Assembly (NCBI RefSeq): GCF_001261735.1 | Contig: NZ_CVRP01000014.1 | Location: 62,001 to 126,000, forward strand | Source: Dysgonomonas sp. BGC7 | GTDB lineage: Bacteria; Bacteroidota; Bacteroidia; Bacteroidales; Dysgonomonadaceae | Direction: 5' to 3' | DNA length: 64,000 bases | Shown here: in pieces, positions 1 to 64,000 of the stretch | How the letters are laid out: each line of letters opens with the position of its first letter | Position numbering within the stretch: the stretch's first letter is position 1 | Notes under the pieces: model-generated | Seen by the model: the letters and a program-made list of their open reading frames with translations, nothing else | The model's database searches: none | What the model was told of the DNA's origin: nothing | Made by a program: the position numbers and the translations under genes

Positions 1-1
1 G

Positions 2-583
2 GCAAACAATGCTCCTGATTTTGGAATAGCATTTGCCGACAATCATAAAAGCTATAAAAAATATCCATATATAAAAGATATGTGTGTAGCGGCAGATGCC
101 AAGGTAGACTCCGCAGATATTGCTTCGCGCAGAAAAAAAGGATTAATCACTAATTATTATGTCTGTTGTAGTGATAAATTCCCGAATGTGTTCACTTTTT
201 CAGATTATCCTGAGGCTGTGTACAGTGCATGGTACTCGGTTGCAGCAGGATATGATGGCTACTTACGTTGGGCATATAATTCGTGGGTAGAAAAACCTCT
301 GACTGATTCCAGATTCAGAACATGGCCTGCCGGAGATACATATATTGTTTACCCGAATGCCAGAACCTCTGTTCGTTTCGAACGACTGATAGAAGGCATA
401 CAGGATGCTGAAAAGATACGCATTTTGCGCAATGAGTTTACAAAAGCAAACTCTCAGGAATCTCTTGAAAAACTGAATCAACTAAATATAGAAGTTGCCA
501 AATTCAATACAATTAAGCCTACTCAACCATACGCAGAAATGCTACATAACGCTAAAGATATTATCAATAAGTTATCCCAATAA
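2..583 (+). CDS. DUF4091 / GH123-like glycoside hydrolase, C-terminal part
   Basis: The reading frame is open from the left edge, so only the last 193 codons are present; the first ATG in frame (80) is internal. The piece reads like the C-terminal half of DUF4091 proteins, which are related to the GH123 N-acetylgalactosaminidase fold. It has the family signature in which YLRWAYNSW is followed by a DSRFRTWPAGDT stretch, a YPN segment and then RFERLIEGIQDAEK. These proteins are usually exported glycan-active enzymes of about 550-600 residues, so roughly two thirds is missing. The substrate cannot be told from this part. A strong hairpin follows the stop codon, so it is the last gene of its transcript. 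Confidence 0.8.
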   Translation, partial: ANNAPDFGIAFADNHKSYKKYPYIKDMCVAADAKVDSADIASRRKKGLITNYYVCCSDKFPNVFTFSDYPEAVYSAWYSVAAGYDGYLRWAYNSWVEKPLTDSRFRTWPAGDTYIVYPNARTSVRFERLIEGIQDAEKIRILRNEFTKANSQESLEKLNQLNIEVAKFNTIKPTQPYAEMLHNAKDIINKLSQ

Positions 584-600
584 GTAACGCTTCAATGAAG

Positions 601-630
601 AGGGCAGAAGATATAATCTTCTGCCCTTTT
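601..630 (+). terminator. Intrinsic terminator between convergent genes
   Basis: AGGGCAGAAGAT (601-612) pairs perfectly with ATCTTCTGCCCT (616-627) around a 3-nt loop and runs into a T-rich tail. It ends the DUF4091 transcript and faces the 3' end of the ATPase gene. Confidence 0.85.
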
Positions 631-647
631 TATATTTAATATTCATA

Positions 648-3566
648 TCATTTCTTTCTGATAAGCCTTATAACCTCTCCTATCCAAAAGACGAGAGATG
701 TTCCCCCGATAATAATCCCCCAATCTTGGATTGTCAGAGGCATAGTGCGAAATACATCGCCACCGAAAGTAACAATCAGTATCTGTCCGACAAGAATAAT
801 CAAAGCTACCAATTCGAAGCCGACACTCTTATTCAAACCAGCAAAAGCTGATTTTCCTGTAGCATACGCTTTTGCATTAAACATATTCCAGAATTGCAAC
901 AAAACAAACACTGTAAAGAAATATGACAAGAAGTAACGTTCTCTGTCCTCTTCAGGGATATAATTGAAGAACGAGTTCAAAGATTCAGGATCAGCGAAAT
1001 AATACATCATAGCCAAAAGCAGAATTACAAATGCAATACCTGTGAATAAAATATGTTTGGCAATGGAAGGTTTGATTATAAAATCGCTATTCTTACGTGG
1101 TTTACTATTCATCACATTAGGATCGGGAGGAAGAGAAGCCAACGCTCCGGCAGCAAATGTATCCATGATAAGATTCACCCACAACATCTGAGTCACTGTC
1201 AGCGGAAGCTCTTGACCAAATATAGATCCGAGGAAAACGATGAGCAATGCAGCAACATTGATGGTAAGCTGAAACAATATAAACCGCTGAATATTCTTGT
1301 AGAGAGAGCGTCCCCACATTACAGCAGTAGCTATACTGCTGAAAGAGTCGTCGAGCAAAGTTATATCACTAGCCTCTTTTGCCACGGAAGTACCTGATCC
1401 CATCGACAAGCCAACATCGGCATAGTTCAGGGCTGGAGCGTCGTTAGTACCATCACCGGTAACAGCAACAATCTCTCCATTTTGCTTCAAGAGATGAACA
1501 AGACGCTGTTTATCGGTAGGACGAGCACGACACATTATCTTAAGTTTCTGTACTCTTTTAAATGCCTCATCATCAGAAAGACTTTCGAAATCTACACCTC
1601 CTATTATATTTTCGTCCGAATCTTCATCATCATTCCAGATACCAATTTGCCGGCCTATTTCTTTTGCTGTACCGTACGTATCTCCTGTAACGATCTTAAC
1701 ACCTACACCGGCATTGAGACAACGCTGAACTGCTTCCGGCACATCGGGACGTACAGGGTCTGAAATTCCTGCAATACCCAGAAATTTAAGATCACCGACG
1801 GCAAGTTCTTCGACTGAACGCGTATCATCTTCAGGAATATATTTATAGGCAAAACCAAGTGTACGCATTGCCTGGTTCTGATATTTCAGCAACTGGGTAT
1901 CTACAGTTTCTTTAAATTGGGCAGTAGGAATATCCCCTTCGGTAGCGACAACAACATCACTTTTAGCCAACACGACTTCGGGTGCTCCCTTCACATAAAG
2001 CACCTTGTGTTTAAGTTTTGGAGAATAAACCAAGGTGGCCATAAATTTACGCTCGGTAGAAAACGGCAACTGATCTATTATATCCTCCTTACTTCTAATA
2101 TTGCTATAGAGAATTTTACTTTTGTTTAACCATAGTAATAATGCCCCTTCGGTAGGGTTGCCCAACGCCGTAACCTTTTCTTTGTTTGAAAAATCGAGGA
2201 AAGCTGTGGAATTGACAGATATATTGCCTATTATAAGACGACTTACTTCACTATCGGTCAGAAGCTGGTCGGATATTCCATAAAAATTGGTATCGGCTAC
2301 CTGCATCTGATTCTGAGTAAGAGTTCCAGTCTTATCGGTACAGATAACAGTGGTTGCTCCCATTGTTTCCACAGCATGCATTTTACGCACCAGATTATTC
2401 ATTTTGAGCATCCTACGCATACTGAGAGCCAAACTAAGAGTAACGCTCATTGGCAACCCTTCGGGAACAGCAACAACAACGAGTGTAACTGCCACCATAA
2501 AGGCTTGTAATATTTCTGTTGCAATGTTAAGATTAATCCATGAATCGCCATTTAAAGGATCTACATCGAACAGATATCCGATAGATGCTATAATGACAGT
2601 GATAAGTGCACCGGTAAGTAGCCATCTCAACCAACCTCCTTCCGCAACCGACTTAGGTAGCTCTAGCTTCCTACCGGTAAGACTAATTCCGTCATATATA
2701 ATAGGCATCCACACCTTTATCAGTGCAACTACAACACCAAGCATAACTGCTCCAAGCAATGCCAACTGATCTAAAGATACAATAACTGTAGGATCGAGAA
2801 AGACGTCTCTTATGACAAGGACGGAAAACGTCAGTACAGCAAGAATAAGACCTATAACTCCAATAAATTTAGCCAACGAATCCAACTGACGATTGAGTGG
2901 AGTTTCTCCTTCTACTTTTTCTGTCGCTTTTTCGGCTACTTTTCCAAATTCAGTTGCATCACCGACTTTCGTTACTTCAAAAACACCATGTCCATTAATA
3001 ACTTTAGTGCCTCTCAATACCCAATTTGAAGAATATGTCACCCCTTCTTCAAAGTGTTCGGGGTTGGTAGTCTTATCTATACTCAATTCGCCTGTAAGAC
3101 AAGATTCGTCGATCTGCATAGAAACAGCTTCAAGTAGAACCCCATCGGCCGGAACCTCATTCCCTATTTCGAGTAATACAATATCTCCTACTACAATATC
3201 TTTTTTTGCTACCTGCCCTATGCTCCCGTTACGCATGACCATTAGCATATCCTCATCATTTACCTGATTGAGTACATCGAATTTTTTATTAGCATCCAAT
3301 TCGAACCAGAAAGACACTCCTGTAGCCAATAATATAGCACAAAAAATGCCGATAGTCTCTATATATTCGTTATGAATAATAGATATTCCCAAAGACAGGA
3401 ATGCCGCAATAAGCAGAATACGAATAATAGGGTCTTCAAATTTTTTCAGAAACAATTTCCATAAAGGCTCTTTTTTAGGCGGGGTCAGGATATTAGCTCC
3501 GTGCTTCTGCCGACTTTCCTTTACTTGGCTGCTTGTTAGCCCTGTATAACTATTTTTTCCTTCCAT
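648..3566 (-). CDS. Calcium-translocating P-type ATPase (PMCA/SERCA-like)
   Basis: 972-residue inner-membrane pump that moves Ca2+ out of the cytoplasm with ATP. All P-type landmarks are present in order: cation-ATPase N-terminal region, actuator-domain TGE (158-160), transmembrane PEGLP (368-372, the Ca2+-coordinating motif of helix M4), phosphorylation loop DKTGT with Asp411, nucleotide-domain KGAPE (526-530) and hinge TGDGTNDAP (703-711). A C-terminal block of several membrane helices (about 765-965) is the usual cation ATPase C-terminal domain. Between M3 and M4 (about 265-315) there is a longer stretch than in animal SERCA, as in other bacterial PMCA-type pumps. Ion specificity is inferred from PEGLP and overall similarity. 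It is apparently monocistronic, with a terminator-like hairpin on each side. Confidence 0.93.
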   Translation of the reverse strand: MEGKNSYTGLTSSQVKESRQKHGANILTPPKKEPLWKLFLKKFEDPIIRILLIAAFLSLGISIIHNEYIETIGIFCAILLATGVSFWFELDANKKFDVLNQVNDEDMLMVMRNGSIGQVAKKDIVVGDIVLLEIGNEVPADGVLLEAVSMQIDESCLTGELSIDKTTNPEHFEEGVTYSSNWVLRGTKVINGHGVFEVTKVGDATEFGKVAEKATEKVEGETPLNRQLDSLAKFIGVIGLILAVLTFSVLVIRDVFLDPTVIVSLDQLALLGAVMLGVVVALIKVWMPIIYDGISLTGRKLELPKSVAEGGWLRWLLTGALITVIIASIGYLFDVDPLNGDSWINLNIATEILQAFMVAVTLVVVAVPEGLPMSVTLSLALSMRRMLKMNNLVRKMHAVETMGATTVICTDKTGTLTQNQMQVADTNFYGISDQLLTDSEVSRLIIGNISVNSTAFLDFSNKEKVTALGNPTEGALLLWLNKSKILYSNIRSKEDIIDQLPFSTERKFMATLVYSPKLKHKVLYVKGAPEVVLAKSDVVVATEGDIPTAQFKETVDTQLLKYQNQAMRTLGFAYKYIPEDDTRSVEELAVGDLKFLGIAGISDPVRPDVPEAVQRCLNAGVGVKIVTGDTYGTAKEIGRQIGIWNDDEDSDENIIGGVDFESLSDDEAFKRVQKLKIMCRARPTDKQRLVHLLKQNGEIVAVTGDGTNDAPALNYADVGLSMGSGTSVAKEASDITLLDDSFSSIATAVMWGRSLYKNIQRFILFQLTINVAALLIVFLGSIFGQELPLTVTQMLWVNLIMDTFAAGALASLPPDPNVMNSKPRKNSDFIIKPSIAKHILFTGIAFVILLLAMMYYFADPESLNSFFNYIPEEDRERYFLSYFFTVFVLLQFWNMFNAKAYATGKSAFAGLNKSVGFELVALIILVGQILIVTFGGDVFRTMPLTIQDWGIIIGGTSLVFWIGEVIRLIRKK

Positions 3567-3605
3567 TATTTCCTTACTAAGTTATTCAAATATGACGAAA
3601 TTCAG

Positions 3606-3613
3606 CAAAAATA
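3606..3613 (-). promoter_or_regulatory. Possible -7 element for the Ca2+ ATPase
   Basis: On the minus strand this reads TATTTTTG, matching the Bacteroidetes -7 consensus TAnnTTTG, 40 bp before the start codon. No clear -33 TTTG was seen at the right distance. Confidence 0.3.
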
Positions 3614-3668
3614 AACCTATATGTTAATTTATAGCTCTGTAATCTGTTAAGTTATTGTTACGAGAAAA

Positions 3669-3705
3669 TGAAAAGAGCAGAAGAGGACTTCAACTGCTCT
3701 TTTCA
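3669..3705 (-). terminator. Terminator of ispG
   Basis: TGAAAAGAGCAG (3669-3680) and CTGCTCTTTTCA (3694-3705) form a perfect 12-bp stem just beyond the ispG stop codon. On the minus strand it is followed by a T-rich tail. Confidence 0.7.
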
Positions 3706-3711
3706 TTTATA

Positions 3712-5562
3712 TTATTCAGTTTCGGGCTCAGCCCAATCTCCATTATCTTTTATCAACTGAACAAGACGTTGCACAGCCTCTTCGGATGGAATATTCTTTT
3801 CTATCAGGTTCTTTTTCTTATAAAGAGATATTTTCCCTTTTTCTGCCCCCACATAACCATAGTCTGCATCGGCCATTTCACCGGGTCCATTTACAATACA
3901 GCCCATTACCCCTATTTTCAAATGTTTGAGATGGGAGGTCGCTGTTTTAACCAAAGCTACAGTCGTTTGCAAATCGAACAAAGTTCTACCACAGCTCGGA
4001 CAAGATATATACTCCGTTTTACTGGTGCGGACGCGCGAAGCCTGCAAAATTCCAAACATGTAAGCATCCACATTTTTCAGGTTTATATCACCTTCATTCT
4101 CAAGCATGACTCCATTACCAAATCCATCCAAAAATAAAGTACCCAAATCGACAGAAGCTTTTATCTGCAAGTCTTCCGCTTTATTTTCTTTGTATTGACG
4201 ATTGAAAATGACAGGTGTATCACAGTCGTTATTCATCAATGTATGAACAAATGCACGCTGCTCCCCTATCCCATTTATATGGTCTGTAGAAAGTATTACG
4301 ACTATATTTCTGCACTCTTTCAGCAAAGAAATTATCTCTTCATTCAACTGAGGATATGACAAAAACAGGAATTTAATATCTGCGTCAGTATTTTTTATTT
4401 CTTGCCAGTTAGAAACATCAAACAATGGATACGTATTCTTCTCTTTCTTCCATCCTGCAAAATCTATTATGGAAGGTATTGCACGTGGAGCCTCTACAGG
4501 AAGGTCTTTGCCTACATAGATATAATCGGGCAGAAAATGACTATTAAATTCGAAATTACCATGAGAGCGATTCGATACAACAACAGGAACATTATCACCT
4601 CCAATATTAGATATAGTATAAGTCTCTCTTCTGTCGGTAGAGAATTGAGAATATTTTTCAGAAGCTACGGCTTTTATTTCAGGATGATTCTCTTTTTGCA
4701 TAACATACGCCACCAGCTTGCGGGCAACGGGCACCTCAAATTCAGGATCTTCACTTAAAGAAACTCTAATTGTATCTCCAATGCCATCAGACAATAAAGA
4801 ACCTATACCAACAGCAGACTTAATACGCCCATCTTCTCCGTCACCAGCCTCTGTAACTCCCAGATGCAATGGAAAGTTCAAATCTTCCCGTTCCATACGA
4901 TCTATCAACAGACGAACGGCCTTCGACATAACGACTGTATTAGAAGTTTTCATCGAAATAGCAATATCTCTGAAATTCTCTTCGAGACAGATATGCAAAA
5001 ATTCCATGCATGACTCGACCATACCTTCCGGCGTATCTCCATAACGGCTCATTATACGATCTGAAAGAGATCCATGATTTACTCCTATACGTATCGCTGT
5101 TTTGTTTTCTTTACAGATATTTAAAAGAGGAACAAGTTTACTCCTTATCTTATCTATTTCAGCAGCATATTCTTCGTCAGTATATTCGAAGGTCTCGAAG
5201 GTTTTAACCCTATCTACGAAATTTCCGGGATTTATACGAACCTTTTCCACAACTTTAGCTGCTGCTTCAGCCGCACGAGGGTTGAAATGGATATCAGCAA
5301 TGAGGGGGGTATTGTAGCCTTGTTTTCGGACTTCTTCTTTTATGTTTTTCAGATTGTCAGCCTCCCGAACACCTTGTGCTGTCAGCCTAACATAATCTGC
5401 TCCTGCCTGCACAATCCGTATAACCTGATCGACGCTGGCCTCAGTATCGTTCGTGTTTGTATTTGTCATCGACTGGATACGTATGGGGTTATTTGCCCCC
5501 AATGGAGTATTACCAATCCTTGTTTCCGAAGAAACACGTCTTTTATAATTGAAATAATTCAT
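3712..5562 (-). CDS. ispG: 4-hydroxy-3-methylbut-2-enyl diphosphate synthase (IspG/GcpE), long form
   Basis: Reduces 2-C-methyl-D-erythritol 2,4-cyclodiphosphate to HMBPP in the MEP isoprenoid pathway; cytoplasmic iron-sulfur enzyme. The N-terminal TIM barrel (about 1-270) carries the family opening RIGNTPLGANNPIRIQSMTN. The C-terminal domain binds one [4Fe-4S] cluster through Cys521 and Cys524 (CPSC), Cys555 (GVMGC) and Glu562 of NGPGE. At 616 residues it is much longer than the roughly 370-residue E. coli enzyme. The extra region (about 280-480) is the insert domain typical of Bacteroidetes and plant IspG. Another MEP enzyme, dxs, lies about 23 kb away in this window. A good promoter lies about 30 bp upstream. 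Confidence 0.96.
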   Translation of the reverse strand: MNYFNYKRRVSSETRIGNTPLGANNPIRIQSMTNTNTNDTEASVDQVIRIVQAGADYVRLTAQGVREADNLKNIKEEVRKQGYNTPLIADIHFNPRAAEAAAKVVEKVRINPGNFVDRVKTFETFEYTDEEYAAEIDKIRSKLVPLLNICKENKTAIRIGVNHGSLSDRIMSRYGDTPEGMVESCMEFLHICLEENFRDIAISMKTSNTVVMSKAVRLLIDRMEREDLNFPLHLGVTEAGDGEDGRIKSAVGIGSLLSDGIGDTIRVSLSEDPEFEVPVARKLVAYVMQKENHPEIKAVASEKYSQFSTDRRETYTISNIGGDNVPVVVSNRSHGNFEFNSHFLPDYIYVGKDLPVEAPRAIPSIIDFAGWKKEKNTYPLFDVSNWQEIKNTDADIKFLFLSYPQLNEEIISLLKECRNIVVILSTDHINGIGEQRAFVHTLMNNDCDTPVIFNRQYKENKAEDLQIKASVDLGTLFLDGFGNGVMLENEGDINLKNVDAYMFGILQASRVRTSKTEYISCPSCGRTLFDLQTTVALVKTATSHLKHLKIGVMGCIVNGPGEMADADYGYVGAEKGKISLYKKKNLIEKNIPSEEAVQRLVQLIKDNGDWAEPETE

Positions 5563-5592
5563 ATAACTTTTCTTATTCTTCCATTAATATAA

Positions 5593-5621
5593 CAAAGATA
5601 GATTTTTTTTGTTTTATGCAA
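5593..5621 (-). promoter_or_regulatory. Promoter of ispG
   Basis: Minus-strand -7 element TATCTTTG (5600-5593), with TTG (5621-5619) 18 bp further upstream as -33 element. The start codon is at 5562, giving a leader of about 20-25 nt. Confidence 0.5.
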
Positions 5622-5642
5622 CCAATCAAAGATTAACGAAGA

Positions 5643-5677
5643 AGACCGCCACTACATTCTATGATGCAGGGCGGCCT
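5643..5677 (-). terminator. Probable terminator of the DUF3332 gene
   Basis: AGACCGCC (5643-5650) pairs with GGCGGCCT (5670-5677), with one G-U pair. It sits just past the DUF3332 stop codon, but the minus-strand T tract is weak (TCTTCTTCG). Confidence 0.5.
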
Positions 5678-5696
5678 TTATATACTTTCTTCTTAT

Positions 5697-6245
5697 TTAT
5701 TTTGCAGCGAAATATATTGAACTCTCTACAGTCTGACGCAAAGCCAAAAGACCTTCATTAGATAGCTCAACTCTACTTTCCTGTCCGTTTGGCAGATACA
5801 CTACTGCATTCTTCTTGTCGTCTTCTATTTTGATAAGTTTTGTAACTTTATCGTTAGCAACAAGACTCCATGTATTTGTGTCTTTATCGTAAATAAATTG
5901 AGATTCTTCTCCTTTTTCATCCTGAATACGATAACCGTTTTCCAACGTTTCTACAGTATAAATTCCATTTTCGCCCTGTACTTTTTTTATAACACCGGCT
6001 TCCACAGGATTCTCTCCTGTCCAAAACTCAATTGAATTGAACAACAATACATCTCCAAGCATTGTTAACGCATAAGCCGGAGTAAACACAACAAACAGAA
6101 TTGCATTTACAAACTTATTGCTATCAATAGTCTTATTCCAGTCCAAAAAACGATTGGAAAGACTAAATGAGCCTATACACGAAGAAAACAAGAAGCTAAA
6201 CGACAGAGTAGATACTACAATCATTCTTAAAAATCTTTTTTTCAT
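5697..6245 (-). CDS. DUF3332 domain lipoprotein
   Basis: 182-residue protein with a lipoprotein signal: basic start, hydrophobic stretch, then FSSC with Cys23 as likely lipidation site. The segment NKFVNAILFVVFTPAYALTM plus NSIEFWTGENPVEAG matches DUF3332, a family of small envelope lipoproteins with one hydrophobic segment after the signal. The rest is a beta-rich C-terminal part containing YTVETLENGYRI. The biochemical role is unknown. It stands between ispG and xerD with its own terminator and a candidate -7 element, so it is probably transcribed alone. Confidence 0.8.
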   Translation of the reverse strand: MKKRFLRMIVVSTLSFSFLFSSCIGSFSLSNRFLDWNKTIDSNKFVNAILFVVFTPAYALTMLGDVLLFNSIEFWTGENPVEAGVIKKVQGENGIYTVETLENGYRIQDEKGEESQFIYDKDTNTWSLVANDKVTKLIKIEDDKKNAVVYLPNGQESRVELSNEGLLALRQTVESSIYFAAK

Positions 6246-6280
6246 AAAATATCTTTTTATAGTTTTTAGATTAGCATTTG

Positions 6281-6288
6281 CAAAAATA
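6281..6288 (-). promoter_or_regulatory. Possible -7 element for the DUF3332 gene
   Basis: Minus strand reads TATTTTTG, 36 bp before the ATG. No -33 partner was recognised. Confidence 0.3.
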
Positions 6289-6310
6289 TAATAATTATAA
6301 TAAACGAGTA

Positions 6311-7213
6311 TTATTTTCTATTATTGCGAGGGTGATGCTCTATTATCTCCTGCCGCAGATACTCCCTGTCCATATGCGTATATATTTCCGTAGTAGTTAT
6401 CTTTTCGTGACCCAGCATCATCTGAATAGCCCTTATGTTAGCTCCTCCTTCGAGTAGATGTGTAGCAAACGAATGGCGAAATGTATGAGGGCTTATCTCT
6501 TTTTTTATACCGGCCATCTGAGCGTACTGTTTTATAAAATAAAATATCATAATGCGGGAAATAGCAGTACCCCTATTACTCAAGAAAAGTACATTTTCCG
6601 AGCCTTTCTTTACCGTCATTTCATTTCTGAAATACAAATATTTATTTATTTCATTTATTGCTGTATGAGATATGGGCACAAGTCTTTGCTTACTTCCTTT
6701 GCCCTCCACTTTTATAAAACCTTCATCAAAAAACAAATCTGAGAATTTCAAGTAGACAAGTTCTGAAACGCGAAGCCCACAACTATATAAAACTTCCAGT
6801 ATAGCTCTGTTTCGCTGCCCCTCTTTTGTAGAATGGTCTATCACAGAAAAAAGGTTTTCTATTTCTTCCAAAGACAATACAGTAGGCAACTTAAGCCCTA
6901 TTTTGGGAGTCTCGAGCAGTTCGGTCGGATCGTTTTGCATATATCCGTCAAGAACAAGAAAGTTATAAAATGATTTTATTCCCGAAATAATACGAGCTAC
7001 AGAACGAGCATTAATACCAATATCGTAAAGCTGCGCAATAAATTGTTGCAAATGGTCTAACGTCACATTCTCTGCTGTCAGATTTTCATTCCGAAGAAAT
7101 ATTGACAATTTATCGAGATCGGTCAGATAAGCATCAATAGAGTTAGGAGACAATGATTTCTCCAACAACATATAATTTTTATACTTCTTTATTATATTTT
7201 CTTTTAACTCCAT
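6311..7213 (-). CDS. xerD: Site-specific tyrosine recombinase XerD
   Basis: 300-residue integrase-family recombinase that, with XerC, resolves chromosome dimers at dif. The N-terminal SAM-like core-binding domain spans about 5-85 and the catalytic domain about 105-290. The catalytic set is complete: Arg148 (CGLRVSEL), Lys172 (GKGSK), His243 and Arg246 (HTFRH), His269 (LGHE) and nucleophile Tyr278 (EIYTH). Length and motif spacing fit chromosomal XerD better than a mobile-element integrase, and no attachment site or mobile genes are nearby. It diverges from the divIC-like gene across an 81-bp promoter region. Confidence 0.93.
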   Translation of the reverse strand: MELKENIIKKYKNYMLLEKSLSPNSIDAYLTDLDKLSIFLRNENLTAENVTLDHLQQFIAQLYDIGINARSVARIISGIKSFYNFLVLDGYMQNDPTELLETPKIGLKLPTVLSLEEIENLFSVIDHSTKEGQRNRAILEVLYSCGLRVSELVYLKFSDLFFDEGFIKVEGKGSKQRLVPISHTAINEINKYLYFRNEMTVKKGSENVLFLSNRGTAISRIMIFYFIKQYAQMAGIKKEISPHTFRHSFATHLLEGGANIRAIQMMLGHEKITTTEIYTHMDREYLRQEIIEHHPRNNRK

Positions 7214-7232
7214 GATATATCAAATATGCTTG

Positions 7233-7248
7233 CAAATATATATCTTTG
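7233..7248. promoter_or_regulatory. Back-to-back -7 elements of xerD and the divIC-like gene
   Basis: Two perfect TAnnTTTG matches abut each other: TATATTTG on the minus strand (7240-7233) for xerD and TATCTTTG on the plus strand (7241-7248) for the divIC-like gene. No convincing -33 TTTG was found for either. Confidence 0.4.
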
Positions 7249-7294
7249 CAAATAGAGTTTCTTATAGTTATAATCATTTAAATCCGCCTTGAAT

Positions 7295-7597
7295 ATGCAA
7301 ATACTTAAGTCCATATTCAGATATCTCAACTCCAGATATACAAAAATACAATTATTAATAATGTTGGTAATCATTGTATTCGCATTTTTTATAAGCGACA
7401 GCAATATCTTTGCCCGGCTAGGATACGACTCTAAGATACGCGAATTGAACAATCAGATCAGTTACTATCGGGACAAAACAGTAGAAGATAAGAAAAAGCT
7501 CGAAGAACTGGAATCGGACAAAGACCATATAGAGAAATTTGCCCGTGAAAACTACCTGATGAAAAAAGAAAATGAAGATGTCTTCATTATTGAATAA
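7295..7597 (+). CDS. FtsB/DivIC-type septum formation protein
   Basis: 100-residue bitopic membrane protein: short cytoplasmic N-terminus, one membrane helix (about 23-42), then a periplasmic coiled coil rich in Glu/Lys (about 52-85), ending in FARENYLMKKENEDVFII. This is the architecture of the FtsB/DivIC family, which forms a complex with FtsL and FtsQ/DivIB and activates septal peptidoglycan synthesis. The start is the ATG at 7295; a TTG at 7289 would add two residues only. The following membrane gene begins 32 bp downstream and is probably co-transcribed. Confidence 0.85.
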   Translation: MQILKSIFRYLNSRYTKIQLLIMLVIIVFAFFISDSNIFARLGYDSKIRELNNQISYYRDKTVEDKKKLEELESDKDHIEKFARENYLMKKENEDVFIIE

Positions 7598-7629
7598 AAA
7601 TAAAAAAGGTTTATGACCTTAACTTGCAA

Positions 7630-7977
7630 ATGAATTTAAAAACAAAAAATATTTTTTTCCAAATAGCTGCAATACTTATACTCATTGCGGCTTCTATGTA
7701 TTCTTTCAATACCATCATAGCTAAGTACATGATGATAGTCGGAGTAGCGGGATTTGCAGCTGTGGTTTTCACCTCGCCTTACAAGGGTAAGAGCCTCAGG
7801 GGTAAGCGCATGTTCAACATTCAAATTCTGGCAGTGTTATTGATGGCCGTTTCTACATACCTTATGTTTGTAGACATGAGTGCATGGCCTGTAACATTGC
7901 TGATAGCAGCTTTGCTTACCCTGTACTGTTCTATCATTTTACCTAAGATATATAATAAAGAAAAAGAGGGAGATTAA
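7630..7977 (+). CDS. Small four-helix membrane protein, unknown
   Basis: 115 residues, almost all hydrophobic. Four predicted membrane helices (about 8-25, 28-45, 63-80, 85-103) are joined by very short loops, one basic (YKGKSLRGKR), with a basic/acidic tail. I do not recognise a named family. The ATG at 7630 is preferred over an in-frame TTG at 7624. It lies between the divIC-like gene and a secreted protein, abutting the latter exactly (stop at 7975-7977, next ATG at 7978). The three therefore look like one operon, and an envelope or cell-division role is a guess from context. Confidence 0.6.
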   Translation: MNLKTKNIFFQIAAILILIAASMYSFNTIIAKYMMIVGVAGFAAVVFTSPYKGKSLRGKRMFNIQILAVLLMAVSTYLMFVDMSAWPVTLLIAALLTLYCSIILPKIYNKEKEGD

Positions 7978-8787
7978 ATGACTAAACTAATACTAACAGT
8001 CTTTGTCTTAGCCTCTTCGTTAAGTGCTTTTTCTCAAACTGATTTGGAAACCAGAGCCAAAGAAATTTCCGATGAAGGAAAGATGCTTTACAGATTGGAA
8101 ATTGCAGCATGGCATGGATCAGACATCTTCAAGACCAGTTATAAAGAACCTTGGCGCATAGGTGGATATTTTGCATATCTGGATGAGGATAAACCTAAAT
8201 GTTTATTCTTTTCTAAAGCAGAAAAGCCTAAGGTTATAGGAGTTGTAAGTTTTGGAGATATGATAGTCGTAGAAACCGCAACAATAGCATTCAAAGAACG
8301 AGAGTTCAGTAATAAGGAACAAGAATTATATACCATCAGGGCAAAGGCTTTTGAAGAAGTACAAACCGATACCTTATTTAAAGCCTACAACAATACAAAT
8401 CTGAATCTGATTCCCTTGATATATAACGGAGAAAAGAAAGTATATGCTATCACTGCACCTAAAGTAGTAGGAACAGTGCTTTTCGGAAACGATTACTTAT
8501 TCACCTTCGGCAAGAACAACTCTCTGATAGAAAAGAAACAGATACATAGAAACCTCATTCCGATAGAATTTGACAATAATAAAGAAACCATAGCAACAGT
8601 TCATTATCACGCTTCTGAAACAGGAGAATTTATAACTCCGACAGACATCTGCACCCTGATGCTTTATTCAAAATTCACGAAATGGAAAACTCATTATGTA
8701 GTATCTGAAAATTATGTCAGCATATGGGATTGTGAAAAAGAAGAACTAACGATTCTTACAAGGGAGGATTATGATAAGCAACTGTAA
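7978..8787 (+). CDS. Secreted protein of unknown function
   Basis: 269 residues with a Sec signal peptide (MTKLILTVFVLASSLSAFS, cleavage near residue 20 before QTDLE). The mature part is soluble and of mixed alpha/beta character, with no cysteine pattern or catalytic motif that I recognise. A twice-occurring theme, PKVIGVVSFGD (about 84-94) and PKVVGTVLFGN (about 161-171), suggests two internally repeated beta-rich lobes, each preceded by a short KKVYAIT/KPKCLFF-type strand. It starts directly after the stop of the small membrane protein and is followed by an oxidoreductase gene 26 bp later. Probably periplasmic. Confidence 0.6.
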   Translation: MTKLILTVFVLASSLSAFSQTDLETRAKEISDEGKMLYRLEIAAWHGSDIFKTSYKEPWRIGGYFAYLDEDKPKCLFFSKAEKPKVIGVVSFGDMIVVETATIAFKEREFSNKEQELYTIRAKAFEEVQTDTLFKAYNNTNLNLIPLIYNGEKKVYAITAPKVVGTVLFGNDYLFTFGKNNSLIEKKQIHRNLIPIEFDNNKETIATVHYHASETGEFITPTDICTLMLYSKFTKWKTHYVVSENYVSIWDCEKEELTILTREDYDKQL

Positions 8788-8813
8788 TATATCCTTATAT
8801 AAAATTTGATACA

Positions 8814-9830
8814 ATGAAGGCATCCGAGAATAGAACACAACCAAAAGTCCGTTTTGGAATCGTTGGTACAAACTTTATCGTTGATAAAGTTCTTGAAGGC
8901 GCACGTCTCGACTCACGCTTCGAACCGGTAGCTATATATTCCCGCACACAGGAACAAGCGGATTACTTTGCAGCTAAACACAATATTCCACATACATTTA
9001 CTTCTTTAGAAGAGATGGCGGCAAGTCCTCTCATAGATGCTGTATACATCGCATCGCCTAACTCCTTGCATGCAGAACAGAGCATTTTGTGTATGGAGCA
9101 TGGGAAGCATGTATTGTGCGAAAAGCCCTTTGCATCTAATGCCAAAGAAGTAAAAAGGATGATAGACACATCGCTAAAGAACAATGTCACTCTTATGGAA
9201 GCGATGAAGCCGACATTAACTCCTAATTTTTTGTCTATACAAAAACATTTACAAGAAATAGGAACTATAAGACGCTATTTTTCATGCTACTGCCAATACT
9301 CATCGCGCTACGATAAATTGAAAGAAGGAGAAGTTATGAATGCTTTCAAGCCCGAACTGTCAAACGGGGCAGTAATGGATCTGGGTGTATATACCATATA
9401 TCCTATGGTGATACTTTTTGGCAAGCCCAAAAACATAAGTGCAAGCGGGCTTAAGCTATCGACAGGAGTTGACGCACAAGGAGCTGTAAATTTCGAATAC
9501 GAGGGAATGAATGCAACTGTTTTATATTCCAAAATTGCCGATTCTACACTATTTACCGAAATACAAGGAGAGGAAGCAACTATAGTTGCAGATCGTATGA
9601 ATACCATAAGCAGAGTAACAGTAAAGCACCGTCGTGGAGGCGAAGTGTTAATAAGTTCTCCGAATGTAATGCACGAATATTATTATGAAGTTGCAGAATT
9701 TATCGACCTTATAGAACAAGGCAAAAGAGAATCGGAGATCAACAGTCACGAAAATTCGTTAATAACAATAGAGATAGTAGACGAAATAAGAAAACAGATA
9801 GGAATCAAGTACCCCGCCGACAACGTGTAG
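8814..9830 (+). CDS. Cytoplasmic Gfo/Idh/MocA-family oxidoreductase
   Basis: 338-residue NAD(P)-dependent dehydrogenase of the sugar/inositol type. The N-terminal Rossmann fold opens with FGIVGTNFIVDKV (residues 14-26). The EKP motif with the usual catalytic Lys104 is in CEKPFAS, and a C-terminal beta-sheet domain follows (about 130-330). Unlike the two related genes at 10700 and 12451, it has no signal sequence, so it acts in the cytoplasm. The substrate is unknown. It is the last gene of the divIC-like run and is followed by a terminator. Confidence 0.82.
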   Translation: MKASENRTQPKVRFGIVGTNFIVDKVLEGARLDSRFEPVAIYSRTQEQADYFAAKHNIPHTFTSLEEMAASPLIDAVYIASPNSLHAEQSILCMEHGKHVLCEKPFASNAKEVKRMIDTSLKNNVTLMEAMKPTLTPNFLSIQKHLQEIGTIRRYFSCYCQYSSRYDKLKEGEVMNAFKPELSNGAVMDLGVYTIYPMVILFGKPKNISASGLKLSTGVDAQGAVNFEYEGMNATVLYSKIADSTLFTEIQGEEATIVADRMNTISRVTVKHRRGGEVLISSPNVMHEYYYEVAEFIDLIEQGKRESEINSHENSLITIEIVDEIRKQIGIKYPADNV

Positions 9831-9865
9831 ATTCTACAATTAGCTATTTTACTCCGGAAAATAAC

Positions 9866-9901
9866 CTTTTACTGGCTCTTTGCTAGCCATTAAGAGTTTT
9901 T
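9866..9901 (+). terminator. Intrinsic terminator
   Basis: CTTTTACTGGCT (9866-9877) pairs with AGCCATTAAGAG (9885-9896), 11 of 12 positions counting one G-U pair. It is followed by TTTTT. Confidence 0.75.
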
Positions 9902-10195
9902 AGTGTATTATGAAAAGCAAATACAACCTTTTTTAACAAAAAAAAATAATAATTCACTCAAAATATTCCTAGCTTTATTCCGCATTTAATCAACCCCCGA
10001 TTCCATGGAAAAGAACTTTGTCTTGAGAGACATTAATACATTGTTTATGACCAATTTATGATTAACAATTATCTTTATATGAGGTTATGAGAAGATTTAC
10101 TCTTCTCATAATTAATATGTAATTGTCTTAATTATAAGAATAAACCATTTGTTTTTTAAACAATTTTAAATAGAAATAAAACTTTTTACTTATCC
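9902..10195 (+). other. Upstream region of the DoxX operon
   Basis: About 290 bp, very AT-rich, with no ORF. The only clear structure is a perfect 10-bp inverted repeat, TTATGAGAAG (10085-10094) and CTTCTCATAA (10102-10111). It has no T tract, so it could be an operator or a leader hairpin rather than a terminator. A near -7 match, TATCTTTA (10070-10077), lies just upstream of it; no convincing -33 element was seen. Confidence 0.35.
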
Positions 10196-10687
10196 ATGAA
10201 TGAATTAACATCGTATTCACGTGGCCAAACTACATGGCTCGTGATTCTAAGGCTTCTGATTGGTTGGCACTTCTTATATGAAGGGTTGATTAAAATTCTA
10301 AACTCGGGGTGGACAGCTTATCCCTACCTAATGGACTCTCAGGGAATTTTCTCAGGGTTCTTTCACGAAATAGCAGGTAATCCGACACTACTGGCCGCTT
10401 CTAATTTCATAAATATATATGGATTAGCAGCAGTAGGACTAGGGCTTATACTAGGCTGCTTTGCACGAATAGCGTCCATCGGAGGTATTATATTTTTATT
10501 ATCATACTTCCTGTCCCATCCTCCTTTCATAGGAGCTCAATATATGATGCCTACAGAAGGTTCTTATCTATGGATAGACAAAAACGTTATTGAAATAGGA
10601 GCACTAATGGTATTAATATATTTTCCTACCTCGCACATTATCGGCCTCGACCGATACTTCTCTCCATTATTAAAAAAACGTAAATAA
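10196..10687 (+). CDS. DoxX-family membrane protein
   Basis: 163 residues with four membrane helices, beginning with the DoxX pattern of an Arg in the first helix and FLYEGLIKIL directly after it. DoxX proteins are small inner-membrane subunits; some work with thiosulfate:quinone oxidoreductase, but most have no known partner. It opens a run of five co-directional genes: two Tat-leader oxidoreductases, a DUF1080 lipoprotein and a TIM-barrel lipoprotein follow. A role passing electrons from the exported dehydrogenases to the quinone pool is an attractive inference, not shown by the sequence. Confidence 0.8.
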   Translation: MNELTSYSRGQTTWLVILRLLIGWHFLYEGLIKILNSGWTAYPYLMDSQGIFSGFFHEIAGNPTLLAASNFINIYGLAAVGLGLILGCFARIASIGGIIFLLSYFLSHPPFIGAQYMMPTEGSYLWIDKNVIEIGALMVLIYFPTSHIIGLDRYFSPLLKKRK

Positions 10688-10699
10688 GCTAACACGGAT

Positions 10700-12400
10700 A
10701 TGACACCTGATGACAAAAACGTCCCAGAGGATATAAATAAGAACGAAGATAAAAATACATCTACAAACAAGAGCGCATTGCCCGAATCGGAAGGAAGACG
10801 CAACGCAATAAAAGCCCTTGCTACTGTTCCCGTTTTGGGAGCATTGGCCTATGGTGTATACAAGAAGCAAAAACACGACAAAACCTTACTCGATGTAAAA
10901 GATGTTTTTAGTGTAAGTAACGAAACTTCAAGTATTGCAGAATTACAACCAAACGGAAAACAAATTCGTTTAGGTATTATCGGATGCGGAATAAGAGGAA
11001 AGCAGCTTTTAAGAGCTATCGGCTTTGCCACTCCGGAGTTTCTGCAAACAAGGATTGATGCAGCTAAAAAAGATAAGAACGACACCCGTTACGAAGATTT
11101 TAAGAAACAAGAAGATCTAAATATCGTTCTTACAGGAGTCTGCGACATCTTCGACACGTTTGCTGAAGAAGGAATGGCCGCAGGAGCCAACATCAGCAAA
11201 GAAGGCCTGAATGGAACTTATGGCACTGCACCTAAGCGCTACCGCCATTATAAAGAGATGCTGGCAGCAGACGATATCGATGCCGTTATTATTGCTACAC
11301 CCGACCATTGGCACAGCACTATGGCAATGGATGCAGCCAAAGCAGGAAAACACGTATATTGTGAAAAGCCTTTATCTTGGACAGTACCGGAAACTTACAT
11401 GGTGAGAGAGGTTATTAAACAAACCGGCATTGTATTTCAACTAGGACACCAAGGCAGACAAGTAGACAGTTATAGAAAAGCAAAAGAGATAATAGACAAA
11501 GGCTTACTTGGCCCTATCACTCTTATCGAAGTATGTACAAACAGAAACGACCCGAATGGAGCTTGGGTGTACAAAATAGATCCTACCGCCAATCCGCAGA
11601 CAATAGATTGGAAACAATTTGAAGGAGACGAAACACGCATAAAAGAATATATGGACTACATGACAAAATATAATTTGTCGAAATATGTAGGACCTGACGA
11701 AAGAAGTAAATTCAGCCTCGAACGTTTCTTCCGTTGGCGTTGTTGGTGGGACTACAGTACAGGGCTTAGCGGAGACCTGCTGACACACGAATATGATGCA
11801 GTCAATCAGTTGATGGGAGTAGGCATACCTCATTCCGCAACTTCTTCGGGAGGGGTATATTTCTTCAAAGACGGACGTACAGTACCCGATGTACTACAAA
11901 CCACCTTCGAGTTTCCGGACAAAAATCTAACGATGCTTTATAGTGCCACTCTTGCCAGCAATCGCAGCAGAGGAAAAGTAATAATGGGGCATGATGCATC
12001 TATGGAAGTCGGTGACACATTAACAGTAAAAGTAGACAGCGCATCTACCAGATATAAAGAAAAAATAGATCAGGGAATCATAAAACCGAATGTACCGTTT
12101 TATACATATGTACCGGGAAAAAGTAAAGTAGATGCTATCACTTCTGCCACCGAACTCTATTTTGCCCAACGCGGATTACTATACTCATATTTGGGAGGAA
12201 AACGTTACGACACTACATTCCTTCATATGAGAGAATGGATCGAGTGCATACGCGACACAAGCAAGATTCCATCTTGCGGAATAGATGCAGCATTCGAAGA
12301 AGCTATCACAGCACACATGGGAACACGAGCTTATCTGGAAGGCAGAACCATGTACTGGGATAAAGAAAAAGAGGAAATCGTAAGAGGAGATCTAAGTTAG
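10700..12400 (+). CDS. Tat-leader Gfo/Idh/MocA oxidoreductase, putative glycoside 3-dehydrogenase
   Basis: 566 residues. A charged N-terminal tail (1-32) leads to a twin arginine at 33-34 (EGRRNAIKAL) and a hydrophobic stretch without an obvious cleavage site, so it is probably a Tat-exported, membrane-anchored periplasmic protein. The Rossmann segment RLGIIGCGIRGKQLL follows at about 90, and Lys223 lies in CEKPLSW, the family's catalytic-lysine motif. It is longer than the usual 330-450 residues through insertions in both domains. By family and neighbours it resembles the B. thetaiotaomicron BT2158/BT2159 dehydrogenases that oxidise the 3-hydroxyl of glucosides. The next gene starts 50 bp later. 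Substrate and electron acceptor are inferred. Confidence 0.8.
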   Translation: MTPDDKNVPEDINKNEDKNTSTNKSALPESEGRRNAIKALATVPVLGALAYGVYKKQKHDKTLLDVKDVFSVSNETSSIAELQPNGKQIRLGIIGCGIRGKQLLRAIGFATPEFLQTRIDAAKKDKNDTRYEDFKKQEDLNIVLTGVCDIFDTFAEEGMAAGANISKEGLNGTYGTAPKRYRHYKEMLAADDIDAVIIATPDHWHSTMAMDAAKAGKHVYCEKPLSWTVPETYMVREVIKQTGIVFQLGHQGRQVDSYRKAKEIIDKGLLGPITLIEVCTNRNDPNGAWVYKIDPTANPQTIDWKQFEGDETRIKEYMDYMTKYNLSKYVGPDERSKFSLERFFRWRCWWDYSTGLSGDLLTHEYDAVNQLMGVGIPHSATSSGGVYFFKDGRTVPDVLQTTFEFPDKNLTMLYSATLASNRSRGKVIMGHDASMEVGDTLTVKVDSASTRYKEKIDQGIIKPNVPFYTYVPGKSKVDAITSATELYFAQRGLLYSYLGGKRYDTTFLHMREWIECIRDTSKIPSCGIDAAFEEAITAHMGTRAYLEGRTMYWDKEKEEIVRGDLS

Positions 12401-12450
12401 ACCCACCGTTAAATCTAAGATATTAATTAACCTAAAAAAACAAAGAAATT

Positions 12451-13923
12451 ATGGCATCAGACATTTCAAGAAGAAAGTTCCTGCAAACAGGGGCAAAAGC
12501 CGCAATTGGACTTACTATTATTCCAAGCACGGTTTTAGGAAAAAACTTCGGACATGTTGCACCAAGTGACAAACTAAACATTCTGGGTGTTGGAGTTGGA
12601 GGACGTGGATTCAGTGTCCTGAAAGGCATGGAAAGCCAAAACATTATTGGGTTGGCAGACGTGGACTGGAAGTACAGTGACCGGGTTTTCAAACATTTTC
12701 CTAAAGCAGAAGCATTCTATGATTACAGAAAAATGTATGAAAAACTGGGAAAATCTGCAGACGCAGTAATGATAGCCAGTGCAGACCATACACATGCTAT
12801 TATGGCAGCAGAAGCCATCACCATGGGAAAACACGTGTATTGTGAAAAACCTTTAACTCACACTGTTTACGAATCCCGCCTACTAACCAAACTGACAGCA
12901 AAACACAAGGTTGCTACACAGATGGGTAACCAAGGTTCGTCAGGAGAAGGTGTACGCAAAGTATGCGAATGGATATGGAACGGAGAAATAGGTGAAGTAA
13001 CTAAAGTAGAAACATTTACAGACCGCCCTATATGGCCTCAGGGACTAAATCGTCCTGAAGTATCGCAAAAAGTACCTAAAACATTGAATTGGGATCTATT
13101 TGTAGGACCTGCCAAATATCGCGATTTCAATGAAGTATATACTCCTTGGAACTGGCGCGGCTGGTGGGATTTCGGTACAGGAGCTCTTGGCGATATGGCT
13201 TGTCATATTCTACACCCTGTATTTAAAGGACTAAAACTAGGTTACCCTAGCAAAGTTCAGGGAAGCTCTACATTGTTGTTAACAGATTGTGCTCCTAATG
13301 CGCAAATGGTGAAATTTACATTCCCTGCACGCGACAACATGCCAAAAGTAGCTATGCCAGAAGTGGAAGTAACATGGTATGACGGAGGTCTTAAACCAAT
13401 GCGTCCTGAAGGATTCCCTGCCGGCAAAGACATGAACGATGCAGGTGGTGGAGTAATTTTCTACGGAACAAAAGACACTTTGATCTGTGGCTGCTACGGA
13501 AAAGATCCTTGGTTGCTATCAGGCCGCACACCTCAGTCTCCAAAAGTATTGAGAGAAGTTCCAAATGGAGATCACTATATGGATTGGGTACGTGCATGTA
13601 AAGAAGACTCACGCGACCGTGTAGAAACAGCATCGCCATTCAGCGAAGCAGGCCCATTCAACGAGATGGTAGTTATGGGAGTATTGGCAGTAAGATTGCA
13701 AGCTCTGAACCAAGAATTGCATTGGGATGGTGCCAATATGAAATTTACTAACATAGACCCTCGTGCAACAATACGTACAGTCATCAAAGACGGATTCCAG
13801 ATTAAAGATGGACACCCTACTTTCGATAAAACAATGACAGATCCGGTAAATGCAGAAGCTTTTGCTCAAGAGTTGATCAAACACACATATCGTGATGGTT
13901 GGAAACTTCCGGAAATGCCTTAA
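12451..13923 (+). CDS. Tat-exported Gfo/Idh/MocA oxidoreductase, putative glycoside 3-dehydrogenase
   Basis: 490 residues with a textbook Tat signal: SRRKFLQTG (Arg7-Arg8) followed by a hydrophobic stretch ending near TVLGKNFG. The NAD(P)-binding LNILGVGVGGRGFSVL begins near residue 46 and Lys133 sits in CEKPLTH. The C-terminal half has the conserved NWRGWWDFGTGALGDMACH stretch shared with the 10700 gene (RWRCWWDYSTGLSGDLLTH). The two are therefore paralogues from the same branch and may form a two-subunit or two-step dehydrogenase. As the cofactor is loaded before Tat export, a tightly bound nucleotide is expected. The function is inferred from similarity to the B. thetaiotaomicron 3-keto-glycoside locus. 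Confidence 0.83.
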   Translation: MASDISRRKFLQTGAKAAIGLTIIPSTVLGKNFGHVAPSDKLNILGVGVGGRGFSVLKGMESQNIIGLADVDWKYSDRVFKHFPKAEAFYDYRKMYEKLGKSADAVMIASADHTHAIMAAEAITMGKHVYCEKPLTHTVYESRLLTKLTAKHKVATQMGNQGSSGEGVRKVCEWIWNGEIGEVTKVETFTDRPIWPQGLNRPEVSQKVPKTLNWDLFVGPAKYRDFNEVYTPWNWRGWWDFGTGALGDMACHILHPVFKGLKLGYPSKVQGSSTLLLTDCAPNAQMVKFTFPARDNMPKVAMPEVEVTWYDGGLKPMRPEGFPAGKDMNDAGGGVIFYGTKDTLICGCYGKDPWLLSGRTPQSPKVLREVPNGDHYMDWVRACKEDSRDRVETASPFSEAGPFNEMVVMGVLAVRLQALNQELHWDGANMKFTNIDPRATIRTVIKDGFQIKDGHPTFDKTMTDPVNAEAFAQELIKHTYRDGWKLPEMP

Positions 13924-13957
13924 TTATAAAAACGTTTAATTTAATTGATATAAGAAA

Positions 13958-14839
13958 ATGAAAAAAATAACGTACAGTTTAAGTTGTTGTTTAATCGCAG
14001 GCGCATTCATGGCTTGTGGCGGAACAAAAAAAGCAGAGAACCAAGAAAACAGTGCAGATTCAATAAAAAGCGAAAATGCAGCTCCTGAGTATACAGTGTT
14101 AGACAAAGCTCAAGTAGACTTGTCTAAATACCCTAAAGATAAAGATGGATTTATCACTATCTTCGATGGTAAAACATTTGACGGATGGAGAGGCTACGGA
14201 AAAGACGCAGTTCCGGGAAAATGGACTATCGACCAAAACTCTATCAAATTTAACGGATCGGGAGGTGGAGAAGCTCAGACTAACGACGGAGGAGACCTTA
14301 TCTTTGCTCATAAATTCAAAAACTTTGAGTTGGAATTGGAATGGCAAGTTTCTAAAGGAGGTAACTCCGGTATATTCTACTTAGCTCAAGAAGTTGAAAC
14401 AAAAGATGCTAAAACAGGAGAAACAAAACTAGAGCCAATCTACATCTCTTCTCCTGAATATCAAGTATTAGACAATGAAAACCACCCTGACGCAAAATTG
14501 GGAAAAGACGGAAACAGAAAATCAGCATCATTATATGATATGATTCCTGCTAAACCTCAAAACTCAAAACCATTTGGTCAATGGAACAAAGCTAAAATCA
14601 TGGTTTTTAAAGGAACTGTGGTTCATGGACAAAACGGAGAAAACGTTGTTGAATATCACTTGTGGACTCCTCAATGGACAGAAATGCTTCAAGCAAGCAA
14701 ATTTAGCCAAGAAAAATGGCCTTTGGCATTCGAATTGCTAAACAACTGCGGAGGTTCTGACAGAGAAGGTTATATCGGTCTTCAAGATCATGGAGATGAT
14801 GTTTGGTTCCGCAATATCAAGGTTAAAATCCTTGACTAA
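13958..14839 (+). CDS. DUF1080 lipoprotein (3-keto-disaccharide hydrolase family)
   Basis: 293 residues. Lipoprotein signal with Cys20 (AGAFMACGG), a polar linker rich in Glu/Asn/Ser, then a single DUF1080 domain (about 65-293). The domain is a concanavalin-like beta sandwich that opens with FDGKTFDGWRGYG and ends DHGDDVWFRNIKVKILD. Members of this Pfam family hydrolyse or eliminate 3-keto-glycosides, and BT2157 of B. thetaiotaomicron is the relevant example. Placed directly after two putative 3-dehydrogenases, it would cleave their oxidised product at the membrane surface. A very strong terminator follows, so it may be the last gene of its main transcript, with partial read-through to the TIM-barrel gene. 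Confidence 0.85.
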   Translation: MKKITYSLSCCLIAGAFMACGGTKKAENQENSADSIKSENAAPEYTVLDKAQVDLSKYPKDKDGFITIFDGKTFDGWRGYGKDAVPGKWTIDQNSIKFNGSGGGEAQTNDGGDLIFAHKFKNFELELEWQVSKGGNSGIFYLAQEVETKDAKTGETKLEPIYISSPEYQVLDNENHPDAKLGKDGNRKSASLYDMIPAKPQNSKPFGQWNKAKIMVFKGTVVHGQNGENVVEYHLWTPQWTEMLQASKFSQEKWPLAFELLNNCGGSDREGYIGLQDHGDDVWFRNIKVKILD

Positions 14840-14867
14840 AAACTAATTTTTTCTATTAAAATATAGC

Positions 14868-14903
14868 AAAATCCATAGGAGGAGAAACTCTCCTATGGAT
14901 TTT
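14868..14903 (+). terminator. Strong intrinsic terminator-like hairpin
   Basis: AAAATCCATAGGAG (14868-14881) pairs perfectly over 14 bp with CTCCTATGGATTTT (14890-14903), loop 8 nt. The 3' arm contains an ATG (14895) that is in frame with the next gene but is not a credible start. Confidence 0.8.
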
Positions 14904-14936
14904 ACATTTAAAATCAAATCTTATACAAAGAATATC

Positions 14937-15818
14937 ATGAAATTAACATTAATTTTAGCTTCAGTTTTTATGATGCTTGTAGCTTGCCAACCAAAGGCAG
15001 AGGCTGAACAAACTGCGGCTCCCAAAAAAGATATTGCCTTACAGTTATATTCTCTCAGAGAAGATATAAAAAAGGACTATGCAGGTACAATAAAGAAAGT
15101 AGGAGAAATGGGCTTTACGGCAGTAGAAGCAGCCGGATATGCCGATGGTAAGTTTTATGGAAAAACACCCGAAGAATTCAAAGCCGATATAGAAGCGGCA
15201 GGTATGAAGGTCCTATCTTCTCATACTGCCAGACAGTTATCTGACAAAGAATTGGCAGATAAAGACTTTACCGAAGCCCTTAAATGGTGGGACGAAGCAA
15301 TAAAAGCACACAAAGCAGCAGGAATGGAGTATGTAATAACTCCTTGGATGGCTACTCCTAAAACGCTTAAAGATTTACAAACATATTGCGAATACTATAA
15401 CGAAATAGGAAAGAAGTGTAAAGAAAACGGACTTACTTTCGGATATCACAATCATGCTTTCGAGTTTAACAAAATAGAAGACAAACTGATGTATGATTAT
15501 ATGCTCGAAAATACAAATCCGGAATATGTATTCTTCCAAATGGATGTGTACTGGGTAGTAAGAGGACAATACAGCCCTGTAGACTACTTCAATGCACACA
15601 AAGGACGTTTCCTTCTTCTCCATATCAAAGACAATAAGGAATTAGGACAAAGCGGAATGGTTGGCTTCGATGCAATCTTTAAAAACACTGACGCTGCCGG
15701 AACTAAACATATTGTGGTAGAAGTAGAGAAATACAATTTTGCCCCTGTAGAAAGTGTAAAAATGAGTCTTGACTATCTACTTAATTGCCCTTTGGTAAAA
15801 GAGAGCTACAATAAATAA
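14937..15818 (+). CDS. Sugar phosphate isomerase/epimerase-like TIM-barrel lipoprotein
   Basis: 293 residues from the ATG at 14937. This start gives a clean lipoprotein signal (MKLTLILASVFMMLVACQPK, Cys17), whereas the in-frame ATG at 14895 lies inside a terminator stem. The mature part is an AP-endonuclease/xylose-isomerase-type TIM barrel beginning ALQLYSLREDIKKDYAGTIK. Likely metal ligands are Glu in TAVEAAGYADG, His in FGYHNHAFEFN, Asp in FQMDVYWV, His in LLHIKDNK and Glu in VVEVEKYN. Family members isomerise or epimerise sugars. The gene order matches BT2156 beside BT2157 of B. thetaiotaomicron, so it probably handles 3-keto sugars or their breakdown products at the periplasmic face. Confidence 0.82.
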   Translation: MKLTLILASVFMMLVACQPKAEAEQTAAPKKDIALQLYSLREDIKKDYAGTIKKVGEMGFTAVEAAGYADGKFYGKTPEEFKADIEAAGMKVLSSHTARQLSDKELADKDFTEALKWWDEAIKAHKAAGMEYVITPWMATPKTLKDLQTYCEYYNEIGKKCKENGLTFGYHNHAFEFNKIEDKLMYDYMLENTNPEYVFFQMDVYWVVRGQYSPVDYFNAHKGRFLLLHIKDNKELGQSGMVGFDAIFKNTDAAGTKHIVVEVEKYNFAPVESVKMSLDYLLNCPLVKESYNK

Positions 15819-15831
15819 TCATCAAGCCTTC

Positions 15832-15863
15832 AGGCATAGTGCAGAATCAGTCTCACTATGCCT
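15832..15863 (+). terminator. Terminator-like hairpin
   Basis: AGGCATAGTG (15832-15841) and CACTATGCCT (15854-15863) form a perfect 10-bp stem after the TIM-barrel gene. The following sequence (TATTGCAAC) is a weak T tract. Confidence 0.55.
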
Positions 15864-15892
15864 TATTGCAACAATAAATAAAAACAGAACAG

Positions 15893-16861
15893 ATGCTTCC
15901 GATAATGGCCGATAACGGAACTTTCTACTATCACATACAAGGTGTTGCAGAGGGTACAAGTTACAGTATCCTTTATCAGGACGATAACGACCGTAACTTC
16001 CAGCCAGAAATAGATCTGCTATTGGCTACTTTCGAAAAATCTCTATCTGTTTACGATCCCAACTCTATCATATCTCGTATAAACAGGAATGAAGATGTTG
16101 CTGTCGATGATTTTTTCAGCTCCGTATTTCGTAGAGCTAAGGCTATTAGTTCAATCACAGAGGGAGCTTTTGATATTTCTGCCGAACCTTTGTTCAAGGC
16201 TTGGGGATTCAGTGCCGAAAAACGTAGCATTCCCGATACTGAACAAATACATCTTTTGAAACAACATATAGGTATGGATAAAGTGGAAATAAGAGGCAAT
16301 AAAGTCATTAAATCTCATCCAAATGTGGTGCTCAATGCCAATGCTATAGCAAAAGGCTATTCATCAGATATAGTTGCATCATTTCTAGAGCAGAAAGGCT
16401 GTCTCAACTTTCTAGTAGAAATAGGAGGGGAAATACGGCTAAAAGGAGTCAACACAGAAAGCGAACCGTGGCGTATAGGTATTGATCGCCCATCTGAAAA
16501 TAATCCAATACCCGGACAAGATCTGCAAGTTATTCTCCAGATTACAGATAGAGGAATTGCTACTTCGGGAAACTATCGGCAGTTTTATACCGAAAACGGG
16601 CAAAAAATAGCGCATACTATAGATCCTAGTACAGGCTATCCTGTAAAACATAATTTATTATCTACAACAGTCATAGCTCAGGATGCAATTACAGCAGACG
16701 CATTTGCCACAGCATTTCTGGTAGCAGGATTAGATAAGTCTTTAGAGTGGATAACTGATAATAATATCAAACTGGATGCACTATTTATCTGCGACGAAGA
16801 AGGAGAATACAAAGTATATTATACATCGGGACTAGAAGATAAAATAGTAGAATGCAATTGA
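15893..16861 (+). CDS. ApbE-like FAD:protein FMN transferase without signal peptide
   Basis: 322 residues. ApbE enzymes attach FMN covalently to Thr in target proteins such as Nqr/Rnf subunits and some exported reductases. The family pattern is complete: IQGVAEGTSYSILY near the start, TEGAFDISAEPLFKAWGF, NANAIAKGYSSDIV (flavin site), VEIGGEIRLKG, GNYRQFY, HTIDPSTGYPV and ADAFATAFLVAG, where the Asp is the likely Mg2+ ligand. Most ApbE proteins are periplasmic lipoproteins, but here the frame is closed by a stop at 15875 and the ATG at 15893 leads straight into the domain. It therefore seems cytoplasmic unless an unrecognised start is used. It lies between the 3-keto-glycoside genes and tatAC. 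Confidence 0.88.
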   Translation: MLPIMADNGTFYYHIQGVAEGTSYSILYQDDNDRNFQPEIDLLLATFEKSLSVYDPNSIISRINRNEDVAVDDFFSSVFRRAKAISSITEGAFDISAEPLFKAWGFSAEKRSIPDTEQIHLLKQHIGMDKVEIRGNKVIKSHPNVVLNANAIAKGYSSDIVASFLEQKGCLNFLVEIGGEIRLKGVNTESEPWRIGIDRPSENNPIPGQDLQVILQITDRGIATSGNYRQFYTENGQKIAHTIDPSTGYPVKHNLLSTTVIAQDAITADAFATAFLVAGLDKSLEWITDNNIKLDALFICDEEGEYKVYYTSGLEDKIVECN

Positions 16862-16879
16862 AAAACGAATCATAAGACT

Positions 16880-16982
16880 AAACTTTATCTATATAGAGAA
16901 GGTGCCTTTTTCAGGAAAGTATCAAACGTGACAAATAAAAAATGAGCAAAAAGTGTTACTTTCGTTACTTTTTAGTTAAAAT
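16880..16982 (+). repeat. Shared intergenic element, copy A
   Basis: About 103 bp between apbE and tatA that is similar to 23321-23221 read on the minus strand. One end (16948-16982) matches at 32 of 35 positions, containing GTTACTTTCGTTACTTTTTA. The other end shares AAACTTTATCTATA. Both copies sit between two co-oriented genes and point the same way relative to them. Nature unknown: regulatory region, small RNA or remnant of a small mobile repeat. Confidence 0.6.
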
Positions 16983-17156
16983 AGCATCTCATTCTGAAAT
17001 AAGGACAAAGCAATTTCGGAGGAAGTAGACTTTTTATTTGTGTTAAACATATAATATTTTCGTACTAAACAAAAAATAAATATAGAATTTAGACTTGATA
17101 TCTGACATTATTTATGTTATTTTGATAGGTCTAGTAATCTACAAAATCAAAAACAT

Positions 17157-17360
17157 ATGAATACAATATTATTTTTGGGAAATCTTGGCACTGGCGAGAT
17201 TATCATTATTGCCATAGTTGTTTTGCTACTATTTGGAGGCAAAAAAATACCTGAACTGATGAAAGGTCTTGGCAAAGGTATCAAAAACTTCAAGGAAGGT
17301 GTTAAAGGCATGGAAGACGACATAGAAGGAAACAACGACACTACAACTAAAAAAGACTGA
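17157..17360 (+). CDS. tatA: Sec-independent protein translocase TatA
   Basis: 67 residues: one N-terminal membrane helix (about 11-27, [20 protein letters not shown]) with the conserved hinge [17 protein letters not shown], then an amphipathic helix with Phe in [10 protein letters not shown], and a short polar tail. TatA oligomers form the export path for folded proteins with twin-arginine signals. tatC starts 14 bp downstream. There is no separate TatB in the window, as is usual for the two-component TatA/TatC systems of Bacteroidetes. Likely substrates are encoded next door, namely the Tat-leader oxidoreductases at 10700 and 12451. Confidence 0.93.
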
Positions 17361-17374
17361 GATAGTACTCTTTT

Positions 17375-18223
17375 ATGGAAGATAGCAACCAAGGATTATC
17401 CTTTTGGGATCATTTAGAAGAATTTCGATGGACACTAATACGGTCTATCGCTGCTCTGTTTATTTTTGCAATTATAGCATTTGCATTTATGCCATATATA
17501 TACGACAGTATAATAATGGGACCTACGCGTGCCGATTTTTTTCTATACAAATACCTTTGTGTAGCAACTTCAGCAGTACCTTTTTTACCTGATTTCTGTG
17601 ACGACACTTTTCATGTCAATATAATAAATATAAACCTTGCGTCACAGTTTTTCAGACATATGACTACCTCTTTCTGGTTGGCTCTTATACTGACTTTTCC
17701 TTATCTGGCATTCGAAATATGGAGATTTATAAGTCCTGCCCTCTACGAGAACGAGAAGAAAAGTATACGCTGGGTATTTCTTTTCGGAACCATCATGTTC
17801 TTTTTGGGATGCGTTGTGGGGTATTCGCTTGTGTTTCCGATGACATTTCGCTTTTTGGCAACCTATCAGTTGAGTGAAGTCATTGTAAATGAGATCTCTT
17901 TGGACTCATACATGGATAATTTTCTCATGCTCATATTTGTGATGGGGATCGTATTCGAACTACCACTCTTATCGTGGTTACTCTCTCAACTAGGATTACT
18001 GAACAGATCGTTCTTCAAAAGATTCAGAAGACATGCCATTGTAGGGCTATTGGTATTATCGGCAATCATCACCCCTTCGGGAGACCCTTTTACCCTATCG
18101 GTAGTATTTATTCCTTTGTATTTTCTCTATGAGTTAAGTGCTTTCTTTGTAAAGCCTGCACCAAAAGAGGAAGAAGAGGCAGATGAAGAACCTGACGAAA
18201 ATCCGGATATTCAGATTCAATAG
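17375..18223 (+). CDS. tatC: Sec-independent protein translocase TatC
   Basis: 282 residues with six predicted membrane helices. The N-terminal SFWDHLEEFRWTLIRS is the TatC signature (HLEELR-type), where the twin-arginine signal docks, and the conserved SPALYENEKKS with Glu follows the second helix (FEIWRFISPALY). An extra periplasmic stretch (about 50-85, with two Cys: PDFCDDTF and YKYLCVATS) is longer than in E. coli TatC, and the C-terminus is an acidic tail (EEEEADEEPDENPD). It is the last gene of the tatAC unit and is followed by a terminator. Confidence 0.95.
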   Translation: MEDSNQGLSFWDHLEEFRWTLIRSIAALFIFAIIAFAFMPYIYDSIIMGPTRADFFLYKYLCVATSAVPFLPDFCDDTFHVNIININLASQFFRHMTTSFWLALILTFPYLAFEIWRFISPALYENEKKSIRWVFLFGTIMFFLGCVVGYSLVFPMTFRFLATYQLSEVIVNEISLDSYMDNFLMLIFVMGIVFELPLLSWLLSQLGLLNRSFFKRFRRHAIVGLLVLSAIITPSGDPFTLSVVFIPLYFLYELSAFFVKPAPKEEEEADEEPDENPDIQIQ

Positions 18224-18257
18224 TATGGATCAGAAGCAAAACCTCATATAATTTATA

Positions 18258-18288
18258 GAAGCTGTAGTTTCTACTACAGCTTCATTTT
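18258..18288 (+). terminator. Terminator of tatAC
   Basis: GAAGCTGTAG (18258-18267) pairs perfectly with CTACAGCTTC (18274-18283), followed by ATTTTTA. Confidence 0.8.
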
Positions 18289-18374
18289 TAAGATAGCATT
18301 TTGTTAGAATACTCTATTCCCAACCTGCCACAAAGACAAATAGTGGCGCTGTAAATCAATAGCATACACTCATA

Positions 18375-18406
18375 TTTGTTTAGGCGGGTAAATATTACTA
18401 TCTTTG
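18375..18406 (+). promoter_or_regulatory. Promoter of the RNA-repair cassette
   Basis: Both consensus elements are perfect: TTTG at -33 (18375-18378) and TATCTTTG at -7 (18399-18406), separated by 20 bp. Transcription would start near 18412, leaving a leader of about 140 nt before the RNA ligase gene. Confidence 0.75.
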
Positions 18407-18411
18407 TAGCG

Positions 18412-18555
18412 ATTAATAACAATCGTTTATATAACAAAATGTCATGTAATTGTTTAGTTTACATAGCGGAAATCTTTCCGCATTTATCAAGACCGTAATA
18501 GATAATTTGCGGGTCTTGCTATTATTGTATTCTATCAACTAAAAACAATTACATT
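18412..18555 (+). promoter_or_regulatory. Structured 5' leader with short ORF, RNA-repair cassette
   Basis: Three inverted repeats follow one another: ATGTAA/TTACAT (within 18444-18464), GCGGAAA/TTTCCGC (18466-18472/18475-18481) and CAAGACC/GGTCTTG (18488-18494/18512-18518). A 19-codon ORF (18439-18498, starting MSCNCLVYIAEIF) covers the first two hairpins and stops inside the loop of the third. This resembles a leader with translation-coupled structure; its function is unproven. Confidence 0.45.
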
Positions 18556-19248
18556 ATGTTATCACAGAAATATGGTCGTACATACCATTTCCCCTTTTCG
18601 CCGGGAACAACTAGCGACGACCGCATCAATCATACATACTGGAACGATATCCAACAAATAGAGACAATCGTTCATACAGAAAAATTGGATGGGGAAAATA
18701 ACTGCCTCAATCGCTTTGGAGTATTCGCTCGTTCACATGCAGCACCAACAACCTCAGCTTGGACAAATCAGATACGAGAACGCTGGCAATTAATCAAGCA
18801 AGACCTAGGCGACATTGAGATATTTGGAGAAAATCTATATGCAATACATTCCATCGAATATAAGCAAATAGAGTCTTATTTTTACGTATTTGCCGTGCGC
18901 TGCCTGGACAAATGGCTATCATGGGAAGAAGTTAAGTTCTATGCTTCAATATTTGATTTCCCCACCGTCCCGGAATTAAAGATCGAATCTGTTACAAATC
19001 TATCGCAACAAACCTTGCAAGAGCAGGTTCTTAGCTTAGCACAAGAGTGCTCTGTATTTGAATCAACAGATATACTCACCGAGAATAGCTGTACACGAGA
19101 GGGTATTGTTACCCGCAACACAGAGGAATATCTAACTGACCAATTTCCACGCAATGTATTTAAGTATGTTCGGAAAGGGCATGTTAAAACAAATGAGCAT
19201 TGGACTAGAAATTGGCAGCGTGCAAAGCTGATATGGGAGAAACGATAA
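18556..19248 (+). CDS. ATP-dependent RNA ligase family protein
   Basis: 230 residues, essentially one nucleotidyltransferase domain. Motif I is TEKLDGENN with Lys43 as the expected AMP-linked lysine. The motif III region is IEIFGENLYAIHSIEY (about 90-108), motif IV is EGIVTR (Glu182) and motif V is KYVRKGHV (Lys203, Lys207). The protein ends soon after motif V, without the C-terminal domain of T4 Rnl1/Rnl2 or the OB fold of DNA ligases, which places it with compact RNA ligases. It would seal 3'-OH/5'-phosphate RNA ends. The next gene, 18 bp downstream, supplies the end-healing activities needed to make such ends. Confidence 0.85.
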   Translation: MLSQKYGRTYHFPFSPGTTSDDRINHTYWNDIQQIETIVHTEKLDGENNCLNRFGVFARSHAAPTTSAWTNQIRERWQLIKQDLGDIEIFGENLYAIHSIEYKQIESYFYVFAVRCLDKWLSWEEVKFYASIFDFPTVPELKIESVTNLSQQTLQEQVLSLAQECSVFESTDILTENSCTREGIVTRNTEEYLTDQFPRNVFKYVRKGHVKTNEHWTRNWQRAKLIWEKR

Positions 19249-19266
19249 AGAAAGGAGATATAAATT

Positions 19267-20379
19267 ATGACTTGGAAAATAACACAAAATAAAGAATGGG
19301 CATCCCTCGAAAAGGAGTTTTCATGGGTTGCCGATATGCATGATGTTCTTCAACACAAAGAGCACCATGCAGAAGGAAATGTTGCTATACATACCCGTAT
19401 GGTCTTAGACGAATTAGTAAAGATCGCTGAATACCAACATCTATCTGAACAAGATAAAGAGATATTATGGGCTGCTGCATTATTGCATGATGTAGAGAAA
19501 CGCTCTACTTCACAAGATGACGGGTATGGCAATATATCGGCAAACGGGCATGCCCGAAAAGGAGAGTACACAGCTAGGACAATTCTGTTTAAGGATGTCC
19601 CTACCCCTTTTCACATCCGTGAGAACATTGCATCTTTAGTTCGATTCCACGGACTGCCTCTCTGGCTGCTAGAAAAGGATGAGCCGGCAAAGAAGATACA
19701 GGAAATATCAATGAGGCTCAATACTCAGCACCTGAGAATATTGGCTGAGGCAGATGCCAAAGGAAGAATATGCGATACTAAGGAGTCGCTAATAGAATCT
19801 CTCGAACTATTCCAGCTGTTTTGTAACGAGCAGGAATGTTGGGGCAAATCGCTCGAGTTTGCGACACCTAATTCGAGGTTCCAGTATTTTAATACTATAG
19901 ACGGATATATAGGATATGTTCCACATGATGACTTCAAAAGTGAGGTGATTCTTCTTTCAGGCCTACCGGGCATGGGAAAAGATCATTACATACAGTCATT
20001 AAAGTCGGAGATGCCAATAATAAGCCTCGATGCTATTCGTCGCAAGTATAAGTATAGCCCAACAGACAGGTCTGCAACAGGCAGAGTGGTACAAGAAGCT
20101 AAGGAGCAAGCAAGGAAATACCTGAGAAACGGTCAGAATTTTATATGGAATGCAACCAACATAACGAAGCTAATGCGTATGCAGCTTGTTGACTTATTTA
20201 CAACATATAACGCAAAGGTAAAGATTGTATATGTAGAGAAACCGTATAATACATGGAGGGAGCAGAACAAAAACAGGGAATACGCATTACCAGAAAACGT
20301 ACTGGATAAAATGTTGAGTAAATTAGAAATACCTCAACTAACAGAGGCTCATGAAGTGGAATATATAATAACTGGATAA
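19267..20379 (+). CDS. HD-domain phosphohydrolase fused to polynucleotide kinase (HD-Pnk-like)
   Basis: 370 residues in two parts. The N-terminal HD domain (about 25-185) has the metal-site histidines and aspartates: His in AIHTRM, His74-Asp75 (LLHDVEK), His128 (VRFHGLP) and Asp163 (EADAKGR). The C-terminal P-loop kinase domain (about 225-370) has GLPGMGKDH (Lys238, Asp239), DAIRR as the acceptor/base region, NATNITK and a lid-like WREQNKNRE. The same domain order occurs in Runella slithyformis HD-Pnk, a characterised enzyme that removes 2',3'-cyclic or 3'-phosphates and phosphorylates 5'-OH ends. Paired with the adjacent ligase it makes a complete break-healing and sealing unit. The RNA target is unknown. 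Confidence 0.85.
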   Translation: MTWKITQNKEWASLEKEFSWVADMHDVLQHKEHHAEGNVAIHTRMVLDELVKIAEYQHLSEQDKEILWAAALLHDVEKRSTSQDDGYGNISANGHARKGEYTARTILFKDVPTPFHIRENIASLVRFHGLPLWLLEKDEPAKKIQEISMRLNTQHLRILAEADAKGRICDTKESLIESLELFQLFCNEQECWGKSLEFATPNSRFQYFNTIDGYIGYVPHDDFKSEVILLSGLPGMGKDHYIQSLKSEMPIISLDAIRRKYKYSPTDRSATGRVVQEAKEQARKYLRNGQNFIWNATNITKLMRMQLVDLFTTYNAKVKIVYVEKPYNTWREQNKNREYALPENVLDKMLSKLEIPQLTEAHEVEYIITG

Positions 20380-20434
20380 ACTTTTAAGACAATATATTGT
20401 TTATATTCAAAGTATTAACATTAACACATTTATC

Positions 20435-20824
20435 ATGTACAAACAGATTTTATTCGTATTTACTATGATTCTATTTCTTGGATCATGTAACAGTTCTGAA
20501 AAGACAGAAAAGCTGATCATAGCATCTCAGCAAGGAGACTGTATAGGAGTTGGCCCTATGAAATGCCTCTTAGTAAAGAAAGAAGGACAAGCAGAATGGG
20601 AGTTCTTTTACAGTAATATTGAAGGGTTTAATTATGAGCCGGGCTATGAATATGTATTAGAGGTTAAAGTGGACAAGGTAGAGAATCCTGCCGCAGATCA
20701 ATCAAGCTCGAAATATACCCTTGTAAAGCAAATATCTAAAGAACAGAAAACCTCAGAGAACCTACCTCAAATACAGGAAGAAGAGATAATTGAAGAAATA
20801 GTGTCTACCGATTCTATACAGTAG
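20435..20824 (+). CDS. DUF4377 domain lipoprotein
   Basis: 129 residues. Lipoprotein signal ending LFLGSCNSS (Cys18), then a single DUF4377 domain with its signature order: GVGPMKCLLVK, then EWEFFYSNIEGFNYEPGYEY, VLEVKV and SSKYTLVKQISK. The C-terminal tail is acidic (EEEIIEEIV). DUF4377 is related to the META-type heat-shock lipoprotein domains in domain databases and has no assigned reaction. It is 55 bp behind the RNA-repair pair, with an AT-rich gap, so it may be a separate transcription unit. A bidirectional terminator follows. Confidence 0.82.
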   Translation: MYKQILFVFTMILFLGSCNSSEKTEKLIIASQQGDCIGVGPMKCLLVKKEGQAEWEFFYSNIEGFNYEPGYEYVLEVKVDKVENPAADQSSSKYTLVKQISKEQKTSENLPQIQEEEIIEEIVSTDSIQ

Positions 20825-20849
20825 AAGAGTTGGATATCAGATAAATTAA

Positions 20850-20880
20850 AAAGCGGTACTTGTAATGAGTACCGCTTTCT
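20850..20880. terminator. Bidirectional terminator
   Basis: AAAGCGGTACT (20850-20860) pairs perfectly with AGTACCGCTTT (20868-20878) between two convergent genes, with A-rich and T-rich flanks on the two sides. Confidence 0.8.
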
Positions 20881-20882
20881 CT

Positions 20883-22208
20883 TTATTCAAACAAGAATGG
20901 TTTTGTAACTTCCAGCTTTGCCCGTTTCTCTTCAAAGAAGAACCTCTCTTCATTAAAAGCAGGCTTTAACTGATCAAACCATGTTGCTTTCGGATTATAC
21001 TCTGCAAAGAATGGGACATCTACCCATTTCGGATTACGTCCCTGTATAAAGCGAAGCACAAAAATCTTTTCACCTCTTACCTCCTGTACTCCAAGCACCT
21101 GAATCTTACCAGCATGGTCACTCATACTTGGGCCTCTTACAGTACGACAAAGACCGCTAACCTTACTATATGCTCTTCGAAATATCTGCCAGCACTTATC
21201 CAAAGGTAGCTCGAAATAATGCTTTGAGCCAGTATCTCTGGCTATAAACATATAATAAGGAACACAGCCAAGATCAACTTGCTCGCGCCACATACTCGCC
21301 CACAATTCAGGCTTGTCATTTATATTGCGAAGCAAAGGAGACTGAGTCCGTATCTGAGCTCCGGTAGAGCGAATACGGGATATTGCTTGCTTCACTGCAT
21401 CGGTAGAAAGCTCGCGAGGATGATTGAAATGGGCCTGAATGGAAAGGCTTTTGCCCGAAGCAGCTACAAGTTCAAATAGCTTTATTACATCGTCACTATC
21501 TTTATCTGTTAAATATCTATATGGCCAATATGCCAGCGATTTAGTACCGATACGTATAGATCTGATGTGTCCGAACTCAGGTTCGAGCAATGGTCTGATA
21601 TAAGCCTCAAGTACAGAGGCGTTCATAACCATAGGGTCTCCTCCTGTAAACAAAACATCGGTAACCTCCTTGTGTATACGCAGATACTTTAACAGAAGAT
21701 CCGATTCTTTCATTGCAAATTTCAACTCGTTCATTCCTGAAAATTGAGGCCAACGAAAGCAGAAAGTGCAATAGGCATGGCAGGTCTGTCCCTGACTAGG
21801 AAAAAACAATACAGTTTCGGGATATTTGTGTTGAATACCCTTTAGTTTTATTTCGCCCAAAGAAGGAACATTATGTTCCTGTCCGGCAGGGTTAGGGTTA
21901 AGGGATAAACGAATCTGTTTCACTTTTTCATCAATCACATCCTTTTCCGCATTTGCATCCAGTAGTTTCTCTATCGTAGAATAATGTTTCTTCTCCAACA
22001 TTCCCCGACGAGGAAAGTTTAAAGTAAATATAGGATCTGTTTCTACATTATCCCAGTCGATTAATTCATTTACTACATAGTTGTTTGTTTTAAACGGTAA
22101 CACTCTGCCTACAACCTCGATTTCCTTTATCATTTCTTCGGAAAGCGATGATATTTGAGGAATTGTACGAAAATTGTGTAGAGTGAATGATCTTAACTGA
22201 TTACTCAT
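20883..22208 (-). CDS. KamA-family radical SAM protein (lysine 2,3-aminomutase-like)
   Basis: 441 residues. The radical-SAM cluster motif is CHAYCTFC (Cys143, Cys147, Cys150), followed by FTGGDPMV (SAM-binding GGD) and the KamA-type TQSPLLRNINDKP (about 288-300), where the substrate channel lies. The PLP-binding region of true lysine 2,3-aminomutase (PGGGGK) is altered to SMSDHAGKI, though a lysine (Lys368) remains at the expected place. It also lacks the C-terminal zinc-cysteine extension of clostridial KAM. It may therefore use another substrate than lysine. No lysine-fermentation genes are nearby, and it appears to be monocistronic. Confidence 0.82.
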   Translation of the reverse strand: MSNQLRSFTLHNFRTIPQISSLSEEMIKEIEVVGRVLPFKTNNYVVNELIDWDNVETDPIFTLNFPRRGMLEKKHYSTIEKLLDANAEKDVIDEKVKQIRLSLNPNPAGQEHNVPSLGEIKLKGIQHKYPETVLFFPSQGQTCHAYCTFCFRWPQFSGMNELKFAMKESDLLLKYLRIHKEVTDVLFTGGDPMVMNASVLEAYIRPLLEPEFGHIRSIRIGTKSLAYWPYRYLTDKDSDDVIKLFELVAASGKSLSIQAHFNHPRELSTDAVKQAISRIRSTGAQIRTQSPLLRNINDKPELWASMWREQVDLGCVPYYMFIARDTGSKHYFELPLDKCWQIFRRAYSKVSGLCRTVRGPSMSDHAGKIQVLGVQEVRGEKIFVLRFIQGRNPKWVDVPFFAEYNPKATWFDQLKPAFNEERFFFEEKRAKLEVTKPFLFE

Positions 22209-22382
22209 AAGTTGTTTTGAAAAATATTTAATGATTAGCTTCTAGTATCTACTAATATACGAAAAATGTGTCGTATAGCCAATTACAGAATACTTTCAAA
22301 ACTTTTTTTATAATATAATAACATTTGAGATCATTACAGAAACACAGTTCTGAAACAATATAGAACACTATTATTCATATAT

Positions 22383-23141
22383 TTACGAATCCTTTACCCT
22401 TACATAAATAAGTTTTGCATGTTTTTTATTATCAACATCGCGTTGATCTATTTCAAAGATCTTTTTCTGAGCTTTAATCATTGGTGTCAATTTCGGAAAT
22501 CCATAATTTCGAGGGTCAAAATCAGGCCTTTTCTTTATTATCAAATTACCTACTTCGCCAAGATATGCCCAACCATCATCATCAGCAAGGTCTCTCACCG
22601 TACTTTTCAGTAAGTTTAGAAGCGCCTTACTCACCGGTTCTACATTCGATTTTTTATTCACCGGAACCTCAGAAGAAACCGGATCTTGCTGTGCAATATC
22701 ATCTTCCAATATTTCTATATAGATAAACTTGTCGCAAGCTACAATAAAAGGATTAGGAGTTTTCCTCTCTCCCATTCCCAACACTAGCATACCCGATTCC
22801 CGGAGGCGAACAGCCAAACGAGTGAAATCGCTATCGCTGGAAACAAGACAGAAACCATCTACTTTGTCACTATGCAATATGTCCATTGCATCGATAATCA
22901 TAGCCGAATCAGTTGCATTTTTTCCTGTCGTATAGCTATATTGTTGTATCGGTGTTATGGCATGCTCCAATAAAGGTTGCTTCCATCCCGATACGGTAGG
23001 TTTAGTCCAATCTCCATATATTCTTTTTATGGTAGGATTACCAAATTTTGCAATCTCGTCAAGCATCCCTTTTATGTTCGAGTAAGGAATATTATCTGCA
23101 TCTATAAGTACAGCTAATCTCATGTCGGCCTGTTGCTTCAT
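22383..23141 (-). CDS. NYN-domain protein with C-terminal OST-HTH/LOTUS domain
   Basis: 252 residues. The N-terminal NYN (PIN-like nuclease) domain (about 8-150) has the acidic pocket residues Asp14, Asp16 and Asn17 (LIDADNIP), Asp in KNATDSAMIIDAMD and the pair in SSDSDFTRLA. After a linker rich in Pro/Val, residues about 170-245 look like an OST-HTH/LOTUS RNA-binding domain (LLKSTVRDLADDDGWAYLGE, then FDPRNYGFPKLTPMI). NYN-LOTUS proteins (LabA/MARF1-like) are predicted RNA-directed nucleases. Nothing in the neighbourhood defines its target. The shared 100-bp element (copy B) lies 80 bp upstream of its start. Confidence 0.82.
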   Translation of the reverse strand: MKQQADMRLAVLIDADNIPYSNIKGMLDEIAKFGNPTIKRIYGDWTKPTVSGWKQPLLEHAITPIQQYSYTTGKNATDSAMIIDAMDILHSDKVDGFCLVSSDSDFTRLAVRLRESGMLVLGMGERKTPNPFIVACDKFIYIEILEDDIAQQDPVSSEVPVNKKSNVEPVSKALLNLLKSTVRDLADDDGWAYLGEVGNLIIKKRPDFDPRNYGFPKLTPMIKAQKKIFEIDQRDVDNKKHAKLIYVRVKDS

Positions 23142-23220
23142 ATATTCAATTTTTTAAGATATTGTGAATCAATAATTAATTTCATTAGAATGAATTCTTT
23201 ATCCGATTTCACAATATATA

Positions 23221-23321
23221 ATTTTAACTAAAAAGTGACAAAAGTTACACTTTTTCTTCGATTATCACTTGTTACTTTTAATACTTTTTGAAAAAAGATA
23301 TTTTCTTTATAGATAAAGTTT
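23221..23321 (-). repeat. Shared intergenic element, copy B
   Basis: About 101 bp upstream of the NYN gene, similar to 16880-16982 read on the plus strand. The strongest match is 23221-23255 (32 of 35 positions), which contains AAAAGTGACAAAAGTTACAC; the far end shares TATAGATAAAGTTT (23308-23321). The core is partly palindromic (AAAAAGTG ... CACTTTTT). Confidence 0.6.
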
Positions 23322-23372
23322 TAGAAATTAGAGTAATGTATACAACCAATTTTCCAGGCTAAGAAGCTACTC

Positions 23373-23951
23373 TCAGTTTGTCCAAAACCATTTTTTATTA
23401 AGGAAAGGACAGGCCGTAGAATCTCTTTTCTGTTCCATTGGGTAAAAATCCGCAGCTTTATGGCACTGGTTGTTGGAGAAAGAAGGGTAATTGGACATAT
23501 ATCCGAGATTTGTATATTGAGGCTCTACATAGTCGCTCACATTCACCAGCCTCTTATTCGGCAAAATAATATAATCTCTAAAAATAACACATCCATTACC
23601 TTCGGGCCTTATTACTTGTGTTCTTACAGTATCGCCTATCACTTCGTATATTCCCCAAAGCGGATACTTACAAACATTTGAAGTTCCTCCTCTCTCAAAA
23701 CACCTTATCATCTCGGTACTTATATGAGAAGTAGTGGCAATAGAGAAAAGTCCATTGTCGTAAAACATATACATAGAGAAGAACGATGAATCGCATCCAT
23801 GTTCCGATACATAATATCCGTTAAGGTTTAGCTTTTTATTCAAACCTGTATTCTTATTCTTATAGAAATAGCTAAAGTTCTTTGGAGCTGACGAACAAGC
23901 GTATAACAAAACTATAGATAGTAATATAAATATAATATGTACTTTTTTCAT
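23373..23951 (-). CDS. Lipoprotein of unknown function
   Basis: 192 residues. Lipoprotein signal MKKVHIIFILLSIVLLYACSS with Cys19. The mature part has several further cysteines (in EHGCDSS, IRCFERG, NVCKYPLWG, GNGCVIF, NQCHK and TACPF), which suggests disulfides, and is otherwise a small beta-rich domain with no motif I recognise. It starts 12 bp after the stop of the preceding beta-rich secreted protein, so the two are co-transcribed as the tail of the dxs-trkA-trkH-capA run. A partner of that protein, including an immunity-type role, is possible but unsupported. Confidence 0.6.
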   Translation of the reverse strand: MKKVHIIFILLSIVLLYACSSAPKNFSYFYKNKNTGLNKKLNLNGYYVSEHGCDSSFFSMYMFYDNGLFSIATTSHISTEMIRCFERGGTSNVCKYPLWGIYEVIGDTVRTQVIRPEGNGCVIFRDYIILPNKRLVNVSDYVEPQYTNLGYMSNYPSFSNNQCHKAADFYPMEQKRDSTACPFLNKKWFWTN

Positions 23952-23963
23952 ATTAAGTTATTT

Positions 23964-24791
23964 CTAAAACATGGTATAAGGCTTATCCACACCCACCTGT
24001 AGAAAATGATTGTGATAATTACCATATTCAAAGTCGGGAGTATTGAAGAATAATCTATGCCATCCATTTTGACCAACCAACCCTCCGGTTTTGTTATTTA
24101 GTCCGTAGCGCAGAATCAAATCATTTCTTGCATATCCTATGTATACAGGGCTGGAAATCTGTTTTCCTGTTTTGTAAACTCCTCTACTATTGTGTGGCGA
24201 AACATCCGTTATGCCATTTATGTCTGTTGTATACACATTTGTTCCCAGTATAAAATGCTTATATCGGACTTCCAAAGCTGCTGTACGATATCTGTCATAC
24301 GCTCTAAATCCGGTAAATGGAAAAGCAAGAATATCGTCCTCAAAATTGATACGAACTTCATCTAAATGTAGGCTGATAATACCTGATACTTGTTTATCTC
24401 CCTGATAATATTTATTTACATAGTAGGCTGTACCGTATCGCCCTTCGTCAAATCTTACTCCGGCATACGAAGTACCAACTCCAAATCGTTGTGTAGCTTT
24501 ATAGGCATCTGCACCAATGGAGAAAGTCCATTTATTATCAACGGTCTGAGACAATTCTATCCCTGCCCCAAAACGCAACCCGTTACGATCATTAGCTCCG
24601 GACGTAAATAATGCAACTAATGAAACCGAAATCCGGAATCCATTATTTTTATCAGAGCCCCAATAAACAGATGAAAGATGATCGTCATTGTAACGTATTC
24701 TATGCTGCGAATAAGCTAATAGGCACATATTCATCAGAATGGAAAATAGTAGCAGAACTTTGAATATACGGATGCCTGTTATCTTCTTCAC
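23964..24791 (-). CDS. Secreted beta-rich protein, possible polymorphic toxin type 23 (Ntox23-like)
   Basis: 275 residues with a signal peptide (cleavage near LLAYSQ|HR). The mature part alternates polar and aromatic residues in short strands, as in a beta barrel, and ends PYTMF with a terminal Phe typical of outer-membrane proteins. The order FRAYDRYRTAALEVRYKHF, then LGTNVYTTDINGI, GVYKTGKQISSPVYIGYARN and NGWHRLFF reminds me of the domain annotated as polymorphic toxin type 23 in Bacteroidetes proteins. I rate that as a memory-based resemblance, not proof. It has no N-terminal delivery domain. The first four bases overlap the end of the capA-like gene, so expression is tightly coupled. Confidence 0.5.
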   Translation of the reverse strand: MKKITGIRIFKVLLLFSILMNMCLLAYSQHRIRYNDDHLSSVYWGSDKNNGFRISVSLVALFTSGANDRNGLRFGAGIELSQTVDNKWTFSIGADAYKATQRFGVGTSYAGVRFDEGRYGTAYYVNKYYQGDKQVSGIISLHLDEVRINFEDDILAFPFTGFRAYDRYRTAALEVRYKHFILGTNVYTTDINGITDVSPHNSRGVYKTGKQISSPVYIGYARNDLILRYGLNNKTGGLVGQNGWHRLFFNTPDFEYGNYHNHFLQVGVDKPYTMF

Positions 24792-25879
24792 TCTTTATCC
24801 CACAAGCTCTCTATTGCATTTACAGCATTAGAGGTAAATGTTTCCATTAGTTTAAAATCTTTCTCGCCTAGCTTCTCCTTTCCTTCTTCATTGTTTATGG
24901 CGGAAACAGGAAGCAATTCGAAAAAAGTAGGAGTATCTTTATCCTTCATCAACTTATGCACCCATACCAAAGAATAGTCGCAAGAATCTATGCGGACAGG
25001 ATTATCGCCATCTTTGCTGATGTCTATCTTTACCATCATACCGCCTCGTGTATTGGTCAACTTCATATTAGATATAAGATTGCCCATCGAATAGACTATT
25101 ACATTCTTTATGCCAAGGCTATCTTTTCTTATATCGATAGGTTGCACCACATGCGGATGCCCTCCTATTACCAGTTGCACACCATTCTTAACAAGGAAAT
25201 CGGCAAGTTGTTGCTGTTCTTTGTTGTGTTTTAGTACATATTCTTGCCCCCAGTGTACATTGGCTACAATTATATCAGCTTTCATCGTTTTGGCCAGAGA
25301 AATATCTTTCAGTATTATTTTTCTGTCAATATAGTTTACTACGTTAGGGGGAACAGGATCAAAATGATTAGTTCCATAAGTATAATTCAGCATGGCTATT
25401 CGGATGCCGTTCTTTATCATCATCAATGGATAGTAAAGTTCTCTTTTTTCTTTATTGAGGAATGTTCCTGTATGCTTCACTTTCATCGAATCCAGAACCA
25501 TTATAGTACGCTCAAGTCCACGTTTCCTCTTATCCAGAATATGGTTGTTGGCAGTGAGGAAAACATCAAATCCGGCTTCTTTAAGAGCGTATGCATATTC
25601 GTCGGGAGAACCGAACATAGGATAGCCCGTAAATGCTTTTCCGGGAAGTGTTGTCTCCAGATTTACAACAGCAATATCCGCCTCTTTTATTTCTTCGGAA
25701 ACATTCTTAAAATAAGCTGAATAGTCGTATCCATTTGTAGTTTTAGCCACATCTAACTGAGCTTGATGCTGCATAGCATCTCCGGCAAACAGAAAGCTAA
25801 CTTTCTGTTGTTGTGAATAAGCAACGACTGAGACGAGAGTAATAGAAATAGAAAGAAGTATAAGGTATTTTATAATCAT
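24788..25879 (-). CDS. CapA-family metallophosphatase-like protein
   Basis: 363 residues. Signal peptide (MIIKYLILLSISITLVSVVAYSQ, cleaved near 22) followed by a calcineurin-like fold of the CapA/PGA_cap family. Motifs seen are FAGDAMQH (metal Asp), VVNLETTL, TANNHILDKRKRG (Asn-His), NVHWGQEY, GGHPHVVQPID and YSMGNLISN. CapA of Bacillus takes part in poly-gamma-glutamate capsule export; most Bacteroidetes members are unassigned periplasmic phosphoesterase-like proteins, and no other pgs/cap genes are present here. It starts 12 bp after trkH ends, suggesting one operon. Confidence 0.85.
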   Translation of the reverse strand: MIIKYLILLSISITLVSVVAYSQQQKVSFLFAGDAMQHQAQLDVAKTTNGYDYSAYFKNVSEEIKEADIAVVNLETTLPGKAFTGYPMFGSPDEYAYALKEAGFDVFLTANNHILDKRKRGLERTIMVLDSMKVKHTGTFLNKEKRELYYPLMMIKNGIRIAMLNYTYGTNHFDPVPPNVVNYIDRKIILKDISLAKTMKADIIVANVHWGQEYVLKHNKEQQQLADFLVKNGVQLVIGGHPHVVQPIDIRKDSLGIKNVIVYSMGNLISNMKLTNTRGGMMVKIDISKDGDNPVRIDSCDYSLVWVHKLMKDKDTPTFFELLPVSAINNEEGKEKLGEKDFKLMETFTSNAVNAIESLWDKE

Positions 25880-25891
25880 AACTAGAAATCT

Positions 25892-27349
25892 TTATCTTTT
25901 CCAAAAAGCCGGCATAAAGAGAGATAACACAGTAAATAATTCGAGGCGCCCCGTCAGCATAAGAAAACAGAGATACCACTTGGATGCTACAGGTACTTCA
26001 GAGAAACTTCCGGTATGACCAATCTCCGCCAATCCACCACCCACATTGCCCAGACAGGAAATGGCAGCTCCAAGAGAGTTTTCGAAGCCCATACCCGACA
26101 ACGATAAAAGCAAACAGCTAACAATAAGAATAGCCAAATATAGGAAGATAAAGGCTAGTACTTTGGTTACTATATCTATGGATATTACATTCCCGTTCAG
26201 CCTGATTGGTAATATCGCATTGGGGTGTACCTGTCTTTTAAACTCATTTATGGAGTTCTTGAACAAAATGATTACCCTCACTATTTTTATCCCCCCCGCT
26301 GTAGATCCGGCACATGCGCCAAAAATCATAAATATGATGACCATAAATTGATAGAATGGTCCCCAATCCATAAAATTTTCTGTAGAATGGCAAGTTGTTG
26401 TAAGCACCGACACTACTTGAAACAGAGATGTACGGAAAGTTTTTTCTATACCCTCCATTTTTCCCGAGAAGTAGAGCCCGAACCCTATAATGAATACAAA
26501 TATTATAATAATTAACACATACCATTTGAACTCTTCATTTTTCAGTAATTTCTTCGTATCACCTTTCATAAAGAAATAGATCAGCGGAAAGTTAATACCA
26601 CCGATGAACATAAATACGGTTATCACATATTCTATATAGGCCGAGTCCCAATAGGCAATACTATTATTCTTAGTAGAAAATCCGGCAGTAGATATAGTTG
26701 TAAATGCGTGACAAACAGAGTCAAATAAATTCATTGGCCCCATCCAAAGCAACAGAATAAGAGCTGTAGTAAGAAATATGTAAACTACCCAAAGCCGTTT
26801 TGCTATTTGTGAGATACGTGGACGAAATTTGTCATATCCAATTCCTGTAACCTCTGTGTCATATAATACAGAAGCGTTACCACCCATTGGCAGAATAGTG
26901 GCGACAAAGACCACAATACCGAGTCCTCCCATCCATTGAGTAATACTACGCCAAAACAGCAACCCTTTGGGCATACTCTCAATATCGGTAAGAATAGTGG
27001 CCCCTGTAGCAGTAAGCCCGGATATGGTTTCGAAATAAGCATCGCAAACCTCATTTATAGAACCACTAAGATAGAAAGGAAGCATCCCGAAAGCCGATAG
27101 TACAATCCAGCTTAGAGCCACCATAAGAAAACTTTCCCGTTTTCCTATAGGCTTTGGATAATCGTCTGTGCCGGCAAGACGCATAAATATACCGGCAAAG
27201 AAAGTGATAGTGGAACTTATAAGCATAGGGTCTCCCGTGGCTTCGTGAAGATAGAACGAAACAACAGTAGAAAACATCATAAACATGGATTCGATAATAA
27301 GAAGAAATCCAAGTGTTTTTAATATAAAGCGAAAATTGAAACTACCCAT
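25892..27349 (-). CDS. trkH: TrkH-family potassium uptake protein
   Basis: 485-residue inner-membrane K+ transporter. It is built from four M1-P-M2 repeats, with selectivity-filter regions visible as SGLTATGATI, TTISTAGFSTKN, VLTTTCHSTENF and SCLGNVGGGLAEIG. The loop GACAGSTAGGIKIVR is also characteristic of TrkH. Length is normal for the family. The regulatory subunit TrkA is encoded 22 bp upstream, and the pair forms a gated K+ uptake channel. Confidence 0.95.
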   Translation of the reverse strand: MGSFNFRFILKTLGFLLIIESMFMMFSTVVSFYLHEATGDPMLISSTITFFAGIFMRLAGTDDYPKPIGKRESFLMVALSWIVLSAFGMLPFYLSGSINEVCDAYFETISGLTATGATILTDIESMPKGLLFWRSITQWMGGLGIVVFVATILPMGGNASVLYDTEVTGIGYDKFRPRISQIAKRLWVVYIFLTTALILLLWMGPMNLFDSVCHAFTTISTAGFSTKNNSIAYWDSAYIEYVITVFMFIGGINFPLIYFFMKGDTKKLLKNEEFKWYVLIIIIFVFIIGFGLYFSGKMEGIEKTFRTSLFQVVSVLTTTCHSTENFMDWGPFYQFMVIIFMIFGACAGSTAGGIKIVRVIILFKNSINEFKRQVHPNAILPIRLNGNVISIDIVTKVLAFIFLYLAILIVSCLLLSLSGMGFENSLGAAISCLGNVGGGLAEIGHTGSFSEVPVASKWYLCFLMLTGRLELFTVLSLFMPAFWKR

Positions 27350-27371
27350 AGCTTATAAAGTTGTGGAAGAA

Positions 27372-28709
27372 CTAATGGAAGAACTTCTCTGCATCGCGAA
27401 GAGCATCATCAAGACAGAATACAACCACATGGTCGTATGGCTCAATCAACGTATCCCCGTCAATCATCATCGGCTCCCCATTGCGTATCAATCCCCCTAA
27501 TGTTACATTCTTAGGTAATATTATCTTCTTAACCTCTTTCTTAGTTATACGGGAATTAGGACGGGCTATAATTTCTGCCACATCGGCATTTGCAATAGTA
27601 AGAGATTTAACATTTGAGATATCAGCACTCAACAAAAATCTATAGATATTATTTACTGTAATCAGCCTTTTGTTAATTATAGAACCTATATCTAAGTTTT
27701 CTGCCATCGAAATATAGTCCATATTTTCTACTTCTGCCACTGTTTTACGCACACCGTACCGTTTCGCAGCCATACAAGCCAAAATATTTGCCTCCGAATT
27801 GCCGGTAACAGCAACAAACGCATCCATTTCTTTAATGCCTTCCTGTAATAGAAATTCTGCGTTTCGCCCGTCATTATTAAAGACCGTCACATTTCGTGGA
27901 AGCCTTTCAAGTAGCTGATAAGACTTGTCTTTGTCCGATTCCAATAGTTTAATATTGGTATTATCGGGGAGATACTGGCTGGTACGTATAGCAATACGGC
28001 TACCTCCCATTATCATAACATTTTTCACCTCAAAATTAGCTTTCCCTGTTATAAGAGACAAATCTTCGACATTGTCTTTTGTCGCAGTAAAAAAGACAAT
28101 ATCTCCTGCCAACACCTTGTCTTTACCTGTAGGTATGATAGTGATATTGTTGCGCTTTATAGCTACTATATGAAATTTCTTATCTTCTGCCCCCAAGTCG
28201 TAAAGATGCTTATCTACAAGTTCAGAGTTTTCGCGGACTTTAATTCCAACAAGAATAATCGCTCCCCCACAAAGCTCTATCCATTGACGTACCCAAGGAC
28301 GCTTAAGAGCCGAAACAATTTCTTTGGCAGCAAGCATTTCAGGATATACCATAGAATCCACGCCTAGCTTTTCAAAGAATTCTCTATTCTTGGGTAATAA
28401 ATATTCATAATTATCGATGCGTGCAAATGTTTTTTTTGCACCCATATTGGTAGCAAGCATACATGCAGTAATATTAATGGACTCATCAGGCGTAACGGCA
28501 ATAAAGAAATCCGCTTCTTTGATACCTACCTCAGTCAGGTCTTTTAAAGATGTGCATGAGCCTGTCATAGTCATCATTTCGAGATTGCTTCTGGAAAAAT
28601 TTAGTTTCTCCTTGTCCGGATCCATCAATACTACATCCTGATTCTCTCCTGATAAAAGTTTCGACAAATGCGTTCCTACAGCTCCTGCTCCTGCTATTAC
28701 TACCCTCAT
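27372..28709 (-). CDS. trkA: Trk potassium system subunit TrkA
   Basis: 445-residue cytoplasmic regulator of TrkH, with two tandem units each made of a nucleotide-binding RCK_N Rossmann fold and an RCK_C domain. The first opens MRVVIAGAGAVGTHLSKLL and the second VKNVMIMGGSRIAIRTSQYL near residue 229. The first glycine motif is intact (GAGAVG), while the second is degenerate (GGSRIA), as often seen in TrkA. RCK_C parts lie at about 145-225 and 370-445. It stands between dxs (12 bp upstream) and trkH. Confidence 0.95.
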   Translation of the reverse strand: MRVVIAGAGAVGTHLSKLLSGENQDVVLMDPDKEKLNFSRSNLEMMTMTGSCTSLKDLTEVGIKEADFFIAVTPDESINITACMLATNMGAKKTFARIDNYEYLLPKNREFFEKLGVDSMVYPEMLAAKEIVSALKRPWVRQWIELCGGAIILVGIKVRENSELVDKHLYDLGAEDKKFHIVAIKRNNITIIPTGKDKVLAGDIVFFTATKDNVEDLSLITGKANFEVKNVMIMGGSRIAIRTSQYLPDNTNIKLLESDKDKSYQLLERLPRNVTVFNNDGRNAEFLLQEGIKEMDAFVAVTGNSEANILACMAAKRYGVRKTVAEVENMDYISMAENLDIGSIINKRLITVNNIYRFLLSADISNVKSLTIANADVAEIIARPNSRITKKEVKKIILPKNVTLGGLIRNGEPMMIDGDTLIEPYDHVVVFCLDDALRDAEKFFH

Positions 28710-28721
28710 CTCAAATCAGTG

Positions 28722-30659
28722 CTAATTCGTTATTTTCGCCTGTTCAGTCACACTCGAACCCACCAAAACAGCCTGCATTCTGCGAACTAATCCGGGAACA
28801 TCAATCCCACAAAATTTATTTAATTCTTTCACTGCTCCATGTGTCACAAATTCGTCAGGTAACCCAACTCTGGTTACTTTTATGTTTTGAATATTATTTT
28901 CGGCAAAATTTTCTAAGACAGCACTGCCTAAGCCTCCATTCACAACACCGTTTTCGATAGTCATTATATTATCATAATTCTCAGCGACTTCTTTCAGCAA
29001 AGCTGTATCTATAGGTTTTAAAAATATCATATCGTAATGAGCTATGGAAAAGCCCTGTATTTCGAGCTCGGCAATAGCTTTACTTGCAGTATTACCTATA
29101 GGCCCGATTGATAATACAGCCAGATTCTTACCATCCTTCAGCTTTCTTCCTTTTCCTATTTCTATTTTTTGCATCGGACATTCCCAGTCCAAAAGCTCAC
29201 CCTGCCCTCTCGGATAGCGAATAACAAATGGCCCTTCATTTCCATATGCAGCAGTGTACATAAGATGACGCAAATAGTGCTCGTTATAAGGAGATGCGAT
29301 TGTCAAATTCGGCACACAACGCATATATGCAAGGTCGAATGCTCCATGATGTGTAGGTCCGTCTTCTCCGACAAGTCCTGCACGATCGAGACACATTATC
29401 ACATGAAGCTTCTGTAGCGCAACATCGTGAATCACCTGATCGTAAGCTCGCTGCATAAAAGAAGAATACACATTGCAGAATGGGATTAACCCTTCTTTCG
29501 CCAATCCTGCTGAATAGGTAACAGAATGTGCCTCGGCAATACCGACATCGAAAGATCGGTCAGGAAACTCTTTCATCATATAAGTCATTGACGAACCTGT
29601 TGGCATAGCGGGAGTTATACCCACAATGCGAGTATCTTTTTCGGCAAGTTCGACCAATGTATGTCCAAATACATCCTGATAAAGTTGTGGCTGATCTTTT
29701 GATTTGGCAACAATACGTACCCCTGTCTCTTTATCAAATTTGCCGGGAGCATGCCATACTGTAGCGGAAATCTCTGCCGGTTTAAAGCCTTTGCCTTTCA
29801 CAGTATGAATATGCAGCATTTTAGGACCTTTCAGGTCTTTTATATTTTGTAATATACGTATAAGCCCTCTCAGGTCGTGTCCATCTACAGGGCCAAAATA
29901 TCGAATATTAAAGCCTTCAAACAGATTTTGTTGTTTTGTCAGTAAAGACTTGAGACTGTTATTAAACCGCAGTATAAAGTTCTTGCCTTTCTCTGTGATA
30001 AGGTTGCCTTTCTTAAATTTCTGATAGACATCGTTCCTTACACGGTTATATGTAGGCGAAGTGGTCATTTTCACCAGATATTCACGGATTCCTCCGACAT
30101 TATCGTCGATAGCCATATCATTATCGTTGAGAATGATCAGAATATCGTTTGGCTGAGAATTTGCATTATTCAATGCTTCATAGGCAAGTCCTCCAGTCAT
30201 TGAACCATCTCCGATAACTGCTACTACATGTCTGTTTTCATGTTTCAATTCTGAAGCAACAGCCATCCCCAAAGCCGCAGATATCGAATTAGAAGCATGA
30301 CCTGCAATAAATGCGTCATACTCGCTTTCAGTAGGATTAGGAAAACCTGCAAGCCCTCCAAACTGCCTGTTGGTATGGAATTTGTCTTTCCTCCCTGTTA
30401 GTATTTTATGGCTATAGGCCTGATGTCCCACATCCCATACTATACGATCGTAAGGAGTATTATAAACATAGTGTAAAGCAACGGTCAACTCGACCGTACC
30501 CAGACTAGAACCAAAATGTCCGGGATTGTTACACAATTGATCTATTATAAAATTTCGTAAATCGGAACAAAGTGTCTCCAGTTCTTCTATGCTCAGATTT
30601 TTAAGATCGGACGGATAATTTACTTTTTCAAGTACCGATATATTGTGATGCTCGCTCAT
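28722..30659 (-). CDS. dxs: 1-deoxy-D-xylulose-5-phosphate synthase
   Basis: 645-residue thiamine-diphosphate enzyme that condenses pyruvate and glyceraldehyde-3-phosphate in the first step of the MEP pathway. Motifs: [33 protein letters not shown], the ThDP motif [16 protein letters not shown] ending in [15 protein letters not shown], and in the transketolase pyrimidine domain [15 protein letters not shown]. The C-terminal domain begins near 510. The start at 30659 (MSEHHNIS) fits the family; a longer reading from 30710 would add 17 unrelated residues overlapping the promoter. It heads the dxs-trkA-trkH-capA run. Confidence 0.95.
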
Positions 30660-30707
30660 AACTTCTCTATTATTTAGCTGTAAACTATTACAGGCGCAAT
30701 AAACAAG

Positions 30708-30715
30708 CAAATATA
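30708..30715 (-). promoter_or_regulatory. Possible -7 element of dxs
   Basis: Minus strand TATATTTG, 48 bp before the ATG at 30659. No TTTG was found at the expected -33 position. Confidence 0.35.
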
Positions 30716-30935
30716 TAAAACAAATATCAGTTATATGGGATAAGAAGTCTTAAATTGCTTATCAAGAATATTTATTAACAGACTCAGAAGTTCTCATTTA
30801 ATAAAAAATGAAGCTAGATATACATTTCAGAGTATCTCAGTTTTTAAAGCTCTCAGTGAAAATCAACCAAGCGACTATTTCGCCTCAGATCTTTCTACCG
30901 TTTCAATTTCTTTTATATATTCTGAAATACCTAAA
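30716..30935. other. Gap between the helicase terminator and dxs, no gene recognised
   Basis: AT-rich sequence without a convincing ORF on either strand, without tRNA-like folds and without recognisable repeats. It is probably the upstream region of dxs. Confidence 0.4.
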
Positions 30936-30966
30936 GAAAAACCGACAGAAAATACTTCTATCGGCT
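30936..30966 (-). terminator. Terminator of the DEAD-box helicase gene
   Basis: On the minus strand AGCCGATAGA pairs with TCTGTCGGTT (10 pairs, two G-U) and runs into TTTTCTTT. It lies about 95 bp beyond the stop codon. Confidence 0.6.
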
Positions 30967-31059
30967 CTTATATTATTTTAGTATAAATCCGGCCATGTTA
31001 TTTTAAGGCAGGACAAATATTTATCTTCAGGCCTATTTATTTAAGACCTTTCTCTTCTA

Positions 31060-32871
31060 TCAATATTTTGGCTTACGTCCTTTTCTGTGCCCGCCCTTGT
31101 CCGAAGACTTTGGTTTGGAAGATTTGAAATCAGAATCTCTTTTAAAGCCTCTGTCTTTGTCCGAGCGAGGAGAGAACCCGCCTCTATTACGGTCTCCGGA
31201 ACGATCTCCGCCTCCACCTCCTTGAGCAACCTCAACAGAAATACGGCGACCATTTTGTTCCTGACGGCTCATTGATTTTATTACCTTTTGTGCATCTCTT
31301 TCCGGAACTTCGAAGAAAGAAAAGTTCTGCATAATATCTATGCGTCCAATATTAACCTTCTCAGGAACAAAGTCATTTACCAGCCCCATTAGTGTAGCAG
31401 GGTTAACGTTATCGGTACGGCCAATATTTATAAAAAGTCGTGAATAACCTTTCTCTGCTCCACGACCTCCTGATGCACGATCACCTCTTTCTCTATCTTT
31501 GCGACGGGGATATAACTTATCTTCTCCTTTTACATAACGATCGGAAGGGGACTCTATTTCTTGTGCATCGCGATAGTAATCTATCAAACGATTAAATTCC
31601 AAAGCCATAACTCGTTTAATGATATCTTCTTTTTCAAGCCATTCCAGCTTACGGTAAACCGAAGGTAAAAGATTAGATATCTCATCTTCATTCACCTTCA
31701 CTTTTTCTATTCGGTCTACAAGGCTAAATAGCTGCTTTTCACAGATCTCCTCACCAGAAGGAATTACTCCTTGTTCAAATTTTTTATTAAGAATTTTTTC
31801 TAATTCCCTAATTTTACCTTTTTCCTTTACATGGACAATGGCAATTGAAGTACCTGTTTTTCCTGCACGACCGGTACGTCCGCTACGGTGTGTATAAGAC
31901 TCTGTGTCGTCAGGCAAGCCATAATTGATTACATGAGTAAGGCTGTCTACGTCCAGTCCGCGTGCGGCAACATCAGTAGCAACCAATAGTTGTATATTCT
32001 TTATACGGAATTTCTGCATCACATAGTCACGTTGTGCTTGTGAAAGATCTCCGTGCAACGAATCTGCATTATATCCGTCCTGAATCAGTTTGTCCGCTAT
32101 CTCTTGTGTTTCGCGACGGGTACGGCAAAAAATGATTCCATATATATTGGGATAAAAGTCAGCAATACGTTTCAGTGCCAAATATTTATCCTTCGCATGT
32201 ACCATGTAATATACATGTTTTACAGTGCTTGTTCCTTCATTTTTTCGTCCTACAGTTATCTCTTTTGGAGACTCCATGTATTTTTTTGTAATCTTGCTTA
32301 TCTCTTTTGGCATAGTAGCAGAGAATAGCAACATAGACCTATCGGAAGGTACTTTCGCTAATATTTCATCAATACTTTCGGTAAAGCCCATATTGAGCAT
32401 CTCGTCAGCCTCGTCAAGCACTACATATTTAACTTTAGCCAAGTCTACCGTTTTGCGATTGATTAAGTCTATCAAACGGCCCGGTGTAGCCACAATAATA
32501 TGAACCCCCCTCTTCAAAGAACGGATTTGGCTATCAATACTCGAACCTCCATATACAGGAAGTACTCGTAAATTGTCGATATATTTTGAATAATCAGCTA
32601 AATCTCCTGCTATTTGCAGACAAAGCTCACGTGTAGGACAAAGTATCAATGCTTGTGGAGCATTCTCTTTTACTTCGATTTTTTGTAGTACCGGCAGTCC
32701 GAAGGCGGCAGTTTTACCTGTCCCGGTTTGTGCCAATGCAATAACGTCTCTAATTTCGTCCAGTAGGTAAGGAATCACTTCTTCTTGTACCGGCATCGGG
32801 TTCTCATAACCCATTTCTTCGATCGCCTTGCGAATATTCGCGGCAACCCCTAACTCTTCAAATGTTTTCAT
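31060..32871 (-). CDS. DEAD-box RNA helicase (DeaD/CsdA-type)
   Basis: 603 residues from the ATG at 32871 (MKTFEELGVAANIRKAI); a longer frame from 32970 would run through the promoter. Helicase core in order: Q-motif region, AQTGTGKTAAF (motif I), PTREL (Ia), DEADEML (II), SATMP (III), then the C-terminal RecA fold with HGDLSQAQR, ATDVAARGLDVD and HRSGRTGRAG (VI). Residues about 465-550 form a DbpA-type RNA-binding domain (RLFINIGRTDNVNPATLMG), and the last 50 residues are a basic Gly/Arg/Lys-rich tail. It would unwind RNA in ribosome assembly or cold adaptation. A leader of about 90 nt precedes it. Confidence 0.93.
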   Translation of the reverse strand: MKTFEELGVAANIRKAIEEMGYENPMPVQEEVIPYLLDEIRDVIALAQTGTGKTAAFGLPVLQKIEVKENAPQALILCPTRELCLQIAGDLADYSKYIDNLRVLPVYGGSSIDSQIRSLKRGVHIIVATPGRLIDLINRKTVDLAKVKYVVLDEADEMLNMGFTESIDEILAKVPSDRSMLLFSATMPKEISKITKKYMESPKEITVGRKNEGTSTVKHVYYMVHAKDKYLALKRIADFYPNIYGIIFCRTRRETQEIADKLIQDGYNADSLHGDLSQAQRDYVMQKFRIKNIQLLVATDVAARGLDVDSLTHVINYGLPDDTESYTHRSGRTGRAGKTGTSIAIVHVKEKGKIRELEKILNKKFEQGVIPSGEEICEKQLFSLVDRIEKVKVNEDEISNLLPSVYRKLEWLEKEDIIKRVMALEFNRLIDYYRDAQEIESPSDRYVKGEDKLYPRRKDRERGDRASGGRGAEKGYSRLFINIGRTDNVNPATLMGLVNDFVPEKVNIGRIDIMQNFSFFEVPERDAQKVIKSMSRQEQNGRRISVEVAQGGGGGDRSGDRNRGGFSPRSDKDRGFKRDSDFKSSKPKSSDKGGHRKGRKPKY

Positions 32872-32967
32872 TAAAAATTTCAAATATCTATTTGTGGTAA
32901 AAAGCCCATTGGCTTGCTCCCACCCCAAAGAATATTCGACATAAGAGAGTCTGCCAATAAGAAGGCG

Positions 32968-32975
32968 CAAAGGTA
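32968..32975 (-). promoter_or_regulatory. -7 element of the DEAD-box helicase gene
   Basis: Minus strand TACCTTTG, matching TAnnTTTG. A TTG at 33000-32998 is 22 bp upstream. It predicts a 5' leader of about 90 nt. Confidence 0.45.
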
Positions 32976-33050
32976 GTGATTAGTTTTCAAGTTTTTACAA
33001 GAATTTAGAATAAGTTTTCATGAACATCGGTACAGAAGAATAAAAAATAC

Positions 33051-33058
33051 TATTTTTG
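33051..33058 (+). promoter_or_regulatory. -7 element of the FKBP gene
   Basis: Perfect TAnnTTTG match, TATTTTTG, 68 bp before the start codon. No clear -33 element. Confidence 0.4.
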
Positions 33059-33125
33059 CAATGCTTTACAATAAACTTAATCTCTTATAACTAAGATATA
33101 AATCGAATTTGTAAATAATATTAAT

Positions 33126-34148
33126 ATGAAAAAATTATTACTTTTCTCATTCACTGCTTTTGCAATGCTTAGTCCGATAACTATATTGGCTCAGAAAAAG
33201 GGCAAAATGCAAAAGGTTGCTCCGGCAGAAGTTATTTTAAAGACTAAAGCAGACTCTCTGTCATATGCATTAGGTGCCAATCTTGTTCAAAACGGACTTA
33301 CCCCTTATTTGGCACAGATGAAGGTTTTAACGGATACTGCACAAGTAAACAGTGACTATAAATCTAAAATAGCCAACGAAGCAGATGCTGCAAAAAAGAG
33401 CAAATTAGTAAAAGAATTGAATTTCAAACTGGATTCGATAAATAAGGCCAATACTCAAAATCTGGAACAGTTCTTAGCAGGATTTAAACAAACGATGAAT
33501 CAGAAAGAAGAAAATTCAGCATTTAATACCGGTGTTGCTATAGGAAGTCAGCTATCTACTATGACAAAGAATTTTTCTAAAGAAGTTCTTGAAAATGAGA
33601 GCGAATTCAATACCAATATTTTCATATCAGCTTTCTCTAAAAGCTTGAAAAACGAAAAAGCACTTATAGAAAATTCAGAGCAATTGATTCAGAGTGCAGC
33701 TCAAAAAGCTCAGGAAAGGCAAGAAGCAAAAAAAGCAGAAGAACTAAAAGCAGAGTACAAAACTCAGATAGAAGAAGGGGACAAATTTATGTCGGAAAAT
33801 AAACTGAAAGATGGAGTAGTTACTCTTCCCAGCGGCTTACAGTACAAAACTATAACAATGGGAACAGGAGAGAAACCGACTGATAATGATCGGGTAACTG
33901 TACACTACAAAGGAACTCTTGTAGACGGAACAGTTTTTGACAGCAGCCTAGACAGAGGTGAGCCTACTACATTTGGAGTAACTCAGGTTATTAAAGGATG
34001 GACAGAGGCTCTCAAGCTAATGCCTGTGGGTTCTAAATGGATACTTTATATTCCTTACGATCTGGCTTATGGTAGTCGCGATCAGGGAACAATCAAGCCA
34101 TTCTCTAATCTTATATTTGAAGTTGATCTGATCGAGATTGCAAAATAA
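33126..34148 (+). CDS. Exported FKBP-type peptidyl-prolyl cis-trans isomerase
   Basis: 340 residues. A signal peptide (cleaved near LSPITILAQ) is followed by a long helical FKBP_N-type dimerisation region (about 35-225), which repeats the theme LSYALGANLVQNGL and FNTGVAIGSQLSTMTKNF and has many Lys/Glu. The C-terminal FKBP domain (about 235-340) contains LPSGLQYKTITMGTGEKP, VTVHYKGTLVDGTVFDSS and GWTEALKLMPVGSKW. It resembles E. coli FkpA/Mip periplasmic chaperone-isomerases. It stands alone between its own promoter and a terminator. Confidence 0.93.
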   Translation: MKKLLLFSFTAFAMLSPITILAQKKGKMQKVAPAEVILKTKADSLSYALGANLVQNGLTPYLAQMKVLTDTAQVNSDYKSKIANEADAAKKSKLVKELNFKLDSINKANTQNLEQFLAGFKQTMNQKEENSAFNTGVAIGSQLSTMTKNFSKEVLENESEFNTNIFISAFSKSLKNEKALIENSEQLIQSAAQKAQERQEAKKAEELKAEYKTQIEEGDKFMSENKLKDGVVTLPSGLQYKTITMGTGEKPTDNDRVTVHYKGTLVDGTVFDSSLDRGEPTTFGVTQVIKGWTEALKLMPVGSKWILYIPYDLAYGSRDQGTIKPFSNLIFEVDLIEIAK

Positions 34149-34165
34149 ATAAGATCTATAAAAAC

Positions 34166-34208
34166 AAAATATCCGAAGTGGGCTATATGCTTCCTTCGGA
34201 TATTTTTT
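34166..34208. terminator. Terminator of the FKBP gene
   Basis: AAAATATCCGAAG (34166-34178) pairs perfectly over 13 bp with CTTCGGATATTTT (34194-34206), and the T tract continues. It faces the exuT-like gene and can serve both directions. Confidence 0.85.
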
Positions 34209-34235
34209 TGAACTAATATATTAAAACACGGAATC

Positions 34236-35672
34236 TTATAGATTTGTTATTGGTTTATATTTAGGTACGAGAGATTTCATTACTACCCAACCAATAAGAT
34301 AAGCTATAGCACAAACACAAAAGATAATAAAATATCCCGCAGGTTTGCCCTCAAAGCCCATAAAAGACATTTGAGCCTCATCAGCATATACAAATAAATT
34401 ACCTGCCGACTTCTGTAATATCATAGATCCGATACCTCCTGCCATACCTCCGATACCGGTGATAGACGCAATAGCTCCTTTAGGGAACATATCGCCAATG
34501 GTAGAGAAAATATTAGCAGACCATGACTGGTGAGCAGCCCCTCCAATACCGATCATAATAACAGGCAACCAAGGAGAAATCGTACCTAATGGTTGTGCAA
34601 ACAATACAACCAAAGGGAAGAAAGCAAAAATAAGCATTGCTCTCATACGGGCGGCATATGGATTAAGTCCTGTTTTATTCATTATAATCGTTGGCAGTTT
34701 ACCCCCCACGATAGACAACATGGTAATTGCATATAATGTGAAGATAAGAGCAATCCCCAAACCTTCCGAAGTCTTGATTCCAAACTGAGTATTTAAATAA
34801 GACGGAGTCCAGAAAAGGAAGAACCACCATACTCCATCCGTCATAAACTTTCCAAAGGCAAAAGCCCAAGTCTGTTTATAAGAGAAACATTTCCAAAATG
34901 GAATTTTCTTCTCTTCCTGTCCATCTCCCTTAACAATACCATCAGCTTCATTGTCTTGTTCGATATACTCAAGCTCAGCTTCATTCACATGTTTACTCTT
35001 TGCAGGAGCATCATATAAGAATACCCAAAAACCCATCCAAATAAAACCAAGAGCACCAATTACTATAAAGGCCATCTCCCATCCCCAATGTTTAGCCAAC
35101 AAAGGAATACTCAATGGAGCAATCAAAGCTCCGATAGAAGCACCGGCATTGAATATAGAAGTAGCATAGGCTCTATCTTTCTTAGGGAAATATTCGGCAG
35201 TAACCTTAATCGCGGCAGGAAAGTTTCCGGCCTCGCCTAAAGCAAGGACACAACGAGCAAACAGGAATGCATACATACTTATGGTTGCTATAACAACAGC
35301 AACATCGCCTGTGGCCGCAGCCAATTCGGCAGCACTATGCAACCCAACATAAGATTCTGTAATTATTCCACACACTGCATGCAAACATGCTCCCACAGAC
35401 CAGATACCAATAGCCCAAAGGAAACCTTTCTTGCTACCCATCCAGTCTACAAAGCGGCCAGCAAACAACATACATATGGCATATACAATAGAGAATACAG
35501 CAGTAATAGTTCCATAATGAGATTCATCCCAATGGAACTCAGGCTTTATAAATTCATCCCAAGTAAGGGATAATACTTGTCTATCCAGATAGTTAACTGT
35601 AGTTGCAAAGAAAAGCATGATACAGATAGTCCATCTGAAATTAGTCATTTTACTTTTTCCGGTATTATTCAT
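34236..35672 (-). CDS. MFS transporter, ExuT-like hexuronate permease
   Basis: 478 residues with about 12 membrane helices. It belongs to the anion:cation symporter branch of the major facilitator family: N-terminal NYLDRQVLSLTWDEF, the loop GRFVDWMGSKKGF (MFS signature between helices 2 and 3) and RCVLALGEAGNFPAAIK in helix 4, which in ExuT/GudP-type permeases lines the acid-sugar site. It is the last gene of the uronate catabolic unit, 10 bp after eda, so galacturonate or a related hexuronate is the expected substrate. Unsaturated uronate uptake is also possible. Confidence 0.85.
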   Translation of the reverse strand: MNNTGKSKMTNFRWTICIMLFFATTVNYLDRQVLSLTWDEFIKPEFHWDESHYGTITAVFSIVYAICMLFAGRFVDWMGSKKGFLWAIGIWSVGACLHAVCGIITESYVGLHSAAELAAATGDVAVVIATISMYAFLFARCVLALGEAGNFPAAIKVTAEYFPKKDRAYATSIFNAGASIGALIAPLSIPLLAKHWGWEMAFIVIGALGFIWMGFWVFLYDAPAKSKHVNEAELEYIEQDNEADGIVKGDGQEEKKIPFWKCFSYKQTWAFAFGKFMTDGVWWFFLFWTPSYLNTQFGIKTSEGLGIALIFTLYAITMLSIVGGKLPTIIMNKTGLNPYAARMRAMLIFAFFPLVVLFAQPLGTISPWLPVIMIGIGGAAHQSWSANIFSTIGDMFPKGAIASITGIGGMAGGIGSMILQKSAGNLFVYADEAQMSFMGFEGKPAGYFIIFCVCAIAYLIGWVVMKSLVPKYKPITNL

Positions 35673-35682
35673 AGGTTAAGCA

Positions 35683-36354
35683 TTATTTATTTTTAGCCTT
35701 TGCAATTATCTCTAACGCATCTTTACACAATTGGGTTATTTTATCCCATTCTTTAGCAGCAATCACTTCTTTAGGGAATAAATTGGAACCCATACCTACG
35801 CTAGTAACACCGGCACCAAACCATTTATTCAAATTCTCTTCGGTAGGAGTCACTCCTCCGGTAACCATAAGGTTAGACCAAGGCATCGGAGCCTTTATCC
35901 CTTTTACAAAGGCAGGGCCTACCACGTCTCCCGGGAATACTTTAACAACTTCGGCACCCAACTCCTGTGCGTAACCTACTTCGGATACAGATCCGCAACC
36001 GGGAATATACGCTACTTGCCTACGGTTACACACTTTGAAGATGTCGGGATTTAATAGGGGTCCTACTACGAAGTTGGCCCCAAGTTGTAAAAACAAAGAT
36101 GCTGTTCCGGCATCGACTATAGAGCCAATACCCAATATCATATCAGGACATTCTTTTGCTGCCCATTTGTTCAATTCTCCAAATATTTCGTGAGCAAAGT
36201 CTCCTCTGTTTGTAAACTCGAAAGCTCTTACTCCTCCATTATAGCAAGCCTTAAGCACTTGCTTGGATGTTTCAAGGTCGCTATGATAGAATACAGGAAC
36301 CATTCCGGTTTCTGCCATTACCTGACAGGCTTTTATTCTTGAAAATCGTGCCAT
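35683..36354 (-). CDS. eda: KDPG/KHG aldolase
   Basis: 223-residue class I aldolase splitting 2-keto-3-deoxy-6-phosphogluconate into pyruvate and glyceraldehyde-3-phosphate, the last step of the uronate route. Schiff-base Lys138 is in VVKVFPGD, Glu46 in AFEFTNRG is the usual general base position, and the phosphate-binding [16 protein letters not shown] and [13 protein letters not shown] are intact. The length is normal for the family. It lies between kduD and the hexuronate permease, and kdgK upstream provides its substrate. Confidence 0.92.
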
Positions 36355-36374
36355 TTTTATATTTTAATTTATTA

Positions 36375-36453
36375 AAAAAGGCAAGCAGGTATGTATTTTA
36401 ATCTAAGATCAATAAAAAAACAATGGCTGAATACGAGTACCTACTTGCCTTTA
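36375..36453 (-). terminator. Terminator-like hairpin after kduD
   Basis: AAAGGCAAGCAGGTA (36377-36391) pairs with TACCTACTTGCCTTT (36438-36452) with one mismatch, across a long loop of about 46 nt. On the minus strand it ends in a T run. It may weaken rather than stop transcription into eda. Confidence 0.5.
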
Positions 36454-36465
36454 GAAAAATTATTA

Positions 36466-37260
36466 TTATGGTTGTTTACCTATATAAGCAAGGATACCTC
36501 CATCTACGTAAAGGATGTGTCCGTTTACAAAATTAGATGCATCCGAAGCAAGGAATACTGCCGGTCCTTCAAGATCTTCCGGTGTTCCCCAGCGTGCAGC
36601 AGGAGTTTTAGCTATAATAAATGAGTCGAACGGATGACGTGAACCGTCTGCTTGCTTCTCGCGAAGAGGAGCTGTCTGAGGAGTAGCTATATAGCCCGGG
36701 CCTATACCATTACACTGAATATTGTGTTCACCATATTCGGAACAAATATTACGTGTAAGCATCTTCAGACCACCTTTAGCAGCAGCATAAGCTGATACAG
36801 TTTCGCGGCCAAGCTCGCTCATCATAGAACAGATATTGATAATTTTACCATGTCCTTTCTTTATCATGCTTGGTATAACTGCCTTAGATACAATAAATGG
36901 TCCATTAAGGTCGATATCAATCACCTGACGGAAATCGGCAGCAGACATTTCATGCATTGGTATACGCTTGATGATCCCTGCATTGTTTACCAGAATATCA
37001 ATAACTCCAACTTCTTTTTCTATCTGAGCAACCATTGCATTTACGCCATCTTCGTCAGTAACGTCACAGATATATCCTTTTGCATCTATATTTGCTTCTT
37101 TATATGCTGCAAGGCCTTTTTGAATCGCTTCTTCGTTGCGATCGTTGAAAACTATCTTTGCTCCTGCACCAGCCAATGCTGAAGCAATTGCAAATCCGAT
37201 ACCGTAAGAAGCCCCTGTTACTAAGGCTACTTTACCGTTCAGTGAAAATTGATTTTGCAT
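36466..37260 (-). CDS. kduD: Short-chain dehydrogenase, probable 2-dehydro-3-deoxy-D-gluconate 5-dehydrogenase (KduD)
   Basis: 264-residue classical SDR. Cofactor motif TGASYGIG (15-22), NNAG (92-95), catalytic Ser145, Tyr158 and Lys162 (SAYAAAKGG). Proteins of this type are often named gluconate 5-dehydrogenase. With kduI, kdgK and eda in the same unit, the likely reaction is reduction of 2,5-diketo-3-deoxygluconate to 2-keto-3-deoxygluconate, i.e. KduD. The extended loop QTAPLREKQADGSRHPFDSF before the C-terminus is longer than in E. coli KduD. A hairpin follows the gene. Confidence 0.85.
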   Translation of the reverse strand: MQNQFSLNGKVALVTGASYGIGFAIASALAGAGAKIVFNDRNEEAIQKGLAAYKEANIDAKGYICDVTDEDGVNAMVAQIEKEVGVIDILVNNAGIIKRIPMHEMSAADFRQVIDIDLNGPFIVSKAVIPSMIKKGHGKIINICSMMSELGRETVSAYAAAKGGLKMLTRNICSEYGEHNIQCNGIGPGYIATPQTAPLREKQADGSRHPFDSFIIAKTPAARWGTPEDLEGPAVFLASDASNFVNGHILYVDGGILAYIGKQP

Positions 37261-37301
37261 AATTATTTTGTTTTTAGGTTTATTGACAGATTAATAGATA
37301 C

Positions 37302-38339
37302 TTATCTCGAAACACGGCCCGAACCATCACCTTTCATCAGGTTTTCTACTTCTGCCACCGTTACAAGATTAAAGTCTCCATATATAGTATGTTTCAGACA
37401 CGATGCAGCTACAGCGAAATCAAGAGCTTTTTGATCGTCTTTAGGGTAAGAAATCAGTCCGTAAACAAGACCGCCCATAAAAGAGTCTCCGCCTCCTACT
37501 CTATCTACGATATGAGTTATATCGTAACGTTTAGACTGATATAGCTTATCTGAGTACAGACAACCTCCCCAAGTATTGTGATTAGCATTAATTGATCCGC
37601 GAAGAGTAATTATCACTTTTTTAGCACGAGGGAAGCGTTTCATCATCTGAGTACATACCGACTCAAATTCAGCAGCATCAACTTCTCCTCCGGTATGAGC
37701 AACATCAAAACCTTCAGGCTTAATTCCAAACACTTTCTCTGCATCTTCTTCGTTACCAAGAATAACATCACAACCTTCTACAAGAGCAGGCATTATTTCC
37801 GATGCTGTTTTTCCATATTTCCAAAGGTTCTTGCGATAATTCAAGTCTGTGGAAACAGTTACACCCATTTCATTAGCAATTTTGATAGCTTCGAGACAAG
37901 CATCGGCAGCACCCTGAGACAATGCAGGAGTGATTCCTGTCCAGTGAAACCATTGTGCATCTTTGAAGATTTCTCTCCAATTGATCATTCCCGGCTCAAC
38001 TTGTGCAATCGCAGAGTCAGCTCTGTCATAAACAACCTTCGAAGCACGTGCTACAGCTCCTGTTTCTAGAAAATAGATACCTACACGATCGCCCCCTCTT
38101 TGGATATTACTTACTCCTACATTATATTTTCTAAGATCGGAAATACACCATTCTGCAATGTCGTTTTTAGGTAAACGAGTTACAAAGTCTGTAGGAATTC
38201 CATAATTAGCAAGAGATACAGCTACATTAGCTTCACCTCCACCAAAAGTGGCATTTAAGTTTGTTGATTGTATAAATCTTTGGTATCCGGGAGTTGCAAG
38301 ACGCAACATCACTTCTCCGAATGTTACTACCTTTTTCAT
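37302..38339 (-). CDS. kdgK: PfkB-family 2-keto-3-deoxygluconate kinase
   Basis: 345-residue ribokinase-fold sugar kinase. The N-terminal MKKVVTFGEVMLRLATPG, the substrate-site FGGGEANVAVSLANYG and the C-terminal anion hole with catalytic Asp285 (VGGGDSFMGG) are all present. It would phosphorylate KDG to KDPG for Eda. PfkB kinases differ widely in substrate, so the assignment rests on the neighbours (kduD, eda, kduI). A terminator-like hairpin separates it from the DUF4861 gene upstream. Confidence 0.87.
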   Translation of the reverse strand: MKKVVTFGEVMLRLATPGYQRFIQSTNLNATFGGGEANVAVSLANYGIPTDFVTRLPKNDIAEWCISDLRKYNVGVSNIQRGGDRVGIYFLETGAVARASKVVYDRADSAIAQVEPGMINWREIFKDAQWFHWTGITPALSQGAADACLEAIKIANEMGVTVSTDLNYRKNLWKYGKTASEIMPALVEGCDVILGNEEDAEKVFGIKPEGFDVAHTGGEVDAAEFESVCTQMMKRFPRAKKVIITLRGSINANHNTWGGCLYSDKLYQSKRYDITHIVDRVGGGDSFMGGLVYGLISYPKDDQKALDFAVAASCLKHTIYGDFNLVTVAEVENLMKGDGSGRVSR

Positions 38340-38379
38340 AGTTTGCTATAATAATTTAAAATGTTTGTTAGCCTTAAAA

Positions 38380-38418
38380 AACTCTGCCTGCAAAAACCTG
38401 CTGCTCACAGGCAGAGTT
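38380..38418 (-). terminator. Terminator-like hairpin after the DUF4861 gene
   Basis: AACTCTGCCTG (38380-38390) and CAGGCAGAGTT (38408-38418) form a perfect 11-bp stem. The minus strand continues with TTTTTAAGG. Confidence 0.7.
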
Positions 38419-38422
38419 CCAA

Positions 38423-39577
38423 TTAGTATTTAATTTTGAGTGGTTCTTTTAATGCGGTAGAGAAGTTCTCTAAGTATTTTTCAAAATCCTGCAATGTTGG
38501 GAATCCAAATTTAGCCCAACCATATCCGGTATAATAAGTAACCGGGATATTCGGCTGTTGGGTAGTAACACCTAAAACATGTGAATATTTATCGGTTTTC
38601 TTTGATACAGGGTTTGTATATTCGTAACTATTAATCTCTGTTTTGTTAAATCCCTGAGGAAAAACAAGTCCGAGATAAACACCTTCGACCTTTGCTGTCT
38701 TAGGCTCAGCATAAACAAGATAACCTTTTTCTACCTGAGAGATAATAGAGTCACCTTTTTCTCTTTTAGAGAATCCGGCTGCTACATCCATCGGTTCTTT
38801 TATAGTATATGCCTGTACTACTTTCGACAACTGAGATCCTGCATCAAGAGAAACAATACGTTTTTCTGCCACTTTATTACCATTTACATCCAGATCTTTA
38901 TATGTTAGCTGAAATGTTGTGCGCAAAGGACCATTATCAAGAATTTCTTCGCTGGCAAAATTTTCATTCAATAATAGTTTATTGTTTATGAACGGAGCCA
39001 TTGCTCCTGCTCCCAAACTATGACCTACCTTATAGTCATCTAGTCCGCCACCATTATCGTTGTGATAAGAAGCAACTCCAGCCAAGTCGTCTTTATACCA
39101 TTTGTCTATCACAAGTTCGTTTGTACGTTTGTACCAAACATCGAAACCATTACTTGGCCCGTCTATAGCTATAAGAGCCGGCCCATAGGCACGGAAAGCC
39201 ACGCGGTCATTTTCCCAAGCAAAGTCATCTTTACGTTCTGTTATAAGACGACCGTATGTTTTAGATTCATATTTCTGTGCTTCACCTGTAGTAATAATGA
39301 ATGTCTTAGATTCATTCGCTTTCAATTGAGGCTGAAATATTATTTTACGGTCGAATGTAGCCTGAGATGGGATAACTTCTCCTGCTGTTGTTTTCACGAC
39401 ATATACCAAGCTGTCTGTTAAAGGAATTTTACCCTTAATGGTATCGATCGGAATTTCTACCAACTCAGTCAAACGATCGAAGTTACTTGGGTTTTCCACT
39501 GTTACTTTTACATTCTTTTCTGTAGAACAAGAAAACATGAAAGTAACAGCTAATAACAATAAATATATATTTTTCAT
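38423..39577 (-). CDS. DUF4861 family lipoprotein
   Basis: 384 residues. Lipoprotein signal ending VTFMFSCST (Cys17), followed by a DUF4861 domain with VTVENPSNFDRLTELVEIPI near its start, the segment RVAFRAYGPALIAIDGPSNG, YHNDNGGGLDDYKVGHSLGAG, and TYYTGYGWAKFGFPTLQDFE near the end. DUF4861 proteins recur in pectin and other uronate loci; their activity is not established to my knowledge. It sits between kduI and kdgK. A second, divergent family member starts at 63521, so this locus is bracketed by two. Confidence 0.82.
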   Translation of the reverse strand: MKNIYLLLLAVTFMFSCSTEKNVKVTVENPSNFDRLTELVEIPIDTIKGKIPLTDSLVYVVKTTAGEVIPSQATFDRKIIFQPQLKANESKTFIITTGEAQKYESKTYGRLITERKDDFAWENDRVAFRAYGPALIAIDGPSNGFDVWYKRTNELVIDKWYKDDLAGVASYHNDNGGGLDDYKVGHSLGAGAMAPFINNKLLLNENFASEEILDNGPLRTTFQLTYKDLDVNGNKVAEKRIVSLDAGSQLSKVVQAYTIKEPMDVAAGFSKREKGDSIISQVEKGYLVYAEPKTAKVEGVYLGLVFPQGFNKTEINSYEYTNPVSKKTDKYSHVLGVTTQQPNIPVTYYTGYGWAKFGFPTLQDFEKYLENFSTALKEPLKIKY

Positions 39578-39609
39578 TTATTTTTTTACTTTACAGATTC
39601 AAATTTGTC

Positions 39610-40452
39610 TTAACGTAATTTATCAGCAGTGAAAGTGTCCATATCATCATAATCAAGGTTTTCTCCACACATTGCCCAGATGAAAGTATAATTACTTGTT
39701 CCTGCCGCAGAGTGTATAGACCACGATGGAGAAATAACTGCCTGTTCGTTGGCCATAAAGATATGGCGTGTTTCCTGAGGTTGTCCCATAAAATGGCATA
39801 CAGCTTGTTTTTCAGGAACTTTGAAATAAAAGTATGCTTCCATACGACGAGAGTGTGTATGTGGAGGCATTGTATTCCATACGCTTCCTTCTTTCAGCTC
39901 TGTCATACCCATCTGCAACTGGCAACATGGTACTATTTCACTCAATATAAGTTGATTTAGTAAGCGCTCGTTTGATGTTGCAGGAGCTCCTAAGTCTCTT
40001 GTACGACGCATTTCTGACGTAATTTGTGCTGTAGGATATTCTTTATGTGCCGGAGAAGAAGCAAAATAATATTTTGCAGGTTTAGCACCATCATTACTCT
40101 TAAAGATAACTTCTTTCGAACCACGTCCTACATATACGGCATCTTTGAATGCCATTTTGTAATCTTTACCATCAACCGATACAACACCTTCTCCTTCGAT
40201 ACAGATAATCCCTAATTCTCTGCGCTCGCAAAAATATTCGGAACGGATAAGGTCTACTGTTTCAAGCTTAAGAGCTTCTTTTACCGGCAATGCACCGCCA
40301 ATGATCAAGCGATCGTTATGTGTATAAGTCATAAGCACACTATCAGCCTCGAACAATTTTTCAACTAAAAATTCATTTCTCAACTGTGTTGTGTCATAAT
40401 TCTTCACATCGTTAGGATGTGTTCCCCAACGTTCTTCAATAACTGTTTTCAT
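39610..40452 (-). CDS. kduI: 5-dehydro-4-deoxy-D-glucuronate isomerase (KduI)
   Basis: 280 residues, normal length. Cupin-fold enzyme converting 4-deoxy-L-threo-5-hexosulose uronate, from unsaturated uronates, to 2,5-diketo-3-deoxygluconate. The zinc site is intact: His198, His200 and Glu205 in PPHTHSRRMEAYFYF, and His247 in WSIHSAA. N-terminal landmarks are LRNEFLVEKLFEADSVLMTY and GGALPVKEAL. It receives the product of the GH105 and PL1 enzymes and passes it to KduD. The gene is 27 bp behind uxaC. Confidence 0.96.
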   Translation of the reverse strand: MKTVIEERWGTHPNDVKNYDTTQLRNEFLVEKLFEADSVLMTYTHNDRLIIGGALPVKEALKLETVDLIRSEYFCERRELGIICIEGEGVVSVDGKDYKMAFKDAVYVGRGSKEVIFKSNDGAKPAKYYFASSPAHKEYPTAQITSEMRRTRDLGAPATSNERLLNQLILSEIVPCCQLQMGMTELKEGSVWNTMPPHTHSRRMEAYFYFKVPEKQAVCHFMGQPQETRHIFMANEQAVISPSWSIHSAAGTSNYTFIWAMCGENLDYDDMDTFTADKLR

Positions 40453-40479
40453 TGTTTTTATTATTTAAAATATTGATCT

Positions 40480-41886
40480 TTAGAAATTAAAAAAGTTTTT
40501 TGCGTTGTAGTAAGAAACGTCTTCAACCAATTTACCTAAGAACGGTAATTCTGAAGAAGGCAACAATCCTTGCTCTACATCTGTACCTATAAGGTTACAT
40601 AAAATGCGACGGAAATATTCGTGGCGAGGGTATGACAAGAAGCTGCGAGAATCTGTCAACATACCTACAAACCGGCTCAATAGCCCAAGATTGGATAATG
40701 AATTCATCTGTGCTTCCATTCCTGTTTTTTGATCAAGGAACCACCATCCCGAACCAAATTGAATTTTACCGGCTACCGATCCGTCCTGGAAATTTCCAAT
40801 CATAGTTGCAATCAGATCATTGTCTCGTGGATTTAGATTATATATAATAGTTTTAGCCAGTTTATTATCAGTATCCAGTCTGTTCAAAAACTTCGACATA
40901 GCCTTAGCTATTGTAAAGTCTCCTATAGAATCGAAACCTGTATCAGCACCCAATTTCTTAAATAAGCGAGTATTATTGTTGCGGATTGCTCCGTAGTGGA
41001 ATTGTTGTGTCCAGCCTTTTTCCCAATCCATAATGGCACCTTCAACAAGCATTGCCGATTTGAATTTTACGATTTCGCTCCGGGTAAGCTCTTTTCCTCC
41101 GTATACTTTATTGAATATTTCGTCTATTCCGCTCTGAGTATAGTCTTCGGCATAGAATTCTTCGATACCATGATCGGAAAGTTTACATCCTACACTAGCA
41201 AAGAAATCGTGACGCTTGCGTAGCGCAGCAATCAGGTCTGTAAAATTACTTACAGGAACTCCGGAAACTTCCGATAGTTTTTCCACATATGCTCTGAACA
41301 CTTCTGGTATCTCTACCGCCATAGCTTTGTCAGGACGCCATGTAGGCAATACTTTCACCTCGAAACCCTCTTTCTTCAAAGCCAAATGATGTTCTAGCGA
41401 ATCAATTGGATCATCAGTTGTACATACTGCTTCTACATTATAATGTTTCATAAGACCACGAGCCGAAAATTCAGAAGTACGCAATTTTGCTGTACATTCG
41501 TCATATATTTCTTTTGCTGTTTCCGGTTTCAAAAGCTTTGTTACTCCAAATGCTGTTTTTAGTTCGAGATGCGTCCAATGATACAACGGATTACGCATTG
41601 TGTATGGAACTGTTTCTGCCCATTTTTCAAATTTTTCCCAATCGTTAGTATCTTTACCTGTACAAAAACGTTCGTCGATACCATTTGTACGCATAGCACG
41701 CCATTTGTAGTGATCTCCGCCCAACCAAATCTCTCCAAGATTATCAAACTGATAGTTCTCTGCTATCAACTTCGGATCAAGATGACAGTGATAGTCTATA
41801 ATAGGTAAAGACTTTGCATGTTGATGGTACAACTGTTGAGCTGTTTCGTTTTGTAATACGAAATTATCATCTAAAAACTGTTTCAT
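40480..41886 (-). CDS. uxaC: Glucuronate/galacturonate isomerase
   Basis: 468-residue amidohydrolase-fold isomerase that converts D-galacturonate to D-tagaturonate and D-glucuronate to D-fructuronate. Landmarks: PIIDYHCHLDPKLIAENYQF (metal-site His pair), WRAMRTNGIDERFCTG, CTTDDPIDSLEHH, QFHYGAIRNNNTRLFKKLG and DSRSFLSYPRHEYFRRILC. It is first in the uronate unit, directly behind the operator-flanked promoter. The later steps of its branch (tagaturonate reductase uxaB, altronate dehydratase uxaA) are not in the window. Confidence 0.95.
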   Translation of the reverse strand: MKQFLDDNFVLQNETAQQLYHQHAKSLPIIDYHCHLDPKLIAENYQFDNLGEIWLGGDHYKWRAMRTNGIDERFCTGKDTNDWEKFEKWAETVPYTMRNPLYHWTHLELKTAFGVTKLLKPETAKEIYDECTAKLRTSEFSARGLMKHYNVEAVCTTDDPIDSLEHHLALKKEGFEVKVLPTWRPDKAMAVEIPEVFRAYVEKLSEVSGVPVSNFTDLIAALRKRHDFFASVGCKLSDHGIEEFYAEDYTQSGIDEIFNKVYGGKELTRSEIVKFKSAMLVEGAIMDWEKGWTQQFHYGAIRNNNTRLFKKLGADTGFDSIGDFTIAKAMSKFLNRLDTDNKLAKTIIYNLNPRDNDLIATMIGNFQDGSVAGKIQFGSGWWFLDQKTGMEAQMNSLSNLGLLSRFVGMLTDSRSFLSYPRHEYFRRILCNLIGTDVEQGLLPSSELPFLGKLVEDVSYYNAKNFFNF

Positions 41887-41941
41887 TTTTGTATCTTATT
41901 TATGTTTTAATATATTCTAAATTCTCTGAAACGACGAATGG

Positions 41942-41955
41942 TGTGTACGCACACA
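41942..41955. promoter_or_regulatory. LacI-type operator O1 (downstream of the start site)
   Basis: TGTGTACGCACACA, one base away from the perfect palindrome at 42003. It is placed about 9-22 nt inside the predicted uxaC transcript, so a bound repressor would block elongation or initiation. A central CpG is typical of LacI-family sites. Confidence 0.7.
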
Positions 41956-41969
41956 TAATATATTTAGTG

Positions 41970-42000
41970 CAAATGTATCACGAATAATTCAAAAAACAAA
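41970..42000 (-). promoter_or_regulatory. Promoter of the uxaC-kduI uronate unit
   Basis: Minus strand: -33 TTTG (42000-41997), 19-bp spacer, -7 TACATTTG (41977-41970). Both elements are perfect. The start site would be near 41963, and the uxaC ATG is at 41886. Confidence 0.75.
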
Positions 42001-42002
42001 TA

Positions 42003-42016
42003 TGTGTGCGCACACA
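42003..42016. promoter_or_regulatory. LacI-type operator O2 (touching the -33 element)
   Basis: TGTGTGCGCACACA is a perfect 14-bp palindrome, 2 bp upstream of the -33 element. Centre-to-centre distance to O1 is 61 bp, close to six helical turns. Confidence 0.75.
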
Positions 42017-42117
42017 CATATTTACAATAATACATAATACACTATGTATAAGCCATATAATATCATTTAAAAAAATATAAAAATGTTATATAACATGCCT
42101 GATAGGGCTGAAAATAT

Positions 42118-43128
42118 TCATTTACATTTTTTTACTTCCAACACGTTATTCAAGAAATCTGTCATATAATCTACCGTTATAGTAAACCAAGGATGAAAAA
42201 GCCAGAATGTATGTGGAGTATCATCAATGGAATATACCGCTGTATATATTTTATATTTTGACAACTTTTCAATAGCGGCATCGCGTCCTGCATGAAAGCG
42301 AGGAATACTACTATTTATAAAACAAACAGGAGCTGACTTTTCTGTAATATGATATATAGGAGAAGCATTAATCCATGCTTCTTGTTTGTCTTCAAAAGTA
42401 CCGCCAAACCACTTCACCGCAGAAGGTATTTTATTCTTCGACAAAGAGACTCTCGAGGCTTCCAGTTCATCGGAAAGAAAATCTGAAATACCATCTATAT
42501 TAACCACTGCATGCACGCTGCTCGAATAATCAGCATATTCACTTCTATCTTCGTACTCGGGTAAGCTATTTGTCATACCGACAAGCATTGCAAGCTGTCC
42601 TCCGGCCGAACACCCGGAAATAGCTATCCGAGTAGTATCTATATTGTATTCGGAAGCATTTGCCTTAACCCATCTTACAGCAGCCTTCAGGTCGTGAAGA
42701 GCAGCAGGATAAAGAGCTTCGGGCGACAGACGATATTCTACCGGAATAGCAACGAAACCCTTAGTTGCAATCTGCTGAGCCATTGGCACCTGCAACGAGA
42801 GACTACCCGAACCCCATCCTCCTCCATGTACCATAAGCAATGCCGGATATAGTTTTGTGTCATCAGGTCTGTATACATTCAGATGCAGAACTCTATCAGG
42901 AGCAAGAGTACGATAATCAATATTTTCTTTAGCAAAAACACCTTTGGGTAACGACGGTTTCACTATTTCGATATATGGCCTCACTTTTCGCTCCTTGATA
43001 AAAGCACTATGAACTGTAAATGAAGTATCGCGAGGTATACCATCTACAGAAACGATCTGTGCTGAAAGAGATTTACAAAATAAGAAACCTAACAGAACGA
43101 AAAAGTATATATTTAAAAGTCTAATCAT
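42118..43128 (-). CDS. Exported alpha/beta-hydrolase, probable carbohydrate esterase
   Basis: 336 residues. Signal peptide (cleavage near SLSAQ), then a BD-FAE/HSL-type esterase fold: oxyanion HGGGWGSG (about 115), ADYSS-rich cap, nucleophile Ser in ISGCSAGGQLAML, and a late FHAGRDAAIEKL and DTPHTFWLFHPWF bearing the probable catalytic Asp and His. In pectin loci such enzymes remove acetyl or feruloyl groups from galacturonan side positions. It is the last gene of the leftward enzyme run; a small hairpin (43162-43180) lies between it and the GH43 gene. The exact ester is not predictable. Confidence 0.8.
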   Translation of the reverse strand: MIRLLNIYFFVLLGFLFCKSLSAQIVSVDGIPRDTSFTVHSAFIKERKVRPYIEIVKPSLPKGVFAKENIDYRTLAPDRVLHLNVYRPDDTKLYPALLMVHGGGWGSGSLSLQVPMAQQIATKGFVAIPVEYRLSPEALYPAALHDLKAAVRWVKANASEYNIDTTRIAISGCSAGGQLAMLVGMTNSLPEYEDRSEYADYSSSVHAVVNIDGISDFLSDELEASRVSLSKNKIPSAVKWFGGTFEDKQEAWINASPIYHITEKSAPVCFINSSIPRFHAGRDAAIEKLSKYKIYTAVYSIDDTPHTFWLFHPWFTITVDYMTDFLNNVLEVKKCK

Positions 43129-43208
43129 TTATAGTTTATTTTCTTATAAACCAATAGGCAAGGGCTACGATGAATAGCCCCCACCAATGGCCTAACCTAA
43201 AAACAATT

Positions 43209-44837
43209 CTACATATTTTTTACTATTCTGAACCAGTCTACATCGACACGACCACCATCATTTTTCGGAAATGAGCGTGTACAAAAAACTCCGACTTTGG
43301 CTCCAATCCATTTGCCCTCTTTGGCCTTGAAGGTTTTTCCTATATTCTTGTATTGCCTTCCATCTGTACTATAGCTGAATAAACAGGTATTCCCATTTGC
43401 AACTCGAACTTTTAAATAGACTGTGGCTTGTTTCAAACTTACCGATTCATTTATCTTTTCTTCTGTTCCTTTTTCGGCATTGAGACACTCGTTATGCGAC
43501 AAAAGAAAGCCCTCATCGGTTCTTTCGAAAGAGAGAAGAGAATAGTCCATTCCCATAATCAACAATCCGGTACGTTCTCCAACAAAACGGGAGTCGGGGG
43601 TCAATGTCAATTTCACAGATGTTGTAAAATCCGGTGCAGGGAATTTTTGGAGAAGAAGATTGGGCACATCCCACAGATTTTTATAGTTGTCGGGAATAGG
43701 AACAGAATATAAACTTAAAACGCCTTTTTCTTTATTTGTAAAATACCACCATGATTGAGGGTTTGCATGCCATTGCCATTGTAATCCAAGAGTATTTGCA
43801 GAAAATTCATCACTCTCTATAGGGGTCTCAATTGGGCGATTCCCTTTTATATCAGGCTTCCTAAATTCGAGGACAGGATTACCACAACCATCCCCATCAG
43901 CATCTATCCCAATAACAGGCCAATCATTTTTCCAAACCATCGGTTGCAGATGCATAACCCGCCCCACTGTTCCAACATCCTGAAAGTGAAAGAACCAATC
44001 TTCACCATTTTCGGTATCTACCCAAGCACCCTGATGGGGGCCATTAACAGAAGTATTTCCTTGCTCCATCACAATCTTACGTTCGTAAGGGCCAAATATG
44101 TCTTTTGATCTCATTGCCAGCTGCCAACCAGTAGCAACCCCTCCGGCGGGCGCAAAAATATAATAGTATCCGTTTCGTTTATAGAACTTAGGCCCTTCTA
44201 TCGTAGGATCCAAATCATGCCCATCGTATACGATCCGAGATTCTCCAACAGCCTTTTTTCCATCGGCAGAAAGAGCTGTAACTGCAAGCAGGCTCTTTAT
44301 ACCGGCACGACTACCTGCATAAGCATGGGCAAGATATACTTTTCCATCATCATCGAATAAGGGACAAGCATCAATCAATCCTTTTCCTTCCTTTACCAAA
44401 GTCAAAGGCTCCCATTCTCCTGCGGGATCTTTCGATTTAGTCATAAAGATACCTTGATCGGGATCGCCATAGAAAATATAGAATTCTCCTTTATGGTAGC
44501 GAATCGAAGGAGCCCACACACCGCCTCCATGTATAACTTTAGAAAAAACATCGATAGGAGTAAGTTTGTTGATAGCATAACCTATAATACGCCAATTGAT
44601 CATATCCTTAGAATGAAGAATAGGCAAGCCGGGAACACAATTAAAACTGGATGCTGTCATATAATAATCATCCCCCACCCTACAAACATCCGGATCGGAA
44701 TAGTCGGCATAGAGTACCGGATTCTTATACTTTCCATTATCCAGATCCGAAACCCATACGTCTGAAACATAATTCGTCTGAGCATTCGAAAAAAGAGTGA
44801 TGAACGTAAGAATAAAATATACTGAAAACTTTTTCAT
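43209..44837 (-). CDS. GH43 family glycoside hydrolase with C-terminal beta-sandwich
   Basis: 542 residues from the ATG at 44837 (the frame also opens at a TTG at 44849). Signal peptide ends near LFSNAQ. The five-bladed propeller domain (about 35-340) has the GH43 catalytic trio: base Asp48 in YADYSDPD, Asp156 in LIDACP, and acid Glu214 in TIEGPKF. The C-terminal region (about 345-542) is a DUF1349/xylan-type beta sandwich ending VDVDWFRIVKNM. GH43 enzymes of pectin loci act on arabinan, galactan or xylose decorations. It starts 1 bp after the CE12-type gene ends, so translation is coupled. Confidence 0.88.
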   Translation of the reverse strand: MKKFSVYFILTFITLFSNAQTNYVSDVWVSDLDNGKYKNPVLYADYSDPDVCRVGDDYYMTASSFNCVPGLPILHSKDMINWRIIGYAINKLTPIDVFSKVIHGGGVWAPSIRYHKGEFYIFYGDPDQGIFMTKSKDPAGEWEPLTLVKEGKGLIDACPLFDDDGKVYLAHAYAGSRAGIKSLLAVTALSADGKKAVGESRIVYDGHDLDPTIEGPKFYKRNGYYYIFAPAGGVATGWQLAMRSKDIFGPYERKIVMEQGNTSVNGPHQGAWVDTENGEDWFFHFQDVGTVGRVMHLQPMVWKNDWPVIGIDADGDGCGNPVLEFRKPDIKGNRPIETPIESDEFSANTLGLQWQWHANPQSWWYFTNKEKGVLSLYSVPIPDNYKNLWDVPNLLLQKFPAPDFTTSVKLTLTPDSRFVGERTGLLIMGMDYSLLSFERTDEGFLLSHNECLNAEKGTEEKINESVSLKQATVYLKVRVANGNTCLFSYSTDGRQYKNIGKTFKAKEGKWIGAKVGVFCTRSFPKNDGGRVDVDWFRIVKNM

Positions 44838-44838
44838 A

Positions 44839-46485
44839 CTATTTACCAAGACCTTTAATCAGAATATTATCTAAATGAAACTTATTATACATGCCAGCCC
44901 TATCCCATGGATATATTCGCAATCGATATGTTTTTCCTTTCGATAGTTTCACCATTGTATGAAATGAATACGTCTTAAGAGCCTTATCGCTCATATTCTC
45001 CATCACGGTATATGAATCCGGCTTTGAAAAATTATCATTGACCGAGCCTAATACTGTAAATTGCATCTTATCTCCATTATAAGATTTGAGATCGAATGAG
45101 ATATAATTTAAATAGACGTCATATAACTTGGCTGTAAGTGAAATTTCGACATATCTAGCCGTATTCATATCTATTTCACCCTTAAGATTTACATTATTTT
45201 TTCCCTGCTGTAGAGTTTCCAAGAGAAAAGGCTCCTTCTCCGTAGAGGTAACAGGTTCTAAACCGATTAATTCTGAATTAACTATAAGATCTCTTTTGGT
45301 TTCAATATCAGAATCTTTATCAAAAAAATAATGAGACTGGATTTTCACATCAATAGCTTTATTGCCATCAGCAGCTACTCCTTTTCCTTTGAGATGTATA
45401 TTATTATGTCGATCATTGTTAATTGTTAGGCGTAAATTCTGATTGTAAGCGTCTGCCTTATCGGGTATGAAGTGAACATACACAGGATAATAAAAATCTC
45501 CTGTCTTGGAGACAATATTCAACTCATCTTTATATCCATCGTTAGGAGAGAGAGAAAGGGAGAACGGGGAATTTACTTTCAGTTTGAAACGCTGTTCGAT
45601 AGGCAGTTCAGAACCCATTATGGACAATACCTTTACCGAAGGTATAGTAACTAATTGCAATCCTAAATCGAGCTGATGTGGCGCAATATAAGGCGTCTTA
45701 GGAAATTGTATATATTGTGTGAGTATTCCTTGCTGAAGCAGTTGCTTTACAAATAACCGAGAGAATACAATGCCCCCCATTGCTTTCAGGTGTGTATTGT
45801 CTTCGACACAGTAAATAATTTCTTTCGACTTATAAGGCCCGTATTCCTCTACCAATTTTTGAGTAAGCGAAGTCATATCTATCAACGGAACATCCATATT
45901 TTGGGCAACGGATTTCATGGCAAGGGCGTAGTTGAGTATCGAATCATTTTTCTCTTCGGCATATTGTACCAGATTATGTTTGCCTCGTTCGGTAAGAGTC
46001 TTGCCTTCCTCATCAAACATACGCCTCACAACAGGAGTTATCAAAATCGGGATAGCTCCTTTTTCCCTACTTTCTGTAATATATTTCGAGAGATATTTCA
46101 CATATTGCCCCCAAGGAGCCGTACCTCGCTCTTTCTTATCTTCTTCACCAGTATCTTTACCATCATTTTTCTCATCATTATGTCCGAACTGAATAAAAAC
46201 ATAATCTCCTGTTTTTAGCGTATTACAAAGATTATTTTCCCAAAATTCGAAATAAAAAGATTTTGAGCTCCTGCCATTTTTAGCTGCATTGTCTATTCTT
46301 ACATCTTCGGTAAAAAACATCGGCAACATCTGCACCCATCCTCTTTTTTCCTTCTCTTCGCTATTCTTAGCCTCATCATAATCGGCCATTGTAGAATCTC
46401 CAATAGACAAAATGCGTACCTGAGCTGAGAGTAAGCAGGCACAAGAAATAAGGCACAAAAAAACAACAAATTTCATTTTATTCAT
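44839..46485 (-). CDS. SGNH esterase, CE12-type (rhamnogalacturonan/pectin acetylesterase)
   Basis: 548 residues from the ATG at 46485, whose first bases overlap the pectinesterase stop (ATGA). A longer upstream frame overlaps the CE8 gene and adds no signal. The signal peptide ends near ACLLSAQ. The SGNH hydrolase domain (about 24-255) shows block I GDSTMADYD (Ser31), the Gly/Asn blocks (NAAKNGRSS, QFGHNDEK) and a final DNTHLKAMG with the catalytic Asp-x-x-His. A second, beta-rich domain (about 290-548), probably carbohydrate-binding, ends KFHLDNILIKGLG. CE12 enzymes deacetylate pectic backbones. Confidence 0.87.
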   Translation of the reverse strand: MNKMKFVVFLCLISCACLLSAQVRILSIGDSTMADYDEAKNSEEKEKRGWVQMLPMFFTEDVRIDNAAKNGRSSKSFYFEFWENNLCNTLKTGDYVFIQFGHNDEKNDGKDTGEEDKKERGTAPWGQYVKYLSKYITESREKGAIPILITPVVRRMFDEEGKTLTERGKHNLVQYAEEKNDSILNYALAMKSVAQNMDVPLIDMTSLTQKLVEEYGPYKSKEIIYCVEDNTHLKAMGGIVFSRLFVKQLLQQGILTQYIQFPKTPYIAPHQLDLGLQLVTIPSVKVLSIMGSELPIEQRFKLKVNSPFSLSLSPNDGYKDELNIVSKTGDFYYPVYVHFIPDKADAYNQNLRLTINNDRHNNIHLKGKGVAADGNKAIDVKIQSHYFFDKDSDIETKRDLIVNSELIGLEPVTSTEKEPFLLETLQQGKNNVNLKGEIDMNTARYVEISLTAKLYDVYLNYISFDLKSYNGDKMQFTVLGSVNDNFSKPDSYTVMENMSDKALKTYSFHTMVKLSKGKTYRLRIYPWDRAGMYNKFHLDNILIKGLGK

Positions 46486-47441
46486 TTCAATAATGCTTTG
46501 GGATTCCAATTGTCGCAACCACCAAGCACATTGGCTACTGTATATTCTTTTATTTGGCCGGCAGTAAGTATCTGTGACCATTTTACCCGCTGCGAAGTAT
46601 CGGCTCCTTTTCCTGTGTTGTTGTATTCCATATACCGAACAGTTTTTTCATTGTCCGGGTTTTTCCAATTATCCCAACCTGCCGGAAGTATTTCTTGCGG
46701 CAAAGAACAATTCATGAACAATGCCATGGCATAAGCACGCCAGGGACGCCCCAGATACATAGCCTTAACTTCATCAGAAACTGTTATTTGGCAGTTATTG
46801 AAAATATATCCATATTTTATATTCTGAGGTGTATTTGCTGCCGTGATATACGAATCTTTTTTACAATGGATAGTACACCCTTCGAACCATGCTGTAGACG
46901 GGCCAAAAATGAAGTCGGTAGTACCTTCTATATAACAATTCTCGAAATACTGACGAGCCCCATCTCTGCCAACATAGACAGTATCTTGATTCCCTAAAAA
47001 TTTGCAATTACGGAATATAACTCTGTCTCCCTCTATATGAATGGCAACTGCCTGTCCTAGAGGTTCAGCAGAGTTTTCGACAGTAAGATTTTCTAAAATA
47101 ATATCATTGCCACTAAGCAGAAAAGTATAGGTCTTGAAAGTCCCCATTTTATTTATATTGGCATGATCGTCATAGTTTATTATTGTATGATCTCGATCTT
47201 CACCAACTAGTCTCACATTTGTTACGTGAGGAGGTAAAATCAACTTCTCTTTATATACTCCTTTCTTGATACGAATAGTAATTTGCCCTCTGGGGTCGGC
47301 TGTCCGTACAGAGTTTATAGCTTCTTGTATATTTCGGAAATCTCCTGTTCCATTACGGTCTACAACAACTTCATTCTTCTCCTGAGCTGAAAGACCTAAC
47401 AAAAATGAAAATAAGATGACGAAAGAAAATATATATTTCAT
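46482..47441 (-). CDS. Pectinesterase (CE8 pectin methylesterase)
   Basis: 319 residues. Signal peptide (cleaved near LLGLSAQ), then a right-handed beta helix that opens VVDRNGTGDFRNIQEAI. Catalytic set: Gln130 (LGQAVAIHI), Asp153 (FLGNQDTVY), Asp176 (IEGTTDFIFG), Arg232 and Trp234 (YLGRPWRAYA). It removes methyl groups from homogalacturonan, preparing it for PL1 and GH28. Length is normal for an exported bacterial CE8. It overlaps the downstream CE12-type gene, and a short hairpin separates it from the PL1 gene. Confidence 0.95.
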   Translation of the reverse strand: MKYIFSFVILFSFLLGLSAQEKNEVVVDRNGTGDFRNIQEAINSVRTADPRGQITIRIKKGVYKEKLILPPHVTNVRLVGEDRDHTIINYDDHANINKMGTFKTYTFLLSGNDIILENLTVENSAEPLGQAVAIHIEGDRVIFRNCKFLGNQDTVYVGRDGARQYFENCYIEGTTDFIFGPSTAWFEGCTIHCKKDSYITAANTPQNIKYGYIFNNCQITVSDEVKAMYLGRPWRAYAMALFMNCSLPQEILPAGWDNWKNPDNEKTVRYMEYNNTGKGADTSQRVKWSQILTAGQIKEYTVANVLGGCDNWNPKALLK

Positions 47442-47519
47442 GGCAACAATTTAAACAATAGAAATATTTTACACAACAATATTAAAGTATAGCCCAAGCT
47501 ATACAAAAGAAGAAAACAA

Positions 47520-47536
47520 AAGGTCTTTGTGACCTT
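47520..47536 (-). terminator. Short terminator-like hairpin after the PL1 gene
   Basis: AAGGTC (47520-47525) and GACCTT (47531-47536), followed on the minus strand by TTGTTTTCTTCTTTT. The stem is only 6 bp. Confidence 0.45.
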
Positions 47537-47537
47537 A

Positions 47538-48908
47538 TTATTTGGAGATAAGACTATTCAGATAAACCTCAAGGTAAGTATAGCCTTCTTTATTCAAATC
47601 AGTTGCTTTACATCCCGGATAGTTCTTTTCGAGCCATCCATCAGGAATACCATCAATATCGGAATCTACAAGAACCTGTGAGGAATCGAAAGAATAGTCT
47701 TCCCAACCTCCTACATCACCCTGTGTATCTATCATTCCCGGTCTGGTATCAGCTTTTCCGGATGCTCTTTTAGGAGTCAGCCCTTTTTTCACTTCATTTA
47801 TCACCCGCGCATCGGTTTTATCCCTTTTATAACTTGCACCAGCTTTGAGAAGAACATTCTGATATGCCCCCTCTGCGCTCTCAGTGGTAACATATGGCAC
47901 ATTGAAAGGAATAACAGATATTAATTCCATCAAATTTTTACTCGACGGATTGGGTTGCAATCCCAATAAATTATTTTTAGTAACTTTTTCGTTGTCAGGA
48001 AAAAAATTCCCTTCTACAAAAAACTTACCCCATGTATCCTTTTCCTGTTTATTTTTTCCATCATCGCCATTGGGAGCGAATATACGCCCTTTGTGAGAAG
48101 ATGTTGCTGTAGGCTTATAGTAGTTGTTTACAAAATTATATCGTCCGCCTTCGCCTGCATATCCACTATTACTGCCCCAATTATATATCACATTGTTTCT
48201 GAAATCTACAAGTTCCAGATCCGGACGATTGCTATAACGGCTCCCGCACATACGAGGATTGCGACTATCGTGATGAGCCAATAAATTGTGATGATAAGAC
48301 GCTTTTTGTCCTCCCCAGATTGCCCCGTATCCATGACTGCCTTTTCGGTGTACAGAGGCACGAAGGCTTTCCGAAATTATGCACCATTGCATAGTGAAGT
48401 TTTCATTATCATAGAATGAAGAGCATTCATCGGTACTCCAGCTCATGGAACAATGGTCTATAATAATATTTTTATTCCTATATCCATATAATGCGTCATC
48501 TTCTACTTTCTGCAAATCTCCCATACGAAATCGCATATAACGAATTATAATATTGTTGCCATCTACCCTTACCGGATAATCTGCAATACAGATACCATCG
48601 CCCGGTGCACTTTGTCCGGCAATAGTAGTACTATCCGTAACATGAAGTTTATTTTTTAACCGTATAATACCTGCAACTTTAAATAGTATTGTTTTTGCTC
48701 CGGACTGTTTAAGGCACCAGCGAAGAGAACCCTCTTGTGTCTTTTTATTTCCGGCAATAGTATCTTCCAGCGTATTTACATAATAGACTTTTCCTCCCCT
48801 GCCACCAACAGTGTACATTCCTCCTCCTTCGGCTCCGGGAAAAGCAGGAGTCTGCCCAAAGGCTGATAAAGAAATAAGCAGTAATGTTAGAACCGATAAT
48901 ATTTTCAT
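47538..48908 (-). CDS. Pectate lyase, PL1 family
   Basis: 456 residues from the ATG at 48908, which gives the signal MKILSVLTLLLISLSAFGQ; the longer frame adds 14 residues without purpose. Parallel beta-helix lyase: start FPGAEGGGMYTVGGRGGKVY, Ca2+/substrate region IIIDHCSMSWSTDECSSF, and the PL1 catalytic-arginine loop HHDSRNPRM. It cleaves de-esterified homogalacturonan by beta-elimination, leaving unsaturated ends for GH105. The C-terminus (VDSDIDGIPDGWLEKNY) carries a short Asp-rich calcium-binding-like loop. Confidence 0.92.
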   Translation of the reverse strand: MKILSVLTLLLISLSAFGQTPAFPGAEGGGMYTVGGRGGKVYYVNTLEDTIAGNKKTQEGSLRWCLKQSGAKTILFKVAGIIRLKNKLHVTDSTTIAGQSAPGDGICIADYPVRVDGNNIIIRYMRFRMGDLQKVEDDALYGYRNKNIIIDHCSMSWSTDECSSFYDNENFTMQWCIISESLRASVHRKGSHGYGAIWGGQKASYHHNLLAHHDSRNPRMCGSRYSNRPDLELVDFRNNVIYNWGSNSGYAGEGGRYNFVNNYYKPTATSSHKGRIFAPNGDDGKNKQEKDTWGKFFVEGNFFPDNEKVTKNNLLGLQPNPSSKNLMELISVIPFNVPYVTTESAEGAYQNVLLKAGASYKRDKTDARVINEVKKGLTPKRASGKADTRPGMIDTQGDVGGWEDYSFDSSQVLVDSDIDGIPDGWLEKNYPGCKATDLNKEGYTYLEVYLNSLISK

Positions 48909-49050
48909 CTTAGGATTTTCAATTAAATAGTAAAAAGAATTTAATGTCACATTTGCTCCTATTTTTTAATTTAAACCACAGAGTAAAAGGAGTAACTCGG
49001 AGTTCTTTTATATTGCACTGCAAAATGCGTCATTAATTATTGTCATTAGC

Positions 49051-50217
49051 TTATCTGTCGAGTAATATGCTCAGCATAATAAAAGGAGCTACAGCTTTAG
49101 GATCATTGTCTCTCACGGGTTCGCCAATATAATATTTGTAACTGCCGTCACGATAATTCTTATCACCACCCAATCCGGCAACAGCACAGCCATCGGTGAG
49201 AGATATAGTACCATCCTCATTTTCTTTTATAAATCTATCTACAAACTGCCCATAGGCTTTTTCTCCTTTTTGTAGATAGTCTTTGTCCAAGTATCCTTTT
49301 TGAGCACCTTTTACCCAAGAATAAATAAACATGGCCGATGCGCTTGACTCCAAATAGTTCCCTTTACGGCCTATCTGGTCTGTTACCTGATACCACATAC
49401 CTGTATTTTCGTCTCTGTATTTTTCTATGGCAGACGATAAGTTTTCAAGCAATCCGATCAATTTGCCTCTCTCCTGATGATTTTCCGGAAGATAATCCAG
49501 TACATCTACAATCGCCATCATATACCAACCGATACTTCTTGACCAAAAATTAGGAGACAGGCCTGTTTTAGGGTTAGCCCAACGCTGTTGCTTGCTTTCA
49601 TCCCAACCATGATAGTAAAGCCCTGTAGCTGAATCATACATATATTTATGCACATCAAGGATTTGCAAGACAACATCGTCAAATAGTTCCGGTTCATTGA
49701 ATGTTTTTGCATATTCGGCAAGAAAAGGACCTGCCATGTAAAGGCCGTCGAGCCATACCTGATGCGGGTATATCTTTTTGTGCCAAAAACTTCCTGCCGA
49801 TGTACGAGGATGGGTACGCATTTGCTCTCTCATCAGATCTATGGCTTTTTTGAAACGTTCCTGCTTTGTTAATGCGTAAACAGGAAAAAGAAATTTACCC
49901 GAGTTTACCCGATCTATATTATATTCTAAAGGTTTATAGGTTTTTATCTGTCCGTCCTGAGCAACCATAAGATCGGCAAAGCTATATACATAGTCGTAAT
50001 ACGACTGGTCGAAAGTCTTTTGCCAGACTTGAAATATTGCCTGCAATTCTAATCCATGACAGTAGTTCCATTTAGGTTTTGCTGAAAAATCGAGCATCCA
50101 CGACTCGGGATTACGCTTAATTTCAGAATCGGCCAAACGAACATAATATTTTGTCTGAGCCTCTATTGCTACAATAGAGACCACAGACAATAATAATATA
50201 AGCAACCTTACCTTCAT
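49051..50217 (-). CDS. GH105 unsaturated (rhamno)galacturonyl hydrolase
   Basis: 388 residues. Signal peptide (cleavage near IVAIEAQ) and an (alpha/alpha)6 barrel of the YteR/YesR type: HGLELQAIFQVW, YPHQVWLDGLYMAGPFLAEY (with the Asp that protonates the double bond), YYHGWDESKQQRWANP, SPNFWSRSIGWYMMAIVDVL and LESSASAMFIYSWVKG. It hydrates the 4,5-unsaturated galacturonyl end made by lyases, releasing 5-keto-4-deoxyuronate for KduI. It lies 8 bp after the GH28 gene. Confidence 0.92.
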   Translation of the reverse strand: MKVRLLILLLSVVSIVAIEAQTKYYVRLADSEIKRNPESWMLDFSAKPKWNYCHGLELQAIFQVWQKTFDQSYYDYVYSFADLMVAQDGQIKTYKPLEYNIDRVNSGKFLFPVYALTKQERFKKAIDLMREQMRTHPRTSAGSFWHKKIYPHQVWLDGLYMAGPFLAEYAKTFNEPELFDDVVLQILDVHKYMYDSATGLYYHGWDESKQQRWANPKTGLSPNFWSRSIGWYMMAIVDVLDYLPENHQERGKLIGLLENLSSAIEKYRDENTGMWYQVTDQIGRKGNYLESSASAMFIYSWVKGAQKGYLDKDYLQKGEKAYGQFVDRFIKENEDGTISLTDGCAVAGLGGDKNYRDGSYKYYIGEPVRDNDPKAVAPFIMLSILLDR

Positions 50218-50225
50218 AACCTTTT

Positions 50226-51875
50226 TTATTTTGTTTCTTTTATCAAATTCTTATTCAAAGTTTTCGGTAATTGAATATTCTTATTTTTACCACTTATGTT
50301 AACCACTTCTTTGAGTGATGAAGGATACTCGAAGCTTGAAAGATTAAAGTTTTCTATATTTTTTAAGATTAAAGCCGCCCCTTGTTTTGGTAAAATCTTT
50401 ACATTTTTGAAATTTATATCTTTCGATTCCACAAGCTCTGCTCCGATATTGGAAGTTATAGTCACATTCTCTACATTAATATTCTCTATTTTCATTTCGG
50501 GTAGGCCGTTGAAAAACATTGCACGACGAGCATTACGCGAAGTGAGATTTTTTACATAGATATTCTTAAACGATGGTGTAGTTTCATCTACAGCAGATTT
50601 TTCGAGATCTACAGGAACTATATCCCCATCTTCGAGAGATTCGCTTGCCGACTTACCTCCGTAATATAAATCGAAAAGAAACGATTCGGTAGCAATATCA
50701 AACATATTAATATTGCTAATATAGATATTTTCAACCACTCCTCCACGTCCGCGACGACTCTTAAATCTCAGCCCAACATCAGTTCCCAGAAACTGACAAT
50801 TAGAAACAGATATATTTCTTACACTACCTGACATTTCACTACCGACAACAAAACCTCCGTGCCCCTGAAAAACTTTGCAATTATCTATCAACACATTTTC
50901 AGTAGGGCGATTGCGACGACGACCATCCTCATCTTTCCCTGATTTAATACAGATAGCATCATCTCCCACATCGAATACACTGTTTACAATAATAGAGTTT
51001 ACACACGACTCAAGATCGAGCCCATCTCCATTCTGCGCATATCCGGGGTTACGAACAAATATATTGTCTACTATTACATTTTCACACATAAGCGGATGAA
51101 TATTCCAACATGGAGAGTTTTCAAATAACACTCCTTCGAGCAATACATTTTTACATTCGATAAAGCTAACCATTACCGGACGAAGAAAATCTTTTATTTC
51201 GAGCCACTCAGCCTCTGTCAAATCTTTTCTCGGAACATTCATGTCACTTATTTCCAAGCCTTTCAGAGACCCTTTAGAAGGAAACCAATAGTTTTTATCT
51301 TTGACTACTCCTCCGGATGCAACAACCCTCTTCCAATGACTGTCTGTTACTTTTCCTTTTTTTAGCGGACGCCATGCTTCTCCGGAGCCATTGATAGATC
51401 CTTTGCCTGTTATAGCTATATTCTGAAGGTTTCGTCCTGATATTGGAGACTGGCAACGGCGAGTATCAAGCCCTTCGAAGACTGTATTGACAAGAGGATA
51501 TAAGTCAAAATTAGCAGAAAAAAGGATCAGTGCACCTTTTTCTAAATGAAGATTTATATTCGATCTGAACACAATAGGCCCTGTATACCAAACTCCGGAA
51601 GGAACATGAAGAGTACCTCCTCCTTTCTGAGACAAAGAGGACATAGCCCTCTCAAAGGCTTCTGTATTTAAAGTTATTCCATCAGAAACCCCTCCAAAAT
51701 CTGCTATAGAAACCTCATTGGACGGAAACACAGGTCTTTCGACATGGTTCATTCTGAAAGGGATATTTTCGTATAGATACTCGTACTTATAGTCGTTTTT
51801 TTGTGCATATCCCAATTGAGGAATTATTATCAATAAAGACAGCATAAAAAATTGGATCATCTTTAGTTTTCTCAT
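50226..51875 (-). CDS. GH28 polygalacturonase
   Basis: 549 residues. Signal peptide (cleavage near LGYAQ), then the pectate_lyase_3-like start VSIADFGGVSDGITLNTEAF and a beta helix with the complete GH28 active site: NGDGLD (Asp284, Asp287), DDAI (Asp305-Asp306), GHG (338-340) and RFKS (Arg370, Lys372). It hydrolyses alpha-1,4 links of homogalacturonan; exo or endo action cannot be decided from sequence. It is the first enzyme gene behind the SusC/SusD/DUF5123 block, separated from it by a large inverted repeat. Confidence 0.95.
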   Translation of the reverse strand: MRKLKMIQFFMLSLLIIIPQLGYAQKNDYKYEYLYENIPFRMNHVERPVFPSNEVSIADFGGVSDGITLNTEAFERAMSSLSQKGGGTLHVPSGVWYTGPIVFRSNINLHLEKGALILFSANFDLYPLVNTVFEGLDTRRCQSPISGRNLQNIAITGKGSINGSGEAWRPLKKGKVTDSHWKRVVASGGVVKDKNYWFPSKGSLKGLEISDMNVPRKDLTEAEWLEIKDFLRPVMVSFIECKNVLLEGVLFENSPCWNIHPLMCENVIVDNIFVRNPGYAQNGDGLDLESCVNSIIVNSVFDVGDDAICIKSGKDEDGRRRNRPTENVLIDNCKVFQGHGGFVVGSEMSGSVRNISVSNCQFLGTDVGLRFKSRRGRGGVVENIYISNINMFDIATESFLFDLYYGGKSASESLEDGDIVPVDLEKSAVDETTPSFKNIYVKNLTSRNARRAMFFNGLPEMKIENINVENVTITSNIGAELVESKDINFKNVKILPKQGAALILKNIENFNLSSFEYPSSLKEVVNISGKNKNIQLPKTLNKNLIKETK

Positions 51876-51985
51876 TATTATGGTTTTGCTTTTTCTAAAC
51901 TTTAGGACTATTCAAACTCTACCAAAAAAGTATTTCTCAGCAGAAAAATAAGTTTAGCAATTCAAAATATATTATTTAGTTTTCA

Positions 51986-52020
51986 GTATCAGGTATAGAG
52001 ATCATCTCTACGCCTGATAC
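51986..52020 (-). repeat. Near-perfect 17-bp inverted repeat between surface-protein and enzyme genes
   Basis: Left arm 51986-52002 and right arm 52004-52020 match with two G-U type differences (GTATCAGG ... CCTGATAC at the outer ends). No T tract follows on the coding strand, so it looks like an RNA stability or processing hairpin rather than a classic terminator. Confidence 0.6.
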
Positions 52021-52032
52021 CAAAATTATTAT

Positions 52033-53595
52033 TTAATCAATCCATCTTGGATCTCCGACATTTACATTCGGATTTTTAACCTTAAAGTTGCCTGCAGCTG
52101 CATCTTCAAACTGAGGATCAAGAGTTGTATGATTTCCTGAAATATCATATTTTACTCCAGATGCAGGAACTGCAGGGGCAATGAAGTTAGGAGCGTTGAA
52201 GTAATTATTTTTTGAACATTCCGGCTGGCTTGTCGCACTCTGGTTTGTGAAAGTAGCAACAGTTTCAGCAATGATCGTATTTTTTACAGCTATTGTATTT
52301 GTTTTGAATCGAACATACAGTAATCGTTTACCGCTAGTATTCGAAACTTTATACAAAGTACAGTTCTCTATACTGATATCAACATTTCCCGGATGGGTCG
52401 TAGAACCGTCATTATCGACACGGATAAAATCACGGGCAGCAGCAACATTATTAAATGTACTATTAGTCAACGTAAGTTTCTTCAATAAGCTTTTACGAAT
52501 ATCGATCCCATCAGCACCATTTGTCAATATATTCGTTATTATACTATTATTAATCTTGACAGACTCGATAACTCCAAGCATACCGCTTACTTCTGCAACT
52601 AAAGATTTTTCATAATTTCGTATTTCACAGCCATCAATAGTTATGTTGCCATATGTACCGGACATTGTTGCAAAGCGAATAGGGTTATCTAATAATGTGT
52701 TATCGCTCTTCGTTCCATCCATGATCAAAGATTTTAGATCTAAAGAGTTAATAGATTCAATGTCAAATTGAGCATGAATTATAGGCTTATTATTTATGTC
52801 CGCACCAGAAATTGAAACACTTTTTGTGATATTCAATACTGTTCCGTCTGTAAGATAATTACCCGGCAAGAGTAAGAATGCTGCTCCTTCGTTTGCTGCA
52901 GCCAATTCACCGATCAGATCATCGTCAGGGCCTATAAATTTCGTTCCTTCTTTCAATGTGGTTACACTCTTATCTCCGATCTTTTGCTTTTCTTGTCCAT
53001 AGAGAATTGCTCTATAAGTAGTTTCAGGACTTAACCCTGTCAGCTTAATCACTCCGGCATTTACTTCTTCTTGGGATATGGTATGAGTAATAGCTGTTCC
53101 GCTAGCCGGAGTAAGCACAACTCGTGAGGCATAAGTACCGGCAGGCCATCTGAGAATTATTTCAGTAGATCCTATATCTCCTATTTGTGGATCAAGGTAC
53201 AAGCTGTTGACACTGGTCTTAAATGCAATACCATTCCATTTAGAATCGTCTATACTATCAGAGACAGATTTCACACGTGCAGAATACTGCATGTCGCCTT
53301 CAAGTACATATTTAAATTCAGTATTTAAAACTTCGGCTGTATATACAAGATTTTGAGCTTCAAATTTCAAACTGTCTTTATATAATTCTACAATGTAGGA
53401 TTGTGCCCCCTTCACGTCTTTCCATTTAAGAGTAAGCTCTACTACTTTACTCAACCTTGCCTCCATTCCTGTTGGAGAAAAAACCCTGTCAAAATCGAGT
53501 GAAGTGATCTCATCGTCCCTGTCGTCGCACGACACTATTGCCAAACTTAACAATAGCATGAGAGCGAATATATTTTTTATCGTAAAATTTTTCAT
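52033..53595 (-). CDS. DUF5123/DUF4957-type surface lipoprotein with Fn3 and beta-helix domains
   Basis: 520 residues. Lipoprotein signal (LAIVSCDDRDD, Cys23) with an acidic run after the Cys, as in Bacteroidetes surface lipoproteins. Two Fn3-like modules (about 38-125 and 130-215, with ELTLKWKDVKGAQSYIVELY and EIILRWPAG) precede a pectate-lyase-like beta helix (about 225-500) without recognisable catalytic residues. It follows susD by position and probably takes the place of a SusE/F-type surface glycan-binding protein, holding pectin at the cell surface. Binding rather than cleavage is an inference. Confidence 0.78.
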   Translation of the reverse strand: MKNFTIKNIFALMLLLSLAIVSCDDRDDEITSLDFDRVFSPTGMEARLSKVVELTLKWKDVKGAQSYIVELYKDSLKFEAQNLVYTAEVLNTEFKYVLEGDMQYSARVKSVSDSIDDSKWNGIAFKTSVNSLYLDPQIGDIGSTEIILRWPAGTYASRVVLTPASGTAITHTISQEEVNAGVIKLTGLSPETTYRAILYGQEKQKIGDKSVTTLKEGTKFIGPDDDLIGELAAANEGAAFLLLPGNYLTDGTVLNITKSVSISGADINNKPIIHAQFDIESINSLDLKSLIMDGTKSDNTLLDNPIRFATMSGTYGNITIDGCEIRNYEKSLVAEVSGMLGVIESVKINNSIITNILTNGADGIDIRKSLLKKLTLTNSTFNNVAAARDFIRVDNDGSTTHPGNVDISIENCTLYKVSNTSGKRLLYVRFKTNTIAVKNTIIAETVATFTNQSATSQPECSKNNYFNAPNFIAPAVPASGVKYDISGNHTTLDPQFEDAAAGNFKVKNPNVNVGDPRWID

Positions 53596-53613
53596 ATTGT
53601 TGCTTTAAGGATT

Positions 53614-55398
53614 TTAATAACCATAATCATTTTTGAGTGTACCATTACTAGAGTTGATAAAAACTTTCCAGATAGGCCAGAATTGGTATTTATCAGGATT
53701 ATGAACATATATCGCTTCTATCTTCTCGTCTTTCAATTTAGCAGGGGAAACCCATTCCAAAGAGCCTGTGTAATCATTAGGATTAGCTACTGTCTCTCCT
53801 CTGTTAAGACCAAAAGTTAGCAATGTTTCACCATCCTCTGCATAATTATAATAAATTGTAGCTGGCACATCTGCATAACGATCTCTTCTGTCACGCAACT
53901 CATACATTCTTTCCTTAGTCTCTGCAAGCTTATTTCCTAAAAGATTCCATCGGATAAGAGCTTCTTTACGCAACATTTCTCCGGTAAATTCAAAAGCATG
54001 TTCCTTTACAATAGCATCGAACATAGCCTGATCAGACTTAATATCATTCACATATTTTTCAACTTTCTCTGCTCGCAAGTTAGGAGCAAAAGCTCTATTA
54101 CGAAGGTCTTTCAGGTATGGAGCTGCTGCTGCGTATCCATCAAGTTCGTTAGTCACTTCTGCAAGCATAAGTACAACTTCTGCATAACGCATATATTGCT
54201 TATGTAGACCATCATCGTTAGTAGACGTTACTCTACGCTTCATCCACTCGAAACGATATTTACCAAAGCTCCAATTGTTAAGAGCATTCAACTCCTGTTT
54301 TGATGGGTTACTGTTAGACCATCTGTATGGAACACATGTAACATCGCGACGAAGATCGTTAACATCGTAATCATAGAAGAAATTAGGAGTAGGACCAGCC
54401 TGACCACCCTGTGTCATATCTGTATACTGATCTTTAGCCTGATGTTTGATGGCAAAAGTATATGCCATACGTCCACGTCCGTCAGACATTGGTATTTCCC
54501 AAAGAGATTCGCGTCCGGCTCTTCTATCTTCCTGACAAAGATTTCTAAATACTGTTTCGAATGAGTTTTCAAGCAGTCCTGCGTTAGAATTAGGATATAT
54601 GTCCAACAGCTCGCTTTGAGCTATTTTATATAGCTTTTCTTTATCCAATTCAGGATCTGTACTCAAACGTGGAGATTCTGAATCAGGACGTTGAGAATAA
54701 CCTGCCGCAACTAAACATATACGTGCACGAAGAGCTTTTATAAAAGTTTTATTCACCCTGTTCACTGAAGATGTATAATCATGCTCATTAGGCCAATAGG
54801 CTAACTCTGCGGCTTCTCCTAAGTCTGCAATTAATTGTTTATAGATTACATCGCGATCCGATTTAGGGATATATAACGTAGCAGTAGTAAGAGGTTGGAA
54901 ACGAGCAGGAACATCACCCCATGCTCTTGTCAGATCCGCATAAATAACGGCTCTTAGAGTTAAAGCCTCTGCCAGAAGATGTCCCAAAGGAGTTCCCGGA
55001 GTGGCCATTCCGGCCTTACGTAATCCATCAATACACAAATTAGCTCTTTCCACACCTTCATACATCTTAGCCCATGCGTTTTTCTCCGAGTTCATCTGAG
55101 TATTGGAAGCATCTGCACCATAAACAGCAAGGTCTGCTTTTCCATCAGGATATTTATCAGAACTATTATACCACTCACTATCTGTATTCATACCATACCA
55201 AGGAAGAAAACGCCCCCTATATGATTCTGTTTCGGCAAAAGACACACTTATTCCCATCACAGCCGACTCAGCCAGTCTTGCTGTAGAGAATACGATTTCC
55301 GGCTCCATCGCCGAAGGGCTCGGAGCATCAAGATGATCTTCACACGATGTTGTTAGAAGAGCAACTATAGCCAGTATTATTATATTATTTTTTTTCAT
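53614..55398 (-). CDS. SusD/RagB-family nutrient-uptake outer membrane lipoprotein
   Basis: 594 residues. Lipoprotein signal ending ALLTTSCEDHLDAPSPS (Cys19). The N-terminal TPR-rich SusD-like_3 part has AWAKMYEGVERANLCIDGLR and EALTLRAVIYADLTRAWGDVP, the conserved 'R..yY..l...wGdvP' theme. The C-terminal RagB/SusD part has YMRYAEVVLMLAEVTNEL and the end VFINSSNGTLKNDYGY. It forms the lid of the SusC channel and binds pectic oligosaccharides. It lies directly behind susC. Confidence 0.94.
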   Translation of the reverse strand: MKKNNIIILAIVALLTTSCEDHLDAPSPSAMEPEIVFSTARLAESAVMGISVSFAETESYRGRFLPWYGMNTDSEWYNSSDKYPDGKADLAVYGADASNTQMNSEKNAWAKMYEGVERANLCIDGLRKAGMATPGTPLGHLLAEALTLRAVIYADLTRAWGDVPARFQPLTTATLYIPKSDRDVIYKQLIADLGEAAELAYWPNEHDYTSSVNRVNKTFIKALRARICLVAAGYSQRPDSESPRLSTDPELDKEKLYKIAQSELLDIYPNSNAGLLENSFETVFRNLCQEDRRAGRESLWEIPMSDGRGRMAYTFAIKHQAKDQYTDMTQGGQAGPTPNFFYDYDVNDLRRDVTCVPYRWSNSNPSKQELNALNNWSFGKYRFEWMKRRVTSTNDDGLHKQYMRYAEVVLMLAEVTNELDGYAAAAPYLKDLRNRAFAPNLRAEKVEKYVNDIKSDQAMFDAIVKEHAFEFTGEMLRKEALIRWNLLGNKLAETKERMYELRDRRDRYADVPATIYYNYAEDGETLLTFGLNRGETVANPNDYTGSLEWVSPAKLKDEKIEAIYVHNPDKYQFWPIWKVFINSSNGTLKNDYGY

Positions 55399-55456
55399 TT
55401 AAAATCTTCTTTTAGAATTGATAAGAATTGACTTCTGTTTTGTCAGCTTTTTGCTA

Positions 55457-58400
55457 TTAAAAATTCAGATTTACACCAAATACAAACTGACGACTCTTAG
55501 GATAAGCAGAATAGTCTACACCCGGAGTAAGAGCAGTTTTGCGACGGGTAGATACTTCCGGATCGAAACCAGAGTAATTTGTCCAACAAAATACATTATA
55601 AGCAGTTGCATAAAATCTAAGATTTTGCACTAAAAATTTCTTAGTAAGAGTTTTCGGCAAGGTATATCCTAAAGTTAATGTATTCAGACGTAGGAATGAT
55701 CCATCTTCGACAGCCCAATCTGAGAAAACAAACTGCTTGGTATACGGAGACCACATAGTTGTATTCTTGTTCAATTCTGCCAGTTCATTCACATCGTTGG
55801 TTATTGTTCCATTTGGCAAAAGATTTGTCCATCGCTGTCCATCGCGCATTTCAGAAATCATATTACGATATTGGTACTTACTAGATGAAGTATATTCTAT
55901 TTTATTAGCATTATATACATCATTTCCATAACTCCAGTTGAAAGCGGCAGTCAGGTCAAAATTTTTGAAGCGGGTATTGATAGTAAATCCTCCTGTATGT
56001 AAAGGATTTGCATCTCCTATAATAGTTTTATCTTTATCATCAATAATCTTATCATCATTAAGGTCTTCAAGCTTCATTGTTCCCGGGCGTATTGTTCCCA
56101 AAACATTAGGAGAACTAGGTACACCTTCTTTCAGCTTCCATGTTTTACCATCAAACTCTTCAAAATCAGACAATTCATATCGTCCGGCAGATTTAAATCC
56201 ATACATCTTACCCACAGCACCGCCTACTGCGACTTGATAGTCGTCCTGAACTTCTGTAGAAGCCCAGCCTGAAGAGCTGTAGAAATTATCCATCATTCCC
56301 AGATCCTTAATTTTATTTTTATTGAATCCGATGTTGAAATTGAAATTAAGACCAAAATCTTTTTTATCTATAGCCACATAATTCAATTGAATCTCTATTC
56401 CTTTATTCTGAGTTTCTCCCATATTCCTATATTGGTTGTCATACCCTGTTCCTGCAATAGGGAATAATATAAGAAGATCTTTAGTATTATTAAGATAGAA
56501 CTCAACAGATCCATTCAGTTTGCTTTTAAACAAGGTAAAATCTAAACCTATATTTCTAGTATATGTTGTTTCCCACTTTAAGTCAGGATTTGCCATTGTT
56601 TTTGAAGCAGACCAATAATTAGAAAAACCATCAATCCATGTAGTAGGATTAGATTCAAACAGTTGTATCATCTGTCCCGAAGGAATATTGTTATTTCCCG
56701 CTGTACCATAGCTAAGTCTTAACTTAAGGTCGTCTAACCAGCTTTTTGTTCCCTCCATAAAATTTTCGGATGACACACGCCAAGCAGCGGCAGCTGAAGG
56801 GAAATATCCCCAACGGTTTCCTCTTGAAAACTTACTTGATCCATCAGCACGGAAAGTAGCAGACATCAAATATTTACTCATATAATCATAGTTGGCACGG
56901 CCAAAGAAAGAAACCAACTTATCGTCAGGAGAGGTGTAGTTTTCAATAGACTGAGCATCTCCTTCCGAAGAATAATTAAATGCTTTTGATGCATTAAAAT
57001 CTTCCGGATATCCATGTACAGTACTAGTTTGTACTCTTGTCTCTGTTTTTAGGTTTTCTTGTCCTAACAATGCACTTAATGAATGATCTTTAGATTTCAA
57101 TACTTTTTTAAAATCGTAGTTTACTGTGTTTGTATTGCGGAAGGTTTTTCTTACTGTATTTGAGAAAACAACTGCAGGTAATCCTTTATTCTCTGTAGAA
57201 GGTGAGTTTTTAACATAATAGGTCGAAGAACCAAAAAATCTGTTATCTGTAGCATCGTAACGATCGAGACCTACATCAGACTTTAATCTCAAGCCCGGCA
57301 AAGCTTCCCATGTTACACTTCCCGCCATGTTTAGAGTACGTCTAGTTTGTACGCGCTCGTTATCGGAAATAGCTGTAAATGGATTCACTAATTCGCTGGA
57401 AGTATCTTCTTCATCTGTATCTGTACCAATAGATTTGATAGGCAGTGGAGTATAAATTACTGAGTGTTTCATACGAGAGTCTGCTGATGACTTCTCATTT
57501 TGTTCATTAAGACCTCCTCCATTTATAGTTGCATCTGAATATCGTGTAGAATAATCAAATGTCAGAGTTTTGATTGGTTTATGTTTCAGTTTTAAAGACA
57601 AGTTGTCTCTTTTAAAATCGGAGCCAACCATAATGGCTTTATCTTCCACATGTGCATAGTTGAAAGCATAGGTAGTCTTGTCCGATCCTCCACTTATACT
57701 TACATTATGACTGAATACGTGTCCTGTCCGTCCATAGATAAGATCTTGCCAATCGTTTCCGGATACATTATTATACATATCCATATCTTGATAAGTTCCA
57801 AAATACTTTTCATAAGAGGCTGGATCGCTATCGTTTTTCAACATTGCATATTCATACTGCCATTTCAAATAGTCGGGAACAGAAAGCACATCTAATGTCT
57901 TTGCTATTTTCTTTACACTATAAAAAGCATTATAACTGACAGACAATTTCCCATCCTTGCCTCCTTTAGTGGTCACAATGATAACACCATTAGCTCCACG
58001 AGAACCGTAGATAGCAGTAGAAGATGCATCTTTCAACACATCTATAGATTCAATTTCAGATGATGGTATATCTGATATACTTTGTACAGGAAAACCGTCT
58101 ACAATAAGAAGTGGAGTATTATCTCCGGTAATAGACCCCCCTCCGCGAACACGAATTTTCAGCTCGGCATCAGGTGATCCTTCTGTTGTTGTAATCTGAA
58201 CTCCGGCCAATTTACCGGTTATAGCTTCTGCTACATTGGCAACAGGAACCGCCTGAATAGCATCTCCCTGCACAGAAGAAACAGAGCCTGTCAGGTCTTT
58301 TCTCTTTACTGTACCATAACCGATAACCACAACCTCGTCCAGTTCGGAACTAAGGTCTTCCATTAAGAAATTAATAGCATTGCCGGTTATTGGTTTTTCA

Positions 58401-58657
58401 TTCGGTTTCATTCCCACATATGAAGCCACTAAAACTTTGGCGTCATTAGTTACTGAAAGAGTATATTTTCCATCAATATCGGTCATGGTACCTTTTGTAG
58501 TTCCTTTGACCGAAATGGTAACCCCAATCAGAGGTTCACCTTGAGAATCTGTAACCGTACCTCTTATTTCTTTCTGCTGAGCATATGCAGTTTGCACACA
58601 AAGCAAGCATAAAGAGATACATACCAGAGACAAAATTCTTTTAATTGTCTTTCGCAT
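55457..58657 (-). CDS. SusC/RagA-family TonB-dependent outer membrane transporter
   Basis: 1066 residues. Signal peptide (cleavage near QTAYAQ), a carboxypeptidase-regulatory-like domain (QKEIRGTVTDSQGEPLIGVT), then the TonB-box region ELDEVVVIGYGTVKRKDLTG with the SusC signature. The plug (about 115-230) has SSTAIYGSRGANGVIIVTTK and the 22-strand barrel ends in FVFGVNLNF, a proper C-terminal Phe. With SusD it imports pectin fragments into the periplasm using TonB energy. It is the first gene of the leftward unit, divergent from the HTCS. Confidence 0.95.
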   Translation of the reverse strand: MRKTIKRILSLVCISLCLLCVQTAYAQQKEIRGTVTDSQGEPLIGVTISVKGTTKGTMTDIDGKYTLSVTNDAKVLVASYVGMKPNEKPITGNAINFLMEDLSSELDEVVVIGYGTVKRKDLTGSVSSVQGDAIQAVPVANVAEAITGKLAGVQITTTEGSPDAELKIRVRGGGSITGDNTPLLIVDGFPVQSISDIPSSEIESIDVLKDASSTAIYGSRGANGVIIVTTKGGKDGKLSVSYNAFYSVKKIAKTLDVLSVPDYLKWQYEYAMLKNDSDPASYEKYFGTYQDMDMYNNVSGNDWQDLIYGRTGHVFSHNVSISGGSDKTTYAFNYAHVEDKAIMVGSDFKRDNLSLKLKHKPIKTLTFDYSTRYSDATINGGGLNEQNEKSSADSRMKHSVIYTPLPIKSIGTDTDEEDTSSELVNPFTAISDNERVQTRRTLNMAGSVTWEALPGLRLKSDVGLDRYDATDNRFFGSSTYYVKNSPSTENKGLPAVVFSNTVRKTFRNTNTVNYDFKKVLKSKDHSLSALLGQENLKTETRVQTSTVHGYPEDFNASKAFNYSSEGDAQSIENYTSPDDKLVSFFGRANYDYMSKYLMSATFRADGSSKFSRGNRWGYFPSAAAAWRVSSENFMEGTKSWLDDLKLRLSYGTAGNNNIPSGQMIQLFESNPTTWIDGFSNYWSASKTMANPDLKWETTYTRNIGLDFTLFKSKLNGSVEFYLNNTKDLLILFPIAGTGYDNQYRNMGETQNKGIEIQLNYVAIDKKDFGLNFNFNIGFNKNKIKDLGMMDNFYSSSGWASTEVQDDYQVAVGGAVGKMYGFKSAGRYELSDFEEFDGKTWKLKEGVPSSPNVLGTIRPGTMKLEDLNDDKIIDDKDKTIIGDANPLHTGGFTINTRFKNFDLTAAFNWSYGNDVYNANKIEYTSSSKYQYRNMISEMRDGQRWTNLLPNGTITNDVNELAELNKNTTMWSPYTKQFVFSDWAVEDGSFLRLNTLTLGYTLPKTLTKKFLVQNLRFYATAYNVFCWTNYSGFDPEVSTRRKTALTPGVDYSAYPKSRQFVFGVNLNF

Positions 58658-58905
58658 AGTTTGATAGATTTATAATTTACTGTTAATTAATTTAGATATA
58701 ATCATGTTCTTAGATTTAAGAAATGTATAGGAACATTTCCTCTTGGTTTTATTTTTCAGGTATTGGTTATATAATTTAAAATACGTAAATATAATTCATG
58801 GTATCATCTGTTTGTCAGATTTCGAGTGCAATGTATGAATGAAAGTTTAAAACGAAGGGTGTTAAAATATTTTTTGAAGGGGGGCAAATTGACTTTATCC
58901 TAAAA
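58658..58905. other. Divergent regulatory region between susC and the HTCS gene
   Basis: No ORF. No TAnnTTTG motif was found in a suitable place for susC, as would suit an activator-dependent promoter. A short inverted repeat, GAAATG/CATTTC (within 58720-58739), lies about 60-80 bp upstream of the susC start and could be part of an HTCS binding region. Confidence 0.35.
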
Positions 58906-58938
58906 TTTGGCATTTTATTACAAAACTAATTATATTTG
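58906..58938 (+). promoter_or_regulatory. Promoter of the HTCS gene
   Basis: -33 TTTG (58906-58909), 21-bp spacer, -7 TATATTTG (58931-58938). The start codon is at 58959, so the leader is only about 14 nt. Confidence 0.7.
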
Positions 58939-58958
58939 CATCAAACCTCATTTCCACC

Positions 58959-61900
58959 ATGAAATTAAAAAGTCTTTGCTGTACATTCCTCATCGCAATA
59001 CTAAATATTCTACCAACTTTAAGCCAGCCTCAGTGTTATTTTGAGCATTATGGCCCCGAAGATGGACTGCCCCAGCATACAATTATGAGTATCTTGCAAG
59101 ACCAAAAAGGGTTTATGTGGTTTTCTACATGGAACGGACTGTGCCGGTTCGATGGTTACAATTTCTATACTTACCGCATACAGCAAGGCGACAAATATCA
59201 TATGAGAAGCAATAGGATAGATTTTATCTGTGAAGATAAATATGGCTATATCTGGACTTTGCCCTACGACAGAGAACCGCACCGATTCGACCCCCGTACT
59301 GAAAACTTTATGGGCATTCGTTCAAAAAAAGAATATAAAGACCTCACTTTCATTGCCACAAAAATACTCACAAAAGACTCAGGTAAAGTATGGCTATTAT
59401 CTGAAAACATGGGATGTGTATGCATTACAGATTCTACTTTCAATATAGAATTATATAATCGCGAAAATAAAAAAATAAATGGCAATGCAGTTAATTCCGT
59501 GTATGAAGATTCGGATAAAAATTCATGGATATTAACCAATAACGGATTGTATAGTGTTTCGTATAAAGGAGAAAAAATAAACAGCTTTTTTTCGGAGCAA
59601 GCATATATTGAATCTGTTTCCACACAGGATTTTTATTCTGCCATGGAACTAAATGATAAGATCTGGTTTGGATCGGGAAATGGCAGAATATGGGTCTATG
59701 ATAAGAAAAACGGAAATTCGGAGTTGTTGCAAACTGACGCAAAGTCTGCAATAAAGCATATAGAAAGTATTGACAACAATAGCATATTGATAACAACACA
59801 AAATGATGGATTTTTCATATACAAAAGACAAAATAAAACCTTAAGTAAATATAATTCGGCAAACCTGAAAGGAATGAAATCCGATCAGATTCTTTCATCA
59901 TACATAGACAGATACAACAATATCTGGTTTGAAGTAAATCATGCAGGAGTAGCAAAATTCAATCCCGAAACTCAAACAATGATACACTTCGAGATGCAGA
60001 CAGAAAGTAAAATATCGAATGTCTTCCCGTCAAATTTTTTCATCTTCGAAGATAAAGATAACCGTCTTTGGGTACACCCTCGTGGGGGAGGATTTGCCTG
60101 GTACGATGCCGGAAATGATGCTTTAAAACCTTTCTACAACGAGCCTTCATCTCCCGAATGGAAATTCTCGAATGTGATGCATACAGCCTTTTCAGACCGT
60201 CAGGGCAATTTATGGTTAAGCACCCGGTCTCATGGGCTAGATAAGGTTCTGTTTAGCAACGAAGTATTCAAAACTATTATTGTAGATACAGATATACACT
60301 CTACTGTAAATAACGACATCAGAAGCCTATTGGAAGATAGTAGTGGCAACCTATGGATTTCGACCAAAGGAGGTAAGCTATTTGTATATGACAAACAGCT
60401 AAAACAGATAGGATATCTAAATAACGACGGAACTATAGGTTACAACATACCGCTGGAAGGTATTACTTACTCTGTAACAGAAGACAGCAAAAAAAACATC
60501 TGGATAGGAACAAAAGGAGAAGGGGTATATAAACTCACCCCAACGGGCAGCAAATACAAAATAGAACATTACATCCATTCCGAAAACGACTTATATAGCC
60601 TGAGTCACAATAGCGTATATTGCATTATTGAAGATACTAAACAACGAATTTGGATCGGAACTTATGGAGGAGGGCTAAACTTATTAGATGAAAACGAAAA
60701 GCGGTTTTACAGTAACAGAAATAATCTGAAAAGCTACCCTATACAATTCGGCTCACAAATACGGACTATGAGCCTCGACAAATTCGGCAATATCTGTATA
60801 GGCACAACTTTGGGCTTGATTGTATTCAGCTCCAATTTCGAATCAATAAATACTATTGATTATAAGTTCTATACACGTGTTCCGGAAGATAACAGCAGCC
60901 TTAGCGAAAATGATGTATATGATATCTGCACTACGAAGTCAGGCGATACATATTTCGCAACATTCGGAGGAGGGCTAAACAAAATATCTGCTGTCGACAA
61001 ATCAGGATTTCCTCTGAAATTTGCCTCATATACAGCCAAAGATGGACTACCTTCCGATGTGATACTTACTTTGGTAGAAGACAATACCGGAAAATTATGG
61101 ATTGCCTCAGAAGGTAATATTACGAAATTTGATCCTGACAAAAATTCATTCGAAACATATAGTGAAATCAATCGACTGATCGCAGGGCAGAACTTTTCGG
61201 AAGGAGCATGCTGGGCATCGGCAGCAGGCACCATATATTTCGGATATTCGAAAGGGATTCTTTCGATAAATCCGGAAAATATAGTGCGAAATACTTTCAA
61301 ACCCTATGTGGCACTTACCAAACTCCAGATTGCAAATAAAGATATTCTCATTGGCGAAAATTCTCCCTTGAAAGAAAGTCTGGACGACGCTAAATCCATC
61401 AAACTCAACCACAAGCAAAATTTTATCAATATTGAATTTGTTGCACTGGACTACACTGACTCTAAAAAAATTAGTTACGCATATAAATTGGATAATATTG
61501 ATAACGAATGGATTATAACTAAAGGACAAAGAACAGCCAACTATAATAACCTTGCTCCGGGAGAATATACATTTCGGGTAAAATCGACTAATAGTGATGG
61601 GATATGGATGGACAATGAGCATATTCTGGAAATTAAAATTACTCCATCTTTTTGGCAAACAGGATGGGCATATCTGTTATATTTTATAGCTATTGTCGGC
61701 ATTCTGTATATAATATTACGTACGCTTTTTGTTTTCTACAGAATGAAATACAGGGTAAAGCTTGAACATGAACAAACAGAAATGAAAACCAGGTTCTTTA
61801 CAGATATTTCACACGAAATACGCACACCTTTAACCATGATCGTCTCTCCTGTAGAGAACATGATAGAAGATAAGCAAACACCTGATTCCATAAAATCTCA

Positions 61901-63386
61901 ATTACAGTTAGTACTGAAAAATGCAAGCCGAATGCAACGCATGGTCAACCAGATTTTAGATTTCAGAAAAATACAAAAACAGAAATTAAATATTCAGGAA
62001 ACACTTTTGGGCAACTATGTATCTGAAATATGCAGTAATTTTACAAAAACAGCAGAATACAAACACATAAAACTCTCTATAAAGAACAACGCCGAAAATG
62101 AAAAAGTCTGGATAGACAGAGATGGAGTAGAAAAATTAGTCTTCAATTTATTATCCAATGCCTTGAAATACACCCCTGTAGATAAAAACATAGAAGTAAG
62201 TATTTTTCCGGCAAGAAAAGAAGACGCCGTTGCCATACAGGTACATGATGAAGGGCAAGGTATGAGCAAAGATGTACAAAACAAATTATTCACCCGCTTT
62301 GCATCTTTCAACACAGATAAAAGCAAACCAAGTACAGGCATAGGGCTGTCCATTGTAAAAGAAGTAGCAGATAAGCATCATGCAAGAATACTGGTAGAAA
62401 GTGAAGAAAACATAGGTACCAGCTTCACTATATTGTTTCCGATGGGTATTGCTCATTTCGAAGAGGATGACAATATTGTCTTTATGCTTTCGGAAGAACA
62501 AAAGTCTCAAGAAGAAAATAAAGAAAGCATTATATCCGTTAGAGATAATGTAAGCATAGCTGAAGGCGAAAAAGAAGAATTGCAAAAAGAAAAGGACACT
62601 ATTCTGGTTGTAGAAGACGACGACGACTTACGCCAATTTATTATTAATATCTTACAACCCTATTATAATATACTTGCCGCAGGCAATGGAAGAGACGGTT
62701 ATGATGTAGCAGTAAAAAGCATTCCCGATTTTATTGTCAGCGATATCATGATGCCGGAAGTAAACGGAGTTGAATTACTCCAAAAGGTGAGGTCGACTGA
62801 CGAAATCAGCCATATCCCTTTTATTTTACTTACGGCAAAAACAGACTTGGAAAGTAAAGTAGATGGATTGAGCTATGGAGCTGATGATTATATAACTAAA
62901 CCTTTCAGTGTCAAATACCTAAGAGCTCGGATAGACAATATTATAAGACAAAGGAAACGGCTATATGACACCTTTACTGCTGGTAAGATTCAGTTTGTCG
63001 ACACAGAGGATAACGATAGCGATAATAAGGAGAATAAATTACAGATTACTTCGCAAGATGAATTTTTTATAAAAAAAATAAAAGAAAAGATTGAAGAAAA
63101 CATAGATAATACGAACTTTGTGGTAGACGATCTGGCTACAGCAATGGCTATGAGCCGGACAGTATTTTTCAAGAAACTAAAAAGTCTTACAGGACTTGCC
63201 CCGATTGAGTTTATCAGAGATATAAAAATAAAATATGCTGCGAATCTTATATCGACTCAGCAATATACGATCAAAGAAGTATCTTTTATGATAGGTATAT
63301 CCGATACAAAATATTTTACCCAATGCTTCAAAAATGTATATGGAATGACTCCTAGTGAGTATAAAAACAAAAGTAGAGAGTTTTAA
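58959..63386 (+). CDS. Hybrid two-component system (HTCS) sensor-regulator of the pectin locus
   Basis: 1475 residues, all functions of a two-component pair in one chain. Signal peptide, then two seven-bladed propellers of Reg_prop repeats (about 25-790; recurring motifs such as GFMWFSTWNGLCRFDGYNF and IWIGTYGGGLNLLD). A Y_Y_Y domain (about 800-890) and one membrane helix (about 900-922) follow. The kinase has H-box His952 in SHEIRTPLT and the ATP site in DEGQGM and STGIGLSIV. The receiver (about 1210-1330) has Asp1262 in VSDIMMPEVNG and the conserved Lys in TKPF. The chain ends in an AraC HTH domain (about 1370-1475). It senses a periplasmic oligogalacturonide and would activate the divergent susC operon. 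Confidence 0.95.
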   Translation: MKLKSLCCTFLIAILNILPTLSQPQCYFEHYGPEDGLPQHTIMSILQDQKGFMWFSTWNGLCRFDGYNFYTYRIQQGDKYHMRSNRIDFICEDKYGYIWTLPYDREPHRFDPRTENFMGIRSKKEYKDLTFIATKILTKDSGKVWLLSENMGCVCITDSTFNIELYNRENKKINGNAVNSVYEDSDKNSWILTNNGLYSVSYKGEKINSFFSEQAYIESVSTQDFYSAMELNDKIWFGSGNGRIWVYDKKNGNSELLQTDAKSAIKHIESIDNNSILITTQNDGFFIYKRQNKTLSKYNSANLKGMKSDQILSSYIDRYNNIWFEVNHAGVAKFNPETQTMIHFEMQTESKISNVFPSNFFIFEDKDNRLWVHPRGGGFAWYDAGNDALKPFYNEPSSPEWKFSNVMHTAFSDRQGNLWLSTRSHGLDKVLFSNEVFKTIIVDTDIHSTVNNDIRSLLEDSSGNLWISTKGGKLFVYDKQLKQIGYLNNDGTIGYNIPLEGITYSVTEDSKKNIWIGTKGEGVYKLTPTGSKYKIEHYIHSENDLYSLSHNSVYCIIEDTKQRIWIGTYGGGLNLLDENEKRFYSNRNNLKSYPIQFGSQIRTMSLDKFGNICIGTTLGLIVFSSNFESINTIDYKFYTRVPEDNSSLSENDVYDICTTKSGDTYFATFGGGLNKISAVDKSGFPLKFASYTAKDGLPSDVILTLVEDNTGKLWIASEGNITKFDPDKNSFETYSEINRLIAGQNFSEGACWASAAGTIYFGYSKGILSINPENIVRNTFKPYVALTKLQIANKDILIGENSPLKESLDDAKSIKLNHKQNFINIEFVALDYTDSKKISYAYKLDNIDNEWIITKGQRTANYNNLAPGEYTFRVKSTNSDGIWMDNEHILEIKITPSFWQTGWAYLLYFIAIVGILYIILRTLFVFYRMKYRVKLEHEQTEMKTRFFTDISHEIRTPLTMIVSPVENMIEDKQTPDSIKSQLQLVLKNASRMQRMVNQILDFRKIQKQKLNIQETLLGNYVSEICSNFTKTAEYKHIKLSIKNNAENEKVWIDRDGVEKLVFNLLSNALKYTPVDKNIEVSIFPARKEDAVAIQVHDEGQGMSKDVQNKLFTRFASFNTDKSKPSTGIGLSIVKEVADKHHARILVESEENIGTSFTILFPMGIAHFEEDDNIVFMLSEEQKSQEENKESIISVRDNVSIAEGEKEELQKEKDTILVVEDDDDLRQFIINILQPYYNILAAGNGRDGYDVAVKSIPDFIVSDIMMPEVNGVELLQKVRSTDEISHIPFILLTAKTDLESKVDGLSYGADDYITKPFSVKYLRARIDNIIRQRKRLYDTFTAGKIQFVDTEDNDSDNKENKLQITSQDEFFIKKIKEKIEENIDNTNFVVDDLATAMAMSRTVFFKKLKSLTGLAPIEFIRDIKIKYAANLISTQQYTIKEVSFMIGISDTKYFTQCFKNVYGMTPSEYKNKSREF

Positions 63387-63423
63387 AAATACGGGGTGAA
63401 ACTGTTTTAGTCAAAAACTCCCC

Positions 63424-63453
63424 TTGTTTAATTAAATTTAGCCCTTATATTTG
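63424..63453 (+). promoter_or_regulatory. Promoter of the right-edge DUF4861 gene
   Basis: -33 TTG (63424-63426), 19-bp spacer, -7 TATATTTG (63446-63453). The start codon is at 63521. Confidence 0.5.
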
Positions 63454-63520
63454 CTAATAGCAACAGGGGCTTTCTTTAATAAGATATAACTTATTTTAAA
63501 ACCCAAACCTTGAAAAACCA

Positions 63521-64000
63521 ATGAATTTTTTATCCAAAACAAAGCGTCTAACCTTTATCGGTCTGTTGATTACTATATTGTCATCTACATCTCTGATATC
63601 TGCACAGAGAGTAATTATAAAAAACAATTCTCCTGTAGCAATAAAAGACTATACATTAGAAATACCGGTAAAAAAGCTAAAATTAGCTTTTGGCACATAC
63701 TCGGCATCGGTGAACGGAAGTATTGTTCCGGTAGAAATTATAGAAAATATCAGATCGGAACAGTTTGCAATAATACCTATAGCCAATATAGCCGCCAACG
63801 AACAAATCTCTATCTCTATTGAAAAAGGAGAAGCTCTCAATTATCCCAAAAGAACTTATGCTGAAATATCTCACAAAATAGGGGGAAAATTTGAAGGGCA
63901 TAAATATGTGGGAGGGTATTCTTGGGTTAAACCGAATTATATAACTCTTCCGGGAACATTCCGCGACCACTCTTATTATATAAAATATGAAGGTCCGGGG
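63521..64000 (+). CDS. DUF4861 family protein, N-terminal part
   Basis: 160 codons, open through the right edge. A signal peptide (cleavage near SLISAQ|RV) replaces the lipoprotein signal of the paralogue at 38423. The N-terminal VIIKNNSPVAIKDYTLEIPV corresponds to the opening of DUF4861 proteins, and the end of the fragment, FRDHSYYIKYEGPG, is a recognisable family motif. It follows the HTCS with its own promoter, so the pectin locus probably continues beyond the window. Confidence 0.7.
   Translation, partial: MNFLSKTKRLTFIGLLITILSSTSLISAQRVIIKNNSPVAIKDYTLEIPVKKLKLAFGTYSASVNGSIVPVEIIENIRSEQFAIIPIANIAANEQISISIEKGEALNYPKRTYAEISHKIGGKFEGHKYVGGYSWVKPNYITLPGTFRDHSYYIKYEGPG

Follow-up and report, generated by a model that had tools for sequence, protein, structure and literature searches.

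A conserved structured leader precedes an RNA ligase and HD-Pnk gene pair in Dysgonomonas and its relatives and suggests post-transcriptional control of RNA repair

Introduction

The HD-Pnk protein of Runella slithyformis (J Bacteriol) is reportedly often encoded together with a putative ATP-dependent ligase, and to our knowledge a leader is no part of its description. We also know of few systems for which it has been established how bacterial RNA repair is switched on. One such switch involves RtcR and damaged tRNA (PMC7790460).

A homologous operon of Deinococcus radiodurans, DRB0098-DRB0099-DRB0100, brings together a protein with HD and kinase domains, an ATP-dependent ligase-like protein and a third gene with weak similarity to macro domains, and has been proposed to act in DNA repair (PMC1997131). 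In that study its ligase became adenylated but failed in vitro to seal either DNA or RNA. The gene pair that we analyse below is thus already known from this operon. Two further systems invite comparison: the Pnkp-Rnl-Hen1 RNA repair complex follows the same heal-and-seal logic (PMC4411300), and RtcB2-PrfH, which repairs ribosomes, likewise mends RNA although by a different chemistry, the direct sealing of 3'-P and 5'-OH ends (PMC9223846).

Results

Our window, that is the whole stretch of DNA analysed, comprises 64,000 nt of Dysgonomonas sp. BGC7 (contig NZ_CVRP01000014.1) and contains the following two genes.

18556..19248, + strand: ATP-dependent RNA ligase (Rnl) without a second domain, 230 aa (ORF, PF09414, alignment and model)
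19267..20379, + strand: HD-Pnk with an N-terminal HD phosphoesterase and a C-terminal P-loop polynucleotide kinase, 370 aa (ORF, Pfam, alignment and model)

The two ORFs are separated by 18 nt on the same strand, and the first-pass annotation, which had described a 230-residue ligase with motifs I, IV and V and no C-terminal domain placed 18 bp before a protein joining HD and P-loop kinase domains, was right on each of these points. The nucleotidyltransferase domain of T4 Rnl2-type ligases carries motifs named I, III, IV and V. These are shared by the ligase of the window, which belongs to the Rnl2-like RNA ligases of PF09414 (103.2 bits, cut-off 27, residues 37-205) and in which K43-D45-G46 (motif I), R59 (Ia), E92 (III), E182-G183 (IV) and K203 (V) are invariant among 28 aligned sequences. 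It differs from T4 Rnl2 proper, whose C-terminal domain is needed for sealing, since PF09414 spans 37-205 of only 230 aa, compared with the 317-319 aa of the matched full-length T4 Rnl2 chains. The AlphaFold2 model of the ligase is compact (mean pLDDT 90) and at E<=0.001 its 31 counted PDB fold matches are to RNA ligases, among them those of Naegleria, archaea and T4 (Rnl2) and a fungal tRNA ligase domain, except for two Aquifex chains labelled putative DNA ligase; other DNA ligases rank lower, at E about 1e-3 and above. By sequence, no solved structure matching the ligase at E<=0.01 was found.

The second protein scores above the cut-offs of both PF01966 (31.2 bits, cut-off 22, residues 39-164) and PF13671 (84.2 bits, cut-off 27, residues 227-356, with the P-loop GLPGMGKD), and its domain order is that of the Runella slithyformis HD-Pnk; a homologue in a Runella MAG (L068) is 51% identical to it. 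H34, H42, H74-D75, K78, H95, D163, K238, D255 and R258 are invariant in 28 sequences. The metal residues of the HD domain, which are probably among H34, H42, H74, D75 and D163, appear intact. The C-terminal half is predicted from domain and fold to be a 5'-OH polynucleotide kinase, the nearest PDB fold being Clostridium thermocellum Pnk (mean pLDDT of the whole model 94). Between the window pair and four relatives dN was 0.13-0.23, and dS was returned as -1, which we read as saturation.

Neither of the better known arrangements is reproduced at this locus. The third, macro-like gene of the Deinococcus operon is found neither between nor beside the two genes, whose 18-nt gap is followed by a DUF4377 gene. 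The scan of genes next to the pair turned up no Hen1 or Pnkp-type protein (TIGR04075, 31 bits vs 750), which sets the pair apart from Pnkp-Rnl-Hen1. The genome of the window is also without an RtcB match and therefore without an RtcB2-PrfH module, for which both genes would have to be present.

The two genes had been read as one cassette, and their adjacency is indeed conserved. In a sample of 296 genomes drawn evenly across the phylum, the ligase is present in three, in all of which it is adjacent to HD-Pnk; HD-Pnk matches occur in 38, of which only the same three match both halves and the remaining 35 are partial and weak. Within the genus of the window, 13 of 25 genomes carry the ligase and the same 13 a full-length HD-Pnk, arranged in one array in 12 (nine within 30 nt and three with a larger gap, filled in two of the three by an extra gene) and placed on separate contigs in the last, G297. 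Named genomes hold at least 387 relatives; adjacency was called by a distance rule in the best 80, of which 70 have the ligase immediately upstream on the same strand and two immediately downstream, and this rule also finds it adjacent in 7 of 11 plasmid loci. Judging from these comparisons, the pair is ancient. The record MT835908 has an 80% match to the C-terminal end of HD-Pnk at a contig edge, and compared as DNA it gave no match with the window at E 1e-5.

Three further features frame the operon.

18258..18283, + strand: terminator-like hairpin after tatC, 11 pairs followed by ATTTTT
18375..18406, + strand: predicted Bacteroidota-type promoter, TTTG at 18375-18378, 20 nt, then TATCTTTG at 18399-18406, read by eye
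20435..20824, + strand: DUF4377 gene, next after the pair, with a terminator-like site at 20850-20878

The consensus of Bacteroidota promoters is TTTG-N19-21-TAnnTTTG; a sigma-70 scan found 8 sites where 10 were expected. Between 18100 and 20900, seven terminator-like sites were found against 1.6 expected in shuffles. DUF4377, which may be co-transcribed with the pair, lies downstream of it in seven loci of the genus, the window included, with one gene in between in two of the seven. No DUF4377 was found beside tatC in 12 further genomes of the genus, within the roughly 3.6-5.7 kb examined, and so the empty-site comparison yielded no clean insertion site. Scans of four neighbouring proteins (TatC, DUF4377, a KamA-like radical SAM protein and an NYN-LOTUS protein) called none of them a toxin or phage protein, as the first reading of the locus had also found, and no tRNA genes were found in the window.

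When neighbouring ORFs were clustered across 140 loci, relatives proved to have a richer neighbourhood. The pair has RtcB, PrfH-like and KptA genes next to it in the same-family genomes G304, G313, G315 and G329 and in the broken locus of G325, while G297 groups RtcB, PrfH and Rnl; RtcB with a PrfH-like gene also accompanies the pair in Serratia sp. Ag1, Mucilaginibacter and Crocinitomix MAG loci, and in two Flammeovirgaceae RtcB stands there without PrfH. The name PrfH was chosen because the protein has an RF-1 domain, measures 206 aa and is encoded beside RtcB. Neighbours confirmed by Pfam in representatives are RtcB, RF-1 domain, KptA, WYL, NUDIX, NADAR, ADP-ribosylglycohydrolase, DUF4291, TatD, macro and RlaP proteins. 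Across the 25 genomes of the genus, RtcB of the neighbour type (E below 1e-200) occurs in nine (8 of 13 with the pair vs 1 of 12 without it), a PrfH-like protein (73-100% identity) in eight and KptA in nine. Protein searches found RtcB of this type, PrfH and KptA all absent from the genome of the window itself, whose only matches to PrfH are two 32% ones in frames of 353 and 372 codons, read as RF1/RF2. Such gene sets have been regarded as repairing RNA cut in conflicts (PMC6514570, PMC9503650). The neighbours seen in relatives agree with this view and weigh against a purely DNA-directed role.

Upstream of the ligase we find a structured leader with the following parts.

18430..18555, + strand: conserved structured 5' leader RNA (fold, covariation, model match at 18430-18558; no Rfam family)
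18439..18498, + strand: possible 19-codon leader ORF, MSCNCLVYIAEIFPHLSRP, overlapping the AUG-UAA in another frame
18444..18449, + strand: start-stop AUG-UAA within the conserved 5' arm (18441-18457), from motif conservation in relatives
18445..18454, + strand: 5' strand of helix P1, which pairs with 18544-18553, two bases before the ligase ATG
18466..18481, + strand: helix P2 (18466-18471 with 18476-18481), two-sided changes in 5 of 6 pairs
18490..18516, + strand: helix P3, in two parts, two-sided changes in 7 of 9 pairs

The leader folds far better than its shuffles (z -4.62, none of 200 as good). In an alignment of 12 leaders of the family, 12 of the 25 consensus pairs show two-sided changes, and the covariation score of 0.335 compares with 0.145 in shuffles; none of 500 shuffles reaches it, nor does any reach the other measures, five in all. 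Sliding the partners by 1-3 columns lowers the score from 0.335 to 0.03-0.12. The covariation resides in P2 and P3; P1 is invariant in this family and so offers no covariation test there. A match to a known Rfam leader or riboswitch was sought in the window and six relatives, and none reached the gathering score.

A covariance model built from the 12 leaders gave 17 matches in 16 of 101 family genomes, one of them in the genome of the window. Twelve are the leaders from which the model was built, 11 of them ahead of an intact ligase and one ahead of a broken ligase. Of the five new ones, two precede a solo HD-Pnk (G297, G315), two are remnants without the pair (G296, which keeps the first ligase codons, and G324) and one (G318, E 0.034) was taken as chance. 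No match was obtained in two pair-bearing genomes of the genus, G313 with a long leader and the decayed G319. We conclude with high confidence that in this family the leader genuinely exists as a conserved structured part of the operon, to which its conservation ties it. It lies outside the interval that the first-pass annotation covered and was missed there.

Does the leader extend beyond the family? The core of the 5' arm, CAUGUAA, occurs 60-230 nt upstream of the ligase in 60 of 86 loci against 1.6 expected from mononucleotide shuffles, in a count that includes duplicates such as L256 and L283; the 26 loci without CATGTAA include 11 of Morganellaceae and the near-variants L084 and L243. At the same distance the motif precedes 31 of 56 ligase starts vs 12 of 495 other genes called in the same loci. 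In the G249 family (222 genomes searched) the ligase is present in 32 genomes and the motif in 29 of 30 loci fetched, about 84-97 nt before the ligase ATG, three of these 29 leaders having already been met earlier in the analysis. All 10 Morganellaceae loci examined carry AUGUAAUAC 95-113 nt before the ligase ATG; three other Enterobacterales are without AUGUAAUAC and one MAG has GUGUAAUAC. TGTAAT precedes 5 of 37 ligases of other phyla (1.7 expected) and 2 of 8 of Saprospiraceae and similar (0.8 expected). The G249 family is Spirosoma/Runella-like, and some of its leaders are identical to those of the named loci L077 and L068.

Aligned as a whole, 28 distinct leaders of the G249 family share a single consensus helix, that of the 5' arm GYCAU with the AUGGC of the ligase start, which is weak (5 pairs, -1.3 kcal/mol). 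Because the whole alignment gave this start-codon helix alone, the family was split by eye according to start-codon type (MALS, MIS and MAIS, with L289, L293, L295, L304, L305 and L311 outside all subsets), a procedure that favours finding folds. Together with Chitinophaga-like, Pedobacter and Proteus sets this gave six sets of 4-8 sequences, besides a Sphingobacterium set of three that was folded outside the covariation test. In five of the six the ligase AUG is paired at all three bases in the RNAalifold consensus, and in Pedobacter at two. Covariation is strong in MIS (0 of 500 shuffles for both measures) and in Chitinophaga (2 and 2 of 500) and weak in the other four, where 16 and 37 (MALS), 17 and 17 (Pedobacter), 32 and 30 (MAIS) and 88 and 88 (Proteus) of 500 shuffles reach the two measures.

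The duplex between arm and tail was compared with duplexes obtained by swapping partners within groups. Over 54 distinct leaders the cis duplex (-10.93) is better than the swapped ones (-10.09, sd 0.23; 0 of 5000 reach cis), whereas in the family of the window cis is hardly better than swapped (-9.76 vs -9.51). Pairing of the 5' arm with ligase codons 2-3 failed as a covariation argument, 4235 of 10000 swaps being as good, and the pairing claim thus rests on the whole arm-tail duplex. With related rows and some duplicate loci among the data, all these P values and shuffle counts look better than they should. With fairly high confidence we regard the leader as one element across Bacteroidota, and with moderate confidence as present in Morganellaceae.

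Ligase starts are less open than other starts in the same loci, which were called mechanically (mean 0.37, n=29 vs 0.51, n=171; one-sided P 8e-5); for HD-Pnk starts the mean is 0.58 (n=27). When the AUG-UAA is covered in silico, the ligase start becomes more open (0.51 instead of 0.29), with an increase in 46 of 58 leaders and a decrease in three (L284-L286), whereas covering a control stretch 40 nt downstream gives 0.30 and an increase in four of 58. Both computations left out the long leaders L063 and L253.

Discussion

Our analysis makes it probable that the pair forms an RNA-repair operon controlled after transcription through a structured leader of its own. That the pair serves RNA repair, as the first-pass annotation proposed for genes that are in fact already known, we hold with high confidence, RNA being favoured over DNA because of the RtcB, PrfH-like and KptA neighbours in relatives, where NADAR, macro and WYL genes point the same way, and because of the ligase fold. 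Its further suggestion of a simple standing module fits less well, as the leader suggests a controlled response instead. In the order promoter, leader, ligase and, close behind, HD-Pnk, the leader would fold back on the ligase start, whose signal it seems to hide, and from this anatomy we consider it, with moderate confidence, a translational repressor. By pairing with the ligase AUG and the stretch preceding it, the 5' arm would keep ligase translation low, coupling would hold HD-Pnk translation low as well, and whatever occupies or breaks the 5' arm would expose the ligase AUG. Once made, and by analogy with family biochemistry, HD-Pnk would heal the ends that a ribonuclease leaves, removing the 2',3'-cyclic or 3' phosphate and phosphorylating the 5'-OH, and the ligase, carrying AMP on K43, would seal them. 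The likeliest natural targets would be ribosome-linked RNAs, tRNA or rRNA, cut by toxins. That ribosome or RNA damage is also the trigger we propose only with low confidence.

A more specific and rather unlikely form of this proposal is that the AUG-UAA senses ribosome damage, the operon being switched on by the damage that it mends. A healthy ribosome would start at AUG-UAA, terminate at once and leave, so that the 5' arm re-pairs over the ligase AUG; a ribosome with a cut decoding centre could not terminate and would stay on the arm, leaving the ligase start open to intact ribosomes. It fits this reading that AUG-UAA is kept (once as GUG-UAA) while a perfect AUUAC partner exists in only 9 of 29 leaders (3.5 expected), that the ligase start opens in silico when AUG-UAA is covered, and that PrfH, which neighbours the pair in relatives, is reported to release fMet from cut ribosomes (PMC9223846). 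Caution comes from the wobble-tolerant partner present in 28 of 29, and the constancy of AUG-UAA is partly by construction because leaders were picked by CATGTAA. CAU pairs with AUG regardless of any sensor role.

Among the alternatives, putative autoregulation holds up best, tentative as it is: Rnl or HD-Pnk would bind its own leader to repress translation, or reseal a cut leader. All non-chance model matches in the 101 family genomes lie at these genes or their remnants, including before solo HD-Pnk, which such a circuit would explain.

It is less plausible that the pair is a phage-derived counter-defence cassette kept by the host, mending tRNA cut by anticodon nucleases, a use of phage RNA repair that has been reviewed (PMC7824862). 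A 462-kb uncultured phage record, LR756500, carries the two genes next to each other (40 and 46% identity), its ligase being extended at the N terminus by a segment that by eye resembles HNH; the same review mentions HNH-Rnl2 fusions. The ligase is adjacent, by the distance rule used above, in 8 of 29 viral loci examined of 80 fetched. Against such an origin, no phage gene was seen near the window pair, TGTAAT before viral ligases is not above expectation (1 of 17 vs 1.7), and in the tree a supported set of 14 rows unites the family of the window with L048, four of the viral rows grouping elsewhere and a fifth sitting on a long, unsure branch. The role in phage defence put forward by the first-pass annotation gained no ground: PADLOC 2023 has no ligase match and gives HD-Pnk two weak CARF matches (E 1.7e-4, 3e-4) to part of its kinase half, and because phages carry the same genes counter-defence is as likely as defence.

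The Deinococcus HD-Pnk mutant reportedly has a radiation and mitomycin phenotype, which counts for a pair that mainly repairs DNA breaks, HD-Pnk healing DNA ends and the ligase or LigA sealing them. DRB0098-0100 is moreover strongly induced by gamma-irradiation and DRB0098 phosphorylates a DNA oligonucleotide (PMC1997131), and DNA-linked genes lie near the pair in some relatives, namely an SSB-like cluster in four loci (L041, L052, L054, L055) and a TatD-related DNase in L244, L253 and the remnant locus L276. We nevertheless find this reading improbable, since the ligase fold is nearest to RNA ligases and the RtcB, PrfH-like and KptA neighbours act on RNA or the ribosome.

A leader-peptide attenuator, in which ribosome stalling in an ORF of 19-21 codons (MSCNCL...) opens the ligase start, is similarly doubtful, for although the ORF is kept in all eight same-genus leaders translated (the window and seven chosen loci) and its stop in the window falls in P3, it was not seen in L245, L250, L254 and L255 nor, by eye, in the G249 family, which keeps the 5' arm.

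The leader is widely conserved and apparently undescribed: no such leader is described in the titles and abstract openings of the papers listed, mostly from outside subscription journals, on HD-Pnk, on PrfH with polynucleotide kinase or KptA, on start-stop leaders and on leaders of RNA-repair operons. If it acts as we propose, the HD-Pnk/Rnl operon of Bacteroidota, and probably of Morganellaceae, would have a second, RNA-based type of control, and knowing what triggers it would reveal which substrate the operon naturally acts on, a point that the Deinococcus work did not settle. Islands of relatives in which PrfH-like and KptA genes accompany the two RNA-sealing chemistries suggest that this substrate is the ribosome and tRNA.

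Genes and leader-like signals around the ligase–HD-Pnk pair

In a genome of the same genus (G307; compared locus L239), the RNA ligase and HD-Pnk are separated by a gene (7975-8787) whose product is about 270 aa long. The product carries an HEFGHY motif and may be SprT-like, the Pfam match being under the cut-off (E 0.03). A short remnant of the start of this protein seems, by eye, to be kept in genome G312.

The RNA-repair islands, in which RtcB, PrfH-like and KptA genes lie beside the pair in several relatives, hold further recurrent families. Cluster c85 (196-198 aa), recurrent in RtcB-PrfH-KptA islands and found once directly after HD-Pnk, gave no Pfam match over the cut-off. An FtsH-like protein of 680 aa is encoded between KptA on one side and PrfH or c85 on the other. 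Cluster c24 (about 240 aa or more) adjoins RtcB in bacteria and also occurs in two viral loci with HD-Pnk; a Pfam scan of one member returned no match.

Recurrent families among the compared loci
L239:9879-10475; L250:10338-10928; L255; L276; L277; L282: c85 members (ORF clustering)
L253:11743-13785; L276:4729-6762; L277:6834-8876: FtsH-like AAA + peptidase M41 gene
L245:12449-13183; L053; L058; L279-L281; L128; L132: c24 loci (ORF clustering)

In G329, one array 3′ of HD-Pnk (L254:9483-13991) comprises NrtR-like NUDIX, radical SAM, NADAR, ADP-ribosylglycohydrolase and macro genes, and looks like an ADP-ribose clean-up set. The methyltransferase of cluster c36 (domain scan of one member), near the pair in four loci (L115, L116, L117 and L119), might be a Hen1-like end-protector.

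In two marine Pseudomonadota loci (L122 and L123), an AUG-UAA lies within CGAUGUAAUCG, 89 nt 5′ of the ligase, and GAUACAUCG stands closer to the gene, as if the same leader idea were present there.

Within the window, a protein with NYN nuclease and OST-HTH/LOTUS domains (22383-23141), possibly an RNase, is encoded on the strand opposite to the pair, 2 kb away. A close relative (cluster c89) occurs near the solo HD-Pnk in L249 and L251.
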